A stretch of 64,000 nucleotides of DNA, taken from Rhodococcus sp. RD6.2 (GTDB lineage Bacteria > Actinomycetota > Actinomycetes > Mycobacteriales > Mycobacteriaceae). Within the stretch, counting starts at the first letter, position 1. Each line of letters starts with the position of its first letter. The position numbers were made by a program, and so were the translations under genes. This document shows positions 1 through 64,000 of this stretch, piece after piece. Below the pieces are notes generated by a model. That model made no database searches. It saw nothing but the letters and a program-made list of their open reading frames with translations, and was not told where the DNA came from. The stretch covers positions 1 through 64,000 of the forward strand of contig NZ_CVQP01000002.1 in the NCBI RefSeq assembly GCF_001040705.1, read 5' to 3'.

Positions 1-390
1 CAGTTCGGTGAACGCGTTCGCGGCCTTCGAGACCTCGGCGAGGAGGTCGTTGTAGGTCAGCGACCGGGAGTCGCCGGGCTCGCCCTCGAAGTGAATGGCG
101 ACGCGGTCACCGTTGCCTGCCTCGACGTGCCGGTCGACGCAGTTGTAGGCGACGTTCAGCGACCCGCCGACGAACCATTTCGCGACCGGGGCGTCGGACC
201 AGTCGAGTACCTGCGTCCACGGGGTGGCCCAGTCCAGGCGCTTGGCCTGGGTGTCCCAGAATGCGAGGCGGTCCGCATCGGCAGCTGCCTGCAACTCCGG
301 CCCCGCATTCGCCTGCGCGGCGAACCCCGGGCTCGGCGGGTAGATCTCGGATCCGTGCTCGGTGGCGTTGGTGTCGGCGGTGCTGGTCAT
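1..390 (-). CDS. acs: Acetyl-CoA synthetase, N-terminal part (truncated by window edge)
   Basis: Cytoplasmic AMP-forming acetate:CoA ligase, which activates acetate to acetyl-CoA. Only the first 130 codons are present; the reading frame runs open through base 1, so the rest lies outside the window. The N-terminal segment contains the ACS_N motif 'AFWDTQAKRLDWATPW' and 'KWFVGGSLNVAYNCVDRH', which are hallmarks of Acs. The ATG at 390 begins MTSTADTNATEHG, and no better start lies upstream. A perfect CRP-type palindrome is centred about 56 bases upstream (439-454), which fits cAMP control of acetate activation. In M. tuberculosis acs (Rv3667) lies near the same neighbours. Family assignment is confident; catalytic motifs are not visible because they lie beyond the edge. 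Confidence 0.93.
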   Translation of the reverse strand, partial: MTSTADTNATEHGSEIYPPSPGFAAQANAGPELQAAADADRLAFWDTQAKRLDWATPWTQVLDWSDAPVAKWFVGGSLNVAYNCVDRHVEAGNGDRVAIHFEGEPGDSRSLTYNDLLAEVSKAANAFTEL

Positions 391-438
391 GTCGCCCGTA
401 CCCTCGTTTCGGTGTCGTGATGCGGTTGTCGGCGCAGT

Positions 439-454
439 TGTGAGGGTAGTCACA
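439..454. promoter_or_regulatory. CRP/GlxR-type cAMP receptor protein site upstream of acs
   Basis: TGTGA (439-443), six bases, TCACA (450-454): a perfect 5+5 palindrome of the CRP/GlxR class. It lies 49-64 bases upstream of the acs ATG and about 140 bases upstream of the divergent VOC gene. The site is seen in sequence; binding by Crp/GlxR is inferred. Confidence 0.7.
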
Positions 455-590
455 TGGCATCCCGGACGCATCGTTGCATCCCGCTGCAACGGCGTTCCTG
501 CGATGGCCGGTCGTTTCGGCGCGACCGATGGTGGCGCCACGCGACGAATGGTCCGGCGGGGTGGCGGCGCAGGTGTGGTTGGGTGGAGGC

Positions 591-1031
591 ATGCGTCAGC
601 ACGTGAATGTCGTCACCCTCGGCGTGGCAGACGTCGGGCGATCGCACCGCTTCTACGTCGACGGCCTCGGATGGACCGCGACGCTGCACGTGCCGGGGGA
701 GGTGCTGTTCCTTCAGATCGGCGGCGGAGTCCTGCTCGCGCTGTGGTCCGTCGACGCGATGACCTCCGAGGCAGGCGCGACCGCGCGGCCCGACGGCGAG
801 CAGGGTCGGGCGGCCGTCACGCTCGGACACAACGTCGCGGACGAGGCCGAGGTGGACGCCGTTCTCGCCGACGCGGTGCGGGCAGGCGGTACGGTGCTCG
901 TGGCGGGGGCGCGCAGATCCTGGGGTGGCTACAGCGGGTACTTCCTCGACCCCGACGGCTTTCGCTGGGAAGTTGTCCACAACCCCGGACTCGTGGTTCG
1001 TGCCGATGGAACGGTCGTGTTCGAGGGGTAG
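591..1031 (+). CDS. VOC-family (glyoxalase/dioxygenase-like) protein
   Basis: About 146 aa, a single vicinal-oxygen-chelate fold of two beta-alpha-beta-beta-beta modules. It opens 'VNVVTLGVADVGRSHRFYVD', typical of the family, and ends with 'GYFLDPDGFRWEVVHNP', which carries the C-terminal metal-ligand glutamate position. Substrate is unknown; relatives include glyoxalases, bleomycin-resistance proteins and dioxygenases. The start is uncertain. The ATG at 591 sits one base after GGAGG (585-589), unusually close, and a GTG at 603 is thirteen bases away. The frame stays open upstream but the extra residues do not look like protein. It is divergent from acs. Confidence 0.8.
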   Translation: MRQHVNVVTLGVADVGRSHRFYVDGLGWTATLHVPGEVLFLQIGGGVLLALWSVDAMTSEAGATARPDGEQGRAAVTLGHNVADEAEVDAVLADAVRAGGTVLVAGARRSWGGYSGYFLDPDGFRWEVVHNPGLVVRADGTVVFEG

Positions 1032-1076
1032 GCCCTACTGCATGTGGTACCGGTCGCACGGGTAGCGTCGACCGAT

Positions 1077-1826
1077 GTGAATGATCCGCTCCAGGCCCTG
1101 GTGGAGTTGCCCGGTGTGCGCGAGGCGTCCGATCGTGCGCGCGACGCGCTCGGCGAGGTGCATCGGCACAAGACCAATCGACGGGGATGGCCGACGACCG
1201 CGGCGGAGGCCTCTGTGCGTGCGGCGCGGGCGTCCGCATCGATCGACGGTGGCAGCACCGAACTGCCCGCCGCCGGTGTTGCGGGGGATCCGGTACTGAC
1301 CGGGGCGTTGCGGGTCGCGCAGGCACTCGACGGTGACGCGTTGACGATCACGGTCTCCACCTGGCAACGGGCGCCGCTCCAGGCCTTGGCGAAGCTGCAC
1401 GTGCTGGCGGCGGCGGGACTCGTCGAGGACGAGTCGGATCTCGGGCGCCCTCGAACGGACCCGGGGGTGGCGGAGCGGCTGGATCTGCTCGCCCAGCTCG
1501 TGACAGGGGGGACGAAGGCCCCCGCCCCGATTCTGGCGGCAGTGGTGCACGGCGAATTGATGGCGCTGAAGCCGTTCGGGACGGCCGACGGTGTCGTTGC
1601 GCGCGCGGCGTCGCGGTTGGTGGCCGTTTCGACGGGACTCGACCCGCACAATCTGGGCGTGCCCGAAGTCAGCTGGCTGCGTCGTCGGCAGGCCTATCTG
1701 GACGCGGCGGTCGGGTTCGCCGCGGGCACGGCTCACGGGGTTGGTAGCTGGGTGGTGCTGTGCTGCGGAGCCCTCGAAGCCGGTGCCAGGGAAGCGCTTT
1801 CGATTGCGGAGTCGGCGGCTCCCTGA
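1077..1826 (+). CDS. Conserved actinobacterial protein of the Rv3662c type with degenerate Fic-like motif
   Basis: About 249 aa, soluble, no signal peptide. It matches the protein found beside the Rv3661-type phosphatase in mycobacteria, often loosely labelled 'oxidoreductase'. The segment 'LKPFGTADGVVARAASR' lines up with the Fic core HPFxDGNGRxxR, but the catalytic His is Lys and the phosphate-binding Asn and first Arg are lost. 'ASASIDG' resembles the inhibitory (S/T)xxxEG helix motif of Fic proteins. It is therefore probably a Fic-fold pseudoenzyme with unknown role. The GTG at 1077 gives the conserved N-terminus 'VNDPLQALVELPGV'; a GTG at 1044 in the same frame is the alternative. Confidence 0.7.
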   Translation: MNDPLQALVELPGVREASDRARDALGEVHRHKTNRRGWPTTAAEASVRAARASASIDGGSTELPAAGVAGDPVLTGALRVAQALDGDALTITVSTWQRAPLQALAKLHVLAAAGLVEDESDLGRPRTDPGVAERLDLLAQLVTGGTKAPAPILAAVVHGELMALKPFGTADGVVARAASRLVAVSTGLDPHNLGVPEVSWLRRRQAYLDAAVGFAAGTAHGVGSWVVLCCGALEAGAREALSIAESAAP

Positions 1827-2274
1827 TCTGGACCCGTCTGGCCGTGTGGATGTGAACTGCGAATCGTACTGCGCTGTTGGGTGGTTCGCGATTCACGTGA
1901 AACGGGCGACGCTGCCGACCTCCGTCGACTTCGCCGCCCGCTAGCACGGACTACCTGGTTACCATGCGTGCAAAAGTGGCCTGTGTTCCGGCCTCGGCGT
2001 AGGCGCGGGAACCGTCGGTTCGCCTCTGCAACATGTGCAAGGTTCTCGCCAACGTGTACCCGAGTCACGCAGGCCCACAATGACTCTGCCCTTATAGTGG
2101 CTTGCGCTCCGCGTGGGTGCCTGGTGTCCGTGCTGGGACTTTACGACTGGGAGACCGCCCCTTCTCTTCCGAGTCGATCCTGGCCTGCCGTTCGTCCGTA
2201 ACTCCTTTGTACCCGTTGGCTCCGTCCACTTCAAGGGTTAAACGCGCTGGATCGACTCGAGTTTTCCGGGCCCG
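1827..2274. other. Gene-free stretch of 448 bases
   Basis: Open frames here lack actinobacterial codon bias and recognisable protein content. The only notable element is a TATAGT hexamer at 2093-2098 that could be a -10 box on the plus strand, with no convincing -35. It separates the Fic-like gene from the 3' end of the convergent phosphatase gene. Confidence 0.5.
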
Positions 2275-3150
2275 TCAGCGACGCTTACGGAGCGCCGCGT
2301 ACACGAGCGCGCCTGCGGTCATCGTGGCCAGCACCATTGCCGCCGTAGCGACGGTCGACGTGGTGTCGGGTGTCGGAATTCGGGACCTGATCGGAACCGG
2401 GTTGGAGAAAGTCAGTACGGGCCAACCGTTTTCGGACGCAGTACGTCGCAGTGGGCGATCGGGGTTCACTGCAGTCGGGTGGCCGACGGCTTTCAGCATC
2501 GGAAGGTCGGTCGACGAATCCGAGTAGGCGTACGACCGGTCCAGGTCGTAGCCGTACTCGGCGGCGAGTTCGCGGATGACGTCCGCCTTGCCTTCGCCGT
2601 GGCAGTAGAACTCGAGTTCGCCGGTGAAGCGGCCATCCTCGACGTCCATCCTGCTGGCCGCCGAATGGTCGGCGCCGAGCATCGCAGCGATCGGCGTGAC
2701 CACTTCGTCGCCGGACGCGGACACCACGATCACGTCGTGTCCGCGCGCCTTGTGGTCGGCGATGAGGTCGGCGGCTTCCGCGAACACCAACGGTTCGACG
2801 ACGTCGTGGAGGGTCTCGGCCACGATCGCGCGGACCTGGTCGACGTCCCAGCCGGCGCACATGTTCGTCAGGTGGACGCGCATCCGCTCGGTCTGGTCGT
2901 GGTCCGCGCCGGAGACGAGGAAGAGGAATTGGGCGTAGCTGCTCTTGAGCACGGAACGTCGGTTGATCAGCCCCTGGTCGAAGAACGGCTTGCTGAAGGC
3001 GAGCGTGCTCGATCGAGCGATGACCGTCTTGTCGAGGTCGAAGAAGGCCGCGACCCGTTGTTCACCGAGCCTGTCGTGCGCGTTCGCCGTCACCGCTTCA
3101 GGATAGGCGGGACGCGGTCCCGGAGTGGGGCGGCGACCGGAAATGGACAT
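2275..3150 (-). CDS. HAD-IB family phosphatase with C-terminal membrane anchor (Rv3661 type)
   Basis: About 291 aa, a SerB-like haloacid-dehalogenase hydrolase. Motif I is 'FDLDKTVIARSS' with the nucleophile/acid pair DxD; motif II is 'VIVVSASG'; a Lys in 'HGEGKADVI' and the acidic motif 'YAYSDSSTDLPML' complete the active site. The last ~30 residues form a hydrophobic helix ending in RKRR, so the enzyme is probably anchored at the cytoplasmic face. The ATG at 3150 is chosen; a GTG at 3093 just before the conserved region is possible. Its 5' side faces the 6C RNA and ssd, the same arrangement as Rv3661/B11/Rv3660c in M. tuberculosis. Physiological substrate is unknown. Confidence 0.85.
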   Translation of the reverse strand: MSISGRRPTPGPRPAYPEAVTANAHDRLGEQRVAAFFDLDKTVIARSSTLAFSKPFFDQGLINRRSVLKSSYAQFLFLVSGADHDQTERMRVHLTNMCAGWDVDQVRAIVAETLHDVVEPLVFAEAADLIADHKARGHDVIVVSASGDEVVTPIAAMLGADHSAASRMDVEDGRFTGELEFYCHGEGKADVIRELAAEYGYDLDRSYAYSDSSTDLPMLKAVGHPTAVNPDRPLRRTASENGWPVLTFSNPVPIRSRIPTPDTTSTVATAAMVLATMTAGALVYAALRKRR

Positions 3151-3164
3151 GTGACCAGATGAAC

Positions 3165-3195
3165 TTGCAGATTCTCGGTCGCCCAGGTGTAGTAT
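3165..3195 (+). promoter_or_regulatory. Probable promoter of the 6C RNA
   Basis: TTGCAG (3165-3170) and TAGTAT (3190-3195), 19 bases apart, would start transcription near 3202, just before the first 6C hairpin. Spacing is slightly long, so confidence is moderate. Confidence 0.4.
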
Positions 3196-3202
3196 CAACG
3201 AC

Positions 3203-3296
3203 ACCTGGACTTGATCTAGGTGTGTTCAGTCCGACCCCCCGGGACTGAACACCGAAGACCCCCGCCTCCTCCCCCCCCTGGCGGGGGTCTTCTCTG
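3203..3296 (+). ncRNA. 6C RNA (actinobacterial C-rich-loop small RNA; B11 homologue)
   Basis: Two adjacent perfect hairpins with C-rich loops. The first has an 11-bp stem, 3222-3232 with 3242-3252, and a loop holding six consecutive C (3235-3240). The second has a 13-bp stem, 3254-3266 with 3280-3292, and a loop holding eight consecutive C (3271-3278). This is the defining architecture of the 6C family. The location between the Rv3661-type phosphatase and ssd is also that of M. tuberculosis B11 (6C). In mycobacteria 6C acts in trans by pairing its C-loops with G-rich mRNA sites and affects cell growth and division genes. The ends given are approximate; the second hairpin probably also terminates the transcript. 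Confidence 0.92.
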
Positions 3297-3363
3297 TTCT
3301 CTCCCCCGAAATCGGGGCAGTGCCCCCACCGTGATTCCTGTCCTCGGGCCGTGCCCGGACGGT

Positions 3364-3391
3364 TTGTCCACAGCCCGCGAAGTTATCCACA
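3364..3391 (+). promoter_or_regulatory. Pair of perfect DnaA boxes upstream of ssd
   Basis: TTGTCCACA (3364-3372) and TTATCCACA (3383-3391) are same-strand DnaA boxes 19 bases apart. They match the actinobacterial and E. coli consensus exactly. They lie 52-79 bases before the ssd start, in the 6C-ssd intergenic region. Confidence 0.65.
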
Positions 3392-3442
3392 ATCGCCTCA
3401 CACCCCCTGGTGACGGCGTCGCTGCGGCCGCACGCTCGATTC

Positions 3443-4522
3443 ATGGACACCACGAACGCCGGGTCGCCCGTGCTGGCGATCACCTCCGACGAGGAACTCG
3501 CCGCCGGAATCCGACGCGCCTGCGCCGCCGCGGACCGCGACGTCCAGGAGCTTCCGGTACCCGTACCCCGACGCGTGTGGGCCCGCGCTCCGCACGTCGT
3601 GCTGGATACCGCGGCGGCCCGGGCCTGCCGGGACGCCGACCTGCCGAGACGCGCCGGGATACACCTGGTGTCCGGGGGCGTGGCGGGGCTCGCCGAGTGG
3701 CAGACCGCAGCGGCAGTAGGCGCCGAATCCGTCCTGGTCCTTCCCCTCGGTGAACCGGACCTCGTCGTCGCACTCGCCCGCCGCGTCGAGGCCGCAAGCG
3801 GTAGCGGCCCCGTAGTCGCCGTGGTGGGAGGCCGCGGCGGCGCGGGTGCGTCCACTCTGGCCGCAGCGCTCGCACTGACCGCCGAGACGCGATTCCCCGG
3901 CCGCCGGGCGCTGCTCGTCGACTGCGACTCGACAGGGGGAGGACTCGATCTGCTGCTCGGGGTCGAACACCGCCCCGGACTCCGGTGGCCGTCGCTGATC
4001 GTCGAGGCGGGCGCGGTGTCGGCCTCCGCGCTGCACGCGGCGCTCCCCGGGGTCGGGGGCAGCGTTTCGGTTCTCTCGTGCGGGCGCGGGTCCGGACCGG
4101 TCGAACCGGGAGAAGCCGCGCTGACCGCGGTCGTCGAGGCAGGCCGTGCCGCGGGTGACATCGTGGTGTGCGACGTCCCGAGACAGTCCCGCTCCGTCGC
4201 TGATGTCGCACTCGGACTCGCCGACGTCGTCGTTGTGGTGGTGCGGGCGCAGGTTCGCGCCGTGGCGGCCGCCGGATCCCTGATCGCGGGAATCGCGCCA
4301 GACCATCCGAATGTCGTTGTGGTGGTGCGTGGTCCGTCTCCGGGTGGGTTGCGCAGTGGCGAGGTGGCCGACCTGCTTGGCCTGCCGGTCCTGGCAACGA
4401 TGCGGCCCGAACCGGGCCTGGCGACCGCTCTCGAGCGCGGTGGGCTGCGGCTGGCCAGACGGTCGCCACTGCGCCGCGCGGCCGGCGCCGTGCTCGACAT
4501 CCTCGCCGGAGGTGCGGCATGA
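3443..4522 (+). CDS. ssd: Ssd-type septum-site regulator, CpaE/MinD-like ATPase (Rv3660c homologue)
   Basis: 359 aa. An N-terminal pseudo-receiver-like region (to about residue 115) precedes a ParA/MinD P-loop fold. The deviant Walker A is 'GGRGGAGASTLA' (no lysine before Ser/Thr), followed by 'LLVDCDSTGGGLDLLLG' and 'DIVVCDVPR'. This combination is typical of Ssd, which in mycobacteria affects septation, and of CpaE, the tad-pilus localisation protein. It opens the tad operon and overlaps tadA by four bases (ATGA). ATG 3443 is chosen because it removes an arginine-rich upstream extension. Two DnaA boxes and the 6C RNA lie directly upstream, linking the operon to cell-cycle signals by context only. 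Confidence 0.85.
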   Translation: MDTTNAGSPVLAITSDEELAAGIRRACAAADRDVQELPVPVPRRVWARAPHVVLDTAAARACRDADLPRRAGIHLVSGGVAGLAEWQTAAAVGAESVLVLPLGEPDLVVALARRVEAASGSGPVVAVVGGRGGAGASTLAAALALTAETRFPGRRALLVDCDSTGGGLDLLLGVEHRPGLRWPSLIVEAGAVSASALHAALPGVGGSVSVLSCGRGSGPVEPGEAALTAVVEAGRAAGDIVVCDVPRQSRSVADVALGLADVVVVVVRAQVRAVAAAGSLIAGIAPDHPNVVVVVRGPSPGGLRSGEVADLLGLPVLATMRPEPGLATALERGGLRLARRSPLRRAAGAVLDILAGGAA

Positions 4523-5688
4523 GCGGGCTCGTGTCGGCCGCGTTGCTCGACCGGGTGCGGACCCGACTGGCGCTGACGTCCGACACACCGACCGCCGCCA
4601 CTGTTGCCGCGGCCATCCGTGCGGAATCGTCAGGGGTGCTCGGCGACACCGACCTGCTCGACGCGCTGCGCACCCTGCAGACGGAGTTGACCGGTGCGGG
4701 AGTGCTCGAATCGCTCCTGACCCAACCGGACGTCTCCGATGTCTTGGTGACGGCGCCCGACGAGGTGTGGGTCGATCGCGGTCACGGACTCGAGCGTGCC
4801 GATGTCGACTTCGCCGACGAAGCGGCAGTGCGCCGACTCGCTCAGAGGCTCGCCCTGGCCGCCGGACGCAGGCTCGACGATGCGCAACCGTGGGTCGACG
4901 GCCGGCTTCCCGGAACGCCCGGCGCGAACTTCGGAGTCCGACTGCACGCAGTGCTGTCCCCGGTCGCGCAGGCGGGCACCTGCCTGTCGCTTCGCGTACT
5001 GCGTCCGGCCACGCAGGGGCTGGACGCTTTGCACCGTTCGGGAACCCTGAGCGACGAGGCCTACGAGCTGCTGCAGCGAATCATCACGTCACGTCTGGCC
5101 TTTCTCGTCGTAGGAGGTACCGGCGCGGGCAAGACGACACTGCTCGCCGCGTTGCTGGGCATAGTGTCGTCGCGGGAGCGGATCGTCTGCGTCGAGGACG
5201 CGGCAGAGCTGGCGCCGAGCCATCCGCATGTGGTGCGCCTCGTCGCGCGTCCCGCGAATGTCGAAGGAGTGGGCGAGGTTTCGGTACGGCACCTGGTTCG
5301 GCAGGCCCTGCGGATGCGTCCCGACCGGATCGTGGTCGGCGAGGTTCGCGGCGCCGAGGTCGTCGACCTGCTGACCGCGTTGAACACAGGGCACGACGGA
5401 GGTGCGGGCACGGTACACGCGAACTCGCCGGAGGAGGTGCCCGCCCGGCTGGAAGCGCTTGCCGCACTGGGTGGAATGGACCGGGCGGCGCTGCACAGTC
5501 AGCTCGCCGCCGCAGTCCAGGTCGTGCTGCACTGCCGACGGGACGCGGGCGGCAGGCGCACACTCGCCGAGATCGCGGTGCTCGAGCGCCCTTCCGGTGA
5601 CGAGGTCGTCGTCGTGCCTGCATGGCGTGACGGGTGGGGACCCGGCGCGGACCGCCTCCGCGCACTCCTGGAACGGGCGAACCGATGA
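4519..5688 (+). CDS. tadA: TadA/CpaF secretion ATPase
   Basis: 389 aa, a type II/IV secretion hexameric ATPase that powers assembly of Flp/Tad pili. An N-terminal helical domain is followed by the GspE-like core: Walker A 'VGGTGAGKTTLL' (near residue 200), an Asp-box region 'IVCVEDAAEL', Walker B 'RIVVGEVRGAE', and 'NTGHDGGAGTVHANS' with the conserved His. Its ATG overlaps the ssd stop and its own stop overlaps tadB, so translation is coupled. The order ssd-tadA-tadB-tadC equals Rv3660c-Rv3657c. No prepilin peptidase or secretin is encoded in the window, as is usual for this actinobacterial locus. Confidence 0.95.
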   Translation: MSGLVSAALLDRVRTRLALTSDTPTAATVAAAIRAESSGVLGDTDLLDALRTLQTELTGAGVLESLLTQPDVSDVLVTAPDEVWVDRGHGLERADVDFADEAAVRRLAQRLALAAGRRLDDAQPWVDGRLPGTPGANFGVRLHAVLSPVAQAGTCLSLRVLRPATQGLDALHRSGTLSDEAYELLQRIITSRLAFLVVGGTGAGKTTLLAALLGIVSSRERIVCVEDAAELAPSHPHVVRLVARPANVEGVGEVSVRHLVRQALRMRPDRIVVGEVRGAEVVDLLTALNTGHDGGAGTVHANSPEEVPARLEALAALGGMDRAALHSQLAAAVQVVLHCRRDAGGRRTLAEIAVLERPSGDEVVVVPAWRDGWGPGADRLRALLERANR

Positions 5689-6494
5689 CGGCCGCGTTAC
5701 TCGTCGCCGCGCTCGCGGTGCTGTGTGCACCGACGTCCGTGGCCCGTCGCAGGCTGACACCGCCGACGTCCGGTGGACGTCGGCCCGGTATCACCCGGCC
5801 CGGGGTCGGTGTCGCGGCGGTGGTGGCCGTCGTCGCGGGTGCCGTTCTGACGGCACCGACCGTCGGCATCGCGGCGGCGACGGTCGGCGGCACCGTGGCC
5901 CACCGGATGCGCCGCGCACATCAGGACCGCCGTCGGGACAGGGAGGTCCGGGCACTGCTCGCGGGCCTCGACGTCGCGGTCGCGGATCTTCGGGTGGGTG
6001 CGCACCCCGAATCCGCTTGCCTCGCTGCAGCGGCCGAGTCCACGGGCCGGCCTGCCGAGGCATTCCGATCCGCGGCGGCGACCGCGCGGCTCGGCGGCAG
6101 CGCGGCAGCCGGGCTGCTCACCGGGGCGCAGCGCGGAGACAACGACGCCTCCGGCGTCGCCTCGGACCTCGGGCGTATCGCCGTGGCCTGGCGGATCGCC
6201 GAACGACACGGCATCCCACTCGCCGAACTTCTCGATGCTGCTCGAGCGGATCTGTTGGGAAGAAGAAGGTTTCGCTCACGTGTCGAGTCGGGACTGGCGG
6301 GTGCACGCTCCACCGCCGCCGTGCTCGCCTGCCTGCCGGTCCTGGGCATCGCGCTCGGTCAGATGATGGGCGCAGACCCGGTCGGCGTCCTGCTGTCGGG
6401 AGGGATCGGCGGTGTCCTGCTCGTCGTCGGGACCGCCCTCGCCTGTAGCGGGCTGGCTTGGGCAGACCGGATGACCCGGGCGGTGACGGCGTGA
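5685..6494 (+). CDS. tadB: TadB-type inner-membrane platform protein
   Basis: 269 aa type II secretion system F-domain protein. Hydrophobic segments near residues 1-20, 40-70 and the C-terminal 70 residues flank a cytoplasmic helical domain with 'VRALLAGLDVAVADLRVGA' and 'GSAAAGLLTG', typical of the shortened actinobacterial TadB. It is the platform on which TadA acts. ATG 5685 overlaps the tadA stop by four bases (ATGA); the frame upstream is only the tadA shadow. Confidence 0.88.
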   Translation: MTAALLVAALAVLCAPTSVARRRLTPPTSGGRRPGITRPGVGVAAVVAVVAGAVLTAPTVGIAAATVGGTVAHRMRRAHQDRRRDREVRALLAGLDVAVADLRVGAHPESACLAAAAESTGRPAEAFRSAAATARLGGSAAAGLLTGAQRGDNDASGVASDLGRIAVAWRIAERHGIPLAELLDAARADLLGRRRFRSRVESGLAGARSTAAVLACLPVLGIALGQMMGADPVGVLLSGGIGGVLLVVGTALACSGLAWADRMTRAVTA

Positions 6495-7066
6495 GCGCCG
6501 CGGCGCTGCTCGTTCTCGGTGTCGCGCTCGTCGTCGCGCCGGGCGCCGGCGCCGCCCACGCGCGGTTGCGCGGCCCCGCAGCCGACGCAGGCGACTCGAA
6601 GCCGACGACGTCCCCGTCGGATCCGCTGGCACTCGCAGGCTCCTACGACCTGCTCGCCGCGTGCCTACGAGCCGGGATGCCGGTCGCGTCCGCCGCGACC
6701 GCGGTCGCCGAACAGGCCCCCGAACCGCTCGGTGAAGCGCTGAGGCGTGCCGCGAACCTGCTCTCTCTCGGCGGCGAATCCGACGCCGCGTGGCAGTACG
6801 CGGGCGCGCACGTCGAGACGGAGGCCCTCGCACGCCTTGCGCGCCGCTCCGCCCGATCGGGCAGCGCATTGGCCGATGCCGTCACGGAACTCGCCGCGCA
6901 GCAGCGCGCGGCCGTCGAGGATTCCGCGGCGGCCGCCGCGGAACGAGCCGGGGTGCTCATCAGCGGGCCGCTCGGACTGTGCTTCCTGCCCGCATTTCTG
7001 TGCCTCGGCATCGCGCCGGTCGTCATCGGGCTCGCCGCGCACGTTCTCGGGGAGGGAGTGCTGTGA
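6491..7066 (+). CDS. tadC: TadC-type inner-membrane platform protein
   Basis: 191 aa, a second T2SSF-domain protein that should pair with TadB. An N-terminal membrane segment is followed by the helical F domain ('LLAACLRAGMPVASAATAVA', 'ALARLARRSARSGSALADAV') and a C-terminal membrane segment 'GLCFLPAFLCLGIAPVVIG'. The start is GTG at 6491, overlapping the tadB stop (GTGA). It corresponds to Rv3657c. Confidence 0.87.
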   Translation: MSAAALLVLGVALVVAPGAGAAHARLRGPAADAGDSKPTTSPSDPLALAGSYDLLAACLRAGMPVASAATAVAEQAPEPLGEALRRAANLLSLGGESDAAWQYAGAHVETEALARLARRSARSGSALADAVTELAAQQRAAVEDSAAAAAERAGVLISGPLGLCFLPAFLCLGIAPVVIGLAAHVLGEGVL

Positions 7067-7120
7067 CACCACATGCACGTGGTCACGGATCGGCCGTGAC
7101 GCGAAACAAGGGGGAACAAG

Positions 7121-7333
7121 ATGAGGAACAGCGCACTGCGTGTGGTCTGGACGATCCGGGCCCGGCTGCTCATCGCGGCGACGGCGGACGACGGCATGTC
7201 CACCGCGGAATATGCGATCGGCACGATTGCCGCCGCGGCGTTCGGCGCGGTCTTGTACTCGGTCGTGACAGGCGATTCCATCGTGTCGGGGCTCACCGAG
7301 ATCATCGACAAGGCACTGGACACCGCGGTCTGA
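7121..7333 (+). CDS. DUF4244 small Flp-pilin-like protein (Rv3656c type)
   Basis: 70 aa. A short basic leader is followed by 'DDGMSTAEYAIGTIAAAAF' and a single hydrophobic helix. Glycine followed five residues later by glutamate matches type IVb prepilins, so cleavage after Gly is likely and this is the candidate pilus subunit. AGGGGG lies six bases before ATG 7121. A 54-base gap after tadC suggests extra control of the abundant subunit, as is common for flp genes. Confidence 0.85.
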   Translation: MRNSALRVVWTIRARLLIAATADDGMSTAEYAIGTIAAAAFGAVLYSVVTGDSIVSGLTEIIDKALDTAV

Positions 7334-7710
7334 GGGCGGTCCGTGCCCCGGTCCGCGACGACCGGGGTGCGGTCACCGTCGAGGCGGCGATCGCGTTGGC
7401 GGCGATCGTCGTCGTGGTGGCGCTGTGCATTGCGGGCATCGTCGCCGTGACGGCCCAGGTCCGGTGCGTCGACGCTGCTCGCGAGGCGGCGCGGCTGGTC
7501 GCGCGGGGCGACGCCGACGAGGCGCTGTCCACGGCGCGGCGGGTGGCGCCGTCCGGTGCCCGGATCGAGGTCCGACAGGAGAACGGTCACGCGGTCGCCC
7601 GGGTCTCGGTCGACGCCGCACTGCTGCCCGGACTCGACGTGTCGGCGGAGGCGGTGGCCGCCATGGAGGAGCAAGCGACCGAACCGAGCGCCGGGCCGGC
7701 ACCGCGATGA
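7330..7710 (+). CDS. tadE: TadE-like pseudopilin (Rv3655c type)
   Basis: About 126 aa. A short arginine-rich leader, then 'DDRGAVTVEAAIALAAIVVV' with the RGxxxxE TadE/pseudopilin signature and one membrane helix, then a compact extracytoplasmic domain containing 'VRCVDAAREAARLVARGD'. No ATG, GTG or TTG exists in frame anywhere near the N-terminus. The only sensible initiator is CTG at 7330, which overlaps the stop of the DUF4244 gene (CTGA). Its own stop overlaps the next gene by four bases. The protein is a minor pilin by family knowledge. Confidence 0.82.
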   Translation: MRAVRAPVRDDRGAVTVEAAIALAAIVVVVALCIAGIVAVTAQVRCVDAAREAARLVARGDADEALSTARRVAPSGARIEVRQENGHAVARVSVDAALLPGLDVSAEAVAAMEEQATEPSAGPAPR

Positions 7711-8048
7711 GGGACGACCGAGGGTCGGCGAGCGTGACGGCGTGCTTCGCGATCCTGGCGTTGGTCGCGGTGACCGTGGCCCTGGCTCACGTCGGTTCCG
7801 GGGTGGTCGCGCGCCACCGCGCCCAGTCGGCTGCCGACCTGGCGGCGCTGGCTGCGGCTGCGGAATCGGTGCGCGGCGCGGAACGGGCCTGTTCCGCTGC
7901 GGGCGAGGTCGCCGGACGCGTCCGAGCCGCCGTGCGCGGCTGCCGGATCGACGGCTGGGATGTCGTGGTGACGGTGACCGTCCCGGTGGGACTCGGATCG
8001 GGTGTGGCGACGGCCGCGGCGCGTGCGGGGCCCGCGGGCGAGACCTGA
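7707..8048 (+). CDS. Helicase/secretion-neighbourhood TadE-like protein (Rv3654c type)
   Basis: 113 aa. 'DDRGSASVTACFAILALVAV' gives a prepilin-like leader plus membrane helix, followed by 'RHRAQSAADLAALAAAA', the hallmark of the Rv3654c family and of TadG/TadE pseudopilins. It contains two cysteines in the exported part (around residues 59 and 74). ATG 7707 overlaps tadE (ATGA). It closes the tad operon, and the helicase for which the family is named lies 2.7 kb downstream. Confidence 0.85.
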   Translation: MRDDRGSASVTACFAILALVAVTVALAHVGSGVVARHRAQSAADLAALAAAAESVRGAERACSAAGEVAGRVRAAVRGCRIDGWDVVVTVTVPVGLGSGVATAAARAGPAGET

Positions 8049-8120
8049 CGGCTGTACCAGCAGTCCCTCGCGCAACACGCGCGCAACACCGGCGCGGCGC
8101 CGCGGAAGCAAAATGGCAGG

Positions 8121-8219
8121 ATGCCGGATGTGACAGTCCACCGACCCGCTCCGCGCCCGCTCCCGGAAGATGCCGTTCCACTCGGGCGCCGCAGGTCGGT
8201 ACCAGGCACCGCCGAATGA
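8121..8219 (+). CDS. Possible 32-codon leader ORF overlapping the next gene
   Basis: ATG at 8121 opens a 32-residue proline/arginine-rich peptide whose TGA overlaps the ATG of the 818-aa membrane protein (ATGA, 8216-8219). 'GGCAGG' lies immediately upstream as a weak ribosome site. The overlap style matches real genes in this operon, but the peptide has no family and could be chance. Confidence 0.3.
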   Translation: MPDVTVHRPAPRPLPEDAVPLGRRRSVPGTAE

Positions 8220-10672
8220 AGGTCGACGGCCGGGAAATCCCGGTACACGGGAGCTTGCTGCAGCCGCTGCGCCGCCGGACCAGTGACCAGATCCGGGTTG
8301 CAGTGTCCGGGCTCGCGGTGGTGGCCGTGGTGCTCGTGTCCTACTACACCAAGGGCCGCTGGGAGTCGCTGGAGAACTCGATCTCCGACCTCATCGGGGT
8401 CGCGTCACCCGAACTGTCCAACCGCGTCTACACCCTGTACGGGGTGGCGATCCTGGCCCTGCCGTTCGCGATCCTCGTCGGCATCGTGTTCGGGCGACGG
8501 TGGAAGCTTCTCGCCGGCTACGCGGCGGCCGCGGTACTCGCGGGCATCGCACTCTCGATCACCGGTGACGGGATCGCGGCCCCGCAGTGGAACCTCGACC
8601 TGCGCGAGAATCGTGCGACGTTCCTGTCCCAGTTCCTGGACGACTCGCGGTGGATCGCGATGCTCGCCGCCGTGCTGACGGTGTGCGGGCCGTGGCTGCC
8701 GCGCCGGTGGCGCCGCCTGTGGTGGGCGCTGCTCCTCGCATTCATCCCCATCCATCTGTTCGTCAGCGCGGTCGTCCCGGCCCGCGCGCTGCTCGGACTG
8801 ACCGTCGGATGGTTCGTCGGCGCACTCGTCGTCCTCTTCGTCGGTACGCCCGCGCTCGAGGTGCCCGTCGATCTGGCGTTGCGCGTCCTCGGCAGACGTG
8901 GACGCGGCGTGCAGGCACTCACCGTCCTGAGCCCGGCCGGACCGGGACCGCTCGTCCTCGCGGCGCGCTGCAAACTCGAACCCGGCCTCGACGTCGGACA
9001 CGGACCCTTTCCGCCCGTCGAACCGGTCGGGGATCGGACGCCGCCGGGAGACGGCGAGCCGGAGGAGACGACCCTCGTCCTCGACCTCTTCGGGCAGCAT
9101 CAGCGCAGCGAGGGCGTGGTGCGGCAAGCGGGCCGGTGGCTCACCTTCAGGAGCACCGAGACGCTGCCCCCGTTCGCGTCACTGCGTCGTTCCGTCGAAC
9201 ACCGGGCCCTGATGTCGACGGCCTTCGGGTCGTTGGGGCTCGCCGCGAACGTCCCGGTCGCCGTCGCCGTTCTCGACCGCGGCTGGATGATGTACGCCCA
9301 CACCACCTCGCGCGGCGCACCCCTGGACCGGCACGATCCCGCCCACCTCGACATCGCGTGGGACGGACTGCGGCGGCTGCACGCGCACCAGATGTCCCAC
9401 GGCGACCTGCGCCCCGAGAACATCCGCATCAGTGACGGCGCGGCCCACTTCGACGGATACGCGCGGACGGAGGTCGGCGCATCCGACTCCCTGCTCCTGT
9501 CCGACGTCGCGCAACTGCTCCTCGTCACCGCCGACATGTACGGCGTGGAGCGCGCGGTGTCGGCGGCGATCGACGCGATGGGAGCCGACCGCGTCGTGTC
9601 GGCGTCGGGGCGACTGACGCGCACCGCCACCCCGAGCAGGATCCGGCGGGCCGTACGCGACCCGGGGCAGTTGATGGCCGCCACCAGAGCAGAAGTCCGG
9701 GCCCGCACCGACACCGACGTCATTCGCGATCAACAGGTCACCCGGTTCTCTCGCAACCAGCTCATCCAGCTGGTCCTGCTCATCGGACTCGTCTACGTCG
9801 CTTACCCCTTCGTCAGTCAGGTCCCGACTTTCCTGACGGAGATGGGATCCGTGATCTGGTGGTGGGTGCTGCTCGGTCTCGCGGTGTCCGGCCTGACGTA
9901 CATCGGGGCCGCCGCCGCCCTGTGGGCGTGCGCGACGGAATCAGTGAACTTCCGGCACCTGACGATCATGCAGTTCGCCAACACGTTCGCCGCCACGACG
10001 ACGCCCGCAGGCGTGGGCGGCCTCGCGTTGAGCGCGCGATTCCTCCAACACAACGGGCTCGGCGGGGTGCGCGCGACCGCGGCCGTCGCACTGCAGCAGA
10101 CGGTGCAGGTCGTCACGCACCTCGGCCTGCTGATCGTGTTCAGTGTCGTCGCGGGCAAGAACGCCGACCTGTCCCACTTCATCCCCAGCGCGACCGTCAT
10201 CTACCTCATCGTCGGAATCCTGCTGGGCGCCGTCGGCGCGTTCATGGTGGTGCCGAAGCTGCGACGCTGGCTGCGCGAGGACCTGCGGCCCCAGATCGCC
10301 GACCTGACGACCGAACTCGTCGACCTCGCCCGCGACCCCGGACGCTTCCTCATCATCGTCGGCGGCTGCGCCATGACCACCGTCGGAGCGGCACTGGCAC
10401 TGTGGGCGTCTGTCGAGGCATTCGGCGGGGACGTCGCCTTCGTGACCGTCACCATCGTGACGATGGTCGGTGGAACGCTCGCCTCCGCCGCGCCGACACC
10501 CGGCGGTGTCGGCGCCGTCGAGGCGGCACTGATCGGTGGCCTCGCAGCCTTCGGCGTTCCCGCCTCGGTCGCGGTCCCGTCGGTGCTGCTGTACCGGGTG
10601 CTGACCTGCTGGCTGCCCGTGTTCATCGGGTGGCCGACCCTGCGCTGGCTGCAGCGCAACGACTTGGTCTGA
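8216..10672 (+). CDS. Membrane protein fusing a kinase-like domain to an LPG-synthase-type flippase domain
   Basis: 818 aa. The N-terminal ~220 residues hold about six membrane helices. The middle (about 250-500) is soluble and contains 'LHAHQMSHGDLRPENIRI' near residue 395, matching the HxDxxxxN catalytic loop of small kinases (RIO/aminoglycoside-phosphotransferase type), with a nearby 'DGYARTEV' in place of a clear DFG. From about residue 510, eight or so helices form an LPG_synthase_TM/UPF0104 domain ('ANTFAATTTPAGVGGLALSA', 'AAPTPGGVGAVEAAL'), the flippase half of MprF. It probably acts on membrane lipids. ATG 8216 overlaps a short upstream ORF. Confidence 0.75.
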   Translation: MKVDGREIPVHGSLLQPLRRRTSDQIRVAVSGLAVVAVVLVSYYTKGRWESLENSISDLIGVASPELSNRVYTLYGVAILALPFAILVGIVFGRRWKLLAGYAAAAVLAGIALSITGDGIAAPQWNLDLRENRATFLSQFLDDSRWIAMLAAVLTVCGPWLPRRWRRLWWALLLAFIPIHLFVSAVVPARALLGLTVGWFVGALVVLFVGTPALEVPVDLALRVLGRRGRGVQALTVLSPAGPGPLVLAARCKLEPGLDVGHGPFPPVEPVGDRTPPGDGEPEETTLVLDLFGQHQRSEGVVRQAGRWLTFRSTETLPPFASLRRSVEHRALMSTAFGSLGLAANVPVAVAVLDRGWMMYAHTTSRGAPLDRHDPAHLDIAWDGLRRLHAHQMSHGDLRPENIRISDGAAHFDGYARTEVGASDSLLLSDVAQLLLVTADMYGVERAVSAAIDAMGADRVVSASGRLTRTATPSRIRRAVRDPGQLMAATRAEVRARTDTDVIRDQQVTRFSRNQLIQLVLLIGLVYVAYPFVSQVPTFLTEMGSVIWWWVLLGLAVSGLTYIGAAAALWACATESVNFRHLTIMQFANTFAATTTPAGVGGLALSARFLQHNGLGGVRATAAVALQQTVQVVTHLGLLIVFSVVAGKNADLSHFIPSATVIYLIVGILLGAVGAFMVVPKLRRWLREDLRPQIADLTTELVDLARDPGRFLIIVGGCAMTTVGAALALWASVEAFGGDVAFVTVTIVTMVGGTLASAAPTPGGVGAVEAALIGGLAAFGVPASVAVPSVLLYRVLTCWLPVFIGWPTLRWLQRNDLV

Positions 10673-10682
10673 CCCCGCCCGC

Positions 10683-10737
10683 GTTCCCTGATGTCACATT
10701 GGGGGTCGCCAAGTGAGCCGATGTGACATCAGGGAAC
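10683..10737. terminator. 17-bp perfect inverted repeat between convergent genes
   Basis: Arms 10683-10699 and 10721-10737 are exactly complementary over 17 bp with a 21-base loop. It lies between the convergent flippase-like and helicase genes, so a bidirectional terminator is the simplest reading, though there is no T-run. The arms contain TGTCACAT/ATGTGACA, so protein binding is also conceivable. Confidence 0.55.
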
Positions 10738-10751
10738 ACGCGGCGGAAAGG

Positions 10752-13064
10752 TCAGCGGGACAGGGCGCCGAGGACGGCGGTGAGGAGGCGTACCGCTCCG
10801 GCCTTGTCGAGAGGGTTGTTGCCGTTGCCGCACTTCGGGGATTGCACACACGACGGGCAACCGGCGACGCATTCGCAGGCGTCGATGGCGTCGCGGGTCG
10901 CGGTCAGCCACGGACGCAGTTGGGCGTGTCCGCGGTCGGCGAATCCGGCGCCGCCCGGATGCCCGTCGTAGACGAAGACCGTCGGCAGGCCGGTGTCGGC
11001 GTGCAACGCTGTGGACACCCCGCCGATGTCGCCGCGATCGCACGTCGCGACGAGGGGGAGCAGTCCGATCGCGGCGTGCTCGGCAGCGTGGAGTGCTCCG
11101 GGGAGCCGGTCGGCGGGAATCCCGGCTGCTTCGAGTAGTTCCGTTGTTGCCGTGTACATCACGGCTCGCGTCGGCAGGGTCTGCTCGGGCATGTCCAGTT
11201 CGACGGAGTCGAGGACCTCGCCGGACGGGAGTCGTCGGAGGTAGCCGACCACCTGATGGGTGACCTCGACCTCGACGAGCGCGACGGCGACGGCGCCGTG
11301 ATCCGCGTGTTCGACGACGCGGGTGATGGTGATGTCGGTGGTCTCGCGAGCGGAGGTCGTCCACTCGGGGGTTTCGGGGTGGACGAGGGCCAACCCCTCC
11401 TCGAGGTCGAGCGTGTCGACGACGAATGTCTCGCCCTGATGCAGGTAGACGGCCCCGGGATGGGTGGTTGCCGGGGCGCGGCCACCGTCGACGGTGCCGA
11501 GCAGGCGGCCGGAGTCGGCGTCGACGATCGCGACCTGGACGCCGATTCCGCCGCGGATGTCGACGAAGGCGTGCGGGTTGGAGTCGGCGGTGACGAACCA
11601 TCCGTGTGCGCGACGCCGGATCAGGCCCTGTGCGGCGAGGTCGGTGAGCAGGTCGACGGCGTCGTACTCGGCGACCTCGGTGTCGGTGAGGGGCAGTTCC
11701 ATTGCGGCGCACAGTAGTTGCGGGCCGAGGACGTACGGGTTGGTCGGGTCGGTGACGGTGGCCTCGACGGGCTTGTCCAGCAGGGCCGCCGGATGGTGGA
11801 CGAGGTAGGTGTCGAGGGGGTCGTCGCGGGCGACCAGCACGACGAGGGAGCCTTCGCCGCGTCGCCCGGCGCGTCCCGCCTGCTGCCAGAAGGACGCGAC
11901 GGTTCCGGGGAACCCGGCGACCACCACGGCGTCGAGTCCGGCGATGTCGACGCCCAGTTCGAGGGCATTGGTGGTCGCCGCCCCGAGCAGGGTGCCGTCG
12001 GCCAGGGCCGCCTCGAGGTCGCGACGGTCCTCGGCGAGATAGCCTGCGCGGTAGGCGGCGACACGATCGACGAGATCCGGATCGACTTCCGCGAGAATCT
12101 TTTTGGCGCCCATCGCAGTCAGTTCCGCGCCTCGCCGTGAGCGGACGAACGTGAGGGTCCGAGCGCCCTCGACGACGAGGTCGGCCATGATCCGGGCGGA
12201 CTCGCTGCCCGCCGCGCGCCGCACCGGTGCGCCGTTCTCGCCGGTGACGTCGGTGAGCAGTGGGGGTTCCCACAGCGCGACCGTGCGAGGCCCGTGCGGG
12301 GATCCGTCGTGGACGACCTCGGCGCAGGGAGCACCGACCAATCGGGTGGCCGCGGCTCCGGGGTCGGAGGTGGTGGCGCTGGCAAGGACGAACACCGGGT
12401 CGGCGGCGTACCGGTGGGCGATGCGGCGGAGGCGGCGCAGGACCAGTGCGACATTGGAGCCGAAAACTCCACGGTACGAGTGGCATTCGTCGACGACGAC
12501 ATAGCGCAGGTGTCGGAAGAAGTGCGCCCAGCGTTGGTGTGATCGCAGCATGCCGACGTGCAGCATGTCGGGGTTGGTGAACACCCACCGTGAGTTGGCG
12601 CGCACCCACTGTCTGACCTCGGTTGGGGTGTCCCCGTCGAAGGCGCTCGGATAGGCGTCGACGAGCTCGTCGACGCCATCGCACAGCGTTACGGCGGCGC
12701 GGATCTGGTCGGCGCCGAGGGCTTTCGTCGGGGCCAGGTACAGCGCCGTCGCTCGCGGATCCTCCGCAAGCGACGTCAGCACCGGTAGCTGGTAGGCCAG
12801 GGATTTTCCGGATGCGGTGCCGGTGGCGACGACGACGTTGGTGCCGCCCGCGGCGAGTGTTGCGGCGTGTTCCTGGTGGGTCCACGGAAGGGGGATGCCG
12901 GAGTCGCGGAGTGCGGCGACCACTTCTGGGTGGGCCCAGGCCGGCCATTTGCCGTAACTCGACGCGCGGGCAGGCAGTTCCGCGATGTGGGTGACGGGCT
13001 CTTCGTGGTTCGGGGTGCCCGCAAGGACTCGATTCAGGAGTTGACGTCCGTAACTCTCGTCCAC
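10752..13064 (-). CDS. DEAD/DEAH-box helicase with DUF1998 and C-terminal Cys cluster (Rv3649 / MrfA-like)
   Basis: 770 aa superfamily 2 DNA helicase. Q-like motif 'PWTHQEHAA', Walker A 'ATGTASGKS' (80-88), motif II DECH (192-195), 'GRAGRRGEGSL' as motif VI near residue 390, then a winged-helix/DUF1998 region. Five cysteines cluster at about 730-745 ('CECVAGCPSC' and 'PKCGNG'), the metal site of MrfA-type repair helicases. By family it unwinds DNA 3' to 5' and in Bacillus MrfA serves mitomycin repair. The GTG at 13064 has GGAG seven bases upstream. It corresponds to Rv3649, between the tad cluster and cspA. Confidence 0.92.
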   Translation of the reverse strand: MDESYGRQLLNRVLAGTPNHEEPVTHIAELPARASSYGKWPAWAHPEVVAALRDSGIPLPWTHQEHAATLAAGGTNVVVATGTASGKSLAYQLPVLTSLAEDPRATALYLAPTKALGADQIRAAVTLCDGVDELVDAYPSAFDGDTPTEVRQWVRANSRWVFTNPDMLHVGMLRSHQRWAHFFRHLRYVVVDECHSYRGVFGSNVALVLRRLRRIAHRYAADPVFVLASATTSDPGAAATRLVGAPCAEVVHDGSPHGPRTVALWEPPLLTDVTGENGAPVRRAAGSESARIMADLVVEGARTLTFVRSRRGAELTAMGAKKILAEVDPDLVDRVAAYRAGYLAEDRRDLEAALADGTLLGAATTNALELGVDIAGLDAVVVAGFPGTVASFWQQAGRAGRRGEGSLVVLVARDDPLDTYLVHHPAALLDKPVEATVTDPTNPYVLGPQLLCAAMELPLTDTEVAEYDAVDLLTDLAAQGLIRRRAHGWFVTADSNPHAFVDIRGGIGVQVAIVDADSGRLLGTVDGGRAPATTHPGAVYLHQGETFVVDTLDLEEGLALVHPETPEWTTSARETTDITITRVVEHADHGAVAVALVEVEVTHQVVGYLRRLPSGEVLDSVELDMPEQTLPTRAVMYTATTELLEAAGIPADRLPGALHAAEHAAIGLLPLVATCDRGDIGGVSTALHADTGLPTVFVYDGHPGGAGFADRGHAQLRPWLTATRDAIDACECVAGCPSCVQSPKCGNGNNPLDKAGAVRLLTAVLGALSR

Positions 13065-13435
13065 TCGCTGTTCTCCGCGTTCTGTATCGGCCGGGTCGTG
13101 CGGTCGACCTGGGTTTTTGATGCTACTGGTGGCGCCTGGGCGTGTCAGTGTGGGCCCCGGAGCGCGGACCTGGGGGGTCCTGAACTGGGGTTACCCGCGA
13201 GTACAATGCAACAAGATCATTTCATTGTGGTTTTAGGCTGTTGCACTCGCACGAAGCGTGGTTGACTAACTCCCGGTCGCAGCTTCTGTGTTCGTGTACG
13301 CGCTCGCAGGACGATGTTGCGAGCGCGGTGCGCGATGCTTTCCTGAGGGGGAATCAGCGGTACAGCGGTCGGAACCGGCCCGGTGGGCTGTGAGCGCCGC
13401 CCGCCGCATCCGGTGTTAGAAAGAGAAGGAACAGC
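13065..13435. promoter_or_regulatory. Divergent intergenic region and long 5' leader of cspA (371 bases)
   Basis: No gene seen. The segment 13195-13260 is clearly AT-richer than its surroundings and contains short inverted repeats (TGCAACA 13207-13213 with TGTTGCA 13239-13245; ACAATG 13203-13208 with CATTGT 13223-13228). A long structured leader is typical of cold-shock genes, but no promoter could be placed with confidence. Confidence 0.45.
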
Positions 13436-13639
13436 ATGGCACAGGGCACTGTGAAGTGGTTCAACGCGGAAAAGGGATTCGGCTTCATCGCCCCCGAAGA
13501 CGGATCCGCTGACGTTTTCGTCCACTACTCCGAGATCCAGGGTAGCGGCTTCCGCACCCTCGAGGAGAACCAGCGCGTCGAGTTCGAGGTCGGCCAGGGC
13601 ACCAAGGGTCCCCAGGCGACCGGCGTTCGCGCCATCTGA
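13436..13639 (+). CDS. cspA: Cold-shock protein
   Basis: 67 aa five-stranded OB-fold protein that binds single-stranded nucleic acid and melts RNA structure. Both RNA-binding motifs are intact: RNP1 'KGFGFIAP' and RNP2 'VFVHYSEI'. The full length equals that of Rv3648c (CspA) and the gene sits in the same position next to the helicase. AGAAGGA lies seven bases before ATG 13436. A perfect 12-bp hairpin follows the stop. Confidence 0.97.
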
Positions 13640-13666
13640 TTCGAGTACCGCAACAGGTTCGAATCC

Positions 13667-13702
13667 CTCGTCCCCCGCCGCCATGCGGTAGCGGGGGACG
13701 AG
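13667..13702 (+). terminator. Hairpin terminator after cspA
   Basis: A perfect 12-bp stem, 13667-13678 with 13691-13702, and a 12-base loop, 28 bases after the cspA stop. There is no strong T-tract, as is common in actinobacteria. Confidence 0.7.
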
Positions 13703-13792
13703 TCGTGTCCGGAGCAATTCGGGACATGTTCGCGCGGTAGGTCGCACCTGCATCCGCTGAAGAACCCCACGACCGGGGTTACTGTCCTGAAG

Positions 13793-14377
13793 GTGAACCA
13801 GCTGTCCTTCTTCTCTGCGGACACCGTCCCACCGGAGATTGCGGACCTCGACGGTCTGCTCGCCGGGCCGGGTCAGATCGTGGCCACCGCCGACCGTGCC
13901 CGGGTGTCGGTGGTCGTCGACGCGCAGTGGCGAGCCGACGCGATCGCCGAGATGATCGAGGACGCGGGACTCGTCGCCGAACTCACGCGATCCGACGAGG
14001 GCAGCCCGCTCGTCCGCACGGCGTCGGTGCCGGAGCTGGCGGTCCTCGCCGCGCGCTGGACGAGAGGCGCCGTGAAATCGGTTCCGAGCGGATGGGTACC
14101 CGGACCTCGCGCATTGCGGGCCTGGGCGTTGGCCGCCGGGCGCGCAGACAACGACGGCAGCAGGTTCGTGCTCGGCCTCGACCCGCATGCGCCCGACACC
14201 CATCCCGTCCTCGCGCAGTCGCTGATGCGGGCAGGTGTCGCTCCGACCCTGTTCGGTACCCGCGGCACCGGCCCGGGACTGCGGATCGTCGGGCACCGTC
14301 GCCTGCTGAGACTGGTCGAGAACATCGGTGAACCGCCTCCAGGGGCGGAGGCGGTGGCCGCGTGGCCGCGGGTGTAA
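13793..14377 (+). CDS. Conserved protein of unknown function (Rv3647c type)
   Basis: 194 aa, soluble. It begins 'MNQLSFFSADTVPPEIADLDGLLAGPG' if started at GTG 13793, a layout preserved in the Rv3647c family between cspA and topA. Weakly conserved features are 'ARVSVVVDAQWRADAIAEMI' and 'GPRALRAWALAAGR'. No catalytic motif is recognised. Conservation of position next to topA suggests, but does not show, a link to DNA topology or replication. Confidence 0.82.
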   Translation: MNQLSFFSADTVPPEIADLDGLLAGPGQIVATADRARVSVVVDAQWRADAIAEMIEDAGLVAELTRSDEGSPLVRTASVPELAVLAARWTRGAVKSVPSGWVPGPRALRAWALAAGRADNDGSRFVLGLDPHAPDTHPVLAQSLMRAGVAPTLFGTRGTGPGLRIVGHRRLLRLVENIGEPPPGAEAVAAWPRV

Positions 14378-14479
14378 AACGGTCGACACGGAACTGATCT
14401 GCAAGGATTGTTCCGCGGTGTGTCACTCTGGTAGCCGGGTGATCGCCGAACATTGGGCGAGAAAGGTGCAGGCAGAGAC

Positions 14480-17461
14480 GTGGCAACTCGGGACAAAGAC
14501 ACAGCAGGGGACACCACCACTGCTGCCGGCCGGACGCGTCGGCTCGTGATCGTCGAGTCGCCGACCAAGGCCCGCAAAATCGCCCCGTACCTGGGCAAGG
14601 ACTATGTCGTGGAGGCCTCGGTCGGGCACATCCGTGACCTGCCGCGCGGCGCCGCGGACGTCCCCGCCAAATACAAGGGCGAGTCGTGGGCACGTCTCGG
14701 CGTGAACGTCGACCACGACTTCGAGCCCCTCTACGTGGTCAGCCCCGACAAGAAGTCGAAGGTCACCGAGCTCAAGAGCCTGCTCAAGGACGCGGACGAA
14801 CTGTTCCTCGCCACCGACCCCGACCGCGAGGGCGAGGCCATCGCCTGGCACCTCCTCGAAACCCTGAAGCCGAAGATCCCGGTCCGCCGGATGGTCTTCC
14901 ACGAGATCACCAAGCCCGCGATCCTGGCCGCCGCCGAGGACACCCGCGATCTGGATCAGGACCTCGTCGACGCGCAGGAGACCCGCCGCATCCTCGATCG
15001 TCTCTACGGCTACGAGGTCAGCCCGGTCCTGTGGAAGAAGGTCATGCCGAAGCTGTCGGCGGGCCGCGTCCAGTCGGTGGCGACCCGCGTCATCGTCCAG
15101 CGTGAGCGTGAGCGGATGGCGTTCCGTTCCGCCGAGTACTGGGACATCTCCGCCACCCTCGACGCCGGTGCGCAGGCCAGCCCGCGCACGTTCGGCGCCC
15201 GCCTGGTCGCCGTCGACGGCAACCGGGTGGCGACGGGCCGCGACTTCGGCGCCGACGGTGCGCTGAAGGCTGCGAGCAACGGGACCGCGTCCGGCGGAGT
15301 GACCGTCCTGAACGAGGCGGCGGCGCGCACCCTCGCGGAGGCGTTGCACGGAGTCGACCTCACGGTCGCGTCCGCGGAGGACAAGCCGTACACCCGCAAG
15401 CCGTACGCGCCGTTCATGACGTCGACGTTGCAGCAGGAGGCCGCGCGTAAGCTGCGGTTCTCGTCCGAGCGGACGATGCGCACCGCGCAGCGGCTGTACG
15501 AGAACGGCCACATCACCTACATGCGTACCGACTCGACGACGCTGTCGGAGTCGGCGATCAATGCGGCCCGCGCGCAGGCCACCGAGCTGTACGGCGCCGA
15601 GTACGTGAGCCCCTCGCCGCGCCAGTACACCCGCAAGGTGAAGAACGCGCAGGAAGCGCACGAGGCGATCCGTCCCGCCGGCGACGTCTTCGCGACGCCG
15701 GGCCAGTTGCACAGCCAGCTCGGCACCGACGAGTTCAAGTTGTACGAGCTCATCTGGCAGCGCACCGTCGCATCGCAGATGCAGGACGCCCGCGGTACGA
15801 CGCTGACGCTGCGCATCACCGGGACCGCTCGGTCCGGGCAGGAAGCGACCTTCTCGGCGTCCGGCCGCACCATCACGTTCCCCGGCTTCCTCAAGGCCTA
15901 TGTCGAGTCGGTCGACGAGGAAGCGGGAGGCCAGTCCGACGATGCCGAGTCGCGCCTGCCGGTTCTCGTTGCGGGACAGGGTGTCACGGCAACCAAGCTC
16001 GATCCGGACGGTCACACGACGAATCCGCCCGCCCGATTCACCGAAGCGAGCCTCATCAAGACGCTCGAGGAACTCGGCATCGGCCGGCCCTCGACCTACG
16101 CGTCGATCATCAAGACCATTCTCGACCGCGGTTACGTCTACAAGCGAGGTAGCGCGCTCGTGCCGTCGTGGGTGGCGTTCGCCGTCATCGGCCTGCTGGA
16201 AGCGCACTTCGGCCGGCTCGTCGACTTCGACTTCACCGCTGCGATGGAGGACGACCTCGACGAGATCGCCGGGGGGCGTGAGCAGCGCGGGAACTGGTTG
16301 TCCGGCTTCTACTTCGGAGGCCAGGAGGGTCCGGAGGGATCCGTCGCCCGCGCCGGTGGCCTGAAGAAGATGGTCGGGGAGAACCTCGAGGGCATCGACG
16401 CCCGCGAGGTGAACTCGATCCGGTTGTTCGACGACGCCGAGGGCCGCGAGGTGCACGTCCGGGTCGGCCGGTTCGGTCCGTACCTGGAGCGGATGGTCGT
16501 CAATCCTGATGACCCCGACGGCGATCCGATCTCGCAGCGGGCGAACCTGCCCGACGATCTGCCGCCCGACGAGCTCACCCCGGAGTACGCGGAGAAGCTG
16601 TTCGCGACCCCGCAGGACGGCCGTCGTCTCGGTGTCGATCCGCTGACCGGACACGAAATCGTCGCGAAGGAAGGACGATTCGGGCCGTACGTCACCGAAA
16701 TCCTGCCCGAGCCCGAACCGACCCCGGAACCCGACATCGTCCCCGTGCCGGTCGCCGATGCGTCGGTCGACGGTGCCGCCGCCGTCGCGACCAAGGCGCC
16801 CGCCAAGAAGGCGGTCAAGAAGGCCGCGAAGAAGGTCGCAGGACCCAAGCCGCGCACCGGGTCGCTCCTCAAGTCGATGGACGTTGCGACGGTGACGCTC
16901 GAGGACGCGCTGCGGTTGCTGTCACTGCCGCGTGTGGTCGGCATCGACCCCGAGTCGAAGGAAGAGATCACCGCGCAGAACGGTCGCTACGGCCCGTATC
17001 TGAAGAAGGGCACCGACTCTCGCTCGCTCGCGAACGAGGAGCAGATGTTCACCGTCACCCTCGAGGAGGCGCTGAAGATCTACGCCGAGCCCAAGCGTCG
17101 TGGACGTCAGGGTGCCGCAACACCGCCGCTGCGCGAACTCGGCAACGACTCGGCGACCGACAAGCCGATGGTCATCAAGGACGGACGCTTCGGGCCGTAC
17201 GTCACCGACGGCGAGACCAACGCCAGCCTGCGCAAGGGTGACGAGGTCGAGACGATCACCGACGAGCGTGCATCGGAACTGCTGGCGGACAGGCGTGCTC
17301 GTGGCCCGGTGAAGAAGAAGGCCGCGGCCAAGAAGGCGCCCGCCAAGAAGGCTCCGGCGAAGAAGGCGGCAGCCAAGAAGGCTCCGGCGAAGAAGGCTCC
17401 GGCGAAGAAGGCTCCGGCGAAGAAGGCGCCCGCCAAGAAGGCATCCGGCACCGAGGACTGA
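14480..17461 (+). CDS. topA: DNA topoisomerase I
   Basis: About 993 aa type IA topoisomerase that relaxes negative supercoils. The TOPRIM domain opens with 'RRLVIVESPTKARKIAPYLG', with the acidic 'DPDREGEAIAWHL'. The active-site Tyr is in 'HITYMRTDSTTLSESAI' at about residue 346, near Tyr342 of the M. tuberculosis enzyme. The C-terminal part carries the repeated 'GRFGPYV' modules of actinobacterial TopA in place of zinc fingers, then a lysine/alanine/proline-rich tail of repeated KKAPA units encoded by near-perfect 15-bp repeats (about 17331-17445). GTG 14480 is preferred to ATG 14453. The gene is essential in relatives. Confidence 0.98.
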   Translation: MATRDKDTAGDTTTAAGRTRRLVIVESPTKARKIAPYLGKDYVVEASVGHIRDLPRGAADVPAKYKGESWARLGVNVDHDFEPLYVVSPDKKSKVTELKSLLKDADELFLATDPDREGEAIAWHLLETLKPKIPVRRMVFHEITKPAILAAAEDTRDLDQDLVDAQETRRILDRLYGYEVSPVLWKKVMPKLSAGRVQSVATRVIVQRERERMAFRSAEYWDISATLDAGAQASPRTFGARLVAVDGNRVATGRDFGADGALKAASNGTASGGVTVLNEAAARTLAEALHGVDLTVASAEDKPYTRKPYAPFMTSTLQQEAARKLRFSSERTMRTAQRLYENGHITYMRTDSTTLSESAINAARAQATELYGAEYVSPSPRQYTRKVKNAQEAHEAIRPAGDVFATPGQLHSQLGTDEFKLYELIWQRTVASQMQDARGTTLTLRITGTARSGQEATFSASGRTITFPGFLKAYVESVDEEAGGQSDDAESRLPVLVAGQGVTATKLDPDGHTTNPPARFTEASLIKTLEELGIGRPSTYASIIKTILDRGYVYKRGSALVPSWVAFAVIGLLEAHFGRLVDFDFTAAMEDDLDEIAGGREQRGNWLSGFYFGGQEGPEGSVARAGGLKKMVGENLEGIDAREVNSIRLFDDAEGREVHVRVGRFGPYLERMVVNPDDPDGDPISQRANLPDDLPPDELTPEYAEKLFATPQDGRRLGVDPLTGHEIVAKEGRFGPYVTEILPEPEPTPEPDIVPVPVADASVDGAAAVATKAPAKKAVKKAAKKVAGPKPRTGSLLKSMDVATVTLEDALRLLSLPRVVGIDPESKEEITAQNGRYGPYLKKGTDSRSLANEEQMFTVTLEEALKIYAEPKRRGRQGAATPPLRELGNDSATDKPMVIKDGRFGPYVTDGETNASLRKGDEVETITDERASELLADRRARGPVKKKAAAKKAPAKKAPAKKAAAKKAPAKKAPAKKAPAKKAPAKKASGTED

Positions 17462-17471
17462 CGCGGTCGCC

Positions 17472-18170
17472 GTGTACCGGGAACTGCCGATCGCGTTGCC
17501 GGGCACGGTTGCCTGGTCGGTGGACGCGCTCGGTTCGGGCGGGGCGTTCGTGCTGCCGGACGGCTGCATGGACCTGATCTGGCACGAGGGCGGCATCCTG
17601 GTGGCGGGACCCGACACCCGGGCCCATCGCACCACGGCGGCGGGCCCGCGTGCGATCGGATTGCGGTTCGCTCCCGGGCTCGGCCCGACGGTTCTCGGGG
17701 TCGCGGCCGACGAATTACGCGACACCAGAGTCGAATTGAACCAACTCTGGTCGGACGCCGCCGTCCGTCGGCTGTCGGATGCGGCGGAACGCGACCCGCT
17801 CGATGCCCTCGCCGGCGAGGTCCGACGCAGGCTCGGTGCGGCGGACCCGCCGGTCGAGGCGACGATCGCGGCCCGGTTGGCGGCGGGCGTGTCCGTCGCC
17901 GAAGTCGCGTCCGCACTCGGCTGGAGTGTCCGGAAGCTGCACCGGAAGTCGTTGGTCGCCTTCGGCTACGGCCCCAAGATGCTCGACCGGGTACTGCGTT
18001 TCGACCGCGCACTGTCGGCGGCCCGCGCAGGCGTCGGGTTCGCGCGCGTCGCAGCCGACGCTGGGTATGCCGACCAGTCGCACCTGGCGCGTGAAGTGCG
18101 CGCGCTCGCTGGTGAGTCGCTGTCGGAACTCCTGTCTCAGCCGGGCAGTGCGGCGAACAGGTCGACGTGA
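17472..18170 (+). CDS. AraC-family transcriptional regulator (DUF6597-like N-terminus)
   Basis: 232 aa. The N-terminal half begins 'YRELPIALPGTVAWSVDALG' and has 'LPDGCMDLIWHEG', the usual ligand/sensor domain of this subgroup. The C-terminal half carries the double helix-turn-helix: 'SVAEVASALGWSVRKLHRK' and 'GFARVAADAGYADQSHLARE'. Start is GTG 17472, ten bases after topA. The 3' end overlaps the convergent VOC gene by 34 bases; such AraC/VOC pairs are common and the VOC gene may be its target. Ligand unknown. Confidence 0.88.
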   Translation: MYRELPIALPGTVAWSVDALGSGGAFVLPDGCMDLIWHEGGILVAGPDTRAHRTTAAGPRAIGLRFAPGLGPTVLGVAADELRDTRVELNQLWSDAAVRRLSDAAERDPLDALAGEVRRRLGAADPPVEATIAARLAAGVSVAEVASALGWSVRKLHRKSLVAFGYGPKMLDRVLRFDRALSAARAGVGFARVAADAGYADQSHLAREVRALAGESLSELLSQPGSAANRST

Positions 18171-18529
18171 TTGCCGTCCGGGTCGGTCAGCGTCGCGTAC
18201 CGCTGACCCCAGAACGCGTCGAAGGGCGCGAGCGTCGAGGTGCCACCGACGGTGAGCAGGTCCGCATACGTCGAGTCGACGCCGTCCGGCGTGCCGCAGT
18301 CGAAGGCCAGTGACGGGCCACCGCCGGTGGTGTGGACGAAGTCGGGGTCGAACGAGCGGATCGTGGCGACCGTGTCGAACGCGAGTCGCAGACCGCCGGG
18401 CAGGGTGACCTCGACGTGCGGCTGCGCCGCCGCCTCCTCCGGGATGTCGAGGCCGAGGCGGCGGTAGAAGGCGAAGGTACGGGCGAGGTCGGCGGAGACG
18501 AGGCCGATCACGGAGAAAGTCGGGGTCAT
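18137..18529 (-). CDS. VOC-family protein (glyoxalase/bleomycin-resistance-like)
   Basis: 130 aa. 'FSVIGLVSADLARTFAFYRR' opens the first module and 'FWGQRYATLTDPDGNHVDLF' closes the second with a DPDGNxVxLF signature. Members are small metal-dependent enzymes or binding proteins; the substrate cannot be told. ATG 18529 is chosen over an upstream in-frame start because the conserved fold begins here. It is convergent with and overlaps the AraC gene. Confidence 0.82.
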   Translation of the reverse strand: MTPTFSVIGLVSADLARTFAFYRRLGLDIPEEAAAQPHVEVTLPGGLRLAFDTVATIRSFDPDFVHTTGGGPSLAFDCGTPDGVDSTYADLLTVGGTSTLAPFDAFWGQRYATLTDPDGNHVDLFAALPG

Positions 18530-18647
18530 GCCTCGACGGTAGGCGCCGGGCACCGTGGCGTCTTGAACGTTTCGGACACCGCAGCCCGTCATCCCCCCAA
18601 TCGGGCGGGAGGATGTCGCGACGGGAGTGGCCGGTGGGCGAGCAGGA

Positions 18648-19244
18648 TCAGGTGAACATGAGGGCGACGGCGTCGGCCAGTTCCTCGCCGGTCACCTCGA
18701 CGGCGCCGTCGAGCCAGGCCGTGACCAGTTCGGCCATGCCGCCGATGAACAGCAGGCCCGCGATCTCGCTGCGGTTGCGGTTCTCATCGCCGGTGCCCCA
18801 CTTTCCGTGCGTTTCCTCGGCTGCGAGGTGTCCGAAGTGGCGGAGCAGTTGGGTGCGACGCCGGCGCAGTGCGGGGATCGCGACGGACTCGATGATCGCG
18901 ACCCGCCCCTTCCTCGGGTCACGTTCGACGAGGGCGACGAAGGCGAGGACGGATGCGCGAACGCGGGCGGTGAGGTCGTCTCCCGCGGCGTCGGCTGCTG
19001 CCGTGCTCGTCTGCTCGATCTCGGTGGCGATCGTCTCCATCACCGCGGTCAGGGCGTCGTCGACGGTGCGGAAACTTTCGTAGAAGTAGCGCTCGCTGAG
19101 GCCGGCTTCGGCGCAGATCCGCGTCATCGTGACGCGTTCGTCGCCGGACCAGACGGACAGCGTCGCGTCGAGTAGACGGGATCGACGCTGGGCAGCGCGG
19201 TCCTCGGCGCTCACTCCGCGGTATGTACCCGACTGCACGGCCAT
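18648..19244 (-). CDS. TetR-family regulator divergent from the P450 gene
   Basis: 198 aa. The N-terminal DNA-binding domain includes 'RSRLLDATLSVWS', then the recognition-helix region 'VTMTRICAEAGLSERYFYES'; a C-terminal all-helical ligand domain follows. It is transcribed away from the CYP136-like gene across 120 bases, and in mycobacteria cyp136 is likewise paired with a divergent TetR gene. It is the likely local repressor. Start ATG 19244. Confidence 0.88.
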   Translation of the reverse strand: MAVQSGTYRGVSAEDRAAQRRSRLLDATLSVWSGDERVTMTRICAEAGLSERYFYESFRTVDDALTAVMETIATEIEQTSTAAADAAGDDLTARVRASVLAFVALVERDPRKGRVAIIESVAIPALRRRRTQLLRHFGHLAAEETHGKWGTGDENRNRSEIAGLLFIGGMAELVTAWLDGAVEVTGEELADAVALMFT

Positions 19245-19282
19245 GCCGAACAGCCTTGCACGACGACGTCGCGGGCCACATA

Positions 19283-19311
19283 TTGACAGAGCATCCTTCC
19301 TGAATGATAGT
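19283..19311 (+). promoter_or_regulatory. Sigma70-type promoter of the P450 gene
   Basis: TTGACA (19283-19288) and GATAGT (19306-19311) are separated by 17 bases in the TetR/P450 intergenic region. They would give a start near 19318 and a leader of about 47 bases. Confidence 0.55.
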
Positions 19312-19364
19312 GGTGCCGATCACACTCGTTTGGCCTGTACACGGCACCGAAGGGGGAGTTTGCG

Positions 19365-20732
19365 ATGGTCGGATCGTCGAGTCGCCTTTCCGATACCGCG
19401 GAGTCGCCCGCACGGGACCTGCCGCCGATCCGCCGCGCCGACCGCGGGATGCCCGTGCTGGGTCGCGCGCTCGACTACGCCCGGTCGCCGATGGTCATGT
19501 TCGAGCGGCAGTGGGACCACTACGGCGAGATCACCCCGATCCGGATGATCGGCCGCACCTGGGTCGTCGCGCTCGGTCCCGACGCGTGCGAGGAGATCCT
19601 TCTGAACCGGAGCAAGGCCTTCGCCAACGGTCCGGCGTGGACCTACGTGGTGGGTCCGTTCTTCCGGCGCGGGTTGATGTTCCTCGACTTCGACGAGCAC
19701 CTCCTGCACCGGCGCATCATGCAGCAGGCGTTCGCCCGCGCGCGCCTCGACGCCTACACGACGGCGATGCACCCCGCGATCGAGACGGCACTCGAAAAGT
19801 GGGGGAGCACCAAGGGATTCAAGGCCTACCCCGCGCTCAAACAGTTGACACTGTCCATCGCCACCGACACATTCATGGGTGGGGCGCCCGACACCACCCC
19901 GGCAGAGATGGACCGCATCAACCGGGCGTTCATCGACTGCGTCCAGTCGGCGGCGGGGATCGTCCGCCTCGACATCCCGCTGACCCGCTGGGGTCGCGCG
20001 CACCGCGGCAGGCGCAGGCTCGAACGGTTCTTCCGCCACTACCTGCCGTCGCGCCGCGCGACCCGCACCGACGATCTCTTCTCCGTGCTGTGCCACATCG
20101 AGAGTGAGGCCGGCGAACGCTTCAGCGACGACGACGTCGTCAACCACATGATCTTTCTGCTGATGGCCGCGCACGACACCTCGACGAGCACCCTGTCGGC
20201 GATGCTCCAGTACCTCGGCCAGCATCCCGACTGGCAGCAGCGGTGCCGGGACGAATCGCTCGCGCTCGGGCCGCGGCCCACACTCGCCGAACTGGAGGCG
20301 CTGGAATCGCTCGACCTCGTGATGAAGGAGTGCCTGCGACTGCGGCCACCGGTGCCGGTCGTCGTGCGCCGCAGCATGACCGACGTCGAGGTGCGCGGCA
20401 TCCGCATTCCCGCAGGTACCGACGTCGTGGTGACACCGCAGTTCTCGCACATGATGGACGCGTACTGGACCGACCCGCAACGCTTCGACCCCGAGCGGTT
20501 CGGGCCGGAGCGTCGGGAGGACCGTTCCCACCACTACGCATGGGAGCCCTTCGGCGGCGGCGTGCACAAGTGCCTCGGGATGCATTTCGCGGGCGGCGAG
20601 GTGAAGGCCGTCATGCACCACCTGCTGCGTGGGTACGAATGGCGGGTCGACCCCGGTTACGTCGCGCCGATCAACAACCATTCGCTGCCGTTCCCCAGCG
20701 ACGGTCAGCCGATCGACCTCGTGCGCCGCTGA
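19365..20732 (+). CDS. Cytochrome P450, CYP136-like
   Basis: 455 aa heme monooxygenase, soluble. The heme-binding loop 'FGGGVHKCLGMHF' places the Cys thiolate at residue 403. The K-helix ExxR is E322-C-L-R325 and the I-helix oxygen motif is 'MAAHDTSTS'. The block 'VGPFFRRGLMFLDFDEHLLH' and 'RRIMQQAFARARL' closely resembles M. tuberculosis CYP136 as I remember it, and the TetR neighbour agrees. Substrate unknown, probably lipophilic; needs ferredoxin and reductase partners not encoded here. GGGGGAG lies eight bases before ATG 19365. A 19-bp tandem duplication spans the stop codon. Confidence 0.9.
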   Translation: MVGSSSRLSDTAESPARDLPPIRRADRGMPVLGRALDYARSPMVMFERQWDHYGEITPIRMIGRTWVVALGPDACEEILLNRSKAFANGPAWTYVVGPFFRRGLMFLDFDEHLLHRRIMQQAFARARLDAYTTAMHPAIETALEKWGSTKGFKAYPALKQLTLSIATDTFMGGAPDTTPAEMDRINRAFIDCVQSAAGIVRLDIPLTRWGRAHRGRRRLERFFRHYLPSRRATRTDDLFSVLCHIESEAGERFSDDDVVNHMIFLLMAAHDTSTSTLSAMLQYLGQHPDWQQRCRDESLALGPRPTLAELEALESLDLVMKECLRLRPPVPVVVRRSMTDVEVRGIRIPAGTDVVVTPQFSHMMDAYWTDPQRFDPERFGPERREDRSHHYAWEPFGGGVHKCLGMHFAGGEVKAVMHHLLRGYEWRVDPGYVAPINNHSLPFPSDGQPIDLVRR

Positions 20733-20751
20733 CGACCTCGTGCGCCGCTGA
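20714..20751. repeat. 19-bp perfect tandem duplication across the P450 stop codon
   Basis: The unit at 20714-20732, including the TGA stop, is repeated exactly at 20733-20751. It is recent-looking, has no effect on the protein, and most likely arose by replication slippage. Confidence 0.85.
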
Positions 20752-20784
20752 CACGTTGTCGTGGCCGCTCGATAGGGTGGGCGC

Positions 20785-21993
20785 ATGGCGGGAGTGTTCG
20801 ATCGGCTGGTGGGCCAGCACGAAGTCGAGGTCGGGCTGATCGCTGCCGCCACTGCGGCGCGAGGCAGCGTCGACGCGACCGCCCCCGAGGGTTCCGGCTC
20901 CCGGATGACGCACTCGTGGCTGTTCACCGGCCCGCCCGGGTCGGGTCGCTCGGTCGGCGCGCTGTGCTTCGCCGCAGCCCTCCAGTGCACGAGCGACGGC
21001 GTCCCCGGCTGCGGGCAGTGCCATGCCTGCACCACAGTTCTCGCGGGCACCCACGGCGACGTGCGCCGAGTGATCCCCGAGGGCCTGAGCATCAGCGTCA
21101 AGGAGATGCGCGAGATCGTGCAGACCGCGGCGCGGCGACCCAGCACAGGACGCTGGCAGGTGATGATCATCGAGGACGCCGACCGCCTCACCGAAGGCGC
21201 CGCGAACGCACTCCTGAAGGTCGTCGAGGAACCACCGGAGCGGACGGTGTTCCTGCTGTGCGCGCCGTCCGTCGACCCCGAGGACATCTCGGTGACCCTG
21301 CGGTCGCGGTGCAGGCACGTGGGGCTGGTCACCCCCTCGGTCGAGGCGATCGCCGGGGTGCTGCGCGAGCGTGATGGGCTCGACGAGCAGACCGCGCTCG
21401 ATGCGGCGCGGATCAGCGGAGGCCATGTCGGGAGGGCCCGCAGGCTGGCCACCGACGAGGCCGCCCGGCGCCGACGCGACCAGGGGCTCGGCCTCGCGTC
21501 GGCCGCGACGAGGTGGTCGACGCGCTACTCCCTCGCCGAGGAACTGGTCCGCGAACTCGAGGTCGAGGCCAAGGAACTCAACACCGAGATCAACGACCGC
21601 GAAACCGAGGAACTGCGCACCGCCCTCGGGGCAGGTGGCACGGGCAAGGGCGCGGCCGGTGCCCTGCGCGGGTCGGCCGGTGTGCTCAAGGACCTCGAGC
21701 GCAGACAGAAGTCACGCGAGACACGGATGAAGCGCGACGCACTCGATCGGGCGCTGATCGACCTCGCGGGCCTGTACCGGGACGCACTCGCCGCGGCCTT
21801 CGGATCGTCCGCGACGGCGAACCATCCCGACCGCGCCGATCAGGCCAGGAAGATGGCAGGCGTCGGCAGTCCCGACGCACTACTGCGCTGCATCGAGGCG
21901 GTGCTCGACTGCCGCGAGGCGCTCGACACCAACGTGAAACCCCAGTTCGCGGTGGCGGCCATGATGGCGAAGCTCGGCGCCGAGCTGGGCTGA
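20785..21993 (+). CDS. holB: DNA polymerase III subunit delta'
   Basis: 402 aa clamp-loader AAA+ subunit that, with tau/gamma and delta, opens the beta clamp. It begins 'VFDRLVGQHEVEVGLIAAA'. The P-loop is 'TGPPGSGRS' (48-56), with Arg in place of the usual Lys; delta' is not an active ATPase in most bacteria. The four zinc cysteines are C68, C76, C79 and C82. Walker-B region 'VMIIEDADRLTEGAANALLK' and sensor region 'LRSRCRHVGL' are present. Long helical C-terminus. It corresponds to Rv3644c and, as there, precedes a tRNA-Thr gene. Confidence 0.95.
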   Translation: MAGVFDRLVGQHEVEVGLIAAATAARGSVDATAPEGSGSRMTHSWLFTGPPGSGRSVGALCFAAALQCTSDGVPGCGQCHACTTVLAGTHGDVRRVIPEGLSISVKEMREIVQTAARRPSTGRWQVMIIEDADRLTEGAANALLKVVEEPPERTVFLLCAPSVDPEDISVTLRSRCRHVGLVTPSVEAIAGVLRERDGLDEQTALDAARISGGHVGRARRLATDEAARRRRDQGLGLASAATRWSTRYSLAEELVRELEVEAKELNTEINDRETEELRTALGAGGTGKGAAGALRGSAGVLKDLERRQKSRETRMKRDALDRALIDLAGLYRDALAAAFGSSATANHPDRADQARKMAGVGSPDALLRCIEAVLDCREALDTNVKPQFAVAAMMAKLGAELG

Positions 21994-22061
21994 CGGACCC
22001 CGTTTTCGTATTCCGAGGCCGAGCCGTTAGACTTCCGTTGCTCGGTCGACAGGCCGGGCGC

Positions 22062-22134
22062 GCTGCCTTAGCTCAGTCGGTAGAGCATTTCACTCGTAAT
22101 GAAAAGGTCGAGAGTTCGATTCTCTCAGGCAGCT
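22062..22134 (+). tRNA. tRNA-Thr (anticodon CGU)
   Basis: 73-base cloverleaf without encoded CCA. The acceptor stem 22062-22068 pairs with 22127-22133, with discriminator U at 22134. D-arm GCTC..GAGC, anticodon CGU at 22095-22097 in the loop CUCGUAA, and T-arm with GTTCGATTC. CGU reads ACG threonine codons. M. tuberculosis has tRNA-Thr(CGU) at the same place beside holB. Confidence 0.98.
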
Positions 22135-22139
22135 CAGCG

Positions 22140-22175
22140 AAACCCCAGGTGAGAGTACAAGTCACCTGGGGTTTT
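22140..22175 (+). terminator. Intrinsic terminator after tRNA-Thr
   Basis: A perfect 13-bp stem (22140-22152 with 22162-22174) with a nine-base loop, ending in TTTT, six bases after the tRNA. Confidence 0.9.
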
Positions 22176-22221
22176 CTGGTTTCTCGAACCTGATTGCCTT
22201 GCCGCTGGTTAGCCTGCCGGG

Positions 22222-22830
22222 GTGAAGAAGCTGATGGTGGCGGCGGTCGGTCTCGGAATGCTGTTCGTGGCGGGGTGCGGCAGCGACGACTCGCCGGCCA
22301 CCCAGGGGGACACGGCCACCCAAGGGGACACGGCCACTCAGGCGACGACAGCGGCGGCGACGTCCACGGCAGCTCAGCCGTCGGGCACGCCTGGCGTGTT
22401 CAAAGTGGGGGAACCCGTCGACAACGGCGGGCTCACGGTGACGATCGCGTCGGTCGAGACGGTGCCTGCCGTCGCGGTCTCGGATGGCACGGGCGGATAC
22501 GGCGATCGGACGGCGCCCGAAGGTCAGCAGTTCGTCGTCCTCGACGCCGACATCGCGAACGGAACGACCACCCCGATCGACCTGAGTTGCGGCACGACGA
22601 TCGGAACCCGACTTCTCGACACACAGAAGCGGCAGCACAACGTGATCGACGACCTCGAGTCGGTGCAGGGCAACCGGCCGTGCGGCGACCAGGTCGCGCC
22701 CGGCGCCGGCGGTGAGATCCGGTGGGTGTTCGAGGTTCCCGCCGATGCGGTGCCGAGGCTCTTCGCCTTCCTCAACGAGGCAGGTCCGGATCCGACAGCC
22801 GTGACGGTTGTCGATCTGTCGGTGAGCTGA
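22222..22830 (+). CDS. Secreted lipoprotein (DUF4352-like)
   Basis: 202 aa. A basic start 'VKKLMVAAVGLGMLFVAGC' is a lipoprotein signal peptide whose lipobox places the lipidated Cys at residue 19. A Thr/Ala-rich linker with a direct repeat (ATQGDT twice) leads to an immunoglobulin-like DUF4352-type domain: 'GGLTVTIASVETVPA', 'GQQFVVLDADIANGTTTPIDL', and a closing 'FEVPADAVPRLFAFL'. Two cysteines (about residues 120 and 154) could bridge. Such proteins are surface ligand-binding modules of unknown role. Start is GTG 22222, right after the tRNA terminator. Confidence 0.82.
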   Translation: MKKLMVAAVGLGMLFVAGCGSDDSPATQGDTATQGDTATQATTAAATSTAAQPSGTPGVFKVGEPVDNGGLTVTIASVETVPAVAVSDGTGGYGDRTAPEGQQFVVLDADIANGTTTPIDLSCGTTIGTRLLDTQKRQHNVIDDLESVQGNRPCGDQVAPGAGGEIRWVFEVPADAVPRLFAFLNEAGPDPTAVTVVDLSVS

Positions 22831-22850
22831 CGGCACCTGCAGTCAGTGCC

Positions 22851-23071
22851 TGTGGACAACTCGGCCGGGCGGTCCGGTGACCACGGACGAAGCCCGGTCG
22901 AGTTTGCCCGATCGGTGCCGGAAGAAAAGTTGTCAACAGGTACGAACGAACGGATGTGCGCAGGTCGGGAACGTTTAGCTCCAGTGATCCTGGGCACTAT
23001 CCACAGTTATTCACAGTCTGTCCACACCCTGACCAGGCCGTGTGAGTTGTTCGTTCCACAGCTGTGGACAA
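22851..23071. promoter_or_regulatory. Cluster of DnaA boxes in a 315-base intergenic region
   Basis: Two perfect boxes in reverse orientation, TGTGGACAA at 22851-22859 and 23063-23071. Three 8/9 boxes on the plus strand sit in a tight row: CTATCCACA 22997-23005, TTATTCACA 23007-23015 and CTGTCCACA 23018-23026. CGTTCCACA (23052-23060, 7/9) abuts the last reverse box to form a 14-bp palindrome (23055-23068). No gene is visible between the lipoprotein stop and the RDD gene at 23146. This is not the dnaA-dnaN origin; it may be a DnaA-titration site or a DnaA-regulated promoter. Confidence 0.6.
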
Positions 23072-23145
23072 CTTGACCGGCAGGGTGCACAGATTCGGGC
23101 TACCTTTCCACTACCGGACATCCCGGGACGGAAAGGATGGTTGTG

Positions 23146-23892
23146 ATGACCGATCCCGAACACCCGGACGCGCAGTCCCCGGGCCCGGCGCAGCCGCCGC
23201 CCGGCTTTCCGCAGCACGGCCCTCCGCAGCAGGGCCCTCCGCAGCAGGGCCCTCCGCAACAGGGCCCTCCGCAACAGGGCTACCCGCAGCAAGGTCCTCC
23301 GCAGCAGGGTTACCCACAGCAGGGTTACCCGCCGCCCGGCTATCCACAGCAGGGTTACCCGCCGCCCGGCTATCCGCCGCAGTACGCGGCGCGGCCGATG
23401 CCCGTCTACCCGTACGCGTCGTGGGCGTCTCGGTTCGCGGCCTACCTGCTGGACGGCATCGTCATTCCCCTCGTCGGATACGTGATCGCGGGGATCGGCG
23501 CGTTTCTCGCCTTCAAGGACGCCAGTTCCACCACCGTCACCTACAGCGGTGACTACTACGATGAGACGACGACGAACCTGGACGGCGTCAACGGTGCCGG
23601 AATCGCGATCATGGTCGCGGGGTTCCTGCTCGCGGTGGCGCTCGTGGTGTGGAACAACGTCTTCCGTCAGGGGCGCACAGGGCAGACCGTGGCGAAGTCG
23701 TGGATGGACATCGCGGTCGTGCGGGAGGTCGACGGGCGACCGCTCGGCGCGGGAATGGCCTTCGTCCGGTGGCTGCTGCTCGTCGTCCTCGGCGATCTGT
23801 GCTTCCTGAATTTCCTGTGGCCGCTGTGGGAGGAACGCAAACGGTGCTGGCACGACATGCTGGTCTCGACGGTGGTGATCCGGACGGCGTGA
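23146..23892 (+). CDS. RDD-family membrane protein with Pro/Gln-rich repeat N-terminus
   Basis: 248 aa. Residues about 20-85 are degenerate repeats of GPPQQ and GYPQQ encoded by 15-bp tandem repeats (about 23218-23380). The RDD domain follows: 'PYASWASRFAAYLLDGIVIP' gives the Arg and Asp signature, with about four membrane helices and a second helix pair preceded by 'QGRTGQTVAKSWMDIAVV'. RDD proteins include Na+/H+ antiporters, but most are unassigned. The extended proline-rich arm resembles those of mycobacterial cell-wall or septal membrane proteins. GAAAGGA lies eight bases before ATG 23146, which is preferred to ATG 23137. Confidence 0.85.
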   Translation: MTDPEHPDAQSPGPAQPPPGFPQHGPPQQGPPQQGPPQQGPPQQGYPQQGPPQQGYPQQGYPPPGYPQQGYPPPGYPPQYAARPMPVYPYASWASRFAAYLLDGIVIPLVGYVIAGIGAFLAFKDASSTTVTYSGDYYDETTTNLDGVNGAGIAIMVAGFLLAVALVVWNNVFRQGRTGQTVAKSWMDIAVVREVDGRPLGAGMAFVRWLLLVVLGDLCFLNFLWPLWEERKRCWHDMLVSTVVIRTA

Positions 23893-24335
23893 GCACGACT
23901 GGCGAACTCGACACCGCGGCACCGACCGGGCGTGCCGGCCCCAGACGCTGGGCGGGCCCGGTCGCGGTCGCCGCCGCGGCGCTGGCCGGGGCAACGCTGC
24001 TGTACGTGCGTGACCCACACCGGCCGGGGGCCTACGGGCTGTGCCCGTTCCAGGCGCTGACCGGGCTGTGGTGTCCGGGCTGCGGCGGCCTGCGCGCGGT
24101 CCACCACCTCACCCACGGTGACGTGGTGGCGTCGCTGTCGAGCAACGTGTTCGTGCTGCCTCTGGTACTGGTCCTCGCCGTTGCGTGGGTGCGATGGGTG
24201 GGGAAGCGGTGGCGGGGCGAGAACGGGAGGATGATCGTGTTGGGGCCTGTCGCGACAGCGGTCGTGCTCGGTGCACTCGCCGTTTTCACCGTCGTCCGCA
24301 ACACCCCGTGGGGTTCGGTCCTCGCACCCGGCTGA
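23889..24335 (+). CDS. DUF2752 membrane protein
   Basis: 148 aa with three predicted membrane helices. The DUF2752 signature is complete: 'CPFQALTGLWCPGCGGLRAV' followed by 'HHLTHGDVVASLSSN'. The paired cysteines and invariant Arg/His suggest a metal or redox site, but function is unknown. The GTG at 23889 overlaps the RDD stop (GTGA), so the two membrane proteins are co-translated; RDD/DUF2752 neighbours are common in actinobacteria. Confidence 0.85.
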   Translation: MSTTGELDTAAPTGRAGPRRWAGPVAVAAAALAGATLLYVRDPHRPGAYGLCPFQALTGLWCPGCGGLRAVHHLTHGDVVASLSSNVFVLPLVLVLAVAWVRWVGKRWRGENGRMIVLGPVATAVVLGALAVFTVVRNTPWGSVLAPG

Positions 24336-24367
24336 CCCTCGACCGTGCGAATCCGAGGAGGAATTCG

Positions 24368-24463
24368 ATGGCCATGCAGATCTTCTCGCTGATCGTGCTG
24401 ATCGGCGCGCTCGTCATGCTGATCCCGGTGGCGCGGCGCGTCTTCGGCAAGCGCGACGAGTAA
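24368..24463 (+). CDS. 31-residue single-pass membrane peptide
   Basis: A hydrophobic stretch 'IFSLIVLIGALVMLIPVA' ends in the basic tail RRVFGKRDE, giving a likely N-out/C-in single helix. The ribosome site GAGGAGG (24354-24360) is seven bases before ATG 24368, one of the best in the window, which argues for real translation. It follows the DUF2752 gene by 32 bases and is probably in the same operon. No family recognised. Confidence 0.65.
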   Translation: MAMQIFSLIVLIGALVMLIPVARRVFGKRDE

Positions 24464-24518
24464 CGCACCACCACGCCACCGCTCTCGACACAGGCACGAG
24501 AACGGACCATGCTCAATC

Positions 24519-24713
24519 ATGGCCGAATCACTGCGTGACCGGGTCCGTGAGAAGTTGTTGCGCCAGATCGCCGAGGACGGCGGTGGGCCGTCGGAGCGTG
24601 CTGAAGACGATCCGCGCCTCATTTCGCTCGACGACGATCTCGCCGTCCTCGATCGCGCTCAGGACGGCGACCCGGTGATCGAGGAGCTCGCCGCCAAGTA
24701 CTGGGTTCCCTAG
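24519..24713 (+). CDS. Small conserved-looking acidic protein, unknown function
   Basis: 64 aa, charged and helical: 'LRDRVREKLLRQIAEDGG' then a flexible acidic part and a C-terminal 'VIEELAAKYWVP'. Codon use matches real genes here and no opposing frame competes. No domain recognised. ATG 24519; no strong ribosome site. It lies between the membrane operon and the GntR gene. Confidence 0.55.
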   Translation: MAESLRDRVREKLLRQIAEDGGGPSERAEDDPRLISLDDDLAVLDRAQDGDPVIEELAAKYWVP

Positions 24714-24757
24714 TTCCGAGCGCCCACCCCACCCTGCCGGATTTCTTTCGCCTAGCG

Positions 24758-24772
24758 TATAAATACATCTTG
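24758..24772 (+). promoter_or_regulatory. -10 element giving an apparently leaderless gntR transcript
   Basis: TATAAAT at 24758-24764 is an excellent -10 box. Seven bases further on is the GTG start codon at 24772, so the mRNA would begin at or within a base or two of the start codon. GTAT-AA-ATAC (24757-24766) forms a short palindrome that an autoregulator could bind. Confidence 0.5.
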
Positions 24773-25434
24773 TGTCTAAGTTGCGTTCCGCGTCCGAGCA
24801 GGTCTACTTGGAGGTCAAGGAGCGGATCCTGTCCGCGACCCTCCCCGGCGGTGAGCTGATCAGCGAGGGCGAGATCGCGTCCGAGATGGGGACGAGTCGC
24901 ACCCCCGTCCGTGAGGCCTTTCTGCGTCTCGAGGCCGAAGGCTGGATGAGGCTGTTCCCGAAGCGCGGCGCGCTCGTCGTCCCGGTCGCCGACGGCGAGA
25001 CCGAGCATGTTCTCGCGGCGCGTCTGCTCCTCGAATCCGATGCCGCGCACGCGGTCGTTCGCGGCCCGGCACACCTGCGCACCGACCTGGTCGAAGCGCT
25101 GCGCGCCAACCTCGACTCCCAGCGAGCGGCTGCAGTGAACGCCGACGTCGCCGAGTTCAGCGGCCTCGACGCCGACTTCCACGGGCTGATCGTCCGTGCG
25201 GGCGGGAACCCGCTGCTGGTGACCTTCTACATCGGTCTGCGCGAGCGTCAGCGCCGGATGACGGCCAAGTCCCTGGTCCGCGACCCCCGGCAGTTGCAAT
25301 CGATCATCGACGACCACACCCGTCTCGCCGACCTGATCGAGGCTGGCGACACCGACGCCTTCACCGCATCCGACGACGCCCACATGCGCCGCGTCCACGG
25401 ACTCCCGATCGCCACCGAGGACGGTGCGCGATGA
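24772..25434 (+). CDS. GntR/FCD-family transcriptional regulator
   Basis: 220 aa. Winged-helix domain with 'GGELISEGEIASEMGTSRTP' and 'VREAFLRLEAEGWMRLFPKR', then an all-helical FCD domain with candidate metal/ligand residues 'DADFHGLIVRAGGN' and 'HTRLADLIEAGD'. It overlaps the following MFS gene (ATGA), so it probably controls that exporter and itself in response to the transported ligand. Start GTG 24772 looks leaderless. Confidence 0.9.
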   Translation: MSKLRSASEQVYLEVKERILSATLPGGELISEGEIASEMGTSRTPVREAFLRLEAEGWMRLFPKRGALVVPVADGETEHVLAARLLLESDAAHAVVRGPAHLRTDLVEALRANLDSQRAAAVNADVAEFSGLDADFHGLIVRAGGNPLLVTFYIGLRERQRRMTAKSLVRDPRQLQSIIDDHTRLADLIEAGDTDAFTASDDAHMRRVHGLPIATEDGAR

Positions 25435-26714
25435 GCGTCCAGTGTGACACTGCCGTCGACACCCCGACCCCGTCGCGGTCGCGGATCGCGCCGTGGGCGC
25501 TGGTCTCGGCGGCCATGTTCGCCGTGGCCTGGGGCGGCAACGAGTTCACGCCCTTGCTCGTCATGTACCGGCTCGACCACGGGTTCTCGCCGGTCGTCGT
25601 CGACGCCTTCCTGTTCGCGTACGTGCTCGGCATCGTGCCTGCACTGTTGCTGGGCGGACCCCTGTCGGACCGGCTGGGTCGCCGTCCGGTCATGCTCCCT
25701 GCGCCCGTCATCGCCGCCGCGGGTTCTCTCGTGCTGGCGTTCGGTGCGGATAGCGCGCTGCTGCTCGTGATCGGACGCATCCTCAGCGGGATCGCGCTCG
25801 GGCTCGGCATGGCGGTCGGTGGCAGCTGGCTCAAGGAACTGTCGGTGCCGCCGTGGGACACCGCCGCCGGGCCCGGCGCGGGCGCCAGACGCGCGGCGAT
25901 GAGCCTGACGGCCGGGTTCGCGATCGGTGCGGGAACTGCGGGTGTGCTTGCACAGTGGGCGCCGTGGCCGAGCGGACTGGCGTACGCACTGCACATCACG
26001 ATCACCATCGGCGCCGGGATCGCGCTGGTCGCGGCACCCGAATCGCGCCCGGCGACCCCTGTGGGTGAGCGGGCGCCGCTGATCGACGACCTGAAGATCC
26101 CGGCCGCGTCCCACCGCAGGTTCTGGCTGGTCATCGCCCCGGTGGCGCCGTGGGTGTTCGGCGCGGCGAGCTGTGCGTATGCCGTCATGCCCGCGCTGAT
26201 GGCGGACCACAGCGGCGGCCGTCCCATCGCGTTCTCCGCACTCCTGTGCGTTGTCGCGTTGGGCTGCGGGTTCGCGATCCAGGCGCTCGGACGGCGCATC
26301 GACACCCCACGCAGCGCTCGTGCCGTGATCGTCGCACTGTCCTTTCTGGTGGTCGGCATGGTGCTGGGCGCTGTCGCCGCCGGCCGGTTGACCGTGCCGC
26401 TGGCAGTGCTCGCGGCCGCGGTCCTCGGCTGCGGATATGGCATGGCGCTGGTGTCCGGGCTGCAGGAGATCCAGCGCATTGCGCGACCCGACGACCTCGC
26501 CGGGCTGACCGCGGTGTTCTATTCGCTGACGTACATCGGATTCGCGATTCCGGCGATCCTCGCGCTGGTCGTCGAGAACTGGCCCGCGGTGGGGTATCCG
26601 GTGATGTTCCTGTTCGGAGCGGCCGTGGCCGCTGCGAGTCTGGTGCTGGTGATCGGTAACAGCCGGGCGCATCTCCCGGAAACAAGCAGTGACAGAGGGA
26701 ATCCGGATCGTTAG
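25431..26714 (+). CDS. MFS transporter
   Basis: 427 aa, twelve predicted helices. The loop 2-3 signature is 'GGPLSDRLGRRPVM', and the second half has the weaker copy 'IQALGRRIDTPRSAR'. N-terminus 'AMFAVAWGGNEFTPLLVMYR' carries an acidic residue in helix 1, as in many drug:H+ antiporters. Translation is coupled to gntR by ATGA overlap. Substrate is unknown; a GntR-controlled efflux pump is the likeliest reading. Confidence 0.88.
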   Translation: MSVQCDTAVDTPTPSRSRIAPWALVSAAMFAVAWGGNEFTPLLVMYRLDHGFSPVVVDAFLFAYVLGIVPALLLGGPLSDRLGRRPVMLPAPVIAAAGSLVLAFGADSALLLVIGRILSGIALGLGMAVGGSWLKELSVPPWDTAAGPGAGARRAAMSLTAGFAIGAGTAGVLAQWAPWPSGLAYALHITITIGAGIALVAAPESRPATPVGERAPLIDDLKIPAASHRRFWLVIAPVAPWVFGAASCAYAVMPALMADHSGGRPIAFSALLCVVALGCGFAIQALGRRIDTPRSARAVIVALSFLVVGMVLGAVAAGRLTVPLAVLAAAVLGCGYGMALVSGLQEIQRIARPDDLAGLTAVFYSLTYIGFAIPAILALVVENWPAVGYPVMFLFGAAVAAASLVLVIGNSRAHLPETSSDRGNPDR

Positions 26715-26815
26715 GGCGTGCGCCCGGATCGTGGGCTGATCGCGACCTTTCGGCGACCACGCGGCCACATTGCCGGGCGTAGCGTTGCGGGTGGGGAACG
26801 TGAGAGTGAGGTGCC

Positions 26816-29128
26816 GTGGTCGCATCGTCCGCGGCGCGGAGCGTCGGGAACCTACCCCACGAGCTGACCAGTTTCGTCGGTCGGCGCCGCGAGGTGACCG
26901 AGGCGCGGCGCTGCCTTGCCTCCTCCCGGCTGGTCACCCTCACCGGGATCGGCGGCGTCGGCAAGACACGTTTGGCGCTGCGAGTGGCGCACGAATCGCA
27001 ACGCTCGTTCGCGGATGGCGTGTGGCTCGTCGAATTCGGCGGGTTGTCGGCACCGGAGCTCGTCGAGAACGCGGTCGCGGCCGCACTCGGGATCCGGGAG
27101 ATAATGCCGGGGCAGCATGATTCCGTCGTCGACCACATCGGGGATCGAAACCTGATGCTGGTCCTCGACAACTGCGAGCACCTCGTCGCCGCCGTCGCCG
27201 AACTTGCCGGCCGCCTGCTGCGGAGCTGCCGGAATCTGCACATCCTCGCCACCAGCCGCGAACCACTCGGGGTGACCGGGGAAACGGTGCTCCGCGTGCC
27301 GCCGCTCGGTGTACCCGACCCGGATCACCCTCGCCGTCGGGGCTTGATTCACTCCGAGGCGGTGACGCTGTTCGAGGAACGTGCGGGCGCTGTGGTTCCC
27401 GGTTTCGACCTCAACGACACCAACCGCGCCGCGGTGACCCGGATCTGTCAGCGCCTCGACGGGCTGCCACTCCCGATCGAACTGGCCGCGGCAAGGCTGC
27501 GCGCGATGTCCCCGGATCAGATCGTTCAGCGCCTCGCGGACATGTTCATGCTGCTCAGTGCGGGTGGCAGGGAAGTGCCGACGCGGCAACAGACCCTGCG
27601 GTTGTGCATCGACTGGAGCCACGACCTGTGCACCCCGCGGGAGCAGGCGGCGTGGAGTCGGTTGGCGGTGTTCAGTGGGCGGTTCGAACTGGATGCGGCC
27701 GAGGCGATCTGCGCCGAGACGCTCGCGTCCCACGAACTGCTCGACGTGGTGACGTCCCTGGTGGACAAGTCCATCCTGATCCGGGACGAGGAGGCAGGCG
27801 GAGTGGGCTACCGGATGCTCGAGACACTCCGCGACTACGGGCGGGAGAAGCTCGAGTTGACCGGTGACGGTCCCCGCCTGCGCCGTCGCCACCGCGATTG
27901 GTACGAGGCGTTCGTGGTGCCGGTCGAGGAGGAACTGCTCGGTCCGGGGCAGGCCGAATGGCTCGCCCGGCTGCACAGCGAACGCCCCAATCTGCGGGCG
28001 GCGATGGAGTTCTGTCTCGCCGATCCGATGGAGGCCGAGTCCGGCTTGCGGATCGCGACCGCGATGTGGCCCTACGCGTTGTCCCGTGGCCAGTTGGAGG
28101 AGGGCCGGTACTGGTTGGAGCGGGCGCTTGCCCATCAGGGTGGCGAGGCGACTGCCGTGCGGGCGCGTGCGCTGTGCGCGTACATCCTGCTTTCCAGCAA
28201 CGAGGGCAGAACGGATGCGGCGGGCGCCAGCCTCGACGAGGCGCGCGCCGTCGCTGCAGCCGTGGGAGATCCGGTCATCGATGCGCAGTTCGCGCACGCC
28301 GAAGGATACTTCGCGTTGTTCTCCGGTGACGTGAGCGGAGCGCTGGACCGGTTCGCCGCCTGCCTCGACGTCTTCCGTGCCAGCGATCCGCTGCGGCTGG
28401 TGTCGGCGCTGCTCGGTATCGGTCTGGCGGCCGGGATCCTGGGCGACGTCGACCGGGCGGTGCGATACCAGGAGGAGGCGCTGGCCATCGCGGAGGCGCA
28501 CGACGACTCGGTCTACCGCGCGTACTGCCTCCTCGTGCTCGGCTTGGCGCTCGTACGAACCGATCGCGACCGGGCGCGGACACTCCTCGACCAGGTCGTG
28601 CGCCTCGAAAGGGATATCGGCGACCTCCTGGGGACAACGGTGGCGGTCGAGGCGCTGGCCTGGGTCGCAGAGGCGGACGGGGAGCCTCAGCGAGCGGCGG
28701 TGCTGCTGGGATCGGCTCAGTCGATGTGGAACGCCGTGGGCAGCGGCAGCGTGAACGTACTGGCGATGCGCGCCTTCCACGACGACTGTGTCGAGCGGAC
28801 GACCCGCGCGCTCGGCGTGGCCGCGTACGCGGCGGCGTTCCGGCGCGGACTGGAGTCGAGCACCGAGGATTCGGTCGCGTACGCGCTCCGGGAGGCCACC
28901 GTCGACGTGGCCGCGCCGGCCGACGACCTGACGCGCCGCGAACGGCAGGTCGCGGACCTTGTCGCCGACGGTCTCACCAACCGGGCCATCGCGGAGCGAC
29001 TGGTCATCTCGCCCCGGACGGTCGAGGGTCATGTGGAGCACGCGCTGACCAAACTCGGGTTCCGGTCGCGCAGTCAGCTCGCGGCCTGGGTCGCCGAGCA
29101 GAAGCAGCGAAAGCGCTCCGACCACTAG
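26816..29128 (+). CDS. Large LuxR-type regulator with AAA/NB-ARC-like ATPase domain
   Basis: 770 aa. Starts 'NLPHELTSFVGRRREVTEAR', typical of the group. P-loop 'LTGIGGVGKTRLALRVA' (about 42-58), Walker B 'LMLVLDNCEHL', sensor 'LATSREPLGV', winged-helix region, about 300 residues of TPR-like helical repeats, and a C-terminal LuxR helix-turn-helix: 'LTRRERQVADLVADGLTNRA' with 'RTVEGHVEHALTKLGFRSRS'. These proteins are ATP-dependent, ligand-responsive activators of the MalT/LAL type. Target genes are not evident; the neighbours are unrelated. Start GTG 26816. Confidence 0.92.
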   Translation: MVASSAARSVGNLPHELTSFVGRRREVTEARRCLASSRLVTLTGIGGVGKTRLALRVAHESQRSFADGVWLVEFGGLSAPELVENAVAAALGIREIMPGQHDSVVDHIGDRNLMLVLDNCEHLVAAVAELAGRLLRSCRNLHILATSREPLGVTGETVLRVPPLGVPDPDHPRRRGLIHSEAVTLFEERAGAVVPGFDLNDTNRAAVTRICQRLDGLPLPIELAAARLRAMSPDQIVQRLADMFMLLSAGGREVPTRQQTLRLCIDWSHDLCTPREQAAWSRLAVFSGRFELDAAEAICAETLASHELLDVVTSLVDKSILIRDEEAGGVGYRMLETLRDYGREKLELTGDGPRLRRRHRDWYEAFVVPVEEELLGPGQAEWLARLHSERPNLRAAMEFCLADPMEAESGLRIATAMWPYALSRGQLEEGRYWLERALAHQGGEATAVRARALCAYILLSSNEGRTDAAGASLDEARAVAAAVGDPVIDAQFAHAEGYFALFSGDVSGALDRFAACLDVFRASDPLRLVSALLGIGLAAGILGDVDRAVRYQEEALAIAEAHDDSVYRAYCLLVLGLALVRTDRDRARTLLDQVVRLERDIGDLLGTTVAVEALAWVAEADGEPQRAAVLLGSAQSMWNAVGSGSVNVLAMRAFHDDCVERTTRALGVAAYAAAFRRGLESSTEDSVAYALREATVDVAAPADDLTRRERQVADLVADGLTNRAIAERLVISPRTVEGHVEHALTKLGFRSRSQLAAWVAEQKQRKRSDH

Positions 29129-29236
29129 AAATGGCCACCGGTGGAGATTCGGGTACGGCGCCCTGCCGGGAAAAACAGGTATGCGAACGGGTACTTCTGC
29201 CGTCGTCGATCGGTGCATCGATCGGGAACATGGAAC

Positions 29237-29653
29237 ATGACAGTTCCAGTGCTCCAGGCAGAGGTGCGTTCGATGATCGAAGGCTCACATGTCGCCGTTC
29301 TTCCCCACGTCGCGGCTGACCGTCTGATGCTCCGCAGTTGCGACGACTGCAGCGCGCTGTCCGCTCCGGGCAGCGCTCACTGCTCGGACTGCGGCGGAAC
29401 CTCGCTGTCCCGCGTCCCGTCGTGCGGCGTCGGGTCGATCGTCTCGAGCACGGTCGTCACCAGCCGCCCACGACGCGGCCCGGCCGCGGTCGAGGTGCCC
29501 TGCACCATCGCGATCGTCGAACTCGACGACGGACCGTGGACGTATGCGTGGATCGAAGGGCGCCCGCCCGCGCGGTCCGATGCCCGGGTCCGCGTCCGGT
29601 TCGCCCACGAGGAGCCGGGGGAGCGGTACCCGTACTTCGTCTGCGCGGCCTGA
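29237..29653 (+). CDS. DUF35-type OB-fold protein with zinc ribbon
   Basis: 138 aa. The zinc ribbon uses C35, C38, C49 and C52 ('SCDDCSA' and 'HCSDCGG'), followed by an OB-fold ('GSIVSSTVVTSR', 'CTIAIVELDDGPWTYAWIEG', 'RVRVRFAHEE'). By family these proteins partner thiolases or acyl-CoA enzymes in lipid and steroid metabolism (ChsH2-like) or polyketide assembly. No obvious thiolase lies beside it. ATG 29237 chosen; upstream in-frame residues look non-coding. Confidence 0.8.
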   Translation: MTVPVLQAEVRSMIEGSHVAVLPHVAADRLMLRSCDDCSALSAPGSAHCSDCGGTSLSRVPSCGVGSIVSSTVVTSRPRRGPAAVEVPCTIAIVELDDGPWTYAWIEGRPPARSDARVRVRFAHEEPGERYPYFVCAA

Positions 29654-29683
29654 TCCGAGGTTGCGCGTACGTGCGCGGGTGGC

Positions 29684-31099
29684 TCAGGCTCCGTCCCGGA
29701 GCGCGGGCAGGTTCCTGTCGAACAGCCAGCCGTCCCACAGCGGCCGGAGCGAGTGATCGGCGAAGTGCGCCGCCAGGTCCGTGAAGTCCTCGGTCGTGAC
29801 GGTTCCGTACCGGTGCTTGGCGGTCCACCTGTGGAGCAGCGCGAAGAAGTTGTCGTCGCCGAGTTCCGTGCGCAGCGCGTGCACGGTGAGCGCACCCCGC
29901 TTGTAGACCCGGTCGTCGAACATCAGCGTCGGTCCCGGATCGCCGAGCACGAGGTCGTACGGCAGCCCCGACTGTGTCCGATGCACCTGGACTGCGATCT
30001 CCCGGGCGGTGGGGCCGCCGGAGTTCTCCGCCCACAGCCACTCCGCGTAACAGGCGAATCCTTCGTGCAGCCAGATGTCTCGCCACGCGCCGAGCGTGAG
30101 GCTGTTGCCGAACCATTGGTGCGCCAGTTCGTGAGCGACGAGCCGCTCCGATCCGCGCCTGCCGTCGCAATGGTTCGCGCCGAACACGGAAATTCCCTGT
30201 GACTCAACAGGAATCTCGAGTTCATCGTCGGTGACGACAACGGTGTAATCGGCGAACGGATACGGTCCGAACAGTCGGATGAACGTCTCCATCATCTTCG
30301 GCTGACGTCCGAAGTCGTGGTCGAATCGGGTGCGCAGACGCTGCGGCAGCACGGCGTGCATCGGCACCGACGTGTTGTCGGCGACCCGGCGCCGTTCGTA
30401 GTGGCCGATCTGGACGGTCGCCAGATACGTCGCCATCGGCTCGCTCTGCTCGTACACCCAGGTCGTGTGGCTGGCGCGAATCTGCTTGCGCACCAACGCG
30501 CCATTGGCGACCACATGGTAGGGAGAATCGGTGGTCACCGAAATCTGATAACTCGCCTTGGAGCTCGGATGGTCGTCGCACGGGAACCAGGACGCCGCAC
30601 CATTGGGCTGGCTCGCGACGAGGGCGCCCTCGCTCAGCTCCTCCCAGCCGACCTCGCCCCACGGCCCGCGGACCGGCTTCGGGGTGCCTGAGTACTGGAC
30701 CGTCACCGACAGTGCTCCGCCCGACGGGATCTTCTGGGCGGGTGTGATGGTGAGCTTGCCGTTCTGGTGCGTGTACTTGGCGGCGCGTGAACCGTTGACC
30801 GTCACCTTGGACACGGCCAGTGTCTGCGACAGGTCGAAGGCGAACTTGTTGCGCGTCTGCGTCGTTGCCGCTGTGATGATCGCCTTCCCCGACAGTCGGT
30901 TGCTCGCGACCTTGTACGTCAGGTCCAGTTCGTAGCGCGACACGCGGTAGCCCCGGTTGCCCGCCTTCGGCATGTACGGGTCGATCGGCTCCTCGTAGAA
31001 CTTGTTGCCTGCGCCGCCGGCGGCAACGGCTTTGGCAGTACCGCCGGTGGCAGCGGACTTGCCTGCACCGCCGGGGACGGCCATCTTGCCCGGTTTCAT
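29684..31099 (-). CDS. M1-family zinc aminopeptidase coupled to the Pls/PosA-like synthetase
   Basis: 471 aa, much shorter than PepN. A glycine/alanine-rich low-complexity N-terminus (to about residue 33) is followed by the beta-saddle domain and the thermolysin-like catalytic domain. Zinc motif HExxH-x18-E is intact: H323, E324, H327 and E346 in 'VAHELAHQWFGN' and 'LHEGFACYAEW'. The exopeptidase specificity loop is 'IPVESQGISVFG'. No signal peptide is evident. The ATG at 31099 lies one base after the stop of the synthetase gene, so translation is coupled. Known epsilon-poly-lysine-degrading enzymes of producer streptomycetes are zinc aminopeptidases of this type, so polymer processing is a reasonable inference. 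Confidence 0.9.
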   Translation of the reverse strand: MKPGKMAVPGGAGKSAATGGTAKAVAAGGAGNKFYEEPIDPYMPKAGNRGYRVSRYELDLTYKVASNRLSGKAIITAATTQTRNKFAFDLSQTLAVSKVTVNGSRAAKYTHQNGKLTITPAQKIPSGGALSVTVQYSGTPKPVRGPWGEVGWEELSEGALVASQPNGAASWFPCDDHPSSKASYQISVTTDSPYHVVANGALVRKQIRASHTTWVYEQSEPMATYLATVQIGHYERRRVADNTSVPMHAVLPQRLRTRFDHDFGRQPKMMETFIRLFGPYPFADYTVVVTDDELEIPVESQGISVFGANHCDGRRGSERLVAHELAHQWFGNSLTLGAWRDIWLHEGFACYAEWLWAENSGGPTAREIAVQVHRTQSGLPYDLVLGDPGPTLMFDDRVYKRGALTVHALRTELGDDNFFALLHRWTAKHRYGTVTTEDFTDLAAHFADHSLRPLWDGWLFDRNLPALRDGA

Positions 31100-31100
31100 G

Positions 31101-34100
31101 TCAGGCACCCGTCCACGGGCCGATCGGGTTGCCTTGCCATCGGGTGCTCGGCGGCACGACGTCACCGCGCATGACCAGTGAGGCCGGGCCGACCGTCGCG
31201 CCGTCGCCGATTCCGGATGCGGGCAGCGCGACGCAGTGCGGCCCGAGGGTCGCGCCTGCGCCGAGGGTGACGGTGTCCATGGCCATGATCCGATCATGGA
31301 AGAGGTGTGTTTGCACGACACATCCGCGTTCGACCGTGGCGCCGTCGCCGAGGGAGACCAGGTCTGCCTCGGGTAGCCAGTACGACTCGCACCACACGCC
31401 TCGGCCGATGGTCGCGCCCATTCCTCGCAGCCACACGTTCAGGACTGCGGTGCCGGTCGCGGCCCGTGCGAACCAGGGCGCCGCAACGGTTTCGACGAAG
31501 GCGTCCGACACCTCGTTGCGCCATACGAACGAACTCCACAGCGGGTGCTCGGTGCGGCCGATCCGGCCAACCGTCAGCCACTTCGCCGCGACCGAGATCA
31601 CACCGGCGGCGGCACCGGCGACCAGCAGCACGACACCGCTGAGGAGGGCCGCCGCCCAGTATCCGACGGCCCCGGCGAGCGCCTGCAGCGCGAACAGCAC
31701 ACCCAATCCGATGCCGAACGTCACCATGACCGGCAGCAGGCGGCACGTCTCGACGGCGGCCCTCGCGACCTTGAGTCGCGTCGGCGGCGCGAAGGTGCGC
31801 TCGGCGTCGCCGTCGCTGGCCGCGCGCCGCAGCTTCACCGGCGGACTGCCCAGCCAGGACGAGCCGGACTTCGCCTTGGTCGGTGCCGCCGACAGCACCG
31901 CGACGAGGCCGTTCTTCGGGACGCGGCGCCCGGGCCCGGCCATGCCGGAGTTGCCGAGGAAGGCGCGCTTGCCGACCTTGGCCTCCTGGATGTGGAGCCA
32001 TCCGCCGCCCAGTTCGTAGGACGCGACCATGGTGTCGTCGGCGAGGAACGCGCCGTCGGCGACGGTGGTGAACTTCGGCAGCAGCAGGACGGTCGACGCC
32101 TCGACGTCCTTGCCGATGTTCGCGCCGAGCAGTCGCAGCCAGACCGGGGTGAGGAGGCTGGCGTAGAGCGGGAACAGGAAGGTGCGCGCGGAGTCGAGGA
32201 GGCGTTCGGTCGCCCACACCTGCCAGCCGACGCGGCTGCGGACGGGGTGGTAGCCCTCGGTGAGTCCGATGCCGAGGGCGCGGACCGCGGCGACGGTGAG
32301 GGCGGCGAACACGAAGAGGGCGAGCAGCGTCGCGACGGGCAGCCACAGCAGTGCCCGCGGGACCGCGGAGCCGAGGTCGGGTGCGTCGGCGATCGCGGCG
32401 CCGATCACGGCGATGCCGGCCGCGAGGGCGATGATCGGCAGGGACGCGATGGCCAGCGACGTCAGGCCGTACACGGGAACCCACTGGCTGGCCTGCTGTG
32501 GTCGCTGCGTCGGCCACGGATGCTCGGCCTTGCCGACCTTGACTGCCGGTGAGCCGGCCCAACTCTGGCCGGCCTTCACGCGTCCGATGACGGCGGATCC
32601 GGGAGCGACCTCGGCGTTCTTGCCGATTTTCGCTCCGGGGAAGAGGGTCGAGCGGGAGCCGATGGCGGCGCCGTCGCCGATGCGGATGCCGCCGATGTGG
32701 ATGACGTCGCCGTCGATCCAGTGCCCGGACAGGTCGACCTCGGGTTCGACGGAGCAACCTTCACCCAGTTCGAGCATCCCGGTGACGGGAGGAAGGGTGT
32801 GCAGGTCGACGCCGCGTCCGATCGTGGCGCCGAGCGCGCGGGCGTAGTAGATCATCCACGGCGCGCCGGACAGGTTGGCGGCACCGCTGGCCTCGGTGAG
32901 CCGGTGCGCGACCCACAGCCGCAGGTGTTCGCGCCCGCCGCGCGGGTAGGTGCCGGGTTGCAGGCCGCGCAGCAGGATCCGGCAGCCCGCGACGGCGATG
33001 CCCATCCGGCCGATCGGCGTGATGAACAGGAGCACGCCGAGGAGCACCCACCACCACGACACCGCGGGCGCCCAGGGCACGTCGGCGAACCAGGCGAGGA
33101 CGTTGTTCACGACGGCCAGCCACGTCACCCACTGCAGACCGGTCAGGGTGGTCAGCGGGATCGTCCACAGAATCTGCTTCCACTGCGCCGACCGCGGTGT
33201 CGGCTCGACGGTGCGAATCTCGACGGCGTCGGTGGGGGCGAGGGAGTCGAGGTGTTCGGCGAGCGAACCCAGTCGGGGGTGGTCGTAGAGTTCGGCGACG
33301 GTGACCTCGGGGAATCGCTCACGCAACGCCGTCACGAGCTGCGCGGCCGACAGCGATCCGCCACCCGCGGCGAAGAAGTCGTCGTCGGCGCCGGTGATCT
33401 GTGCACCGAGGATCGACGACCACAGGCCCGCGACCCAGGCGGCGGTTCCGTCGAGTCCGGACTCCACGGCGGAGTCGTCGGCGCCCGGCAGCGGCCACGG
33501 CAGCGCGGCCCGGTCGACCTTCCCGGACGTTCGGGTCGGCAGCTCGGCCATCAATGCCAGGCGTGGGACGAGGGCGGCGGGCAGTTGCTCGGCGAGGAGG
33601 GTGCGTGCGGCCGCGAGGTCGAAGTCGGGGTCGGTGCTCGCGAGATAGCCGACGAGGATCGAGTGGCCCGTCGAGGTCTTCCGGACCGCGGCGGCGGCAC
33701 CGGCGACGCCGGGCAGGTTCTGCAACGCGTTGTCGACCTCACCCAGCTCGATGCGTCGCCCGCCGATCTTGACCTGGTCGTCGGCGCGACCCTGGAACAG
33801 CAGCCCGTCCAGTTCGAGACGCACCAGGTCGCCGCTGCGGTAGGCGCGTTCCCAGCCGAGCGACGGCATCGGCGCGTACTTCTCGGCGTCCTTCGCCGGA
33901 TCCAGGTAGCGGGCCAGCCCGACACCGCCGATGACGAGTTCGCCGACGTCGCCGACCTGGACCGGGTTGCCGTCCCCGTCGACGACGGCGAGGTCCCAGC
34001 CGTCGAGGGGGAGTCCGATGCTGACGGCGGACGTGCCGTCCATCTCGGCGGCGCACGCCACGACGGTGGCCTCGGTCGGGCCGTACGTGTTCCACACCTC

Positions 34101-34979
34101 GCGGCCCGGGGTCGCGAGCCGTTCCACCAGTTCGGGCGGGCAGGCCTCGCCGCCGAAGATCAGCAGCCGCACGTCCTCGAGGGCTTCGGCGGGCCACAGC
34201 GCTGCCAGTGTCGGGACGGTGGAGACGACGGTGATGTCGCGGGACACCAGCCACGGGCCGAGGTCCATGCCGCTCCGGACCAGCGAGCGCGGGGCGGGAA
34301 CGAGGCAGGCGCCGTGGCGCCACGCCAGCCACATCTCCTCGCATGACGCGTCGAACGCGACCGACAGGCCTGCGAGGACGCGGTCGCCTGGGCCGAGCGG
34401 TTCGCCCTGCAGGAACATGCGGGCCTCGGCGTCGACGAACGCGGCGGCGTTGCGGTGGGTGACGGCGACACCCTTCGGCGTCCCGGTGGACCCGGACGTG
34501 AAGATGATCCAGGCGTCGTCGTCGAGGGCCGGGGGGTGTGGTGTGTTCTCGCGGGCGGGTGCGGTGCCCGCTTCGACGCCCTTGCCGGTGAGGACGGCCG
34601 CGACCTGGGCTTCCCCGAAGACCAGGTCGGCGCGTTCGTCGGGGTCGTCGGCGTCGACCGGGACGTAGGCCGCGCCTGCGGCGAGCACGGACAGAATCGC
34701 GGTGTAGAGGGCGTGGGAGCCGGACGGCATGCGGATGCCGACGCGGTCGCCCGCGCCGACTCCGAGGTCACCGAGCCACTGCGCGCCCCGCTGGATCTCG
34801 TCGAGCAGTTCGGCGTAGCTGAGAGTGGTGTCACCGTCGTCGATGGCCGGGGCGTCGGGATGCGCCTGCGCGGTCGCGGTGACGATGTCGACGAGGGTGC
34901 GGGGTGCAGGAGCCAGTGGCGACCGAAGGTACGCGGCCGGGATCTGTTGGGAGCGATCCGAAGGTGATTGCAGGTGCAA
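31101..34979 (-). CDS. Pls/PosA-family membrane NRPS (epsilon-poly-amino-acid synthetase-like)
   Basis: 1292 aa. Domains: adenylation (about 25-495; 'IIFTSGSTGTPKGVAVTHRN', 'NTYGPTEAT', 'YRSGDLVRLELDGLLFQGRA', 'SGKVDRAALP'), a carrier domain (about 510-580; pantetheine Ser542 in 'FFAAGGGSLSAA'), then three repeats of membrane helices plus hexapeptide-type acyltransferase domains (starting near 600, 840 and 1080). This is the A-T-TM-C1-TM-C2-TM-C3 plan of epsilon-poly-L-lysine synthetase (about 1300 aa). Aligning the A domain by eye with GrsA gives the code D-A-E-S-I-G-T-V-V-K, close to a remembered bacitracin lysine code (D-A-E-S-I-G-S-V-C-K). L-lysine polymerisation is therefore the favoured hypothesis. 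Start TTG 34979 with AGAAGGA eleven bases upstream. Confidence 0.9.
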   Translation of the reverse strand: MHLQSPSDRSQQIPAAYLRSPLAPAPRTLVDIVTATAQAHPDAPAIDDGDTTLSYAELLDEIQRGAQWLGDLGVGAGDRVGIRMPSGSHALYTAILSVLAAGAAYVPVDADDPDERADLVFGEAQVAAVLTGKGVEAGTAPARENTPHPPALDDDAWIIFTSGSTGTPKGVAVTHRNAAAFVDAEARMFLQGEPLGPGDRVLAGLSVAFDASCEEMWLAWRHGACLVPAPRSLVRSGMDLGPWLVSRDITVVSTVPTLAALWPAEALEDVRLLIFGGEACPPELVERLATPGREVWNTYGPTEATVVACAAEMDGTSAVSIGLPLDGWDLAVVDGDGNPVQVGDVGELVIGGVGLARYLDPAKDAEKYAPMPSLGWERAYRSGDLVRLELDGLLFQGRADDQVKIGGRRIELGEVDNALQNLPGVAGAAAAVRKTSTGHSILVGYLASTDPDFDLAAARTLLAEQLPAALVPRLALMAELPTRTSGKVDRAALPWPLPGADDSAVESGLDGTAAWVAGLWSSILGAQITGADDDFFAAGGGSLSAAQLVTALRERFPEVTVAELYDHPRLGSLAEHLDSLAPTDAVEIRTVEPTPRSAQWKQILWTIPLTTLTGLQWVTWLAVVNNVLAWFADVPWAPAVSWWWVLLGVLLFITPIGRMGIAVAGCRILLRGLQPGTYPRGGREHLRLWVAHRLTEASGAANLSGAPWMIYYARALGATIGRGVDLHTLPPVTGMLELGEGCSVEPEVDLSGHWIDGDVIHIGGIRIGDGAAIGSRSTLFPGAKIGKNAEVAPGSAVIGRVKAGQSWAGSPAVKVGKAEHPWPTQRPQQASQWVPVYGLTSLAIASLPIIALAAGIAVIGAAIADAPDLGSAVPRALLWLPVATLLALFVFAALTVAAVRALGIGLTEGYHPVRSRVGWQVWATERLLDSARTFLFPLYASLLTPVWLRLLGANIGKDVEASTVLLLPKFTTVADGAFLADDTMVASYELGGGWLHIQEAKVGKRAFLGNSGMAGPGRRVPKNGLVAVLSAAPTKAKSGSSWLGSPPVKLRRAASDGDAERTFAPPTRLKVARAAVETCRLLPVMVTFGIGLGVLFALQALAGAVGYWAAALLSGVVLLVAGAAAGVISVAAKWLTVGRIGRTEHPLWSSFVWRNEVSDAFVETVAAPWFARAATGTAVLNVWLRGMGATIGRGVWCESYWLPEADLVSLGDGATVERGCVVQTHLFHDRIMAMDTVTLGAGATLGPHCVALPASGIGDGATVGPASLVMRGDVVPPSTRWQGNPIGPWTGA

Positions 34980-35215
34980 CGCCGGTGGTTCCTTCTCTCG
35001 TGGCTACCGAGTCCCCTGACCAGTGTCTCTCATGGTCGGCGGGCCTCGTGCCGGCGAAGTCGTGACCTCGCCGGCCGTTCGCGTGGTTCTCTCACGTCAA
35101 GTTTGCGAGTTGGTGAACGGATTTGCCGGACCGACGCGCGGCGAGCCTGCGCCGAGACCCTGTTCAGCGCCGTGTCGCAGCGGGTAGGTGGTGGTACGGC
35201 CGATACGCTGCGCCG

Positions 35216-35743
35216 ATGAACTCGCTCGCGACGATCGGCCGCCTGCGTTCGCTGATCGAGCATCCGAGGACCGGCGCCGAGGAACGAGATGCCGCCCAGC
35301 GGATGCTCGACCGACTGCTCGCAAAGACCCCCGGGACGGCAGGCTCCGGCCGGTCCGGTGCGCGCCGCGCCGGACTCGGCAGGCACGTGCGGATCGATCC
35401 CATCGTGGACGCCATCCGAACCGACATCACGCTTTCCCGGACCGTGCGCCTGGTGTCGGCGGTGCCGGGGGTCGCCGTCCGCGACCTGATCCGGGACGCA
35501 CCGGACGGCGTCACCTTCGATGTGGCCGCCGACGGCGAGTGCGCGATCGTCGTCACCATCGAGGGCGTTCCGCCGTCCTGGGGATGGGTGGACGACGGCG
35601 GTGTGGAGTCGGTGAGCCCGGAGCTGCAGGCCCTCGCGGACCGGCTCGCCGACGTCGTGAAGGGATACAACGACCGCGGTCCCGACGGCACGCCGCGCTT
35701 CTTCGGACGTGTCCGGATTCCGGGGCACACGCTGGTCTGGTAG
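35216..35743 (+). CDS. Conserved hypothetical protein
   Basis: 175 aa. The N-terminal segment 'IGRLRSLIEHPRTGAEERDA' resembles the small helical DUF2786-like module; the remainder is alpha/beta with 'LVSAVPGVAVRDLIRDAP' and 'RFFGRVRIPGHTLVW'. The function is not recognised. It is divergent from the Pls-like gene across 236 bases and convergent with the PucR gene, eight bases apart. ATG 35216; the upstream in-frame extension is arginine-rich and unlikely to be translated. Confidence 0.6.
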   Translation: MNSLATIGRLRSLIEHPRTGAEERDAAQRMLDRLLAKTPGTAGSGRSGARRAGLGRHVRIDPIVDAIRTDITLSRTVRLVSAVPGVAVRDLIRDAPDGVTFDVAADGECAIVVTIEGVPPSWGWVDDGGVESVSPELQALADRLADVVKGYNDRGPDGTPRFFGRVRIPGHTLVW

Positions 35744-35751
35744 CGGGCGTC

Positions 35752-37011
35752 TCAGGTGGGCGGCCCCGGGTACGTCGCCCGCCGCGCTGCCAGCGCCGCG
35801 ACGAGTCGCACCACGTCCGGTGCCGACGCGACGTCCAACGCGGTCAGCGCGGCCACCTTCCGCAGCCGGTAGACCACGGTGTTCGGGTGGACGTGCAGTG
35901 CGGACGCCACGGCCGCGCGGTCGCATCCCGCATCGAGGTACGCCTCGAGCGTCTCCAGCACGGCCGGGTGGGAGTCGAGGGGCGACAGCAGGTTCGCGAG
36001 GACGGGGGACGCGGTGGTCGGCCGGGTGAGCTGGTATTCGAGTGCGACGTCCCGCAACTGCATCGTGCCCGAGCGGTGGCCGTAGCGGAGCGCGACGTCG
36101 AGGATCTCCTGGGCGTGCACGTAGGCCTGCGGGACGTCGGCAGGCGCCGCCACCGCCACACCGGCCAGGACGGCGGCGCCGATGGCCCGCTCCATGTCCC
36201 GCAGGCTCCGGCTCAGCTGTGTGTACTGCGCGCTGTCCTGCCAGTCTCCGGCGCCGGGTTCGGCCGCGAGGATCGGGATGAGCACACCACCGCCGCTGCC
36301 GGACAGGTTGCTCAGCGCCTCGTCGCGGCCGAGGGTGTCGAGTTCGCGTTGCAGGCGCCGCACCTTGCGACGCTCGGCGACGACGGCGTCGACGGCAGCG
36401 GACTGCTCGTCCGGGTGCGGCTCCACGTGCAGCGCGACCACCCAGTAGAGCCTCGGCAGTTCGGCGCCCGTGCGTTGCGCGGCCACCGTCGGGTCCGCGC
36501 CCGACGTCAACGCCACGAACAGGGCGCGCCGTGCGGAGTCGTCGTCGCCGGGCAGCGCCCGGTCGGATCCGTAGCCGGCGAGCACGGCTGTCGTCGCGGC
36601 GAGCAGGTGCGAGTGGAGCAGGGTGCCCGCGCGGGCCACGTCGCCGGTGTCCTCGGGCCCGGCCAGGTCGCCGATCGCCGTCCACCAGTGCTCGACCCCG
36701 AGGTGGTACGCGCGGAGCACCTCGGCCAGCGGCACCAGTTCCTCGGCGCGTCGCCGCGCCGAATCCCGTATTCCCGCGAGGTCGTCGGCCTCGAGTGGTC
36801 GCAGTGACCGCAGGCTGGCGACGAACAGCTCGAGGTTGCGCCGGACGATGGCGGTGACGTCACCGCGCACCGCTTCATCGGGCAGCGACCGGTAGTAGGG
36901 CACCTGCGTCCACACCGCCTCGACGGTGGCGGTGGTGATCGCGTGGGTGCGTTGGGCCAGATGATCCGCGAGGGGGCGACCACCCACGACGATCGGTTTG
37001 TCTGTGGACAC
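35752..37011 (-). CDS. PucR/CdaR-family transcriptional regulator
   Basis: 419 aa. N-terminal helical domain ('RRNLELFVASLRSLRPLEAD'), a central GGDEF-like degenerate domain, and the C-terminal PucR HTH_30: 'LETLEAYLDAGCDRAAVASA' then 'LHVHPNTVVYRLRKVAALTA'. Such regulators usually control adjacent catabolic genes. AAGGGGA six bases before the GTG at 37011 supports this start over 37086. It is divergent from the secreted hydrolase / MFS / hydrolase set, which is its likely target. Confidence 0.88.
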   Translation of the reverse strand: MSTDKPIVVGGRPLADHLAQRTHAITTATVEAVWTQVPYYRSLPDEAVRGDVTAIVRRNLELFVASLRSLRPLEADDLAGIRDSARRRAEELVPLAEVLRAYHLGVEHWWTAIGDLAGPEDTGDVARAGTLLHSHLLAATTAVLAGYGSDRALPGDDDSARRALFVALTSGADPTVAAQRTGAELPRLYWVVALHVEPHPDEQSAAVDAVVAERRKVRRLQRELDTLGRDEALSNLSGSGGGVLIPILAAEPGAGDWQDSAQYTQLSRSLRDMERAIGAAVLAGVAVAAPADVPQAYVHAQEILDVALRYGHRSGTMQLRDVALEYQLTRPTTASPVLANLLSPLDSHPAVLETLEAYLDAGCDRAAVASALHVHPNTVVYRLRKVAALTALDVASAPDVVRLVAALAARRATYPGPPT

Positions 37012-37142
37012 AAAATCCCCTTGATTGTCGATTCGGACACACAACGACCACCTGCTGCTTTCTGGCCAGTATGTAATCCACGCCACTCGGGATCAGACAA
37101 ATCCGTGCATCCGGCGTCACCGAACCGAAGGAGACGAGTCTC

Positions 37143-38006
37143 GTGCACCTCAGGACCCGAACGGCCGTCGTCGTCGCAGCCGCAGGCTGCCTGCTCGCCG
37201 CCTCGGCAGGCGGTTCCGTGGCGCAGCCCGCCGGGACACTCGACTACGTCGCGCTCGGCGACTCGGCCGCAGCAGGGCCGCTGATTCCGGACCAGGACCC
37301 CGCGACCCCGGGCTGCCTGCGGTCGCTGCACAACTACCCGTCCGTCGTCGCGCAGTCCCTCGGCGCCCGCCTCACGGACGTGACGTGCTCGTCCGCGCGG
37401 AGCAGCCACATCGCCGACGCCTCGCAGACCACGTTCACCGGCGCCGTCCCACGGCAGGTCGACGCGCTCACCGCCGACACCGACCTCGTCACCGTCACGA
37501 TCGGCGCCAACGACGTCAACCTGTTCACGACGGCGCTGCGGTGCCTCAACCCGCTGCCCGAACCGTCAGGCACCTCGTGCGCCGACACGTTCACCACAGG
37601 TGGCGTCGACCAGATGCGCGGACTCGTCGACCGCGCCGCTCCGCAGTGGGGCGAGACCCTGGACGAGATCCGGGCGCACGCCCCGAATGCCGAGATCGTC
37701 GTCGTCGGCTACGGCACCTACACCCGCCCCGGCGGATGCCCCGACCGACAGCCGATGTGGCCGCGCGACGCCGACTACCTGCAGCGCGTGATGGATTCCG
37801 TCAACGACGCGATGGCGGAGCAGGTGCGTTCCCGCGCAATGACCTTCGTCGACATCCGGACCGTCACGGCCGGGCACGACATCTGCGCCGATCCGAGCCG
37901 GGCGCACTACGCCGGTGCCGTTCCGGCGGAATCCGCGGCGCCGCTGCACCCGACCGCGCTCGGCATGCAGGCGATCGGCGCGTACGTCGCCGACCAACTC
38001 CGCTGA
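37143..38006 (+). CDS. Secreted SGNH/GDSL-type lipase/esterase
   Basis: 287 aa. A cleavable signal peptide ('AVVVAAAGCLLAASAGGSVA') precedes the SGNH fold: block I 'YVALGDSAAAGP' with the catalytic Ser, block III 'TVTIGANDVN' with the oxyanion Asn, and block V 'PLHPTALGMQAIG' with the catalytic His. Six cysteines suggest three disulfides, as in the Streptomyces lipase group. It acts outside the cell on esters or lipids. GAAGGAG lies about ten bases before GTG 37143. Head of a probable three-gene unit with an MFS carrier and another hydrolase. Confidence 0.88.
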   Translation: MHLRTRTAVVVAAAGCLLAASAGGSVAQPAGTLDYVALGDSAAAGPLIPDQDPATPGCLRSLHNYPSVVAQSLGARLTDVTCSSARSSHIADASQTTFTGAVPRQVDALTADTDLVTVTIGANDVNLFTTALRCLNPLPEPSGTSCADTFTTGGVDQMRGLVDRAAPQWGETLDEIRAHAPNAEIVVVGYGTYTRPGGCPDRQPMWPRDADYLQRVMDSVNDAMAEQVRSRAMTFVDIRTVTAGHDICADPSRAHYAGAVPAESAAPLHPTALGMQAIGAYVADQLR

Positions 38007-38055
38007 CCCGAAGTTCCCTCCAAGTCTCCCCGACCCGTCGACACCGAGGTTCCCC

Positions 38056-39399
38056 ATGACGCGACCCGCGACGATCACCCATGCCCCGGCCACCGGCCGC
38101 ACCACCATCCTGTCCGGCGCGCTGGTCGCGCTGTTCCTTGCCAATCTCCTCAACTTCTTCGACCGCGCGATCCCCTCGGTCGTCGCCGAACCCATCAAGA
38201 CCGAATTCGCGCTCAGCGATCTGCAACTGGGCCTCGTCACGTCGGCGTTCACCGTCGTCTACGCAATCGCCGGACTCCCACTCGGCAGGCTCGCCGACCG
38301 GGGGAACCGCCCGGGGATCATCGGCGTCGGCCTGCTCGTGTGGAGCGGTCTGACTGCGGCGACCGGCGCCGCAGGCAACTACGTCCTGTTCATCCTCGCC
38401 CGGCTGGGCGTCGGGGTGGGGGAGGCCGCCTTCACGCCCGCCGCCAACTCGATGATCGGCGACCTCTATCCCGCGGATCGCCGCTCGCGGGCGGTCGGCA
38501 TCTTCATGCTCGGGCTTCCGGTAGGTCTCATGCTGGCGTACTTCACCGTCGGACGGATCGCCGAGACCTTCGACTCGTGGCGGGCGCCGTTCTTCTTCGC
38601 CGCGGTCCCCGGTGTCGTCCTCGCGCTGGTGATGCTCCGGATGCGTGACCCCGAACGCGGTGCCGCGGAACAGGTCTCGACAACGGACTCAGGTCCGGTT
38701 CCGAACCCGATCCGGCACCTGCTGTCGATCCCCACACTGCGGTGGCTGATCCTCGCCGGGCTGACCTTCAACTTCGCGGCCTACGCGGTCAACTCGTTCA
38801 CCGTCCCGCTCCTGATGCGGCAGTACGAGCTGAAGCTGACGTCCGCTGCCGTCCTCACCGGCGTGATCGTGGGGCTGACCGGGTTGTTCGGTCTGCTGCT
38901 CGGTGCCCGTTACGCGGACCGCGCCTCGGCCACGTCGCCGCGGGCTCGGCTCACCATCGGGGTCGTCACGACCGCAGCCGCGGCGCCGCTGACCGTGTTC
39001 GCGTTGATGCAGAACGGTGGGAGCGTCGCCGCGTTCACCGCCCTGTTCGCATTCGGCTGGCTGCTCGCCTACGGCTTCTACATCAGCGTGTACCCGGCGA
39101 TCCACGACGTCGTCGTGCCGCGACTGCGAGCGACGGCGACCGCCCTGTTCTTCGCCGCGATGTACCTCCTCGGCGGGTTCGCCGGACCGGTTGTCGTCGG
39201 CGGGCTCTCCGACTTCTTCGCCGAGCGCGCAGCGGAAAGCGCAGGGGTGCAGGATGTCACGGCGTTCGCCGGCGACGGCCTGAACTCCGCGATGTATCTG
39301 GTGCCGCTGATGCTCGCGCTGACCGCAGTGTTCATCCACCTCGCTGCTCGCCGCGTCGGTGCGGATTCGGCGCGGATGCACGCAAGCCTGACCGAATGA
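38056..39399 (+). CDS. MFS transporter (spinster-like)
   Basis: 447 aa, twelve helices. 'LANLLNFFDRAIPSVVAEPI' with Asp in helix 1, then 'AIAGLPLGRLADRGNR' is the loop 2-3 signature of the spinster/organic-acid branch. A second copy 'GARYADRAS' follows in loop 8-9. It sits between two secreted hydrolases, so import of their products (a fatty acid, alcohol or oxo-acid) is plausible. ATG 38056 is 49 bases after the GDSL gene. Its stop is overlapped by an alternative start of the next gene. Confidence 0.87.
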   Translation: MTRPATITHAPATGRTTILSGALVALFLANLLNFFDRAIPSVVAEPIKTEFALSDLQLGLVTSAFTVVYAIAGLPLGRLADRGNRPGIIGVGLLVWSGLTAATGAAGNYVLFILARLGVGVGEAAFTPAANSMIGDLYPADRRSRAVGIFMLGLPVGLMLAYFTVGRIAETFDSWRAPFFFAAVPGVVLALVMLRMRDPERGAAEQVSTTDSGPVPNPIRHLLSIPTLRWLILAGLTFNFAAYAVNSFTVPLLMRQYELKLTSAAVLTGVIVGLTGLFGLLLGARYADRASATSPRARLTIGVVTTAAAAPLTVFALMQNGGSVAAFTALFAFGWLLAYGFYISVYPAIHDVVVPRLRATATALFFAAMYLLGGFAGPVVVGGLSDFFAERAAESAGVQDVTAFAGDGLNSAMYLVPLMLALTAVFIHLAARRVGADSARMHASLTE

Positions 39400-39425
39400 C
39401 CCTCGAACCGAAAGGTGAACCAGCA

Positions 39426-40286
39426 ATGCCGAAAGCGCGTGTGATGCTCCGCAGGACCGCTCTCGCCGCCGCCGTGTGCGCGGTACTCGGGATGACCGTG
39501 CCGATGGGCACGGCCACGGCCCAGTCGTCCGCGATCCCCGAGGTGGGTCATCGCTGGGCCGATGCGGGGCCGTACACCCCGGAGGTCTCGATCGGGGTCG
39601 TGCACACCCTGTACTACCCACGTGAGCTCGGTGCCCGCGGCGAGAAGCATCCGGTTGTGTTGTGGGGCAACGGGACCGGCGTCGTTCCCGGCGCCTACAC
39701 CTCGCTGCTGCGTCACTACGCGAGCCACGGATTCATCGTGGTCGCGGCGAACACTCCGACGAGCAACTTCGCGATCACCATGCGGTCCGGCATCGATCTG
39801 GTCGCGGCCGAGGCGGCCGACCCCGGGAGCAGGTTCTACGGCAAGGTCGATCTGGACCGCATCGGTGCTGCAGGGCACTCGCAGGGCGGCTCCGGCGCGA
39901 TCAACGCTGCGATCGACGACCGCGTCGACACCGTCGTCGCCATCCAGCCCGGGCCGCTCAACGACGTCGACCTCATCGACGAGCCGGTGCTCTATCTCGC
40001 GGGTCAGGTCGACCTCGTCGTCTGGCCGTCGGTGGTGCGCGCGATGTACCGCGACGCCGACCACGTACCCGCCGAGTACCTGGAACTGCGCGGCGCCAGC
40101 CACTTCGGCACCGGCATCACCGGCGGTGCGATGCGCGGCCCGAGCACGGCCTGGCTGAGGTACTGGCTGCTCGACGACCCTAATGCCCGCGCGGAGTTCT
40201 TCGGCCAGAACTGCGGGTACTGCTCGGACACTCAGCAGTTCTCGGGTTTCGACCGTAACGATCTGGCCCGGCAGATCCCGGGCTGA
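39426..40286 (+). CDS. Secreted alpha/beta-hydrolase (cutinase/polyesterase-like)
   Basis: 286 aa. Basic twin-Arg-bearing start 'MPKARVMLRRTALAAAVCAV' and an Ala-rich signal peptide ending near TAQS indicate export. Nucleophile elbow 'AGHSQGGSGA', oxyanion region 'VVLWGNGTGVVPGAY', acid in 'LAGQVDLVVW', and His in 'GASHFGTG'. A C-terminal 'NCGYCSDT' may form a disulfide. The layout resembles bacterial cutinase, PET-hydrolase and chlorophyllase-like enzymes; substrate is unknown. ATG 39426 has GAAAGGTG upstream; ATG 39396 (overlapping the MFS stop) is the alternative. Confidence 0.85.
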   Translation: MPKARVMLRRTALAAAVCAVLGMTVPMGTATAQSSAIPEVGHRWADAGPYTPEVSIGVVHTLYYPRELGARGEKHPVVLWGNGTGVVPGAYTSLLRHYASHGFIVVAANTPTSNFAITMRSGIDLVAAEAADPGSRFYGKVDLDRIGAAGHSQGGSGAINAAIDDRVDTVVAIQPGPLNDVDLIDEPVLYLAGQVDLVVWPSVVRAMYRDADHVPAEYLELRGASHFGTGITGGAMRGPSTAWLRYWLLDDPNARAEFFGQNCGYCSDTQQFSGFDRNDLARQIPG

Positions 40287-40569
40287 TGCAACCTCGCGAT
40301 CAGGTGATCACCGGGTGGCCAGGAATCTGCGGCGCTGCAGCAGATCCCGGCCCATCCGGCCCATCTGGTCGCGGACGTCGCCTGCGACGTCCCGCCCCGC
40401 GACTCCGGGACGCCGCAGTGCGCTCGCGACCGCGGCAGTGTTCCGGAGCGGTGTCTGGTCAGTGGGTGGCGATTCGCTTCGGAACCACTCTTGCCGATTG
40501 GGCAAGGTTCATTGCCGAAGTGCGGCTCTCGCGGCAAGGTTGTCGGGGAGATCCACAGAGGAGTGACGG

Positions 40570-41172
40570 ATGAAGATGGACGCCCGGTTCTGGGACGAGA
40601 GGTACGCAGGCACGGAACAGCTGTTCAGCGGTGCCGCCAACGGGGTGCTGGTCACCGAGGTGGCCGACATGACGCCCGGACGAGCACTGGATGTCGGGTG
40701 CGGTGAGGGCGGCGACGCGCTGTGGCTGGCCGAACAGGGCTGGCGGGTGACGGCACTCGACGTGTCCCAGGTCGCCCTCGACCGCGCCGCCGCGCTGGAC
40801 GTCGACGGCCGCGTCGAGTGGAGGCAGGCCGACCTGACGGCGTCCGCACCGACCCCGGGCTCGTTCGATCTCGTGTCCGCGCAGTACTTTCCGGTCGTCC
40901 GGCAGCACGACCACGCGACGGTCCTCGGCCTGCTCGCGGCGGTGGCGCCGGGCGGAACCCTGCTGATCGGCCATCACGATTTCGGGGACCTGCCGCCGCG
41001 CGAGGAACTCGACTTCGACCCCGCCGACTTCTACGCGCCCGCCGACATCGCCGACCTCCTCGGCGACGAGTGGACGGTGGAGATCAACGAGACCCGGGCG
41101 CGGACGGCGCCTGCGCCTGCCGGGACGCACCACTCGCACGACACCGTGCTCCGTGCCCGCCGCGTGAGGTGA
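40570..41172 (+). CDS. Class I SAM-dependent methyltransferase
   Basis: 200 aa. SAM motif I 'ALDVGCGEGGDALWLAEQGW', acidic end of beta-2 'VTALDVSQVALDRA', motif II 'RQADLT', and 'FDLVSAQYFPV' as motif III. Closest in style to the TehB/thiopurine methyltransferase group. GGAGTG lies six bases before ATG 40570. Its 3' end overlaps the convergent DUF3703-like gene by 89 bases. Substrate unknown. Confidence 0.87.
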   Translation: MKMDARFWDERYAGTEQLFSGAANGVLVTEVADMTPGRALDVGCGEGGDALWLAEQGWRVTALDVSQVALDRAAALDVDGRVEWRQADLTASAPTPGSFDLVSAQYFPVVRQHDHATVLGLLAAVAPGGTLLIGHHDFGDLPPREELDFDPADFYAPADIADLLGDEWTVEINETRARTAPAPAGTHHSHDTVLRARRVR

Positions 41173-41401
41173 CGACGGCGACCACGGCCCCGACCTGCGC
41201 GGTGACCTCGCGGCGGTCGCGTAGACGCAGCGCGAGCCCGAGCATCGCCAGGTGTGTGCGGACATGGGGCCACGGGAACGCCTCGGTCATCAGGTGGGCC
41301 AGTTCGAGGTGATCCCACTTCGCCGCGTCGGTGCTCGCGGTGCGGGCGTCGTACATCTCGGCCTCGTATGCGGAGTGGACACGGTCGGGCATCGTCGGCA
41401 T
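41084..41401 (-). CDS. DUF3703-like small protein
   Basis: 105 aa. 'RVHSAYEAEMYDARTASTDA', 'WDHLELAHLMTEAF' and 'HVRTHLAMLGLALRLRDRRE' match the DUF3703 family, in which conserved His and Glu residues suggest a metal-binding helical bundle. The family's usual C-terminal RL...PxGNTG region is absent. The last ~30 codons overlap the methyltransferase gene antisense and look like read-through sequence, so the gene may have lost its true 3' end. Start ATG 41401 (or 41392). Confidence 0.65.
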   Translation of the reverse strand: MPTMPDRVHSAYEAEMYDARTASTDAAKWDHLELAHLMTEAFPWPHVRTHLAMLGLALRLRDRREVTAQVGAVVAVVTSRGGHGARCRASGASRQAQAPSAPGSR

Positions 41402-41524
41402 CGGACTCTTTCGGCTCGGGCTCTCGGGACGCGGTGCGCGCTCTGGACCATGCTGGCCGAGCCATGCTTAGCGGACGCTGAGTAGCTGTTCGCCGGGTAG
41501 GGCGTCCTGGCTACTGTCGTTTCC

Positions 41525-42940
41525 GTGCGACCCCGAATCTCGACGTTGGCGGGTCGGGTCCGGCGGTGGGCTCGACCGGTACGTGTCCGCCTGACGCTGC
41601 TGGCGACGCTGCTCGTCGCGGTCACCGTGACCGTTGCCGCGGGTGCGGTGCTCGTCGCGCTCTACCGCTCGGCGGGGTACTCGGCCGACGTTGCGACCAC
41701 GGCCCGGGCGAGGCAGATCGAGGACATCGCGCGTTCGGACGGTGTCGGGGCCCTTGACGAGTCGGTGCTGACACCCGGCAGGCATGTGGACATCGTCCAG
41801 GTCGTCGACGGTGACGGCCGCGTCATCGTCAGCGGTCAGCGGTACCCGTCGGGATCGTTGGGTCCCGCACTGCTGCCGGGCGGATCGGACCGGATTACCG
41901 GCGTGCGGGCCGGTCCGGATGGAACCCGGTACCGGGTCTCGTTCATCGGTGTCTCGACGCCGGACGCGGGCCCGGTCACAGTGGAGGTGGGTGCCGACGA
42001 GACCCGGCTCTACTCGCGGGTCCTGTTCCTCGGCGCGCTCAGTGCCGTGGTGATCCCGTTCGTCGTGCTGGGGGCCGCGTTGCTCGCGTACTACGTCATC
42101 GGCCGTGCGCTGACACCGGTGCGGGACATTCGCAGGCAGGTCGACGAGATCTCCGGCGGCGACCTGAACCAGCGGGTCCCGGTGCCGGACACCGGTGACG
42201 AGATCGCCACGCTCGCCGTCACGATGAACGCGATGCTCGACCGGATCGACACCGCGCGCAGCGAGCAGATGCGGTTCGTGAACGATGCGTCGCACGAGCT
42301 CAACAGTCCGCTGACCACCCTCGTCGGTCTGCTCGACCTGTCGCGGACGACGCACCGTCCGATCGACCCGGAGACCGTCGAGACGGTGATGATGCCGGAG
42401 GCGCTTCGGCTGCAGGGCATGGTCGCGGACCTGCTGTTCCTGGCCCGCGCCGACGAGAACGGTGTGCCGCTGCGCGTGGCGGACGTCGATCTCGACGAGG
42501 TGGTCGCGGCGGATGTCGCCCGCCTGGAGGCGCTCGGCGGGCGGGTGGTGACCGCGCACATCGTCGCGGCGCGTGTTCGCGGCGACGAGGAGAAGTTGGC
42601 GCGCGCCCTGCGGAACATCACCGAGAACGCGGTCAGGCACGCCGACGGCAGCATCGACGTAACGATGACCGTCCGGGACGGGCGGGTGAGCGTCGTCGTC
42701 TCCGACGACGGACCGGGAATCCACGAGTCCGACCGGGAACGTGTCCTGGAGCGGTTCGTTCGCCTCGACGCCACCCGTGAACGGGCGCGCGGCGGGTCGG
42801 GTCTCGGTCTCGCGATCGTCACCGAGATCGTCCGTGCGCACGACGGTCACGTCACCGTGGCGGGCGCCTCGAGCGGCGGCGCGGCGGTCGGGTTCGAGCT
42901 GCCGCTGCAGACGTGGGCGGATCAGCCGCCGGAGACATAG
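41525..42940 (+). CDS. Two-component sensor histidine kinase
   Basis: 471 aa membrane kinase. First helix 'LTLLATLLVAVTVTVAAGAV', a periplasmic domain of about 120 residues, second helix near 165-185, HAMP ('RALTPVRDIRRQVDEISGGD'), HisKA with H257 in 'NDASHELNSPL', and HATPase with N-box 'RNITENAVRHA', G1 'VSDDGPGI' and G2 'RGGSGLGLAIV'. The usual HELRTP is HELNSP here. It is convergent with its likely partner, the OmpR-type regulator, and a 25-bp tandem duplication lies at the junction. GTG 41525. Confidence 0.92.
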   Translation: MRPRISTLAGRVRRWARPVRVRLTLLATLLVAVTVTVAAGAVLVALYRSAGYSADVATTARARQIEDIARSDGVGALDESVLTPGRHVDIVQVVDGDGRVIVSGQRYPSGSLGPALLPGGSDRITGVRAGPDGTRYRVSFIGVSTPDAGPVTVEVGADETRLYSRVLFLGALSAVVIPFVVLGAALLAYYVIGRALTPVRDIRRQVDEISGGDLNQRVPVPDTGDEIATLAVTMNAMLDRIDTARSEQMRFVNDASHELNSPLTTLVGLLDLSRTTHRPIDPETVETVMMPEALRLQGMVADLLFLARADENGVPLRVADVDLDEVVAADVARLEALGGRVVTAHIVAARVRGDEEKLARALRNITENAVRHADGSIDVTMTVRDGRVSVVVSDDGPGIHESDRERVLERFVRLDATRERARGGSGLGLAIVTEIVRAHDGHVTVAGASSGGAAVGFELPLQTWADQPPET

Positions 42941-42980
42941 GGCGGCTCAGCCGCCGGAGACATAGGGCGGCTCAGCCGCC
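42922..42980. repeat. 25-bp tandem duplication with hairpin at the kinase/regulator junction
   Basis: Unit 42922-42946 is repeated exactly at 42947-42971, and the first nine bases appear a third time (42972-42980). It spans the stop codons of both convergent genes. Each unit boundary forms GGCGGC-TCA-GCCGCC, a compact hairpin that could terminate both transcripts. Confidence 0.85.
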
Positions 42981-43661
42981 GCCGTCGGCCGCGAGCCGGT
43001 AGCCGACACCACGGATCGTCTCGATGGCCTTGCAGCCGAACGGGGCGTCGATGCGGCGCCTCAGATAGCTGATGTACACCTCGACGACGTTCTCGTCGCC
43101 CCGATAGTTGACGTCCCACACCGCCTGCAGGATCTCCGCCTTCGTCACGACCTCGCCCTTGCGTCGTGTCAGGTACTCGAGCACCCCGAATTCTCGTGGT
43201 GTCAGGGTCAATTCGGTGTCGCCGCGCATCGCGACATGAGACGCGGGGTCGACGGTCAACGATCCGGCCGTCAGCACGGTCGGTCGGGCCGGCGCCCCTC
43301 GACGTACCAGCGCACGCAGTCGCGCCGTCAGCACCACGAACGAGAAGGGTTTCGTCAGGTAGTCGTCGGCGCCGAAGTCGAAGGCGTCCGCCTGGTCGTA
43401 CTCCCCGTCCTTCGCGGTCAGCATCAACACCGGCGTCCAGACGCCCGTGGTCCGGAGTTGCCGCACCACCTCGTACCCGTTGAGCCCGGGCATCATGATG
43501 TCGAGGATCACGACGTCGAAGTGTTCCGTACTCGCCTTCTCGAAACCGGCGCGCCCGTCGTGCGCCACGTCGACGACCCAGCCCTCCGCAACCAGCATGC
43601 GGCGGACCGTTTCCGCCACGCCGGGGTCGTCGTCCACCACGAGTACTCGCACGGACCCCAC
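42972..43661 (-). CDS. OmpR/PhoB-family response regulator
   Basis: 229 aa. Receiver domain with the acidic pocket 'VLVVDDDPG', phospho-acceptor D54 in 'VVILDIMMPGLNG', switch Thr in 'LMLTAKDG' and K104 in 'YLTKPFS'. The winged-helix DNA-binding domain ends 'VEVYISYLRRRI' and 'IETIRGVGYRLAADGGG'. Start GTG 43661, with GTG 43652 possible. It is arranged tail to tail with the histidine kinase instead of in the usual operon, but no other kinase is near. Confidence 0.93.
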   Translation of the reverse strand: MGSVRVLVVDDDPGVAETVRRMLVAEGWVVDVAHDGRAGFEKASTEHFDVVILDIMMPGLNGYEVVRQLRTTGVWTPVLMLTAKDGEYDQADAFDFGADDYLTKPFSFVVLTARLRALVRRGAPARPTVLTAGSLTVDPASHVAMRGDTELTLTPREFGVLEYLTRRKGEVVTKAEILQAVWDVNYRGDENVVEVYISYLRRRIDAPFGCKAIETIRGVGYRLAADGGG

Positions 43662-43716
43662 TATTCCCGTTCTCGCCGCCGCCGTGTTGTGCGTCGCGGC
43701 GGCGAGAACGGCCGGG

Positions 43717-45612
43717 CTACGGGGTGACGATCGCGAAGTCCGGGTCGGGCTCGTCGAGGTAACCGACCATCTCGACCAGCACCGCCGGGTCGCCGCCCAC
43801 GGTGATCGTGCCGTCGGCGATCATCGCGGCCATGTCGCCGCCGCCGATCAGCGCGGAGTGCAGGGCGGGGTTCGACAGCGTGAAGGTCGCGTCGGGGCTC
43901 GCGAGGTCACCGGTCACGTCGAAGTGGACGAGAAGCCCATTGCGCAGATGGGTGCGGTGCACGACGTCGGAATCACTCACCTTCCAGTCGATGGCAATGT
44001 CCGCGGACCACGCCTTCGGCCCGTCGACGCGCAGCGCGATGGCGTCGAAGAGCTGCTCGACACTCAGCGCATTCGCGATGTCGGGGGACGCGGTCGCCGT
44101 CGGCGTCCCGACCGGTCCGTTGCGCAGTTCGTAGGCGCCCATCAGGAAGAAGTTCCGCCACGTGCCGTTCTCCGACCCGTACCCGAGCTGCTCGAACGCG
44201 TCCGCCTGCAGTGCCTTGGCTTCCGCGTTGTCGGGCTCGGCGAAGATCACGTAGTTCACCACCTGCGTCACCCAGCGGAAGTCGCCCTCGTCGAACGACT
44301 TTCGGGCCTTCTCGAGGACCGCGTCGACGCCGCCCATGAACTCGACGTGACGCGCCGCGGACTCGGCGGGCGGATGCTCCCACAGGTGCGCCGGGTTGCC
44401 GTCGAACCACCCCATGTAGCGCTGGTAGATGGCCTTCACATTGTGGCTGACCGAGCCGTAGTAGCCGTGCGTGTGCCACACCTGCTCGACGCCGGGCGGC
44501 AGTTGGATGTCCTCGGCGATCTCGATTCCGGTGGCGCCCTTGTTCAGTGCCCGCAACGTCTGGTCGTGCAGGTACCCGTAGAGGTCGCGCTGCACCGACA
44601 GGAACTCGGTGAGCCGTTCCGTCCCCCACGTCGGCCAGTGGTGCGACGCGAACAGCACGTCCGAGCGTCCGGCATACCGGTGGATGGACTCGGTGAGGTA
44701 CTTCGCCCACACGTGCGGGTCGCGGACGAGCGCACCGCGAAGCGTCAGCAGATTGTGCAGGGTGTGCGTGGCGTTCTCCGCCATGCACAGCGCCCGCAGG
44801 TCGGGGAAGTAGAAGTTCATCTCGGACGGTGCCTCGGTGCCCGGCGTCAACTGGAACTCGATGGTGATGCCGTCGACCACCTCCGTCTGCCCGGTGTGGT
44901 CGATGTCGAGGGTCGGGTTGATCAGCGTCGGGGTTCCGGTCGACGTCGTCGGGCCGAGACCTGCGCCGATGGAGCCGCGCGGTCCCCGCGGCAGTGCGGC
45001 CCCGTACATGTAGGCGGCACGCCGTCCCATCGCCGTTCCGGCGTAGACGTTCTCGGCGACCGCGTGCTCGACGAAACCGGTCGGTGCGAGGACAGGGCAG
45101 CGGCCCGCGTCGACGTCCTCCTGTGTCGTGACACCCTTGACGCCGCCGAAATGGTCGATGTGGCAGTGTGAATAGATCACGCCCGTCACCGGACGGTCCC
45201 CGCGGTGCTCGCGGTACAGGGCCAGGCCCGCGGCGGCCGTCTCCTCGGAGATCAGCGGATCGATCACGACGACGCCCGTGTCGCCCTCGACGAGAGTCAT
45301 GTTGGACAGGTCGAGTCCGCGGATCTGGTAGATGCCGTCGGCGACCTCGTACAGGCCCTGCATGGCGCACAGTTGCGACTGGCGCCACAGGCTCGGGTGG
45401 ACGGTGTCGGGGCACTCCTCGGAGAGGAACGCGAAAGCATCGCTGTTCCAGACGGTCTCGCCTGCATCGTTGCGAACGATGCCCGGTTCGAGTTTGGCGA
45501 TCAGGCCGCGCTGCGCGTCTTCGAAGTCCTGGGTGTCCGAGAATGGCAAGGCGCGCCTCGACTCGGCGTGCTGTGCATCGATGCTCGCGACAGCGGGTTT
45601 CTGGTCGGTCAT
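43717..45612 (-). CDS. Alkylsulfatase (SdsA1-type, metallo-beta-lactamase fold)
   Basis: 631 aa. Zinc motif HxHxDH is H149-C-H151-I-D153-H154 in 'YSHCHIDHFGG'. Further ligands lie in 'CMAENATHTLHNLLTLRG' and 'FASHHWPTWG'. The middle dimerisation domain and the C-terminal SCP2-like domain ('WKVSDSDVVHRTHLRNGLLV') complete the three-domain family. It hydrolyses primary or secondary alkyl sulfates to alcohol and sulfate and needs no formylglycine. No signal peptide is evident, whereas some relatives are secreted. GAGGAGA lies four bases before ATG 45612. Upstream by 12 bases is a DUF6069-like membrane protein in the same operon. Confidence 0.92.
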   Translation of the reverse strand: MTDQKPAVASIDAQHAESRRALPFSDTQDFEDAQRGLIAKLEPGIVRNDAGETVWNSDAFAFLSEECPDTVHPSLWRQSQLCAMQGLYEVADGIYQIRGLDLSNMTLVEGDTGVVVIDPLISEETAAAGLALYREHRGDRPVTGVIYSHCHIDHFGGVKGVTTQEDVDAGRCPVLAPTGFVEHAVAENVYAGTAMGRRAAYMYGAALPRGPRGSIGAGLGPTTSTGTPTLINPTLDIDHTGQTEVVDGITIEFQLTPGTEAPSEMNFYFPDLRALCMAENATHTLHNLLTLRGALVRDPHVWAKYLTESIHRYAGRSDVLFASHHWPTWGTERLTEFLSVQRDLYGYLHDQTLRALNKGATGIEIAEDIQLPPGVEQVWHTHGYYGSVSHNVKAIYQRYMGWFDGNPAHLWEHPPAESAARHVEFMGGVDAVLEKARKSFDEGDFRWVTQVVNYVIFAEPDNAEAKALQADAFEQLGYGSENGTWRNFFLMGAYELRNGPVGTPTATASPDIANALSVEQLFDAIALRVDGPKAWSADIAIDWKVSDSDVVHRTHLRNGLLVHFDVTGDLASPDATFTLSNPALHSALIGGGDMAAMIADGTITVGGDPAVLVEMVGYLDEPDPDFAIVTP

Positions 45613-45624
45613 CGTTCTCCTCGT

Positions 45625-46062
45625 TCAGTTGGTTCGGGCGGACCTCGCGACACCGCTCAGCAATGTCACGATGGCGATTCCGACGACGAAATAGATGGCC
45701 GCGCTGCAGAGCCGGGACGCGACCGTCCCCGCGGCCGCGAACGGCAACAGTGCGACGGCGATGGTCGCGAGCACACCGATCCAGCCGAAGAAGCTCGTCG
45801 CCCGGGGCGTGGTGAGCAGCAGGACGTGGAGCAGTGCGGTGGCGATCAGGGCAGCGACCACCGCGTGCCCGGCAAGGTTCGCGGCCTGGGAGTCCCCGAT
45901 CCCGGTCGCGGGCGTGATGACCGGAACATCGAGGACGTCGCGGACGAGGAGCAGTCCCACGAGTGCGGCGAGCGCCGCGACCAGGGCCGTTGCAGCCCCA
46001 CCCGCCCACAGTCGCTTCGCGTCGACCGTCGTGGTGGATGGCTCGGGTCGATTCGTGGTCAA
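45625..46062 (-). CDS. DUF6069-like four-helix membrane protein
   Basis: 145 aa with four hydrophobic helices. The arrangement 'RLWAGGAATALVAALAALVG' ... 'NLAGHAVVAALIATALLHVL' ... 'SAAIYFVVGIAIVTLLSGVA' is that of the DUF6069 family. TTG start at 46062 is supported by GGAAGGGG six bases upstream. It lies 12 bases before the alkylsulfatase gene and probably shares its transcript. Function unknown. Confidence 0.72.
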   Translation of the reverse strand: MTTNRPEPSTTTVDAKRLWAGGAATALVAALAALVGLLLVRDVLDVPVITPATGIGDSQAANLAGHAVVAALIATALLHVLLLTTPRATSFFGWIGVLATIAVALLPFAAAGTVASRLCSAAIYFVVGIAIVTLLSGVARSARTN

Positions 46063-46228
46063 CGAGAACCCCTTCCGTCGGTGCCGTCGGTTACCGGTTC
46101 CGACGCTAGGGTGTCCGGGCGGACCCTGGCCTCATCCCACGCGGGTGAGGTGTGGACGCCTTGGCAGGGCAGAGAATGGCGCGGCTCCGCTGCCTGGGGC
46201 GGAGGGGCCGCGCAGGTGTACGCGGCCC

Positions 46229-47155
46229 TTACTGCCGGGCCGGAACACGGTGCTCCTCCGGGTGTGGAGTGAGCGACCGCGCGGGTTCGCTCGCCGACGC
46301 GGTGATGCCGATGCTCGCAACCACGACGAGTGCGATGGCAGCGAGGCGGGTGAGCCCGACGGACTGGTCGAGGAGCAGCCATCCGGCGACGAGCGCCATG
46401 ATCGGCTCGAAGCTGAGGAGCACCCCGAAGACGTGACGGGGCAGGCGGCGCAGGGCGGCGAGTTCGAGCGTGTACGGAATCACCGACGCCAGGACGGCGG
46501 TGGCCGCCGCGATCGCGAGCAGTCGCGGGTCGGTCAGCGCACTCGCGGCACCCGACGCGCCGACGGGGAGCACACAGACCGCCGCGACCGCCAGTGCGAC
46601 CGCGAGGCCCCCGTGGCCCGGCACGGTCTCGCCCACCTTCGCCGTCGCGAGCACGTACAGCGCCCAGAACACCGCCGCGACGAGAGCGAAGGCGATGCCG
46701 ACGGGGTCCAGGGACGATGCGGTCAGGGCGTTCTCGAGTCCGAGGAGCGTCATGCCCGCCAGTGCCAGCGCCACGCACGCGAGATCGCGCCGGCGTCGGG
46801 AGAGGACCGCAGCGAGCAGGAGTGGACCGAGGAACTCGATCGAGACCGCGACCGCGAGGGGAATGCGGGCGATGGAGGCATAGAAGAACCCGTTCATCCC
46901 GGCGAGGGCGCCGCCGAGGACGAGCACGGACCGCCACTGATGACGTGTCCACCTGTCCGCGCGGGGACGGACCACGACGAGGAGGATCGCCGCCGCGATC
47001 GTCAGTCGCAGCGCCGTGACCGCCCACGATCCCATGACGGGAAAGAGGCGGGCGGCCGTCGCCGCCCCGAACTGCAGCGAGACGCACGATCCGAGGACCA
47101 GTGCCACGGCGGGCGCGTTCGCGCTGGCGCGAGTGGGGCGGGGGAGGACGGTCAC
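46229..47155 (-). CDS. EamA/RhaT-family exporter
   Basis: 308 aa, ten predicted helices in two EamA repeats ('LRLTIAAAILLVVVRPRADR', 'VFGVLLSFEPIMALVAGWLL'). The PxxA region 'SFEPIMALVAG' and 'YASIARIPLAVAVSIEFLGP' match the RhtA-like threonine/homoserine-efflux branch. Likely exports amino acids or related metabolites. It is divergent from the LysR gene by 75 bases, a typical exporter/regulator pair. Start GTG 47155. Confidence 0.88.
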   Translation of the reverse strand: MTVLPRPTRASANAPAVALVLGSCVSLQFGAATAARLFPVMGSWAVTALRLTIAAAILLVVVRPRADRWTRHQWRSVLVLGGALAGMNGFFYASIARIPLAVAVSIEFLGPLLLAAVLSRRRRDLACVALALAGMTLLGLENALTASSLDPVGIAFALVAAVFWALYVLATAKVGETVPGHGGLAVALAVAAVCVLPVGASGAASALTDPRLLAIAAATAVLASVIPYTLELAALRRLPRHVFGVLLSFEPIMALVAGWLLLDQSVGLTRLAAIALVVVASIGITASASEPARSLTPHPEEHRVPARQ

Positions 47156-47230
47156 CTATTCAGCATTGTCACCGCCGTATCATCAGTCCAGCGAATTGTT
47201 CTTCGCTATTTCGGTCAGTTGAACTAATCA

Positions 47231-48178
47231 ATGGGTGGAGTCGCCGTGCTGAACGTCATGCGGTTGCGGATGCTGTGCGAACTCCACCGTCGCGGCACGC
47301 TCGCCGAGGTCGCGCAGGCACTGTCGTACACGCCGTCCGCGGTGTCGCAGCAGTTGTCGCTGCTCGAACGGGAGACGGGCGTGACGCTGTTCGAGCGCGT
47401 TGGCCGGGGAGTGCGCCTCACCGACGACGCCGTCGGTCTCGTCGCGCACGCCGAGGCCGTGCTGGCCCGCCTCGAACAGGCCGAATCCGAGCTTGCCGCC
47501 GCGCAGCCCCAGATCCGGGGCACGCTGCGCGTCGCGTCGTTCCAATCCGTCGTCGTCGAGTTGGCCCCGCCCGCACTGACCTTGCTGGCGGAGCGGCATC
47601 CGCAGCTGCGAGTGGAGATCAGTCATCGCGAGGTCGGGCCCGCCTACAGTGCGCTCCTGTCGCATCAGTTCGACGTCATTCTCGGGGAGGAGTATCCGGG
47701 TCTGCCCGATGAGATCCGGGTCGGCGTCGACCGAGCCGATCTCGTCCGCGACCGGCTGTGCCTGGCCGTCCCCGCCACCGGACCGTGGGCGTCGGTGCCG
47801 ACTGTGTTGGCGGATCTGCGTGCGGCGCCGTGGGCGCTGGACCCGGCGGACTCGCCGACCGGGGCGTGGGGGCGGGCCGTCTGCCGCGCCGCGGGGTTCG
47901 AGCCTCCGATCGCGTTCGAGAACTCCGATCCGCTCCTGCAGGCACACCTCGTGAGCTCGGGACATGCCGTTGCCTTCATTCCTGCGCTGATCGCCGGACG
48001 GCATCAGGGCGGTGTCCAGCTGATCGGCCTGCCCGGCGACCCGCATCGGACGCTGCACACCGCCGTGCGCGACGGACGGGCGGCGCATCCCGCGGTCCGT
48101 GCCTTCCGGGCGGCGCTCGCGGAGGTTGCGTCGGAGCGCGCGGCGATCCCGGTCGCGCGGTGGCTGGACGACGCCTGA
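47231..48178 (+). CDS. LysR-family regulator
   Basis: 315 aa (310 if GTG 47246 is used). Winged helix-turn-helix 'LRMLCELHRRGTLAEVAQAL' and 'YTPSAVSQQLSLLERETGVT', then two alpha/beta effector lobes. 'GTLRVASFQSVVVELAPPAL' starts the first, and 'AHLVSSGHAVAFIPALIAG' lies in the second. It reads away from the EamA exporter, so it probably activates that gene in response to the exported compound. A GlnR-like box and a 10-bp palindrome follow the gene but belong to the amt promoter region. Confidence 0.9.
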   Translation: MGGVAVLNVMRLRMLCELHRRGTLAEVAQALSYTPSAVSQQLSLLERETGVTLFERVGRGVRLTDDAVGLVAHAEAVLARLEQAESELAAAQPQIRGTLRVASFQSVVVELAPPALTLLAERHPQLRVEISHREVGPAYSALLSHQFDVILGEEYPGLPDEIRVGVDRADLVRDRLCLAVPATGPWASVPTVLADLRAAPWALDPADSPTGAWGRAVCRAAGFEPPIAFENSDPLLQAHLVSSGHAVAFIPALIAGRHQGGVQLIGLPGDPHRTLHTAVRDGRAAHPAVRAFRAALAEVASERAAIPVARWLDDA

Positions 48179-48215
48179 CAGAGGCTCTTTCGTGTGCCGG
48201 CGATGCAACGTTCGT

Positions 48216-48301
48216 GTGACGCTTGCGTTACCACTGCCGGGGTCATGATTCCATCGGGTTGCCAAGTGCTGCAACCCGATCCGCGTTAACTCAGAGTTCA
48301 C
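48216..48301 (+). promoter_or_regulatory. Two GlnR-like boxes and a palindrome upstream of amt
   Basis: GTGAC-N6-GTTAC (48216-48231) and TTAAC-N6-TTCAC (48286-48301) both fit the mycobacterial GlnR rule AC-N9-AC. Between them lies a perfect 10-bp inverted repeat (48253-48262 with 48271-48280, eight-base spacer). The block is 125-210 bases before amt. It may combine GlnR activation with a second regulator; the palindrome might alternatively terminate the LysR transcript. Confidence 0.5.
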
Positions 48302-48425
48302 GCGTACCGCTTGCGTGCCGTGAGGCGGCGGTCCACTCTCGGGTGACGACGATTCCCTCCGTAAGACGGGCGTCGCACCCACCGCCGATCGAGCGGTGGC
48401 TCCTTCGAACGTAAAGGTGGACCGC

Positions 48426-49784
48426 ATGGATCAGGCTCTTGCCGCGGCCAATACCGCCTGGATCCTCGCCGCCACCGGCCTGGTGGCGTTGATGGTTCCG
48501 GGTCTGGCGCTCTTCTATGGCGGCATGGTGAGTGTCCGCAGCACCCTCAACATGATGATGATGACCTTCGGTGCGTTCGCACTGGTCGGCGTCCTGTGGG
48601 TGCTCTTCGGCTACTCCGCGGTCTTCGGCGACTCGCTCGGCGGCGCCGGACTGCTCGGCGACCCGCTCGAATACCTCGGCCTCGGCCAACTTCTCGAGGC
48701 TCCGGCCGAACCCGGACTGCCGCCCGCCCTCTTCGCGGCGTTCCAGATGCTCTTCGCCGCCATCACCGTCGCCCTCATCTCCGGTGCCGTCGCGGACCGC
48801 CTCAAGTTCGGCGCGTGGATGGGCTTCACGGCAATCTGGCTCACCCTCGTCTACTTCCCGGTTGCCCACTGGGTCTTCGCATTCGACAGCTCCGACGGCT
48901 CCGTCATCGGCGGCTGGATCGCGAACACCCTCGGTGCCATCGACTTCGCCGGCGGCACCGCCGTCCACATCAACGCAGGCATCGCCGCCCTCGCGCTGAT
49001 CCTGGTGCTCGGCAAGCGGCACAACTTCGCGAACCCGCCTCGCCCGCACAGTCTTCCGCTGACCATGCTCGGCGCAGGCATCCTGCTCTTCGGCTGGCTC
49101 GGCTTCAACGGTGGCTCCGCGCTCGCGGCGAGCAACAGCGCTTCGGTGGTCGTGCTGAACACCCTCGCGGCGTCGTGTGCAGGCATCTGCGCCTGGCTGC
49201 TCGTCGAGCGGATCCGCACCGGCCACTCCACCACGCTCGGTGCGGCCTCCGGCCTAATCGCGGCACTCGTCGCCATCACCCCCGCCTGTGGTGCGGTCTC
49301 CCCGATCGGCGCTCTCGTCATCGGCGCCGTCGCCGGTGCGGTGTGCTGCGTGGCGATCTCGCTGAAGTTCAAGCTCGGCTACGACGATGCACTCGACGTC
49401 GTCGGCATCCACCTCGTCGGCGGTGTGCTCGGCACCCTGCTGATCGGGTTCCTCGCCACCGAAGCGGCCCCGAACGGTGTCGCGGGCCTGTTCTACGGCG
49501 GCGGACTCGGTCTCCTCGGCAAGCAGACGGTGGCCGTGGTTGCGGTCCTCGCCTACTCGTTCGCTGTCACCTGGCTCATCGCCAAGGGCATCGACAAGGT
49601 CACCGGCCTGCGCGTCGACCACGAGGTCGAGCGTGACGGCCTCGACGTCGCGGTGCACGGCGAATCCGCCTACTCCGTCGAGGCACCCGAACTCGGCGGG
49701 GCGGTCGTCACCACCGACGCCGACGACGTCGCCGTCGCCGCGGAGGCCATCACCGAGAAGGCGGTCACCGAGAAGGTCACCTAG
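48426..49784 (+). CDS. amt: Ammonium transporter
   Basis: 452 aa, eleven predicted helices. The family signatures are present: 'GLALFYGGMVSVRSTLNMMM' near the N-terminus, the first pore His in 'AGGTAVHINAGIAAL', the second in 'VVGIHLVGGVLGT', and the Trp/Phe-lined vestibule region 'WLGFNGGSALAAS'. It conducts ammonium/ammonia into the cell and is usually paired with PII, but no glnK follows here. AAAGGTGG lies six bases before ATG 48426. GlnR-like boxes upstream suggest nitrogen control. A long C-terminal acidic/basic tail ('AVTEKAVTEKVT') is repeat-like. Ends at a strong terminator. Confidence 0.94.
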   Translation: MDQALAAANTAWILAATGLVALMVPGLALFYGGMVSVRSTLNMMMMTFGAFALVGVLWVLFGYSAVFGDSLGGAGLLGDPLEYLGLGQLLEAPAEPGLPPALFAAFQMLFAAITVALISGAVADRLKFGAWMGFTAIWLTLVYFPVAHWVFAFDSSDGSVIGGWIANTLGAIDFAGGTAVHINAGIAALALILVLGKRHNFANPPRPHSLPLTMLGAGILLFGWLGFNGGSALAASNSASVVVLNTLAASCAGICAWLLVERIRTGHSTTLGAASGLIAALVAITPACGAVSPIGALVIGAVAGAVCCVAISLKFKLGYDDALDVVGIHLVGGVLGTLLIGFLATEAAPNGVAGLFYGGGLGLLGKQTVAVVAVLAYSFAVTWLIAKGIDKVTGLRVDHEVERDGLDVAVHGESAYSVEAPELGGAVVTTDADDVAVAAEAITEKAVTEKVT

Positions 49785-49802
49785 GGCATGTCACCCGATC
49801 CC

Positions 49803-49906
49803 TCGGGTTCAGGGGTAGGACCGTCCCCAGCAACGCGGTTCTGAACCCGAGTACGCGAAAGACCCCCGGTGTCGCGTCGTCCTCCACGCCGACATCGGGG
49901 GTCTTT
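49803..49906. terminator. Double-hairpin bidirectional terminator between amt and the thiolase gene
   Basis: The first stem pairs 49803-49812 with 49841-49850 (10 bp, enclosing an inner GGGG/CCCC pair). The second pairs 49858-49874 with 49890-49906 over 17 positions with one G-U pair, flanked by AAA and TTT. It serves the convergent amt and thiolase transcripts. Confidence 0.88.
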
Positions 49907-49932
49907 CCCTGTGTTCCTTGCCCTTTCGGGAG

Positions 49933-51129
49933 CTAGTTCTTCGGGACCCGGATGATCAGGGCGTCACCCTGTCCGCCGCCGCCACACAGGGCAGCCGCAC
50001 CGACACCGCCGCCGCGACGCCGGAGTTCGAGGGCCAGGTGCAGCGCGATGCGGGCCCCCGACATGCCGAGGGGGTGGCCGAGCGCGATGGCGCCGCCGTT
50101 GACGTTCACCTTCTCCGCGTCGATGCCGAGTTCGCGGGCCGAGACGATTCCGACCGCGGCGAATGCCTCGTTGATCTCGATCAGGTCGAGGTCGGTCGGG
50201 TCGATGCCCTCCCGCGCGCAGGCCTTCGCAATGGCGTTCGCGGGCTGGGACTGCAGAGTCGAGTCCGGTCCGGCGACCTGTCCGGAGGCGCCGATCTCGG
50301 CGATCCAGTCCAGGCCGAGTTCCTGTGCCTTGGCCTTGCTCATCACCACGACCGCTGCCGCACCGTCGGAGATCTGCGACGCCGAACCGGCGGTCACGGT
50401 GCCGTGCTTCGAGAACGCCGGACGCAGCGTGCCGAGCGACTCGGCGGTGGTGTCCGCGCGGATGCCCTCGTCGGCGGCGAAGAGGATGGGGTCGCCCTTG
50501 CGCTGCGGGATCGAGACGGGCACGACCTCGTCGTCGAAGATGCCGTCCTTCCAGGCGCGGGCCGCGCGCTGGTGCGACGCGGCCGCGAACGCGTCCTGCT
50601 CGGCGCGGGAGACGAACCGCTCACCGGCATTGGCGGATTCGGTCAGGTTGCCCATCGCCTGGTCGGTGAATATGTCGTGGAGGCCGTCGTACGCCATGTG
50701 GTCGCGCAGGGTCACGTCGCCGTACTTGAAGCCGGCGCGGGACTTCTCGAGCATGTGCGGGGCCTGGGTCATCGACTCCTGGCCGCCGGCGACGACGATG
50801 TCGAACTCGCCTGCGCGGATCATCTGGTCGGCCATCGCGATGGCGTTGACGCCGGACAGGCACACCTTGTTGATGGTCAGTGCGGGCACGCTCATCGGGA
50901 TGCCTGCGGCGACCGCGGCCTGCCGTGCGGGGATCTGTCCGGCGCCCGCGGTGAGGACCTGGCCCATGATGACGTAGTCGACCTGCTCGGGGGCAACGCC
51001 CGCCTTGTTCAGGGCGCCCTTGATCGCGACCCCGCCGAGATCGGATCCCGAGAAGTCCTTCAGCGATCCCTGCAGGCGTCCCATCGGGGTACGGGCTCCG
51101 GCAACGATGACCGAGACGTTGTTCGTCAT
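49933..51129 (-). CDS. Acetyl-CoA C-acetyltransferase (thiolase, AtoB/FadA4-like)
   Basis: 398 aa thiolase. Nucleophile C90 in '[13 protein letters not shown]', 'NEAFAAV' motif, His in '[16 protein letters not shown]', and the second Cys in 'LCGGGGQG'. The sequence is of the acetoacetyl-CoA thiolase branch (M. tuberculosis FadA4-like), not the beta-ketoadipyl PcaF branch. Last gene of the scoA-scoB-thiolase operon, 12 bases after scoB, with GAAAGG before ATG 51129. It splits acetoacetyl-CoA made by ScoAB into two acetyl-CoA. Confidence 0.92.
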
Positions 51130-51141
51130 GTGTTCGACCTT

Positions 51142-51798
51142 TCAGACGAGTTCGGGGAGTCGGACGTCGAGCTGGGCGCCGGTGGCGGCGACGACGTCGT
51201 CGACCGTCACGCCGGGCGCCAGCTCGACGAGTGCGAGGGTGCCGTCACCGACGACGTCGATCACCGCGAGGTTGGTGATGATCCGGTTCACGACGCCCTG
51301 ACCGGTCAGCGGCAGGCTGCAGGACTCGACGATCTTCGCGCCGCCGTCCCGGTCGTTGTGCTCCATGACCACGATGACGCGGTTCGCGCCGTGCACGAGG
51401 TCCATCGCGCCGCCCATGCCCTTGACCATCTTGCCGGGCACCATCCAGTTGGCGAGGTCGCCGGTGGCGGAGACCTGCATGCCGCCGAGGACGGCGGTGT
51501 CGATGTGGCCGCCGCGGATCATGCCGAACGAGAGCGCCGAATCGAAGTATGCGGCACCGGGATTGACGGTGACGGTCTCCTTGCCCGCGTTGATGAGGTC
51601 GGCGTCCACGGCGTCCTCGGTGGGGTAGGGGCCGGTGCCGAGGATGCCGTTCTCCGAGTGCAGCGTCACCTTCACGTCGTCGGTGAGGTAGCCGGGGATC
51701 AGCGTCGGCAGGCCGATGCCGAGGTTGACGTACTCGCCGTCGATCATCTCCGCTGCCGCGCGGGCGGCCATCTGGTCGCGGGTCCATCCCTGCGTCAT
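51142..51798 (-). CDS. scoB: 3-oxoacid CoA-transferase subunit B
   Basis: 218 aa. The active-site Glu49 is in 'LHSENGILG', the SENG signature of class I CoA-transferases. '[16 protein letters not shown]' and 'MKVKG'-type lid region '[17 protein letters not shown]' are present. With ScoA it moves CoA from succinyl-CoA to acetoacetate. The ATG at 51798 overlaps the scoA stop (ATGA), which fixes the start in spite of a longer open frame. Confidence 0.93.
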
Positions 51799-52556
51799 CG
51801 CGAAACTCCTTCGGTGACAGTGCGCTTCTCGATGCGCTTGTTCTGGGGTCCGGTGTGCACGATCCGCTGGACGAACACGCCCGGCAGGTGCACCTGGGCC
51901 GGATCGAGCTCGCCGGCCGGAACCAGTTCCTCCACCTGCGCGATGGTGACCTTGCCCGCCATCGCCGCGAGGGGGTTGAAGTTCAGGGCGGTCTTGTCGA
52001 AGACCAGGTTGCCCGCGGTGTCGCCGCGGACGGCATGGACGAGGGCGAAGTCGGCGTTGATGCCGAGCTCCATCACATACCGCTTGTCGCCGAACTCGCG
52101 GGTCTCCTTCGGCGGCGACGCGAGTGCGACGGACCCGTCGGCGTGGTAGCGCCACGGGAGTCCGCCGTCGGCGACCGGGGTGCCGACACCGGCGGGGGTG
52201 AAGAACGCGGGGATACCCGCGCCGCCCGCACGGAGTCGCTCGGCGAGGGTGCCCTGCGGCGTCAGCTCGACCTCGAGCTCACCGGAGAGGTACTGCCGCG
52301 CGAACTCCTTGTTCTCGCCGACGTATGAGGCGGTGACGCGGCTGATCTGCTTGGCGCCGAGCAGGATTCCGAGGCCGTGGTCGTCCACGCCGCAGTTGTT
52401 GGAGTACACCTCCAGGTTGCCGACACCGGACGCGGCGAGCGCGGCGATCAGGGCGTCGGGGATCCCGCACAGGCCGAAGCCTCCGACTGCGATCGAGGCG
52501 CCGGTGCCGATGTCGGCGACGGCCTCGGTCGGTGTGGCGAACACGGTCGTTCCCAT
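51795..52556 (-). CDS. scoA: 3-oxoacid CoA-transferase subunit A
   Basis: 253 aa. Class I CoA-transferase alpha subunit with the glycine-rich '[17 protein letters not shown]', '[15 protein letters not shown]' and '[16 protein letters not shown]'. Close in style to M. tuberculosis ScoA (Rv2504c); the aromatic PcaI alternative is less likely given the AtoB-type thiolase. GGAGGAAGGA lies about six bases before ATG 52556. First gene of the operon, divergent from iclR, with a 19-base palindrome 21 bases upstream. Confidence 0.93.
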
Positions 52557-52576
52557 CCGATTCCTTCCTCCCTGCC

Positions 52577-52595
52577 GTGTCCATCGAACGGACAC
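52577..52595. promoter_or_regulatory. Candidate IclR operator O1 upstream of scoA
   Basis: GTGTCC-N7-GGACAC, a perfect 6-bp-arm inverted repeat in the scoA leader. It shares arms, spacing and 14 of 19 bases with O2 at 52701-52719. Confidence 0.55.
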
Positions 52596-52617
52596 CGCGG
52601 ATTGACTCTGCGGACCA

Positions 52618-52645
52618 GTTAAACGAGCAGGTAATCAACGTTCAA
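52618..52645 (-). promoter_or_regulatory. Possible scoA promoter
   Basis: Read on the minus strand, TTGAAC (52645-52640) and TTTAAC (52623-52618) are 16 bases apart, giving a start near 52611. Operator O1 would lie just downstream of it. Confidence 0.35.
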
Positions 52646-52700
52646 GGTCAGCGGACTCTCGGGGCGGATTCTGTTCGGATGATGAAACGTGGACGCCCAA

Positions 52701-52719
52701 GTGTTCACTGAATGGACGT
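52701..52719. promoter_or_regulatory. Candidate IclR operator O2 at the iclR start
   Basis: GTGTTC-N7-GGACGT ends directly at the first possible iclR start codon (52720). Arms match O1 at 10 of 12 positions with identical spacing, suggesting autoregulation. Confidence 0.5.
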
Positions 52720-52731
52720 ATGATCGGGCGC

Positions 52732-53502
52732 ATGGAGTCCGACGCCAAACCTCAGGTGATCCGCCGGGTGGGTGCCCTGCTGCGGGCCGTGTCTGCCGCC
52801 GAACCGGCCGGAGCCTCGACGTCGGACCTGGCGCGCGCCGCGGAACTGGCCAGGCCCACCGCCCACCGCCTGCTGGCGTCCCTGGCCGAAGAGGGCCTCG
52901 TCGACCGCGACAACAAGACGGGACGCTGGTCGCTCGGGCCGGAGCTGTACCTGCTCGGGGCGCAGGCCGCGACGAGGTACGACATCTCCGACGCGGCCCG
53001 CGACATCCTGCGCGAGTTGGCCCGCGACACCGGCGAGAGCGCGTTCCTGTCCGCGCGCCGCGGCGACGAGACGGTGTGTATCGCAAGCGAGGAGGGCAGC
53101 TTCCCGCTGCGCTCGCACGTCCTGCACGTCGGACTGCGGCTCCCGCTCGGCGTCGCGTCCGCCGGGCTGGTGATCCTGTCGCACCTGCCGGACCGCGAGA
53201 TCGACGACTACCTCAACAGGCGAGAGCTCGCCGAACGCTGGGGAGACGAACACAGCACCGCGGGCATCCGTGATCGCATCGACGCGACCCGGCTGACCGG
53301 CTACTGCCTCAACCCCGGACTGCTCGTCGAAGGCAGTTGGGGGATGGGCGCCGCCGTGTTCGACTCCGCCGACCAACCCGCGTGGGCGCTGAGCCTGACC
53401 GGAGTCGAGTCCCGCTTCCCGCCCGAGCGGCGCGGCGAGCTCGGCGAACTGCTGCTCCGGCAGGCACACCGGTTGACGCAGCGGCTGCGCGGTGGGCGTT
53501 GA
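52732..53502 (+). CDS. IclR-family regulator of the sco operon
   Basis: About 256 aa. N-terminal winged helix ('GASTSDLARAAELARPTAHR', 'LLASLAEEGLVDRDNKTGRW'), then the GAF-like effector domain: 'ESAFLSARRGDETVCIASEE', 'LHVGLRLPLGVASAGLVILS' and 'PAWALSLTGVESRFPPERR'. It is divergent from scoA-scoB-thiolase across about 165 bases that hold two matching palindromes, so it is the likely local regulator. ATG 52732 is used; ATG 52720 is equally open and no ribosome site decides. Confidence 0.9.
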   Translation: MESDAKPQVIRRVGALLRAVSAAEPAGASTSDLARAAELARPTAHRLLASLAEEGLVDRDNKTGRWSLGPELYLLGAQAATRYDISDAARDILRELARDTGESAFLSARRGDETVCIASEEGSFPLRSHVLHVGLRLPLGVASAGLVILSHLPDREIDDYLNRRELAERWGDEHSTAGIRDRIDATRLTGYCLNPGLLVEGSWGMGAAVFDSADQPAWALSLTGVESRFPPERRGELGELLLRQAHRLTQRLRGGR

Positions 53503-53559
53503 ACCGACGCTCCCTGCGCGTGACGCGGCGGTGACCCGACATCCGGCCGGCCGGGAACG

Positions 53560-54468
53560 TCACCGGCGGATGCAGCGAAAACCGATGTGGCTCATCCCCG
53601 TGTCGACCATCTGCGGTCGCCTCGCGGAGGGCCGGTATCGCATGCAGTAGCTGTCCGCGCAGAGGAACGAGCCGCCTTTGACGACCCGGCGAGGGATCGC
53701 GAACCGAGGCTGGGACGGATCGTAGGACTCGGTGCCGCAGCACGGCGTGGTCGACCGGTCCTCGCCGTAGAAGTCGGCCGTCCACTCCCAGACGTTGCCG
53801 GCCATGTCGAACAGGCCGTAGCCGTTGGCCGGAAAGCTGCCGACCGGAGTGGTCTGCCCGTACCCCTTGTCCGGGAGATACGGGAACTCGCCGTGCCAGT
53901 AGTTGGACAGCTTCTGGTCGGCCCGCTCCGGCTCGTCGCCCCACGTGTAGGTCGCGCGATCGAGCCCGCCCCGCGCTGCGACCTCCCACTCTGTCTCGGT
54001 CGGCAAGGATTGCGCCGCCCACTCGGCGTACGCCTCCGCATCCTCGTACGCGATGTGCACGACAGGATGGTTCTCGCGGCCTCGCACCGACGACCGCGGC
54101 CCGCGCGGGTGCTGCCAGCACGCGCCCGGCGTCCACGTCCACCACTGACTGAGGTGTCTCAGGTCCACCGGGCCCGCCGTGCGGTGGAACACCATCGACC
54201 CGGGCTGCAGGTTCGCAGGCGGTGCACCGGGGTAGTCGGCTGGGTTCAGCGGACGCTCCGCGACTGTGACATATCCTGTGGTGGAAACGAATTCGGCGTA
54301 CTGGGTGTTGGTCACCTGATGCTTCTGCATCCAGAATCCCTCGACCGAGACCGTCCTCGGCGGCCCTTCCTCCGGGTAGTCGTTGTCGGCGCCGACCGTT
54401 GTCGACTGCGCGGGGATCCAGACCGCGTCCGTGTCCAGGCCGGGATCGGTTGTGAGAGTGTCAGGCAC
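53560..54468 (-). CDS. Formylglycine-generating enzyme (sulfatase-modifying factor)
   Basis: 302 aa. C-type-lectin-like FGE fold with 'WIPAQSTTVGADNDYPEEGP', 'FWMQKHQVTNTQYAEFV', 'LPTETEWEVAARGG' and 'GNVWEWTADFYGED'. The copper-binding catalytic pair is C270 and C275 ('GGSFLCADSYCMRYRPSARR'), the spacing seen in human (C336/C341) and Streptomyces FGE. It oxidises the Cys of the sulfatase CxAxR motif to formylglycine with oxygen. The GTG at 54468 overlaps the HAD gene end by eight bases. Third gene of the sulfatase operon, so the substrate is encoded beside it. Confidence 0.94.
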   Translation of the reverse strand: MPDTLTTDPGLDTDAVWIPAQSTTVGADNDYPEEGPPRTVSVEGFWMQKHQVTNTQYAEFVSTTGYVTVAERPLNPADYPGAPPANLQPGSMVFHRTAGPVDLRHLSQWWTWTPGACWQHPRGPRSSVRGRENHPVVHIAYEDAEAYAEWAAQSLPTETEWEVAARGGLDRATYTWGDEPERADQKLSNYWHGEFPYLPDKGYGQTTPVGSFPANGYGLFDMAGNVWEWTADFYGEDRSTTPCCGTESYDPSQPRFAIPRRVVKGGSFLCADSYCMRYRPSARRPQMVDTGMSHIGFRCIRR

Positions 54469-55369
54469 CGAAAACCGTCTTCCAATCGTTCTTGATGCTG
54501 GCGACGACCCACCCGTCGTCGGCTGCCCTGTGCAGCGCCGTCTCTGCGCCCGACCTGTAGTCGAACTCGCGTTCGGCGTCGTCGTGCAGGATGAGCAGTT
54601 GCAGCGAGGGATGCCCGGACGAGGCGGTGAACTCCAGCATCTCGATGTCGCCGTTCGAGTTGCCCGCCGCGAAGACGGGTCTGCGTCCGATCCGATCCCA
54701 CAGCCGGACTGGCTTGCCGGGCCCGTCGTCGACGAACTGCAGGTCGGCGGTCGTGTACACGTCGGCATCCCGATAGACGAGGTTCACCGTGCTGCCCACC
54801 ACCCGCTCCGGCGGAATCCCGTACATCGGGCCGGATATCGGACGCATGAAGTCACGTCCACCGCCCGACACGATGTAACAGGTGAACCCGTTGTCCTCGA
54901 GGTACCGCAGCAACTCGACCATCGGCGAGTACCCGCATTCGGTGTACGGGCGGCCCAGTGTCGGATGCCGGGCGGCCTCGAAGAACTCGGCGATCACGGC
55001 CGCATGCTCGTCGACCGAGATCTCCTGATGGGCCGCGAGGATCGCGGCCGTCAGCGGGGCGAAATCGCTGTCGTCACCCTGATAGTGCTTCGCAACTGCG
55101 CCACCGAGCCACGCCAGGTCGCCGGTCCAGGCGGCCTTGTACGGCTGCGCCTCCCGTAGTGCCGGGTCGGCCTCTGCCTGTTCCCGGAATCGCCGGATCA
55201 GGAAGTCCAGTTGGACGTACATCGGCTTCTCGCACCACAGGGTGCCGTCGTTGTCGAAGACGGCAACCCGGGCATCCGGTTCCACGTGGTCGGGTCCTTC
55301 GGCGGTGACCCGCTCGACGAAGTCGACTATCGCCGACTTCGTCGAGCCGTTCGTCCAGGTGTCGAGCAC
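54461..55369 (-). CDS. HAD-family hydrolase of the sulfatase operon
   Basis: 302 aa. Motif I 'VAVFDNDGTLWCEKPMYVQL' (DxDGT), motif II 'TCYIVSGGGRDFM', a later 'RIGRRPVFAAGNSNGDIEML' with the GNSxxD acidic motif. By family a phosphatase or phosphonatase-like enzyme with an alpha-helical cap. Proteins of this type recur next to sulfatase plus FGE in actinobacteria; the substrate is unknown, possibly a phosphorylated product of the desulfated compound. GTG 55369 is three bases after the sulfatase stop; the end overlaps the FGE gene by eight bases. Confidence 0.85.
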   Translation of the reverse strand: MLDTWTNGSTKSAIVDFVERVTAEGPDHVEPDARVAVFDNDGTLWCEKPMYVQLDFLIRRFREQAEADPALREAQPYKAAWTGDLAWLGGAVAKHYQGDDSDFAPLTAAILAAHQEISVDEHAAVIAEFFEAARHPTLGRPYTECGYSPMVELLRYLEDNGFTCYIVSGGGRDFMRPISGPMYGIPPERVVGSTVNLVYRDADVYTTADLQFVDDGPGKPVRLWDRIGRRPVFAAGNSNGDIEMLEFTASSGHPSLQLLILHDDAEREFDYRSGAETALHRAADDGWVVASIKNDWKTVFGA

Positions 55370-55372
55370 GGC

Positions 55373-56923
55373 TCAGTCCCTCGCCAAGAACTTCTGGAGC
55401 TTCTCGACAGCGTGGTCCACGTTGAAGCTGGCCGGTTCGTGTCGTGGCGGGAACTCCTCGAAGGTCTCGAGGAACTTCGAGGCCATCGCGGTCATGTAGA
55501 AGATGAAGTAGTCGTGCCGCAAGAACCATTCGTAGTAGGTGTTGGAGGTGATGTCGGCGAACTCGTACGGGTCGGTGCGCAGGTTGAACAGCTTGGGCAC
55601 ACGCAGGTGCACGAACGGCTCCGCCCACACCTGCAGGGTGCCCGGGCAACGTTGCTCCAGGAACACAGCCTTCCAGTTCTCGAACCGCATGGCGACGAGA
55701 TCACCGTCGTCCGAGAAGTAGAAGAATCCGCGCCGGGGGCTCGCCTCGACCTCACCGGTGAGGTAGGGCAGCAGGTTGAACCCGTCGATGTGAACCTTGT
55801 ACTCGGTCTCGCCGTCGGCGCCGGCGGCGTGGCCCGCCTTCAGCTTCTCGACGATGTCCGGTTCGCCCGCGGCAGCCACCAGCGTGGGAAGCCAATCGTG
55901 GTGCTGGACGATCTCGTTGGACACCGAACCGGCCTCGATCTTCCCCGGCCAGCGGATGAGCTCCGGGACCCGGAACGCGCCCTCCCAGTTCGTGTCCTTC
56001 TCGCTGCGGAACGGTGTCGTGCCGGCGTCGGGCCAGGAGTTGCGGTGCGGTCCGTTGTCGGTGGAGTAGATGACGATGGTGTCCTCGGCGATTCCGAGCT
56101 CGTCGAGCACGTCCAGCACCGTCCCGACGTTCTTGTCGTGGTCGATCATCGCGTCGTGGTACGGCGACTGCCACAGTCCCGCCTGGCCGCGGCTCTCGGG
56201 TTTGACGTGCGTGTACAGGTGCATGTGGGTGAAGTTGCACCACACGAAGAACGGGTTTCCCTCCTCGTTCTGCCGCTTGATGTAGTCGACGGTGAGGTTC
56301 GCGATGTCGTCGTCGATCGTCTCCATGCGTTTGGCGTTCAGCGGGCCGGTGTCCTCGATGGTCTGCTTGCCGACCGGGCCGAACCTCGGATCGTCGGGCT
56401 CGGTGGACACCTCGGTCGTCGCCTTGCACCTGAGTACGCCCCGGGGGAGCGCGAAGTCGTGCAGCCTGGGGAACTGGTCGGCGTGCGGGTAGTCGACGTT
56501 CTCGGGTTCCTCCTCGGCATTGAGGTGGTAGAGATTGCCGTAGAACTCGTCGAAGCCGTGGACCGTCGGCAGGAATTTGTTCAGATCCCCGAAGTGGTTC
56601 TTGCCGAACTGGCCCGTCGCGTATCCGAGGGGCTTGAGAAGCTCTGCGATCGTAGGATCTCCTGCGGCCCAACCGATGTCGACACCAGGCACGCCGACCT
56701 TGCTCATTCCGGTGCGGTAGACGCTCTGCCCGCTGATGAAGGCCGCACGTCCGGCGGTGCAGCTCTGCTCACCGTACGAATCGGTGAACCTCATGCCTTC
56801 GTCGGCGAGTCGGTCGATGTTCGGTGTGCGATAGCCCATCAGGCCGTCGCTGTAGCAGCTGAGATTGGAGATTCCGATGTCGTCACCCCAGATGACGAGA
56901 ATGTTCGGCTTGCCGTTCGGCAT
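55373..56923 (-). CDS. Arylsulfatase-type sulfatase (formylglycine-dependent)
   Basis: 516 aa. N-terminal metal-binding 'NILVIWGDDIGISNLSCYSD' is followed by the maturation motif C55-T-A57-G-R59 ('SCTAGRAAFISGQ'), whose Cys becomes formylglycine. 'VIYSTDNGPHRNSWPD' carries the conserved Asp-Asn metal ligands. No signal peptide, so it should act in the cytoplasm, where FGE from the same operon can modify it. It hydrolyses sulfate esters; the natural substrate is unknown. First gene of a compact sulfatase-HAD-FGE operon. ATG 56923. Confidence 0.93.
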   Translation of the reverse strand: MPNGKPNILVIWGDDIGISNLSCYSDGLMGYRTPNIDRLADEGMRFTDSYGEQSCTAGRAAFISGQSVYRTGMSKVGVPGVDIGWAAGDPTIAELLKPLGYATGQFGKNHFGDLNKFLPTVHGFDEFYGNLYHLNAEEEPENVDYPHADQFPRLHDFALPRGVLRCKATTEVSTEPDDPRFGPVGKQTIEDTGPLNAKRMETIDDDIANLTVDYIKRQNEEGNPFFVWCNFTHMHLYTHVKPESRGQAGLWQSPYHDAMIDHDKNVGTVLDVLDELGIAEDTIVIYSTDNGPHRNSWPDAGTTPFRSEKDTNWEGAFRVPELIRWPGKIEAGSVSNEIVQHHDWLPTLVAAAGEPDIVEKLKAGHAAGADGETEYKVHIDGFNLLPYLTGEVEASPRRGFFYFSDDGDLVAMRFENWKAVFLEQRCPGTLQVWAEPFVHLRVPKLFNLRTDPYEFADITSNTYYEWFLRHDYFIFYMTAMASKFLETFEEFPPRHEPASFNVDHAVEKLQKFLARD

Positions 56924-57027
56924 CGTCAGAGGCCCCTTCGTTCGATCGAGACGTCGAATCCACTGATGCGTCGAATTCTATGGGCGATGGGTGGTGTCCG
57001 CCGGGTAACCGGGCCACCCCGGCCAAT

Positions 57028-58266
57028 TCAGACCTGCGGCGTGCCGATCTCCACCACCTGTGCCCATTCCGGTGGCCGGTCCGAGCCAGCGTCGTGGTCG
57101 GGCCGGCCCCAGGGGCGCGCCCGGGGGAACAGGCCGACCACGGTCCGGCATGCCGGTCGGCTGCTCGGCCAGGGCGTCTGCCCATCGGTGAGGACGACCA
57201 CCACATCGGGTCCGGGCCGTGTGCGCAGGGCTCTGGTGAATCCGGTGCGCAGGTCCGTGCCGCCGCCCCCGAACAGCGGGATGCCCTCGGCCCGGCACAG
57301 CGGGTCCACAACCCGTGCCGCCGCGTCACACGACAGCACCGTGACCAGGTCCCGGCGCCCGCCCACGGCCCGCGTGATCGCGGCCACCTCGAGCAGTGCG
57401 CTCCCCAGGTCCGCGTCGCTGACCGATCCCGACGTGTCGACGATGACGCTGACCCGGGGTGGGGTGCGTCGCAAGCTCGGTAGCACCGCGCCGGGCACGG
57501 CGGCCGAGCGGCGAGCCGGGCGCCGATAGGTGTAGTTCTCGCCGGTGCCTGATGACGTGGTGGCCGTGCGGATCGCCGCACCGAGCAGGGCTCGCCACGG
57601 CTGCGTCGGGTGCAGGGCCTCCTCCGCCCACCGCTGCCATCCGAGGGGTGTGTCTCCACGCCGACCGACAATGCTGTGCGCCACCCGGAATCGAATTGCG
57701 TCGCGTTGCTGTTCACTGAGAACGTTCGCACCGTCGGGACCCAGTTCCCACTCCCGAGGCAGTCCGTCGGCGCCGCTGCCACAGTCGAGCCACGTCGCCG
57801 CGTCGGTGCTGGGACCGAGGCTGAGCCGGCCGAGGTAGTCCTCCATGAGCTTGCCGCTGGGCAGCCACAGCGTCGACGGCAGAACGGCATCGTCGGGCGT
57901 CGGCAATCCGTCGCCGAACGCGTCATCGTTGATCTCCGCATCGGCGGCGAGGTTCATCCGTAGTCGATCCGCGCGGGAGGTCAGGTCGTGTGCGCGGGCG
58001 TAGCGGTCGCTGCGGTCGTGGTGGTCGCGCAGCAGATGCGACACCTCGTGCACCAGCATCGAGGCCAGCTCCTCCACCGGCCGCTGTGCGACGAAGGCGG
58101 GGGAGACGTAGCAGCGCCAGTGCCGGTCCACGCCCATGGTCGGTACGCGGGGCGACGCGACGATGTTCATCGCATACAGGGCGGTCGCCAGGTAGGGCCG
58201 GGCTCGGGCGGCGTGCAGCCGGGCGGCGTAGATCTTGTCCGGGTCGAGCGCCGACGACACTGTCAT
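57028..58266 (-). CDS. DUF2201-type metallopeptidase-like protein with VWA domain
   Basis: 412 aa. N-terminal zincin-like half with HExxH (H73-E74-V-S-H77 in 'MLVHEVSHLLRDHH') and the DUF2201 layout ('LNLAADAEIND'-like 'MNLAADAEINDDAFGDGLP'). The C-terminal von Willebrand A half has MIDAS D277-x-S279-x-S281 ('VIVDTSGSVSDADLG') and 'GGGGTDLRTGF'. The ATG at 58266 overlaps the moxR stop (ATGA). MoxR/VWA pairs act as chaperone-like metal-ion-insertion or stress modules. Here the protease-like domain is fused to the VWA domain. Confidence 0.88.
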   Translation of the reverse strand: MTVSSALDPDKIYAARLHAARARPYLATALYAMNIVASPRVPTMGVDRHWRCYVSPAFVAQRPVEELASMLVHEVSHLLRDHHDRSDRYARAHDLTSRADRLRMNLAADAEINDDAFGDGLPTPDDAVLPSTLWLPSGKLMEDYLGRLSLGPSTDAATWLDCGSGADGLPREWELGPDGANVLSEQQRDAIRFRVAHSIVGRRGDTPLGWQRWAEEALHPTQPWRALLGAAIRTATTSSGTGENYTYRRPARRSAAVPGAVLPSLRRTPPRVSVIVDTSGSVSDADLGSALLEVAAITRAVGGRRDLVTVLSCDAAARVVDPLCRAEGIPLFGGGGTDLRTGFTRALRTRPGPDVVVVLTDGQTPWPSSRPACRTVVGLFPRARPWGRPDHDAGSDRPPEWAQVVEIGTPQV

Positions 58267-59489
58267 CGCCGGGCCCGCGCGGCGGCGCGGTCCGCCACCA
58301 TCGACACGGACACCACACCGGCGAGCTGGTCGATGGCCGCCGGGGCCTCCCAGTCGTCCCGGCGCAGGGTCGCCAGTGTCGTCGCAGGCACGACCACGAG
58401 GTCGGGTGGGCCGGTCTGCACCGCTGCGACGAGGAGCGTCCACGCAGCGTCCCAGCGTGCCTTGTCCGGCCGCCGGCGGACGGCGGCGACCACGGCGTCG
58501 AGAACGGCCTGACGCAGATCGCCGCGATCGGGGAGGTCGGCGGAAGCCGGATCGGCGAGCAGTGTCTCGGGATCGGGGAGGTCCATGCGGTCGATGGCGG
58601 CCAGCAGCTCGAAGCCGGGCCCGTCACCGACGCTGCCCCGGACCAACAGGGACAGCACATCCGTCGACGACGAGGCGGCGGTGGCGAACGCGACCAGCCG
58701 CACCGTCATGTCCCAGCTCCGCGGCGACGGCCAGGCACCGCCCCGGCGGGTCTGACTGCCGGGGAGTTGGTGCACCAGGGCGGGGCGCGCGGTGAGAAGC
58801 TCACAGACCGCGCGGCGGGCGAATGCCACCGCGTCGGAGAACCTCTGCGGGTCGAGGTGGGGCAGCGTGGCGCGCGGCCAGGTGCCGCTGAGGCCGCGGA
58901 CGACCACCTCGTGGTCGTGGGTCCAGTGCAGGTGCACGAAACGGTTGGCCAACGGTGGACTCAGCTCCCAGCCGTCCGCGGCCGAGGACGGCGGGTTGGC
59001 GGCGGCCACGATGCGCACTCCGGACGGGAGTTGCAGTGCCCCGATTCGCCGCTCCAGGACGAGACGCAGCAGGGCCGCCTGCACGGCGGGCGGTGCCGTC
59101 GACAGTTCGTCCAGAAACAGCAGGCCCCGCCCGGCCTGCACGAGCCGCACGGCCCAGTCGGGCGGGGCCATCGGAACACCGTGTGTCGCCGGATCGTCCC
59201 CGAGGACAGGCAGACCCGAGAAGTCCGACGGCTCGTGCACGCTTGCGATGACTGTGGTCAGTGGTAGGTCCAGCGCCTCGGCGAGCTGGGTCAGTGCGGC
59301 GGTCTTGCCGATTCCCGGCTCGCCCCACAGCAGCACCGGGAGATCCGCCGCCACCGCCAGGGTGAGGGCCTCGAGTTGGTCGTCCGGTCGTGGCTCGGTG
59401 GTGACGGTGTCGAGCATCGACAACAGCGTTGCGGCACTGTCGAGTTCGGTGGTGTCTCGGGTTCGGGTGGGGAGGAGTATGGCAGACAT
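58263..59489 (-). CDS. MoxR-type AAA+ ATPase
   Basis: 408 aa. Walker A 'LLWGEPGIGKTAALTQLAEA' (about 54-73), pore-loop region 'HEPSDFSGLPVLGDD', Walker B 'GLLFLDELSTAPPAVQAAL', sensor 1 'VRIVAAANPPSSAADGWE', and 'SPPLANRFVHLHW' as the arginine-finger region. A C-terminal extension of about 120 residues is variable. It lies between the uncharacterised 451-aa gene and the VWA gene. AGGTG six bases before ATG 59489 decides among clustered starts (59498, 59495, 59489). Confidence 0.9.
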   Translation of the reverse strand: MSAILLPTRTRDTTELDSAATLLSMLDTVTTEPRPDDQLEALTLAVAADLPVLLWGEPGIGKTAALTQLAEALDLPLTTVIASVHEPSDFSGLPVLGDDPATHGVPMAPPDWAVRLVQAGRGLLFLDELSTAPPAVQAALLRLVLERRIGALQLPSGVRIVAAANPPSSAADGWELSPPLANRFVHLHWTHDHEVVVRGLSGTWPRATLPHLDPQRFSDAVAFARRAVCELLTARPALVHQLPGSQTRRGGAWPSPRSWDMTVRLVAFATAASSSTDVLSLLVRGSVGDGPGFELLAAIDRMDLPDPETLLADPASADLPDRGDLRQAVLDAVVAAVRRRPDKARWDAAWTLLVAAVQTGPPDLVVVPATTLATLRRDDWEAPAAIDQLAGVVSVSMVADRAAARARR

Positions 59490-59573
59490 GTGCATCACCT
59501 GTGGTGTGGGAGGGGTCGCCGGATGGGGCCATCCGGTCGCAGTGCGGGGGCCTTGTCGGGGTGGGAGGCAGGG

Positions 59574-60929
59574 TCAGCGCGCGCGGAGCCGACGCGACCG
59601 CCTGGGGTGGCGAGCTCGCGACGTGGGCGGCGGCTCCACCGGTTCGGTGCGGTACCGGTCGTACCTCTCGCGGCGGTCCACCGACGCGTGGAGTTCGTCG
59701 AGCAAGGGGCCGTCGCGGAAGACGGCGTTCGGGCCGAGGAGACCTTCGACGACGGCCAGCGCCCCGGCGGCGTCTCCGTGGTCCAGGCGTCCCTGGACGT
59801 CGGGCAGCCAACCCGGACGACGATGGGCCAGGTCGACGGCCTGCAGGCACGGCAGCGGGGTACCGCCCAGTGCCGCCAGCAGTTCCTCACGTCGGAGCAC
59901 GGTGGGGTCGTGATCGAGTGCGGTCAGTGCGCCGTTCACCAGGGCGATCCGGTGCCGTTCGCCGCGGCAATCGACTAGGTGAATCCGGTTGTCCCGGTCC
60001 GGTGCCCGGGTGGGAGTCGGCGGTGTCCACTCCGGCGCCAGCGCGGCGGCGACCAGCGGGTGCAGGCGGTCGACGGTGATCGCTCCCGACCGGATCAACT
60101 CCAGGTCGGGCAGCACCCGGGTCGCGGCATCGGGCAGCACCGGGAGTGCGCCGAGTCGGCCACGCGGGTAGTCGTCGACCAGCCGTACCGCAGCTGGATC
60201 GCCGTCGTCCGGCTCCACCACCAGGTCGTGCCGGCCGCCGCACCGCACCCGCACGGGGCCGTCGCGCCGACCGTCCGCGCGGAGCAGAATGCCGACTTCG
60301 GCCGTCCAGCGGTCGACGGCACAGCCCTCCGGAACCGCCCGTGCGAGGCGATGTCCTTCGGGCAGTCGTCCTGTCCCGCAACGTATTCGCAGTTCATCAG
60401 ATCTGCGCGCGTCCCACAGGTGCCGATGGAGGTCGAGTCGGTATCGCCGGTTGGGTCGGGGATGGGGATGCCTGGTGGGCTCCGAGCCGTCCCACAGGGC
60501 CAGCGCGATTCGCTGGCCGCCGTCCGCCCACACCGGGGCCGTTCGGGCCACCAGGTGCACCGAACCGCCTCCACCACAACGACTTCGGTGCTGTTCGGGT
60601 CCGTACCGGGCCAGCGTGACGGTGAGTGCGGGGCGCAGCAGCCCGTCGGGGGCGATCCGCGGCAGGTGCCAGCGCAGCAGATCGGGTGCCAGATGTTGCA
60701 GGTCGGCGAGGACCTGTGCCGCGATGTCGCGGCCGTGCTCGCGGGTCAGTGCCCGCAGGTCGATGTCGGTGTCGAAAGCCGCTGCGGCACAGGCGCCGGA
60801 CCAGTCACCGGCGAGGCGTCGGTCGGTTGCGGTCTCGATCATGGACGGCGGCACGGCGAACTCGCGCACGCGCAGCCAGAAGGACGGTCGGGGATCGGTC
60901 CCGTTCGCGATGGGAGGGTGCATCAGCAC
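59574..60929 (-). CDS. Uncharacterised third component of the MoxR/VWA module
   Basis: 451 aa, soluble, arginine- and histidine-rich. It has no recognised domain. Visible features are an N-terminal helical part ('ADLQHLAPDLLRWHLPRIAP'), a central region rich in 'RYRLDLHRHLWDARRSDEL', a beta-rich stretch ('RNRIHLVDCRGERHRIALV'-type near residue 335), and a basic C-terminal tail. It is the first gene of a unit with moxR and the VWA gene, 84 bases before moxR. The constant association suggests it is the substrate, adaptor or effector. Start GTG 60929, or ATG 60923. Confidence 0.7.
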   Translation of the reverse strand: MLMHPPIANGTDPRPSFWLRVREFAVPPSMIETATDRRLAGDWSGACAAAAFDTDIDLRALTREHGRDIAAQVLADLQHLAPDLLRWHLPRIAPDGLLRPALTVTLARYGPEQHRSRCGGGGSVHLVARTAPVWADGGQRIALALWDGSEPTRHPHPRPNRRYRLDLHRHLWDARRSDELRIRCGTGRLPEGHRLARAVPEGCAVDRWTAEVGILLRADGRRDGPVRVRCGGRHDLVVEPDDGDPAAVRLVDDYPRGRLGALPVLPDAATRVLPDLELIRSGAITVDRLHPLVAAALAPEWTPPTPTRAPDRDNRIHLVDCRGERHRIALVNGALTALDHDPTVLRREELLAALGGTPLPCLQAVDLAHRRPGWLPDVQGRLDHGDAAGALAVVEGLLGPNAVFRDGPLLDELHASVDRRERYDRYRTEPVEPPPTSRARHPRRSRRLRAR

Positions 60930-61099
60930 TCACCGTGAGCGAACTGGGCCCCCAATCTTGGATCGGAGTAAGTAGACATCGGCGCAATCGTAGCGTGCCG
61001 AGGCGATCTCGGCCAGTTCTTCGCCGTCAGAAGTCGTACCGTTGCGGGTGATTCCTCGGGCTCCCGGGGAACAGGATCCGCAAAGGAGGGAGATGCGCA

Positions 61100-61498
61100 G
61101 TGAGCGATCCACTGACCGATCTCGGTGAGATACTGGCGTCGCTCGACGTCACGGTCCGACCCGATCCCTACGTCTTCGCAGTCGTGGACGCCGGGTCACC
61201 TGTGGTCGGTGACGCGCACGCGGTGATCGTCGAGGACGAGGGCGTCACGGTGGTCGTCACCGCCACCCGTGCCCGGGACCACGTAGTCGCGGATGTGCCG
61301 GCATTCGCCTGGCTGGCGCTCACCGTGCATTCTTCGCTCGAAGCCACAGGGTTGACGGCGGTGGTCTCGGCCGCGTTGGCCGACGCGGGGATCAGCTGCA
61401 ACGTTCTCGCCGGATACCACCACGATCACCTGCTCGTTCCGTGGGCGGAGCGACACCGTGCGGTGGCCGTGCTGCGCGCTCTACGCCCACCGGCGTGA
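61100..61498 (+). CDS. ACT-domain protein (CASTOR/ACT_7-like)
   Basis: 132 aa. 'DVTVRPDPYVFAVVDAG' and 'VVDAGSPVVGDAHAVIVEDE', then 'FAWLALTVHSSLEATGLTAV' and 'LADAGISCNVLAGYHHDHLL', match the tandem ACT fold that binds amino acids; the final His-rich loop is typical. Probably a small allosteric or ligand-sensing protein; partner unknown. AAAGGAGG (61083-61090) is nine bases before GTG 61100. Confidence 0.82.
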   Translation: MSDPLTDLGEILASLDVTVRPDPYVFAVVDAGSPVVGDAHAVIVEDEGVTVVVTATRARDHVVADVPAFAWLALTVHSSLEATGLTAVVSAALADAGISCNVLAGYHHDHLLVPWAERHRAVAVLRALRPPA

Positions 61499-61580
61499 CG
61501 ACCTGCGCGTGCTGTTCGGCGCGAGAGCCCACTGTCCTCCACGTGCCCCCGGTGTCGGCGGCTTGTGACACGATCGCGCC

Positions 61581-62087
61581 ATGTCCGCCATCCTCGACTA
61601 CTTCGCCGCGGCCTCGGATCAGCACGCCGCCGCCGCGCTCGACAACCTCGTCGACCTGGATCCCGACACGATCGGCGACATGCCTGGCCTGTCTCCGGAC
61701 ACACCGGCCCGGCCACGAATTCGGTTGGCCGCGAGCGGCACCCCGGTACTCCAGCTGAAGGGCGTCGAGCCGATCGTCGCGCTCGGCAGGCTCGAGGCCG
61801 CGCTCACCGCTCGCCCGTACGACGAGGTGGCGTCGGGCGCGCGCCACGGGTCTCTCGTCGCCATGAGCGACGACGGAGACTCCCTGGTGCTCACCGTCAC
61901 CGACGAGTTGCGTGATGCGCTCGCGGAGCTGGATGCCGCCGCTGTCGCCGCCGCTGCGCGTGTCTGGGCGATCGACGAGGAGGGCGAACCCTCGAAGGAG
62001 TCGGTTCCCGTTCTCTCCGCGTTCGTCGAGCTGTCAGCGGGAGCCGTGAATCGCGGCGAGCACATATACTGCCGCGTCATCGTCTGA
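61581..62087 (+). CDS. Hypothetical protein
   Basis: 168 aa, acidic, no signal peptide or membrane segment. Begins 'MSAILDYFAAASDQHAAAAL' and includes 'GSLVAMSDDGDSLVLTVTDE' and 'ELDAAAVAAAARVWAIDEEG'. The pattern resembles small cytoplasmic stand-alone domains of the DUF1877/immunity-like sort, but the match is not firm enough to assign. ATG 61581; it runs convergent with the cupin regulator three bases away. Confidence 0.65.
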   Translation: MSAILDYFAAASDQHAAAALDNLVDLDPDTIGDMPGLSPDTPARPRIRLAASGTPVLQLKGVEPIVALGRLEAALTARPYDEVASGARHGSLVAMSDDGDSLVLTVTDELRDALAELDAAAVAAAARVWAIDEEGEPSKESVPVLSAFVELSAGAVNRGEHIYCRVIV

Positions 62088-62090
62088 GGT

Positions 62091-62738
62091 TCAGCCCTGG
62101 TGGTTGTCCGGGTAGGCGGTGATCGCGAGGAAGCGAATCGGCAACTCCACCAACTCGTTCGGGCCGTGCAGGCCCTCCCCGTCGAGGAGCAGTGCGTCGC
62201 CCGGCTTGAGTCGGTACTCGCTCTCGCCGTGCCCGTAGACCATCTCCCCCTCGAGCATGTAGAGCAGTTCGGTACCCGGATGCTGGAAGAGCGGAAACAC
62301 CTCGCTGGCGTTCGTCAGCGTCACCAGTACCGGTTCGAGGCGCTTGTGCTGCCCACGCAGCGCGCCGAGCATCTCGTAGTGGTGGCCGACGCGGGTGCCT
62401 CGGCCGACGATCTCGGCGCCCTGCCCGGCGGAGGTGAAGACGGCGTCCCGTGTCGAGTCCGCGCCGCGGAACAGGGACGTCACGGGAACGTCGAGGCCGG
62501 CGGCGAGCCGCGCCAGCGTCGAGAGGCTGCACGAGGTCTGCGCGTTCTCGATCTTCGACAGCATCGCCTTCGAGATGCCGATCTTCGTCGCCATGTCGCC
62601 GACCGACAGCCCGGTCGCCAGCCGGAGCTTGCGCACCTGCCCGGCGATCACGCGTTCGAGATCGACGCCGGTCGGTGTGTCCGCCGGAACTTCACGCGGC
62701 TCGGTGTCGTGGTGCACGGGGCGGTTGGGGCTGGACAT
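62091..62738 (-). CDS. XRE-type regulator with C-terminal cupin domain
   Basis: 215 aa. HTH_3 domain at about 30-85 ('VRKLRLATGLSVGDMATKIG', 'ISKAMLSKIENAQTSCSLST'), then a cupin barrel at about 130-210 with 'FPLFQHPGTELLYMLEGEMV' and 'YRLKPGDALLLDGEGLHGPN', which supply metal-binding His/Glu positions. This family (SutR/PuuR-like) represses genes for amine, amino-acid or sulfur compound use. No direct target is obvious. ATG 62738. Confidence 0.92.
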   Translation of the reverse strand: MSSPNRPVHHDTEPREVPADTPTGVDLERVIAGQVRKLRLATGLSVGDMATKIGISKAMLSKIENAQTSCSLSTLARLAAGLDVPVTSLFRGADSTRDAVFTSAGQGAEIVGRGTRVGHHYEMLGALRGQHKRLEPVLVTLTNASEVFPLFQHPGTELLYMLEGEMVYGHGESEYRLKPGDALLLDGEGLHGPNELVELPIRFLAITAYPDNHQG

Positions 62739-62846
62739 TCACCCAGGATAGCGACGGGTTTCTCCACAGTGGACGCGGCGCGCGATGAGTTCCGGGCCCT
62801 CGCGGCGTCCACCCTGTAGTGGGACACTCACGCGAGGAGGCGTGTC

Positions 62847-63125
62847 ATGGGCACTGCACTGGACAGAGAGTTCGTCGCCACCCTGGTCAAGAGCCCCGCG
62901 AAAGGCGGCTGGACGTACCTGGTGTGGCCGGAGTCCGTCGAGTACTTCGGCACCCGCGGCCTGGTCAAGGTTCGCGGCACCGTCGACGGGCACCCGTTCG
63001 AGAGCTCGTTCATGGCGCTCGGCAACGGCGCCCACAAGCTGCCGGTCAAGGCGTCGGTGCGCGACGCGATCGGCAAGCAGGTGGGTGACGAGGTGACGGT
63101 GCGACTGCTCGAACGCCTCGCCTGA
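62847..63125 (+). CDS. DUF1905 protein
   Basis: 92 aa small beta-barrel. '[20 protein letters not shown]', '[20 protein letters not shown]' and '[20 protein letters not shown]' match DUF1905, often found alone or fused to a YdeI-like OmdA domain. Function unknown. GAGGAGG lies about six bases before ATG 62847. It is convergent with the TetR gene, nine bases away. Confidence 0.88.
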
Positions 63126-63134
63126 ACAGCCCGG

Positions 63135-63731
63135 TCAGCGGTCTGCGGCCCCCGCTGCGGCGATGAGATCGGCGGCCAGGGAGCGCAGTTCGCCTGCGGG
63201 GCCGTTCGCCGGATAGAGCCCACCCGTCGTCAGCGCACCCACGATCACCAGGTGGAGCCGGTCGGCCAAGCGGTCACTCTCGGCGATGCCGAGCCGCCCG
63301 GTCGCCTCTCGCAGCCGGCGCCGGAGTTCGTCCTCGTGCGCTAGGCAGCGTTCCCTGATCTCGGGCGACTCGTCGCCGTCGAATTCCGCTGCGGTGTTCA
63401 CGAAAGCGCAGCCACGATAGCCGTGCAGGGTCGCGAGATCCTCGATCCACGACAGCTGGGCATCGAGCTGCTCACGCGGGTCGGGTCGGCGCACGGCGGT
63501 GGCATCCCACTGTGCCCAGAACAGGTCGTCGCGCCGCTGCAGCACGGCGAGAACGAGGTCGTTCTTGTGTGGGAACCAGCGGTACAGGCTCGCTTTCGCG
63601 ACCCCGGCCCGCCGGACCACCTCGTCGACCCCGACGGCACGAACACCGTTGGCGTAGAACAGCTCCGCTGCGATGTCGACAAGCTTGTCCCGCAGCGCCT
63701 GTCCCCGTACCTGCTTGGACTCCTCACCCAC
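63135..63731 (-). CDS. TetR-family regulator
   Basis: 198 aa. DNA-binding domain 'LRDKLVDIAAELFYANGVRA' and 'VDEVVRRAGVAKASLYRWFP', then 'HKNDLVLAVLQRRDDLF'; the C-terminal domain includes 'GYRGCAFVNTAAEFDGDESP', typical of the AcrR/NemR-like subgroup that controls quinone or alcohol oxidoreductases. The GTG at 63731 is five bases after the stop of the upstream dehydrogenase gene, so the regulator is co-transcribed with its probable target. Confidence 0.9.
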   Translation of the reverse strand: MGEESKQVRGQALRDKLVDIAAELFYANGVRAVGVDEVVRRAGVAKASLYRWFPHKNDLVLAVLQRRDDLFWAQWDATAVRRPDPREQLDAQLSWIEDLATLHGYRGCAFVNTAAEFDGDESPEIRERCLAHEDELRRRLREATGRLGIAESDRLADRLHLVIVGALTTGGLYPANGPAGELRSLAADLIAAAGAADR

Positions 63732-63736
63732 CGGCC

Positions 63737-64000
63737 TCACGGTACGCCCGTCACGATCGCGGCCTTGCCGAAGCCGGCCCGGTTCTGCACCCACTGCTGG
63801 GCTTCGACGGCGCGGGACAGGTCGAACTCCGCGCCGACGACCACCCGAAGTCGGCCCGTGTCGGCTAGGGCGGCGATCGCCCGCAGTGCCTCGGGATCCG
63901 GTTCGACGAGATACGAGACCGCCCGGATCCCGTACGTCGCGGCGGCGGCCTCGTAGTCGGGGATCGACCACGCGTTCGCCAGCGAGATCGAGCCCCCGGC
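63737..64000 (-). CDS. Zinc-type alcohol dehydrogenase / quinone oxidoreductase, C-terminal end (truncated)
   Basis: Only the last 87 codons lie in the window. They read '...GSISLANAWSIPDYEAA', 'LVEPDPEALRAIAALADTG', 'RLRVVVGAEFDLSRAVEAQQ' and a closing 'GFGKAAIVTGVP', the usual C-terminal domain of NADPH-dependent MDR family quinone/enone reductases ('A....GK.V...'). The N-terminal catalytic domain is outside the window, so zinc ligands cannot be judged. It is transcribed into the TetR gene. Confidence 0.8.
   Translation of the reverse strand, partial: AGGSISLANAWSIPDYEAAAATYGIRAVSYLVEPDPEALRAIAALADTGRLRVVVGAEFDLSRAVEAQQWVQNRAGFGKAAIVTGVP

Follow-up and report, generated by a model that had tools for sequence, protein, structure and literature searches.

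Epsilon-poly-lysine is an antimicrobial polymer from Streptomyces fermentation that is used as a food preservative. In Streptomyces albulus, the pldII gene is coupled to the synthetase gene pls through a 4-bp overlap, and two papers describe both the operon and the degradation of the polymer by PldII (PMC4361855, PMC9223678). Later papers that cite the original work locate PldII at the membrane's outer face (PMC9223678, PMC9205021).

A Pls protein from Corynebacterium variabile also makes epsilon-poly-lysine, as verified by heterologous expression in S. coelicolor from the S. albulus pls promoter, and the same paper lists Pls homologues from Rhodococcus (PMC8117764). In C. variabile itself, the polymer was undetectable and the Pls protein was not detected, and when C. 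variabile Pls was placed without the peptidase in C. glutamicum, the protein was seen and no polymer was found (PMC8117764). Because neither C. variabile nor C. glutamicum gave polymer, a pls gene alone is no guarantee of product, and because the latter strain lacked the peptidase, this enzyme is not the whole reason that some strains are silent. A Nocardia Pls has likewise been described (PMC4035055), and another paper includes an antiSMASH call of a polylysine cluster in R. erythropolis (PMC10819586). A term search of the main text of two additional papers (PMC11433410, PMC5550956) gave no occurrence of "lysine". The verified Corynebacterium enzyme and the published Nocardia and Rhodococcus homologues contradict an earlier note on the DNA studied here, which had regarded such a product as unusual for a mycolic-acid bacterium.

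The window examined in this study is a 64,000-nucleotide stretch from Rhodococcus sp. RD6.2 (contig NZ_CVQP01000002.1, positions 1 to 64,000). It carries the following features, in which residue numbers refer to the Pls protein.

31101..34979, minus strand: pls, epsilon-poly-L-lysine synthetase homologue (1292 aa, TTG start; TIGR02353 and 7wew matches; code DAESIGTVVK)
33909..34877, minus strand: adenylation (A) domain, AMP-binding match (residues 35-357; PF00501, 223.3 bits)
33249..33437, minus strand: thiolation (carrier, T) domain (residues 515-577; PF00550, 49.5 bits)
31122..33176, minus strand: Pls/PosA terminal domain with three hydrophobic (putative membrane) blocks (residues 602-1286; TIGR02353 positions 3-695; hydropathy)
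29684..31099, minus strand: M1 zinc peptidase, PldII-like (471 aa; PF01433 and PF17900)

The synthetase and its predicted substrate

Judged by its domain matches, the 1292-residue protein is a member of the Pls/PosA family, with an A-T arrangement followed by the family's terminal domain. The earlier note had named TIGR02353 (the Pls/PosA family model) as a check on its reading, and the protein scores 754.5 bits with this model, above the cut-off of 423.1, which rules out a reading in which no Pls domain is present. A chance open reading frame is likewise ruled out by the HMM and PDB matches and by the existence of at least 591 related stretches. The likely attachment serine of the carrier domain is residue 542. 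Of the 83 aligned rows, 82 retain it; the other, 7wew, comprises the A domain alone and has a gap there. A Pfam search (E ≤0.001) found neither a condensation nor a thioesterase domain; the only matches were AMP-binding, PP-binding and two weak hexapeptide entries.

Three membrane-helix plus hexapeptide domains had also been proposed for the C-terminal half, and three hexapeptide-type domains are not borne out by the matches. A hydropathy scan, which gives occasional false positives (it also marks 90-109 within the A domain), finds three hydrophobic blocks that divide up the terminal domain at about 635-667, 833-908 and 1078-1138. Set against the Pls plan of three soluble domains parted by six membrane segments, the latter two blocks could each hold two helices, and the first (33 residues) is short for two. 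The hexapeptide matches are confined to one stretch (764-797) and score 25.7 and 19.4 bits, under the cut-off of 27.

Among the 122 PDB sequences matched at E ≤1e-10, the closest to the window Pls is 7wew, the A domain of the S. albulus epsilon-poly-L-lysine synthase (E 1.5e-194; 652 bits versus 398 for the runner-up). The match spans residues 8-500, with identity at 323 of 490 aligned positions. Alignment reproduces the ten-residue specificity code read in the earlier note, D-A-E-S-I-G-T-V-V-K, which is identical to that of 7wew at all ten positions and supports the lysine-type A domain suggested there. The same code is shared by 82 of the 83 rows, comprising the window, 7wew and all 80 named loci (the best 80 of the at least 591 related stretches, ranked by similarity to the window protein). 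It recurs in 70 of the 71 rows of a second alignment, including all 52 further loci, which were hand-picked, and hence non-random, to cover more family codes. This agreement is partly a product of selection, given that resemblance to the window protein determined the choice of the named loci, and that 49 of the 52 were found with the 7wew A domain and three with TIGR02353.

A study on the Acinetobacter baumannii enzyme PosA indicates that code position 2 sets the chain length of the substrate, with Phe in enzymes for DAP/DAB, Met in the ornithine enzyme PosA and Ala in Pls for lysine, and that Glu at position 3 binds the side chain (PMC10522769). Because the window code equals that of S. albulus Pls, with Ala and Glu as its second and third residues, lysine is the best prediction for the substrate. 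An A domain for a non-basic substrate was rejected on the code, that is, on sequence evidence. Perhaps the enzyme could instead build a polymer or short oligomer of ornithine, diaminobutyrate or beta-lysine, since the family spans several diamino acids and, in the same study, an M218A change in PosA raised activity with lysine (PMC10522769). We consider this very improbable because the window protein shares all ten code residues with S. albulus Pls and carries neither the Met nor the Phe seen at position 2 of the other enzymes. Furthermore, lysine synthetases have been reported in a peptidase-operon context, but none of the other three synthetases then known (PMC8117764).

The one exception to the code among the 83 rows is a second Pls/PosA synthetase of the same genome (L087:8083-12099, minus strand, contig C5; 558 bits). 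Its code, DFEYLGTVTK, carries at position 2 the Phe that is seen in DAP/DAB-type enzymes. Downstream of this gene lie genes for a BPL_N-type protein and then for a protein matching HGSNAT_cat, and another BPL_N protein, with a hydrophobic leader, is encoded about 3 kb upstream.

The coupled peptidase and its linkage to pls

The sequence bears out both the 1292-residue frame and the placement of the M1 gene one base past its stop as described in the earlier note. The junction reads TGA-C-ATG, with the pls stop at 31103-31101 and the M1 ATG at 31099, although an alternative in-frame GTG at 31108 would turn the one-base gap into an overlap. A promoter scan, limited to the sigma-70-type consensus, found no candidate site, and a terminator scan gave nothing usable.

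The peptidase matches PF01433 (92.1 bits) and PF17900 (63.0 bits) and has an intact zinc motif, HELAH-x18-E. Its nearest solved structure by sequence is distant (6a8z, a two-domain bacterial M1 zinc metalloprotease from Deinococcus; 474-aa chain, E 3.3e-47). As a stand-in for S. albulus PldII itself, we used an M1 protein from an S. albulus-like genome, presumably of Streptomyces, where it is encoded directly downstream of pls; the Pls A domain of that genome shows 93% identity to 7wew. Over 462 residues, this protein and the window peptidase share 41% identity, and the coupled M1 enzyme of the earlier note is thus related to the peptidases that follow pls in S. albulus-like genomes.

An M1 gene follows pls in the same orientation in 122 of 133 loci (76 of the 80 named loci, 45 of the 52 further loci and the window). 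The conserved M1 core begins no more than 250 bases past the pls stop in 116 of these 122, at a median of 38 bases. When the nearest start codon is taken, 72 M1 frames have a 4-base overlap with the pls stop and 21 a 1-base overlap; this rule favors small gaps, and we therefore rely on the core distance. The zinc motif is present in 121 of the 122 proteins, and in the exception (L081) it lies ahead of an apparent frameshift.

The remaining 11 loci show no nearby M1 gene, and the peptidase is thus not indispensable. One of these loci (L037) ends 29 bases past the pls stop. No M1 gene was found within about 6 kb in three Gordonia loci (L060, L069, L082) or within 2.5-3.2 kb in seven others (L130, L143, L144, L148, L149, L150, L151). 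Four of the seven (L144, L148, L149, L150) come from 2.3-2.9 Mb genomes of the window's own family that keep pls and have no M1 gene within about 3 kb. Tight coupling is absent from four loci, three of Tsukamurella and one of Gordonia (L026, L028, L031, L085), where the M1 gene starts 565-2746 bases past the pls stop. A contig labelled Acidobacteriaceae (L083) also carries pls and an M1 gene, and its M1 protein groups with those of Tsukamurella, so perhaps the contig is misassigned.

Nine neighboring frames of the window, two of which overlap on opposite strands, were compared with the 80 named loci (E ≤1e-15), which span about 6 kb on each side. Six match in none, and the other three have counterparts in 16, 16 and 13 loci. 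The pair, rather than its neighborhood, is therefore the unit, and we rejected the inclusion of the wider neighborhood because of the six frames without a match in the fetched loci. These data also bear on whether the peptidase could be a general aminopeptidase lying beside pls by chance. M1 enzymes are common and the 11 loci noted above lack a nearby M1 gene, but the M1 gene adjoins pls across many family codes, whereas most other neighbors are not retained, and the genome's two further M1 relatives are only 28% identical to the window peptidase. We therefore regard a chance association as quite improbable.

Pls-type proteins are widespread in the window's order. Of 298 genomes sampled from it, 139 have a TIGR02353 match above the cut-off; only such matches were counted because 13 of 14 control genomes give matches below the cut-off, and one control also passes it. 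A hand count found a strong match in 53 of 62 listed genomes of the window's family, a list that leaves out six matchless genomes. The closest named relative among the matches listed is from Rhodococcus tukisamuensis (85% in the best segment).

Export leaders among the pls-linked peptidases

Given the reported location of PldII, we searched for export leaders by a simple rule of our own that combines hydropathy with a twin-arginine motif and is not a trained predictor. The window peptidase has neither a hydrophobic nor a twin-arginine leader by this rule, and its 14-residue hydropathy maximum is 0.58, even when the longest frame is used. Three leader-bearing control proteins reach 2.31-2.69, and a regulator reaches 0.84. 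Although the M1 domains, the zinc motif and the adjacency to pls are all present, we call the protein PldII-like rather than PldII because no leader is found by this rule. On the same grounds it is predicted to be cytosolic.

A twin-arginine-like leader passes the rule in seven of the 122 M1 proteins (maxima 1.49-2.05), all of them from S. albulus-like loci whose Pls A domains are 78-93% identical to 7wew and which represent a subset of the S. albulus-like genomes matched with the 7wew domain. None of the other 115, including the window protein, satisfies the rule. When more upstream sequence was considered for these 115, two reached values above 1.2 (L122 at 1.34 and L038 at 1.64, the latter in an extended frame), neither with a twin-arginine flag, and the apparently frameshifted L081 protein gave 0.25. 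Loci L118-L124, which share a genus code with the S. albulus-like loci, are without a leader by the rule.

A peptidase tree places the seven leader-bearing proteins together on one side of a long branch (SH-aLRT 100). In a Pls tree (71 rows), the same seven loci also group together (88) and adjoin L151, which has no M1 gene within 2.6 kb. Both trees are quick searches, one built from 72 of the 122 peptidases and the other from 70 of the 133 Pls proteins, and with a long outgroup branch in the Pls tree and an unsure root, they are compatible with either gain or loss of the leader.

These results also bear on the possibility that the window peptidase works on the cell exterior, the site reported for S. 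albulus PldII, and gets there by a leader-free route to trim or destroy secreted polymer. The 41% identity to the S. albulus-like enzyme speaks for it. However, with no leader in the window protein and the rule passed only by the seven S. albulus-like proteins, we hold an extracellular site of action to be unlikely. The earlier proposal that the peptidase trims or detoxifies the polymer is upheld with respect to a coupled peptidase, but trimming or detoxification of secreted polymer has become less likely, and intracellular destruction of polymer is the more likely role.

A proposed make-and-destroy pair and its known counterparts

It is highly probable, in our assessment, that the window carries a pls-pldII-type operon in which epsilon-poly-lysine is made by Pls and cut by the coupled peptidase, most likely in the cytosol given that no leader is seen. 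The A domain would adenylate L-lysine and load it onto the T domain of the same protein, after which the membrane-anchored terminal domain would join lysines repeatedly through their epsilon-amino groups. The resulting epsilon-poly-L-lysine would be released, presumably to the outside by way of Pls itself. The M1 zinc peptidase, produced together with Pls, would hydrolyze the isopeptide polymer back toward lysine. In the cytosol, such cutting could protect the cell against polymer or short oligomers retained inside, or recycle them.

We also venture, tentatively and with more doubt than confidence, that an intracellular make-and-destroy pair is the common unit in most Actinomycetes bearing pls, with the polymer level set in the cytosol, and that the exported PldII of S. 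albulus-like strains is a secretion-linked special case. If the common peptidase does work inside the cell, then its accepted role in clearing secreted polymer would be confined to a small group. Furthermore, widespread and conserved Pls proteins in Rhodococcus and other mycolic-acid bacteria suggest alternative hosts for the polymer and raise the matter of its role in these organisms.

We found no paper that discusses a leader on PldII, and none on leaderless peptidase partners of pls, in a literature survey that was judged mostly by titles and the beginnings of abstracts. The two-gene unit itself is already known from Streptomyces and Corynebacterium, and the window operon is therefore not new in kind; what the present analysis adds is the presence of an M1 gene after pls in most loci examined, together with the predicted lack of a leader in most of the encoded peptidases.

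Compared with A. baumannii PosA, a delta-poly-L-ornithine synthetase encoded by a single-gene operon (PMC10522769), the window Pls belongs to the same enzyme class and has the same Asp and Glu as the first and third code residues, but the full codes differ (DMEHNGTVSK versus DAESIGTVVK). The C. variabile system, likened here by its description, likewise comes from a mycolic-acid bacterium and has Pls and a peptidase gene in an operon. The S. albulus pls-pldII operon shares with the window the A-T-terminal domain plan, the identical ten-residue code and an M1 gene immediately downstream. The two differ in that the S. albulus genes overlap where those of the window are separated by a single base, and in that the window peptidase, despite its relatedness to the S. 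albulus-like enzyme, appears to be without the twin-arginine-like leader of that protein.
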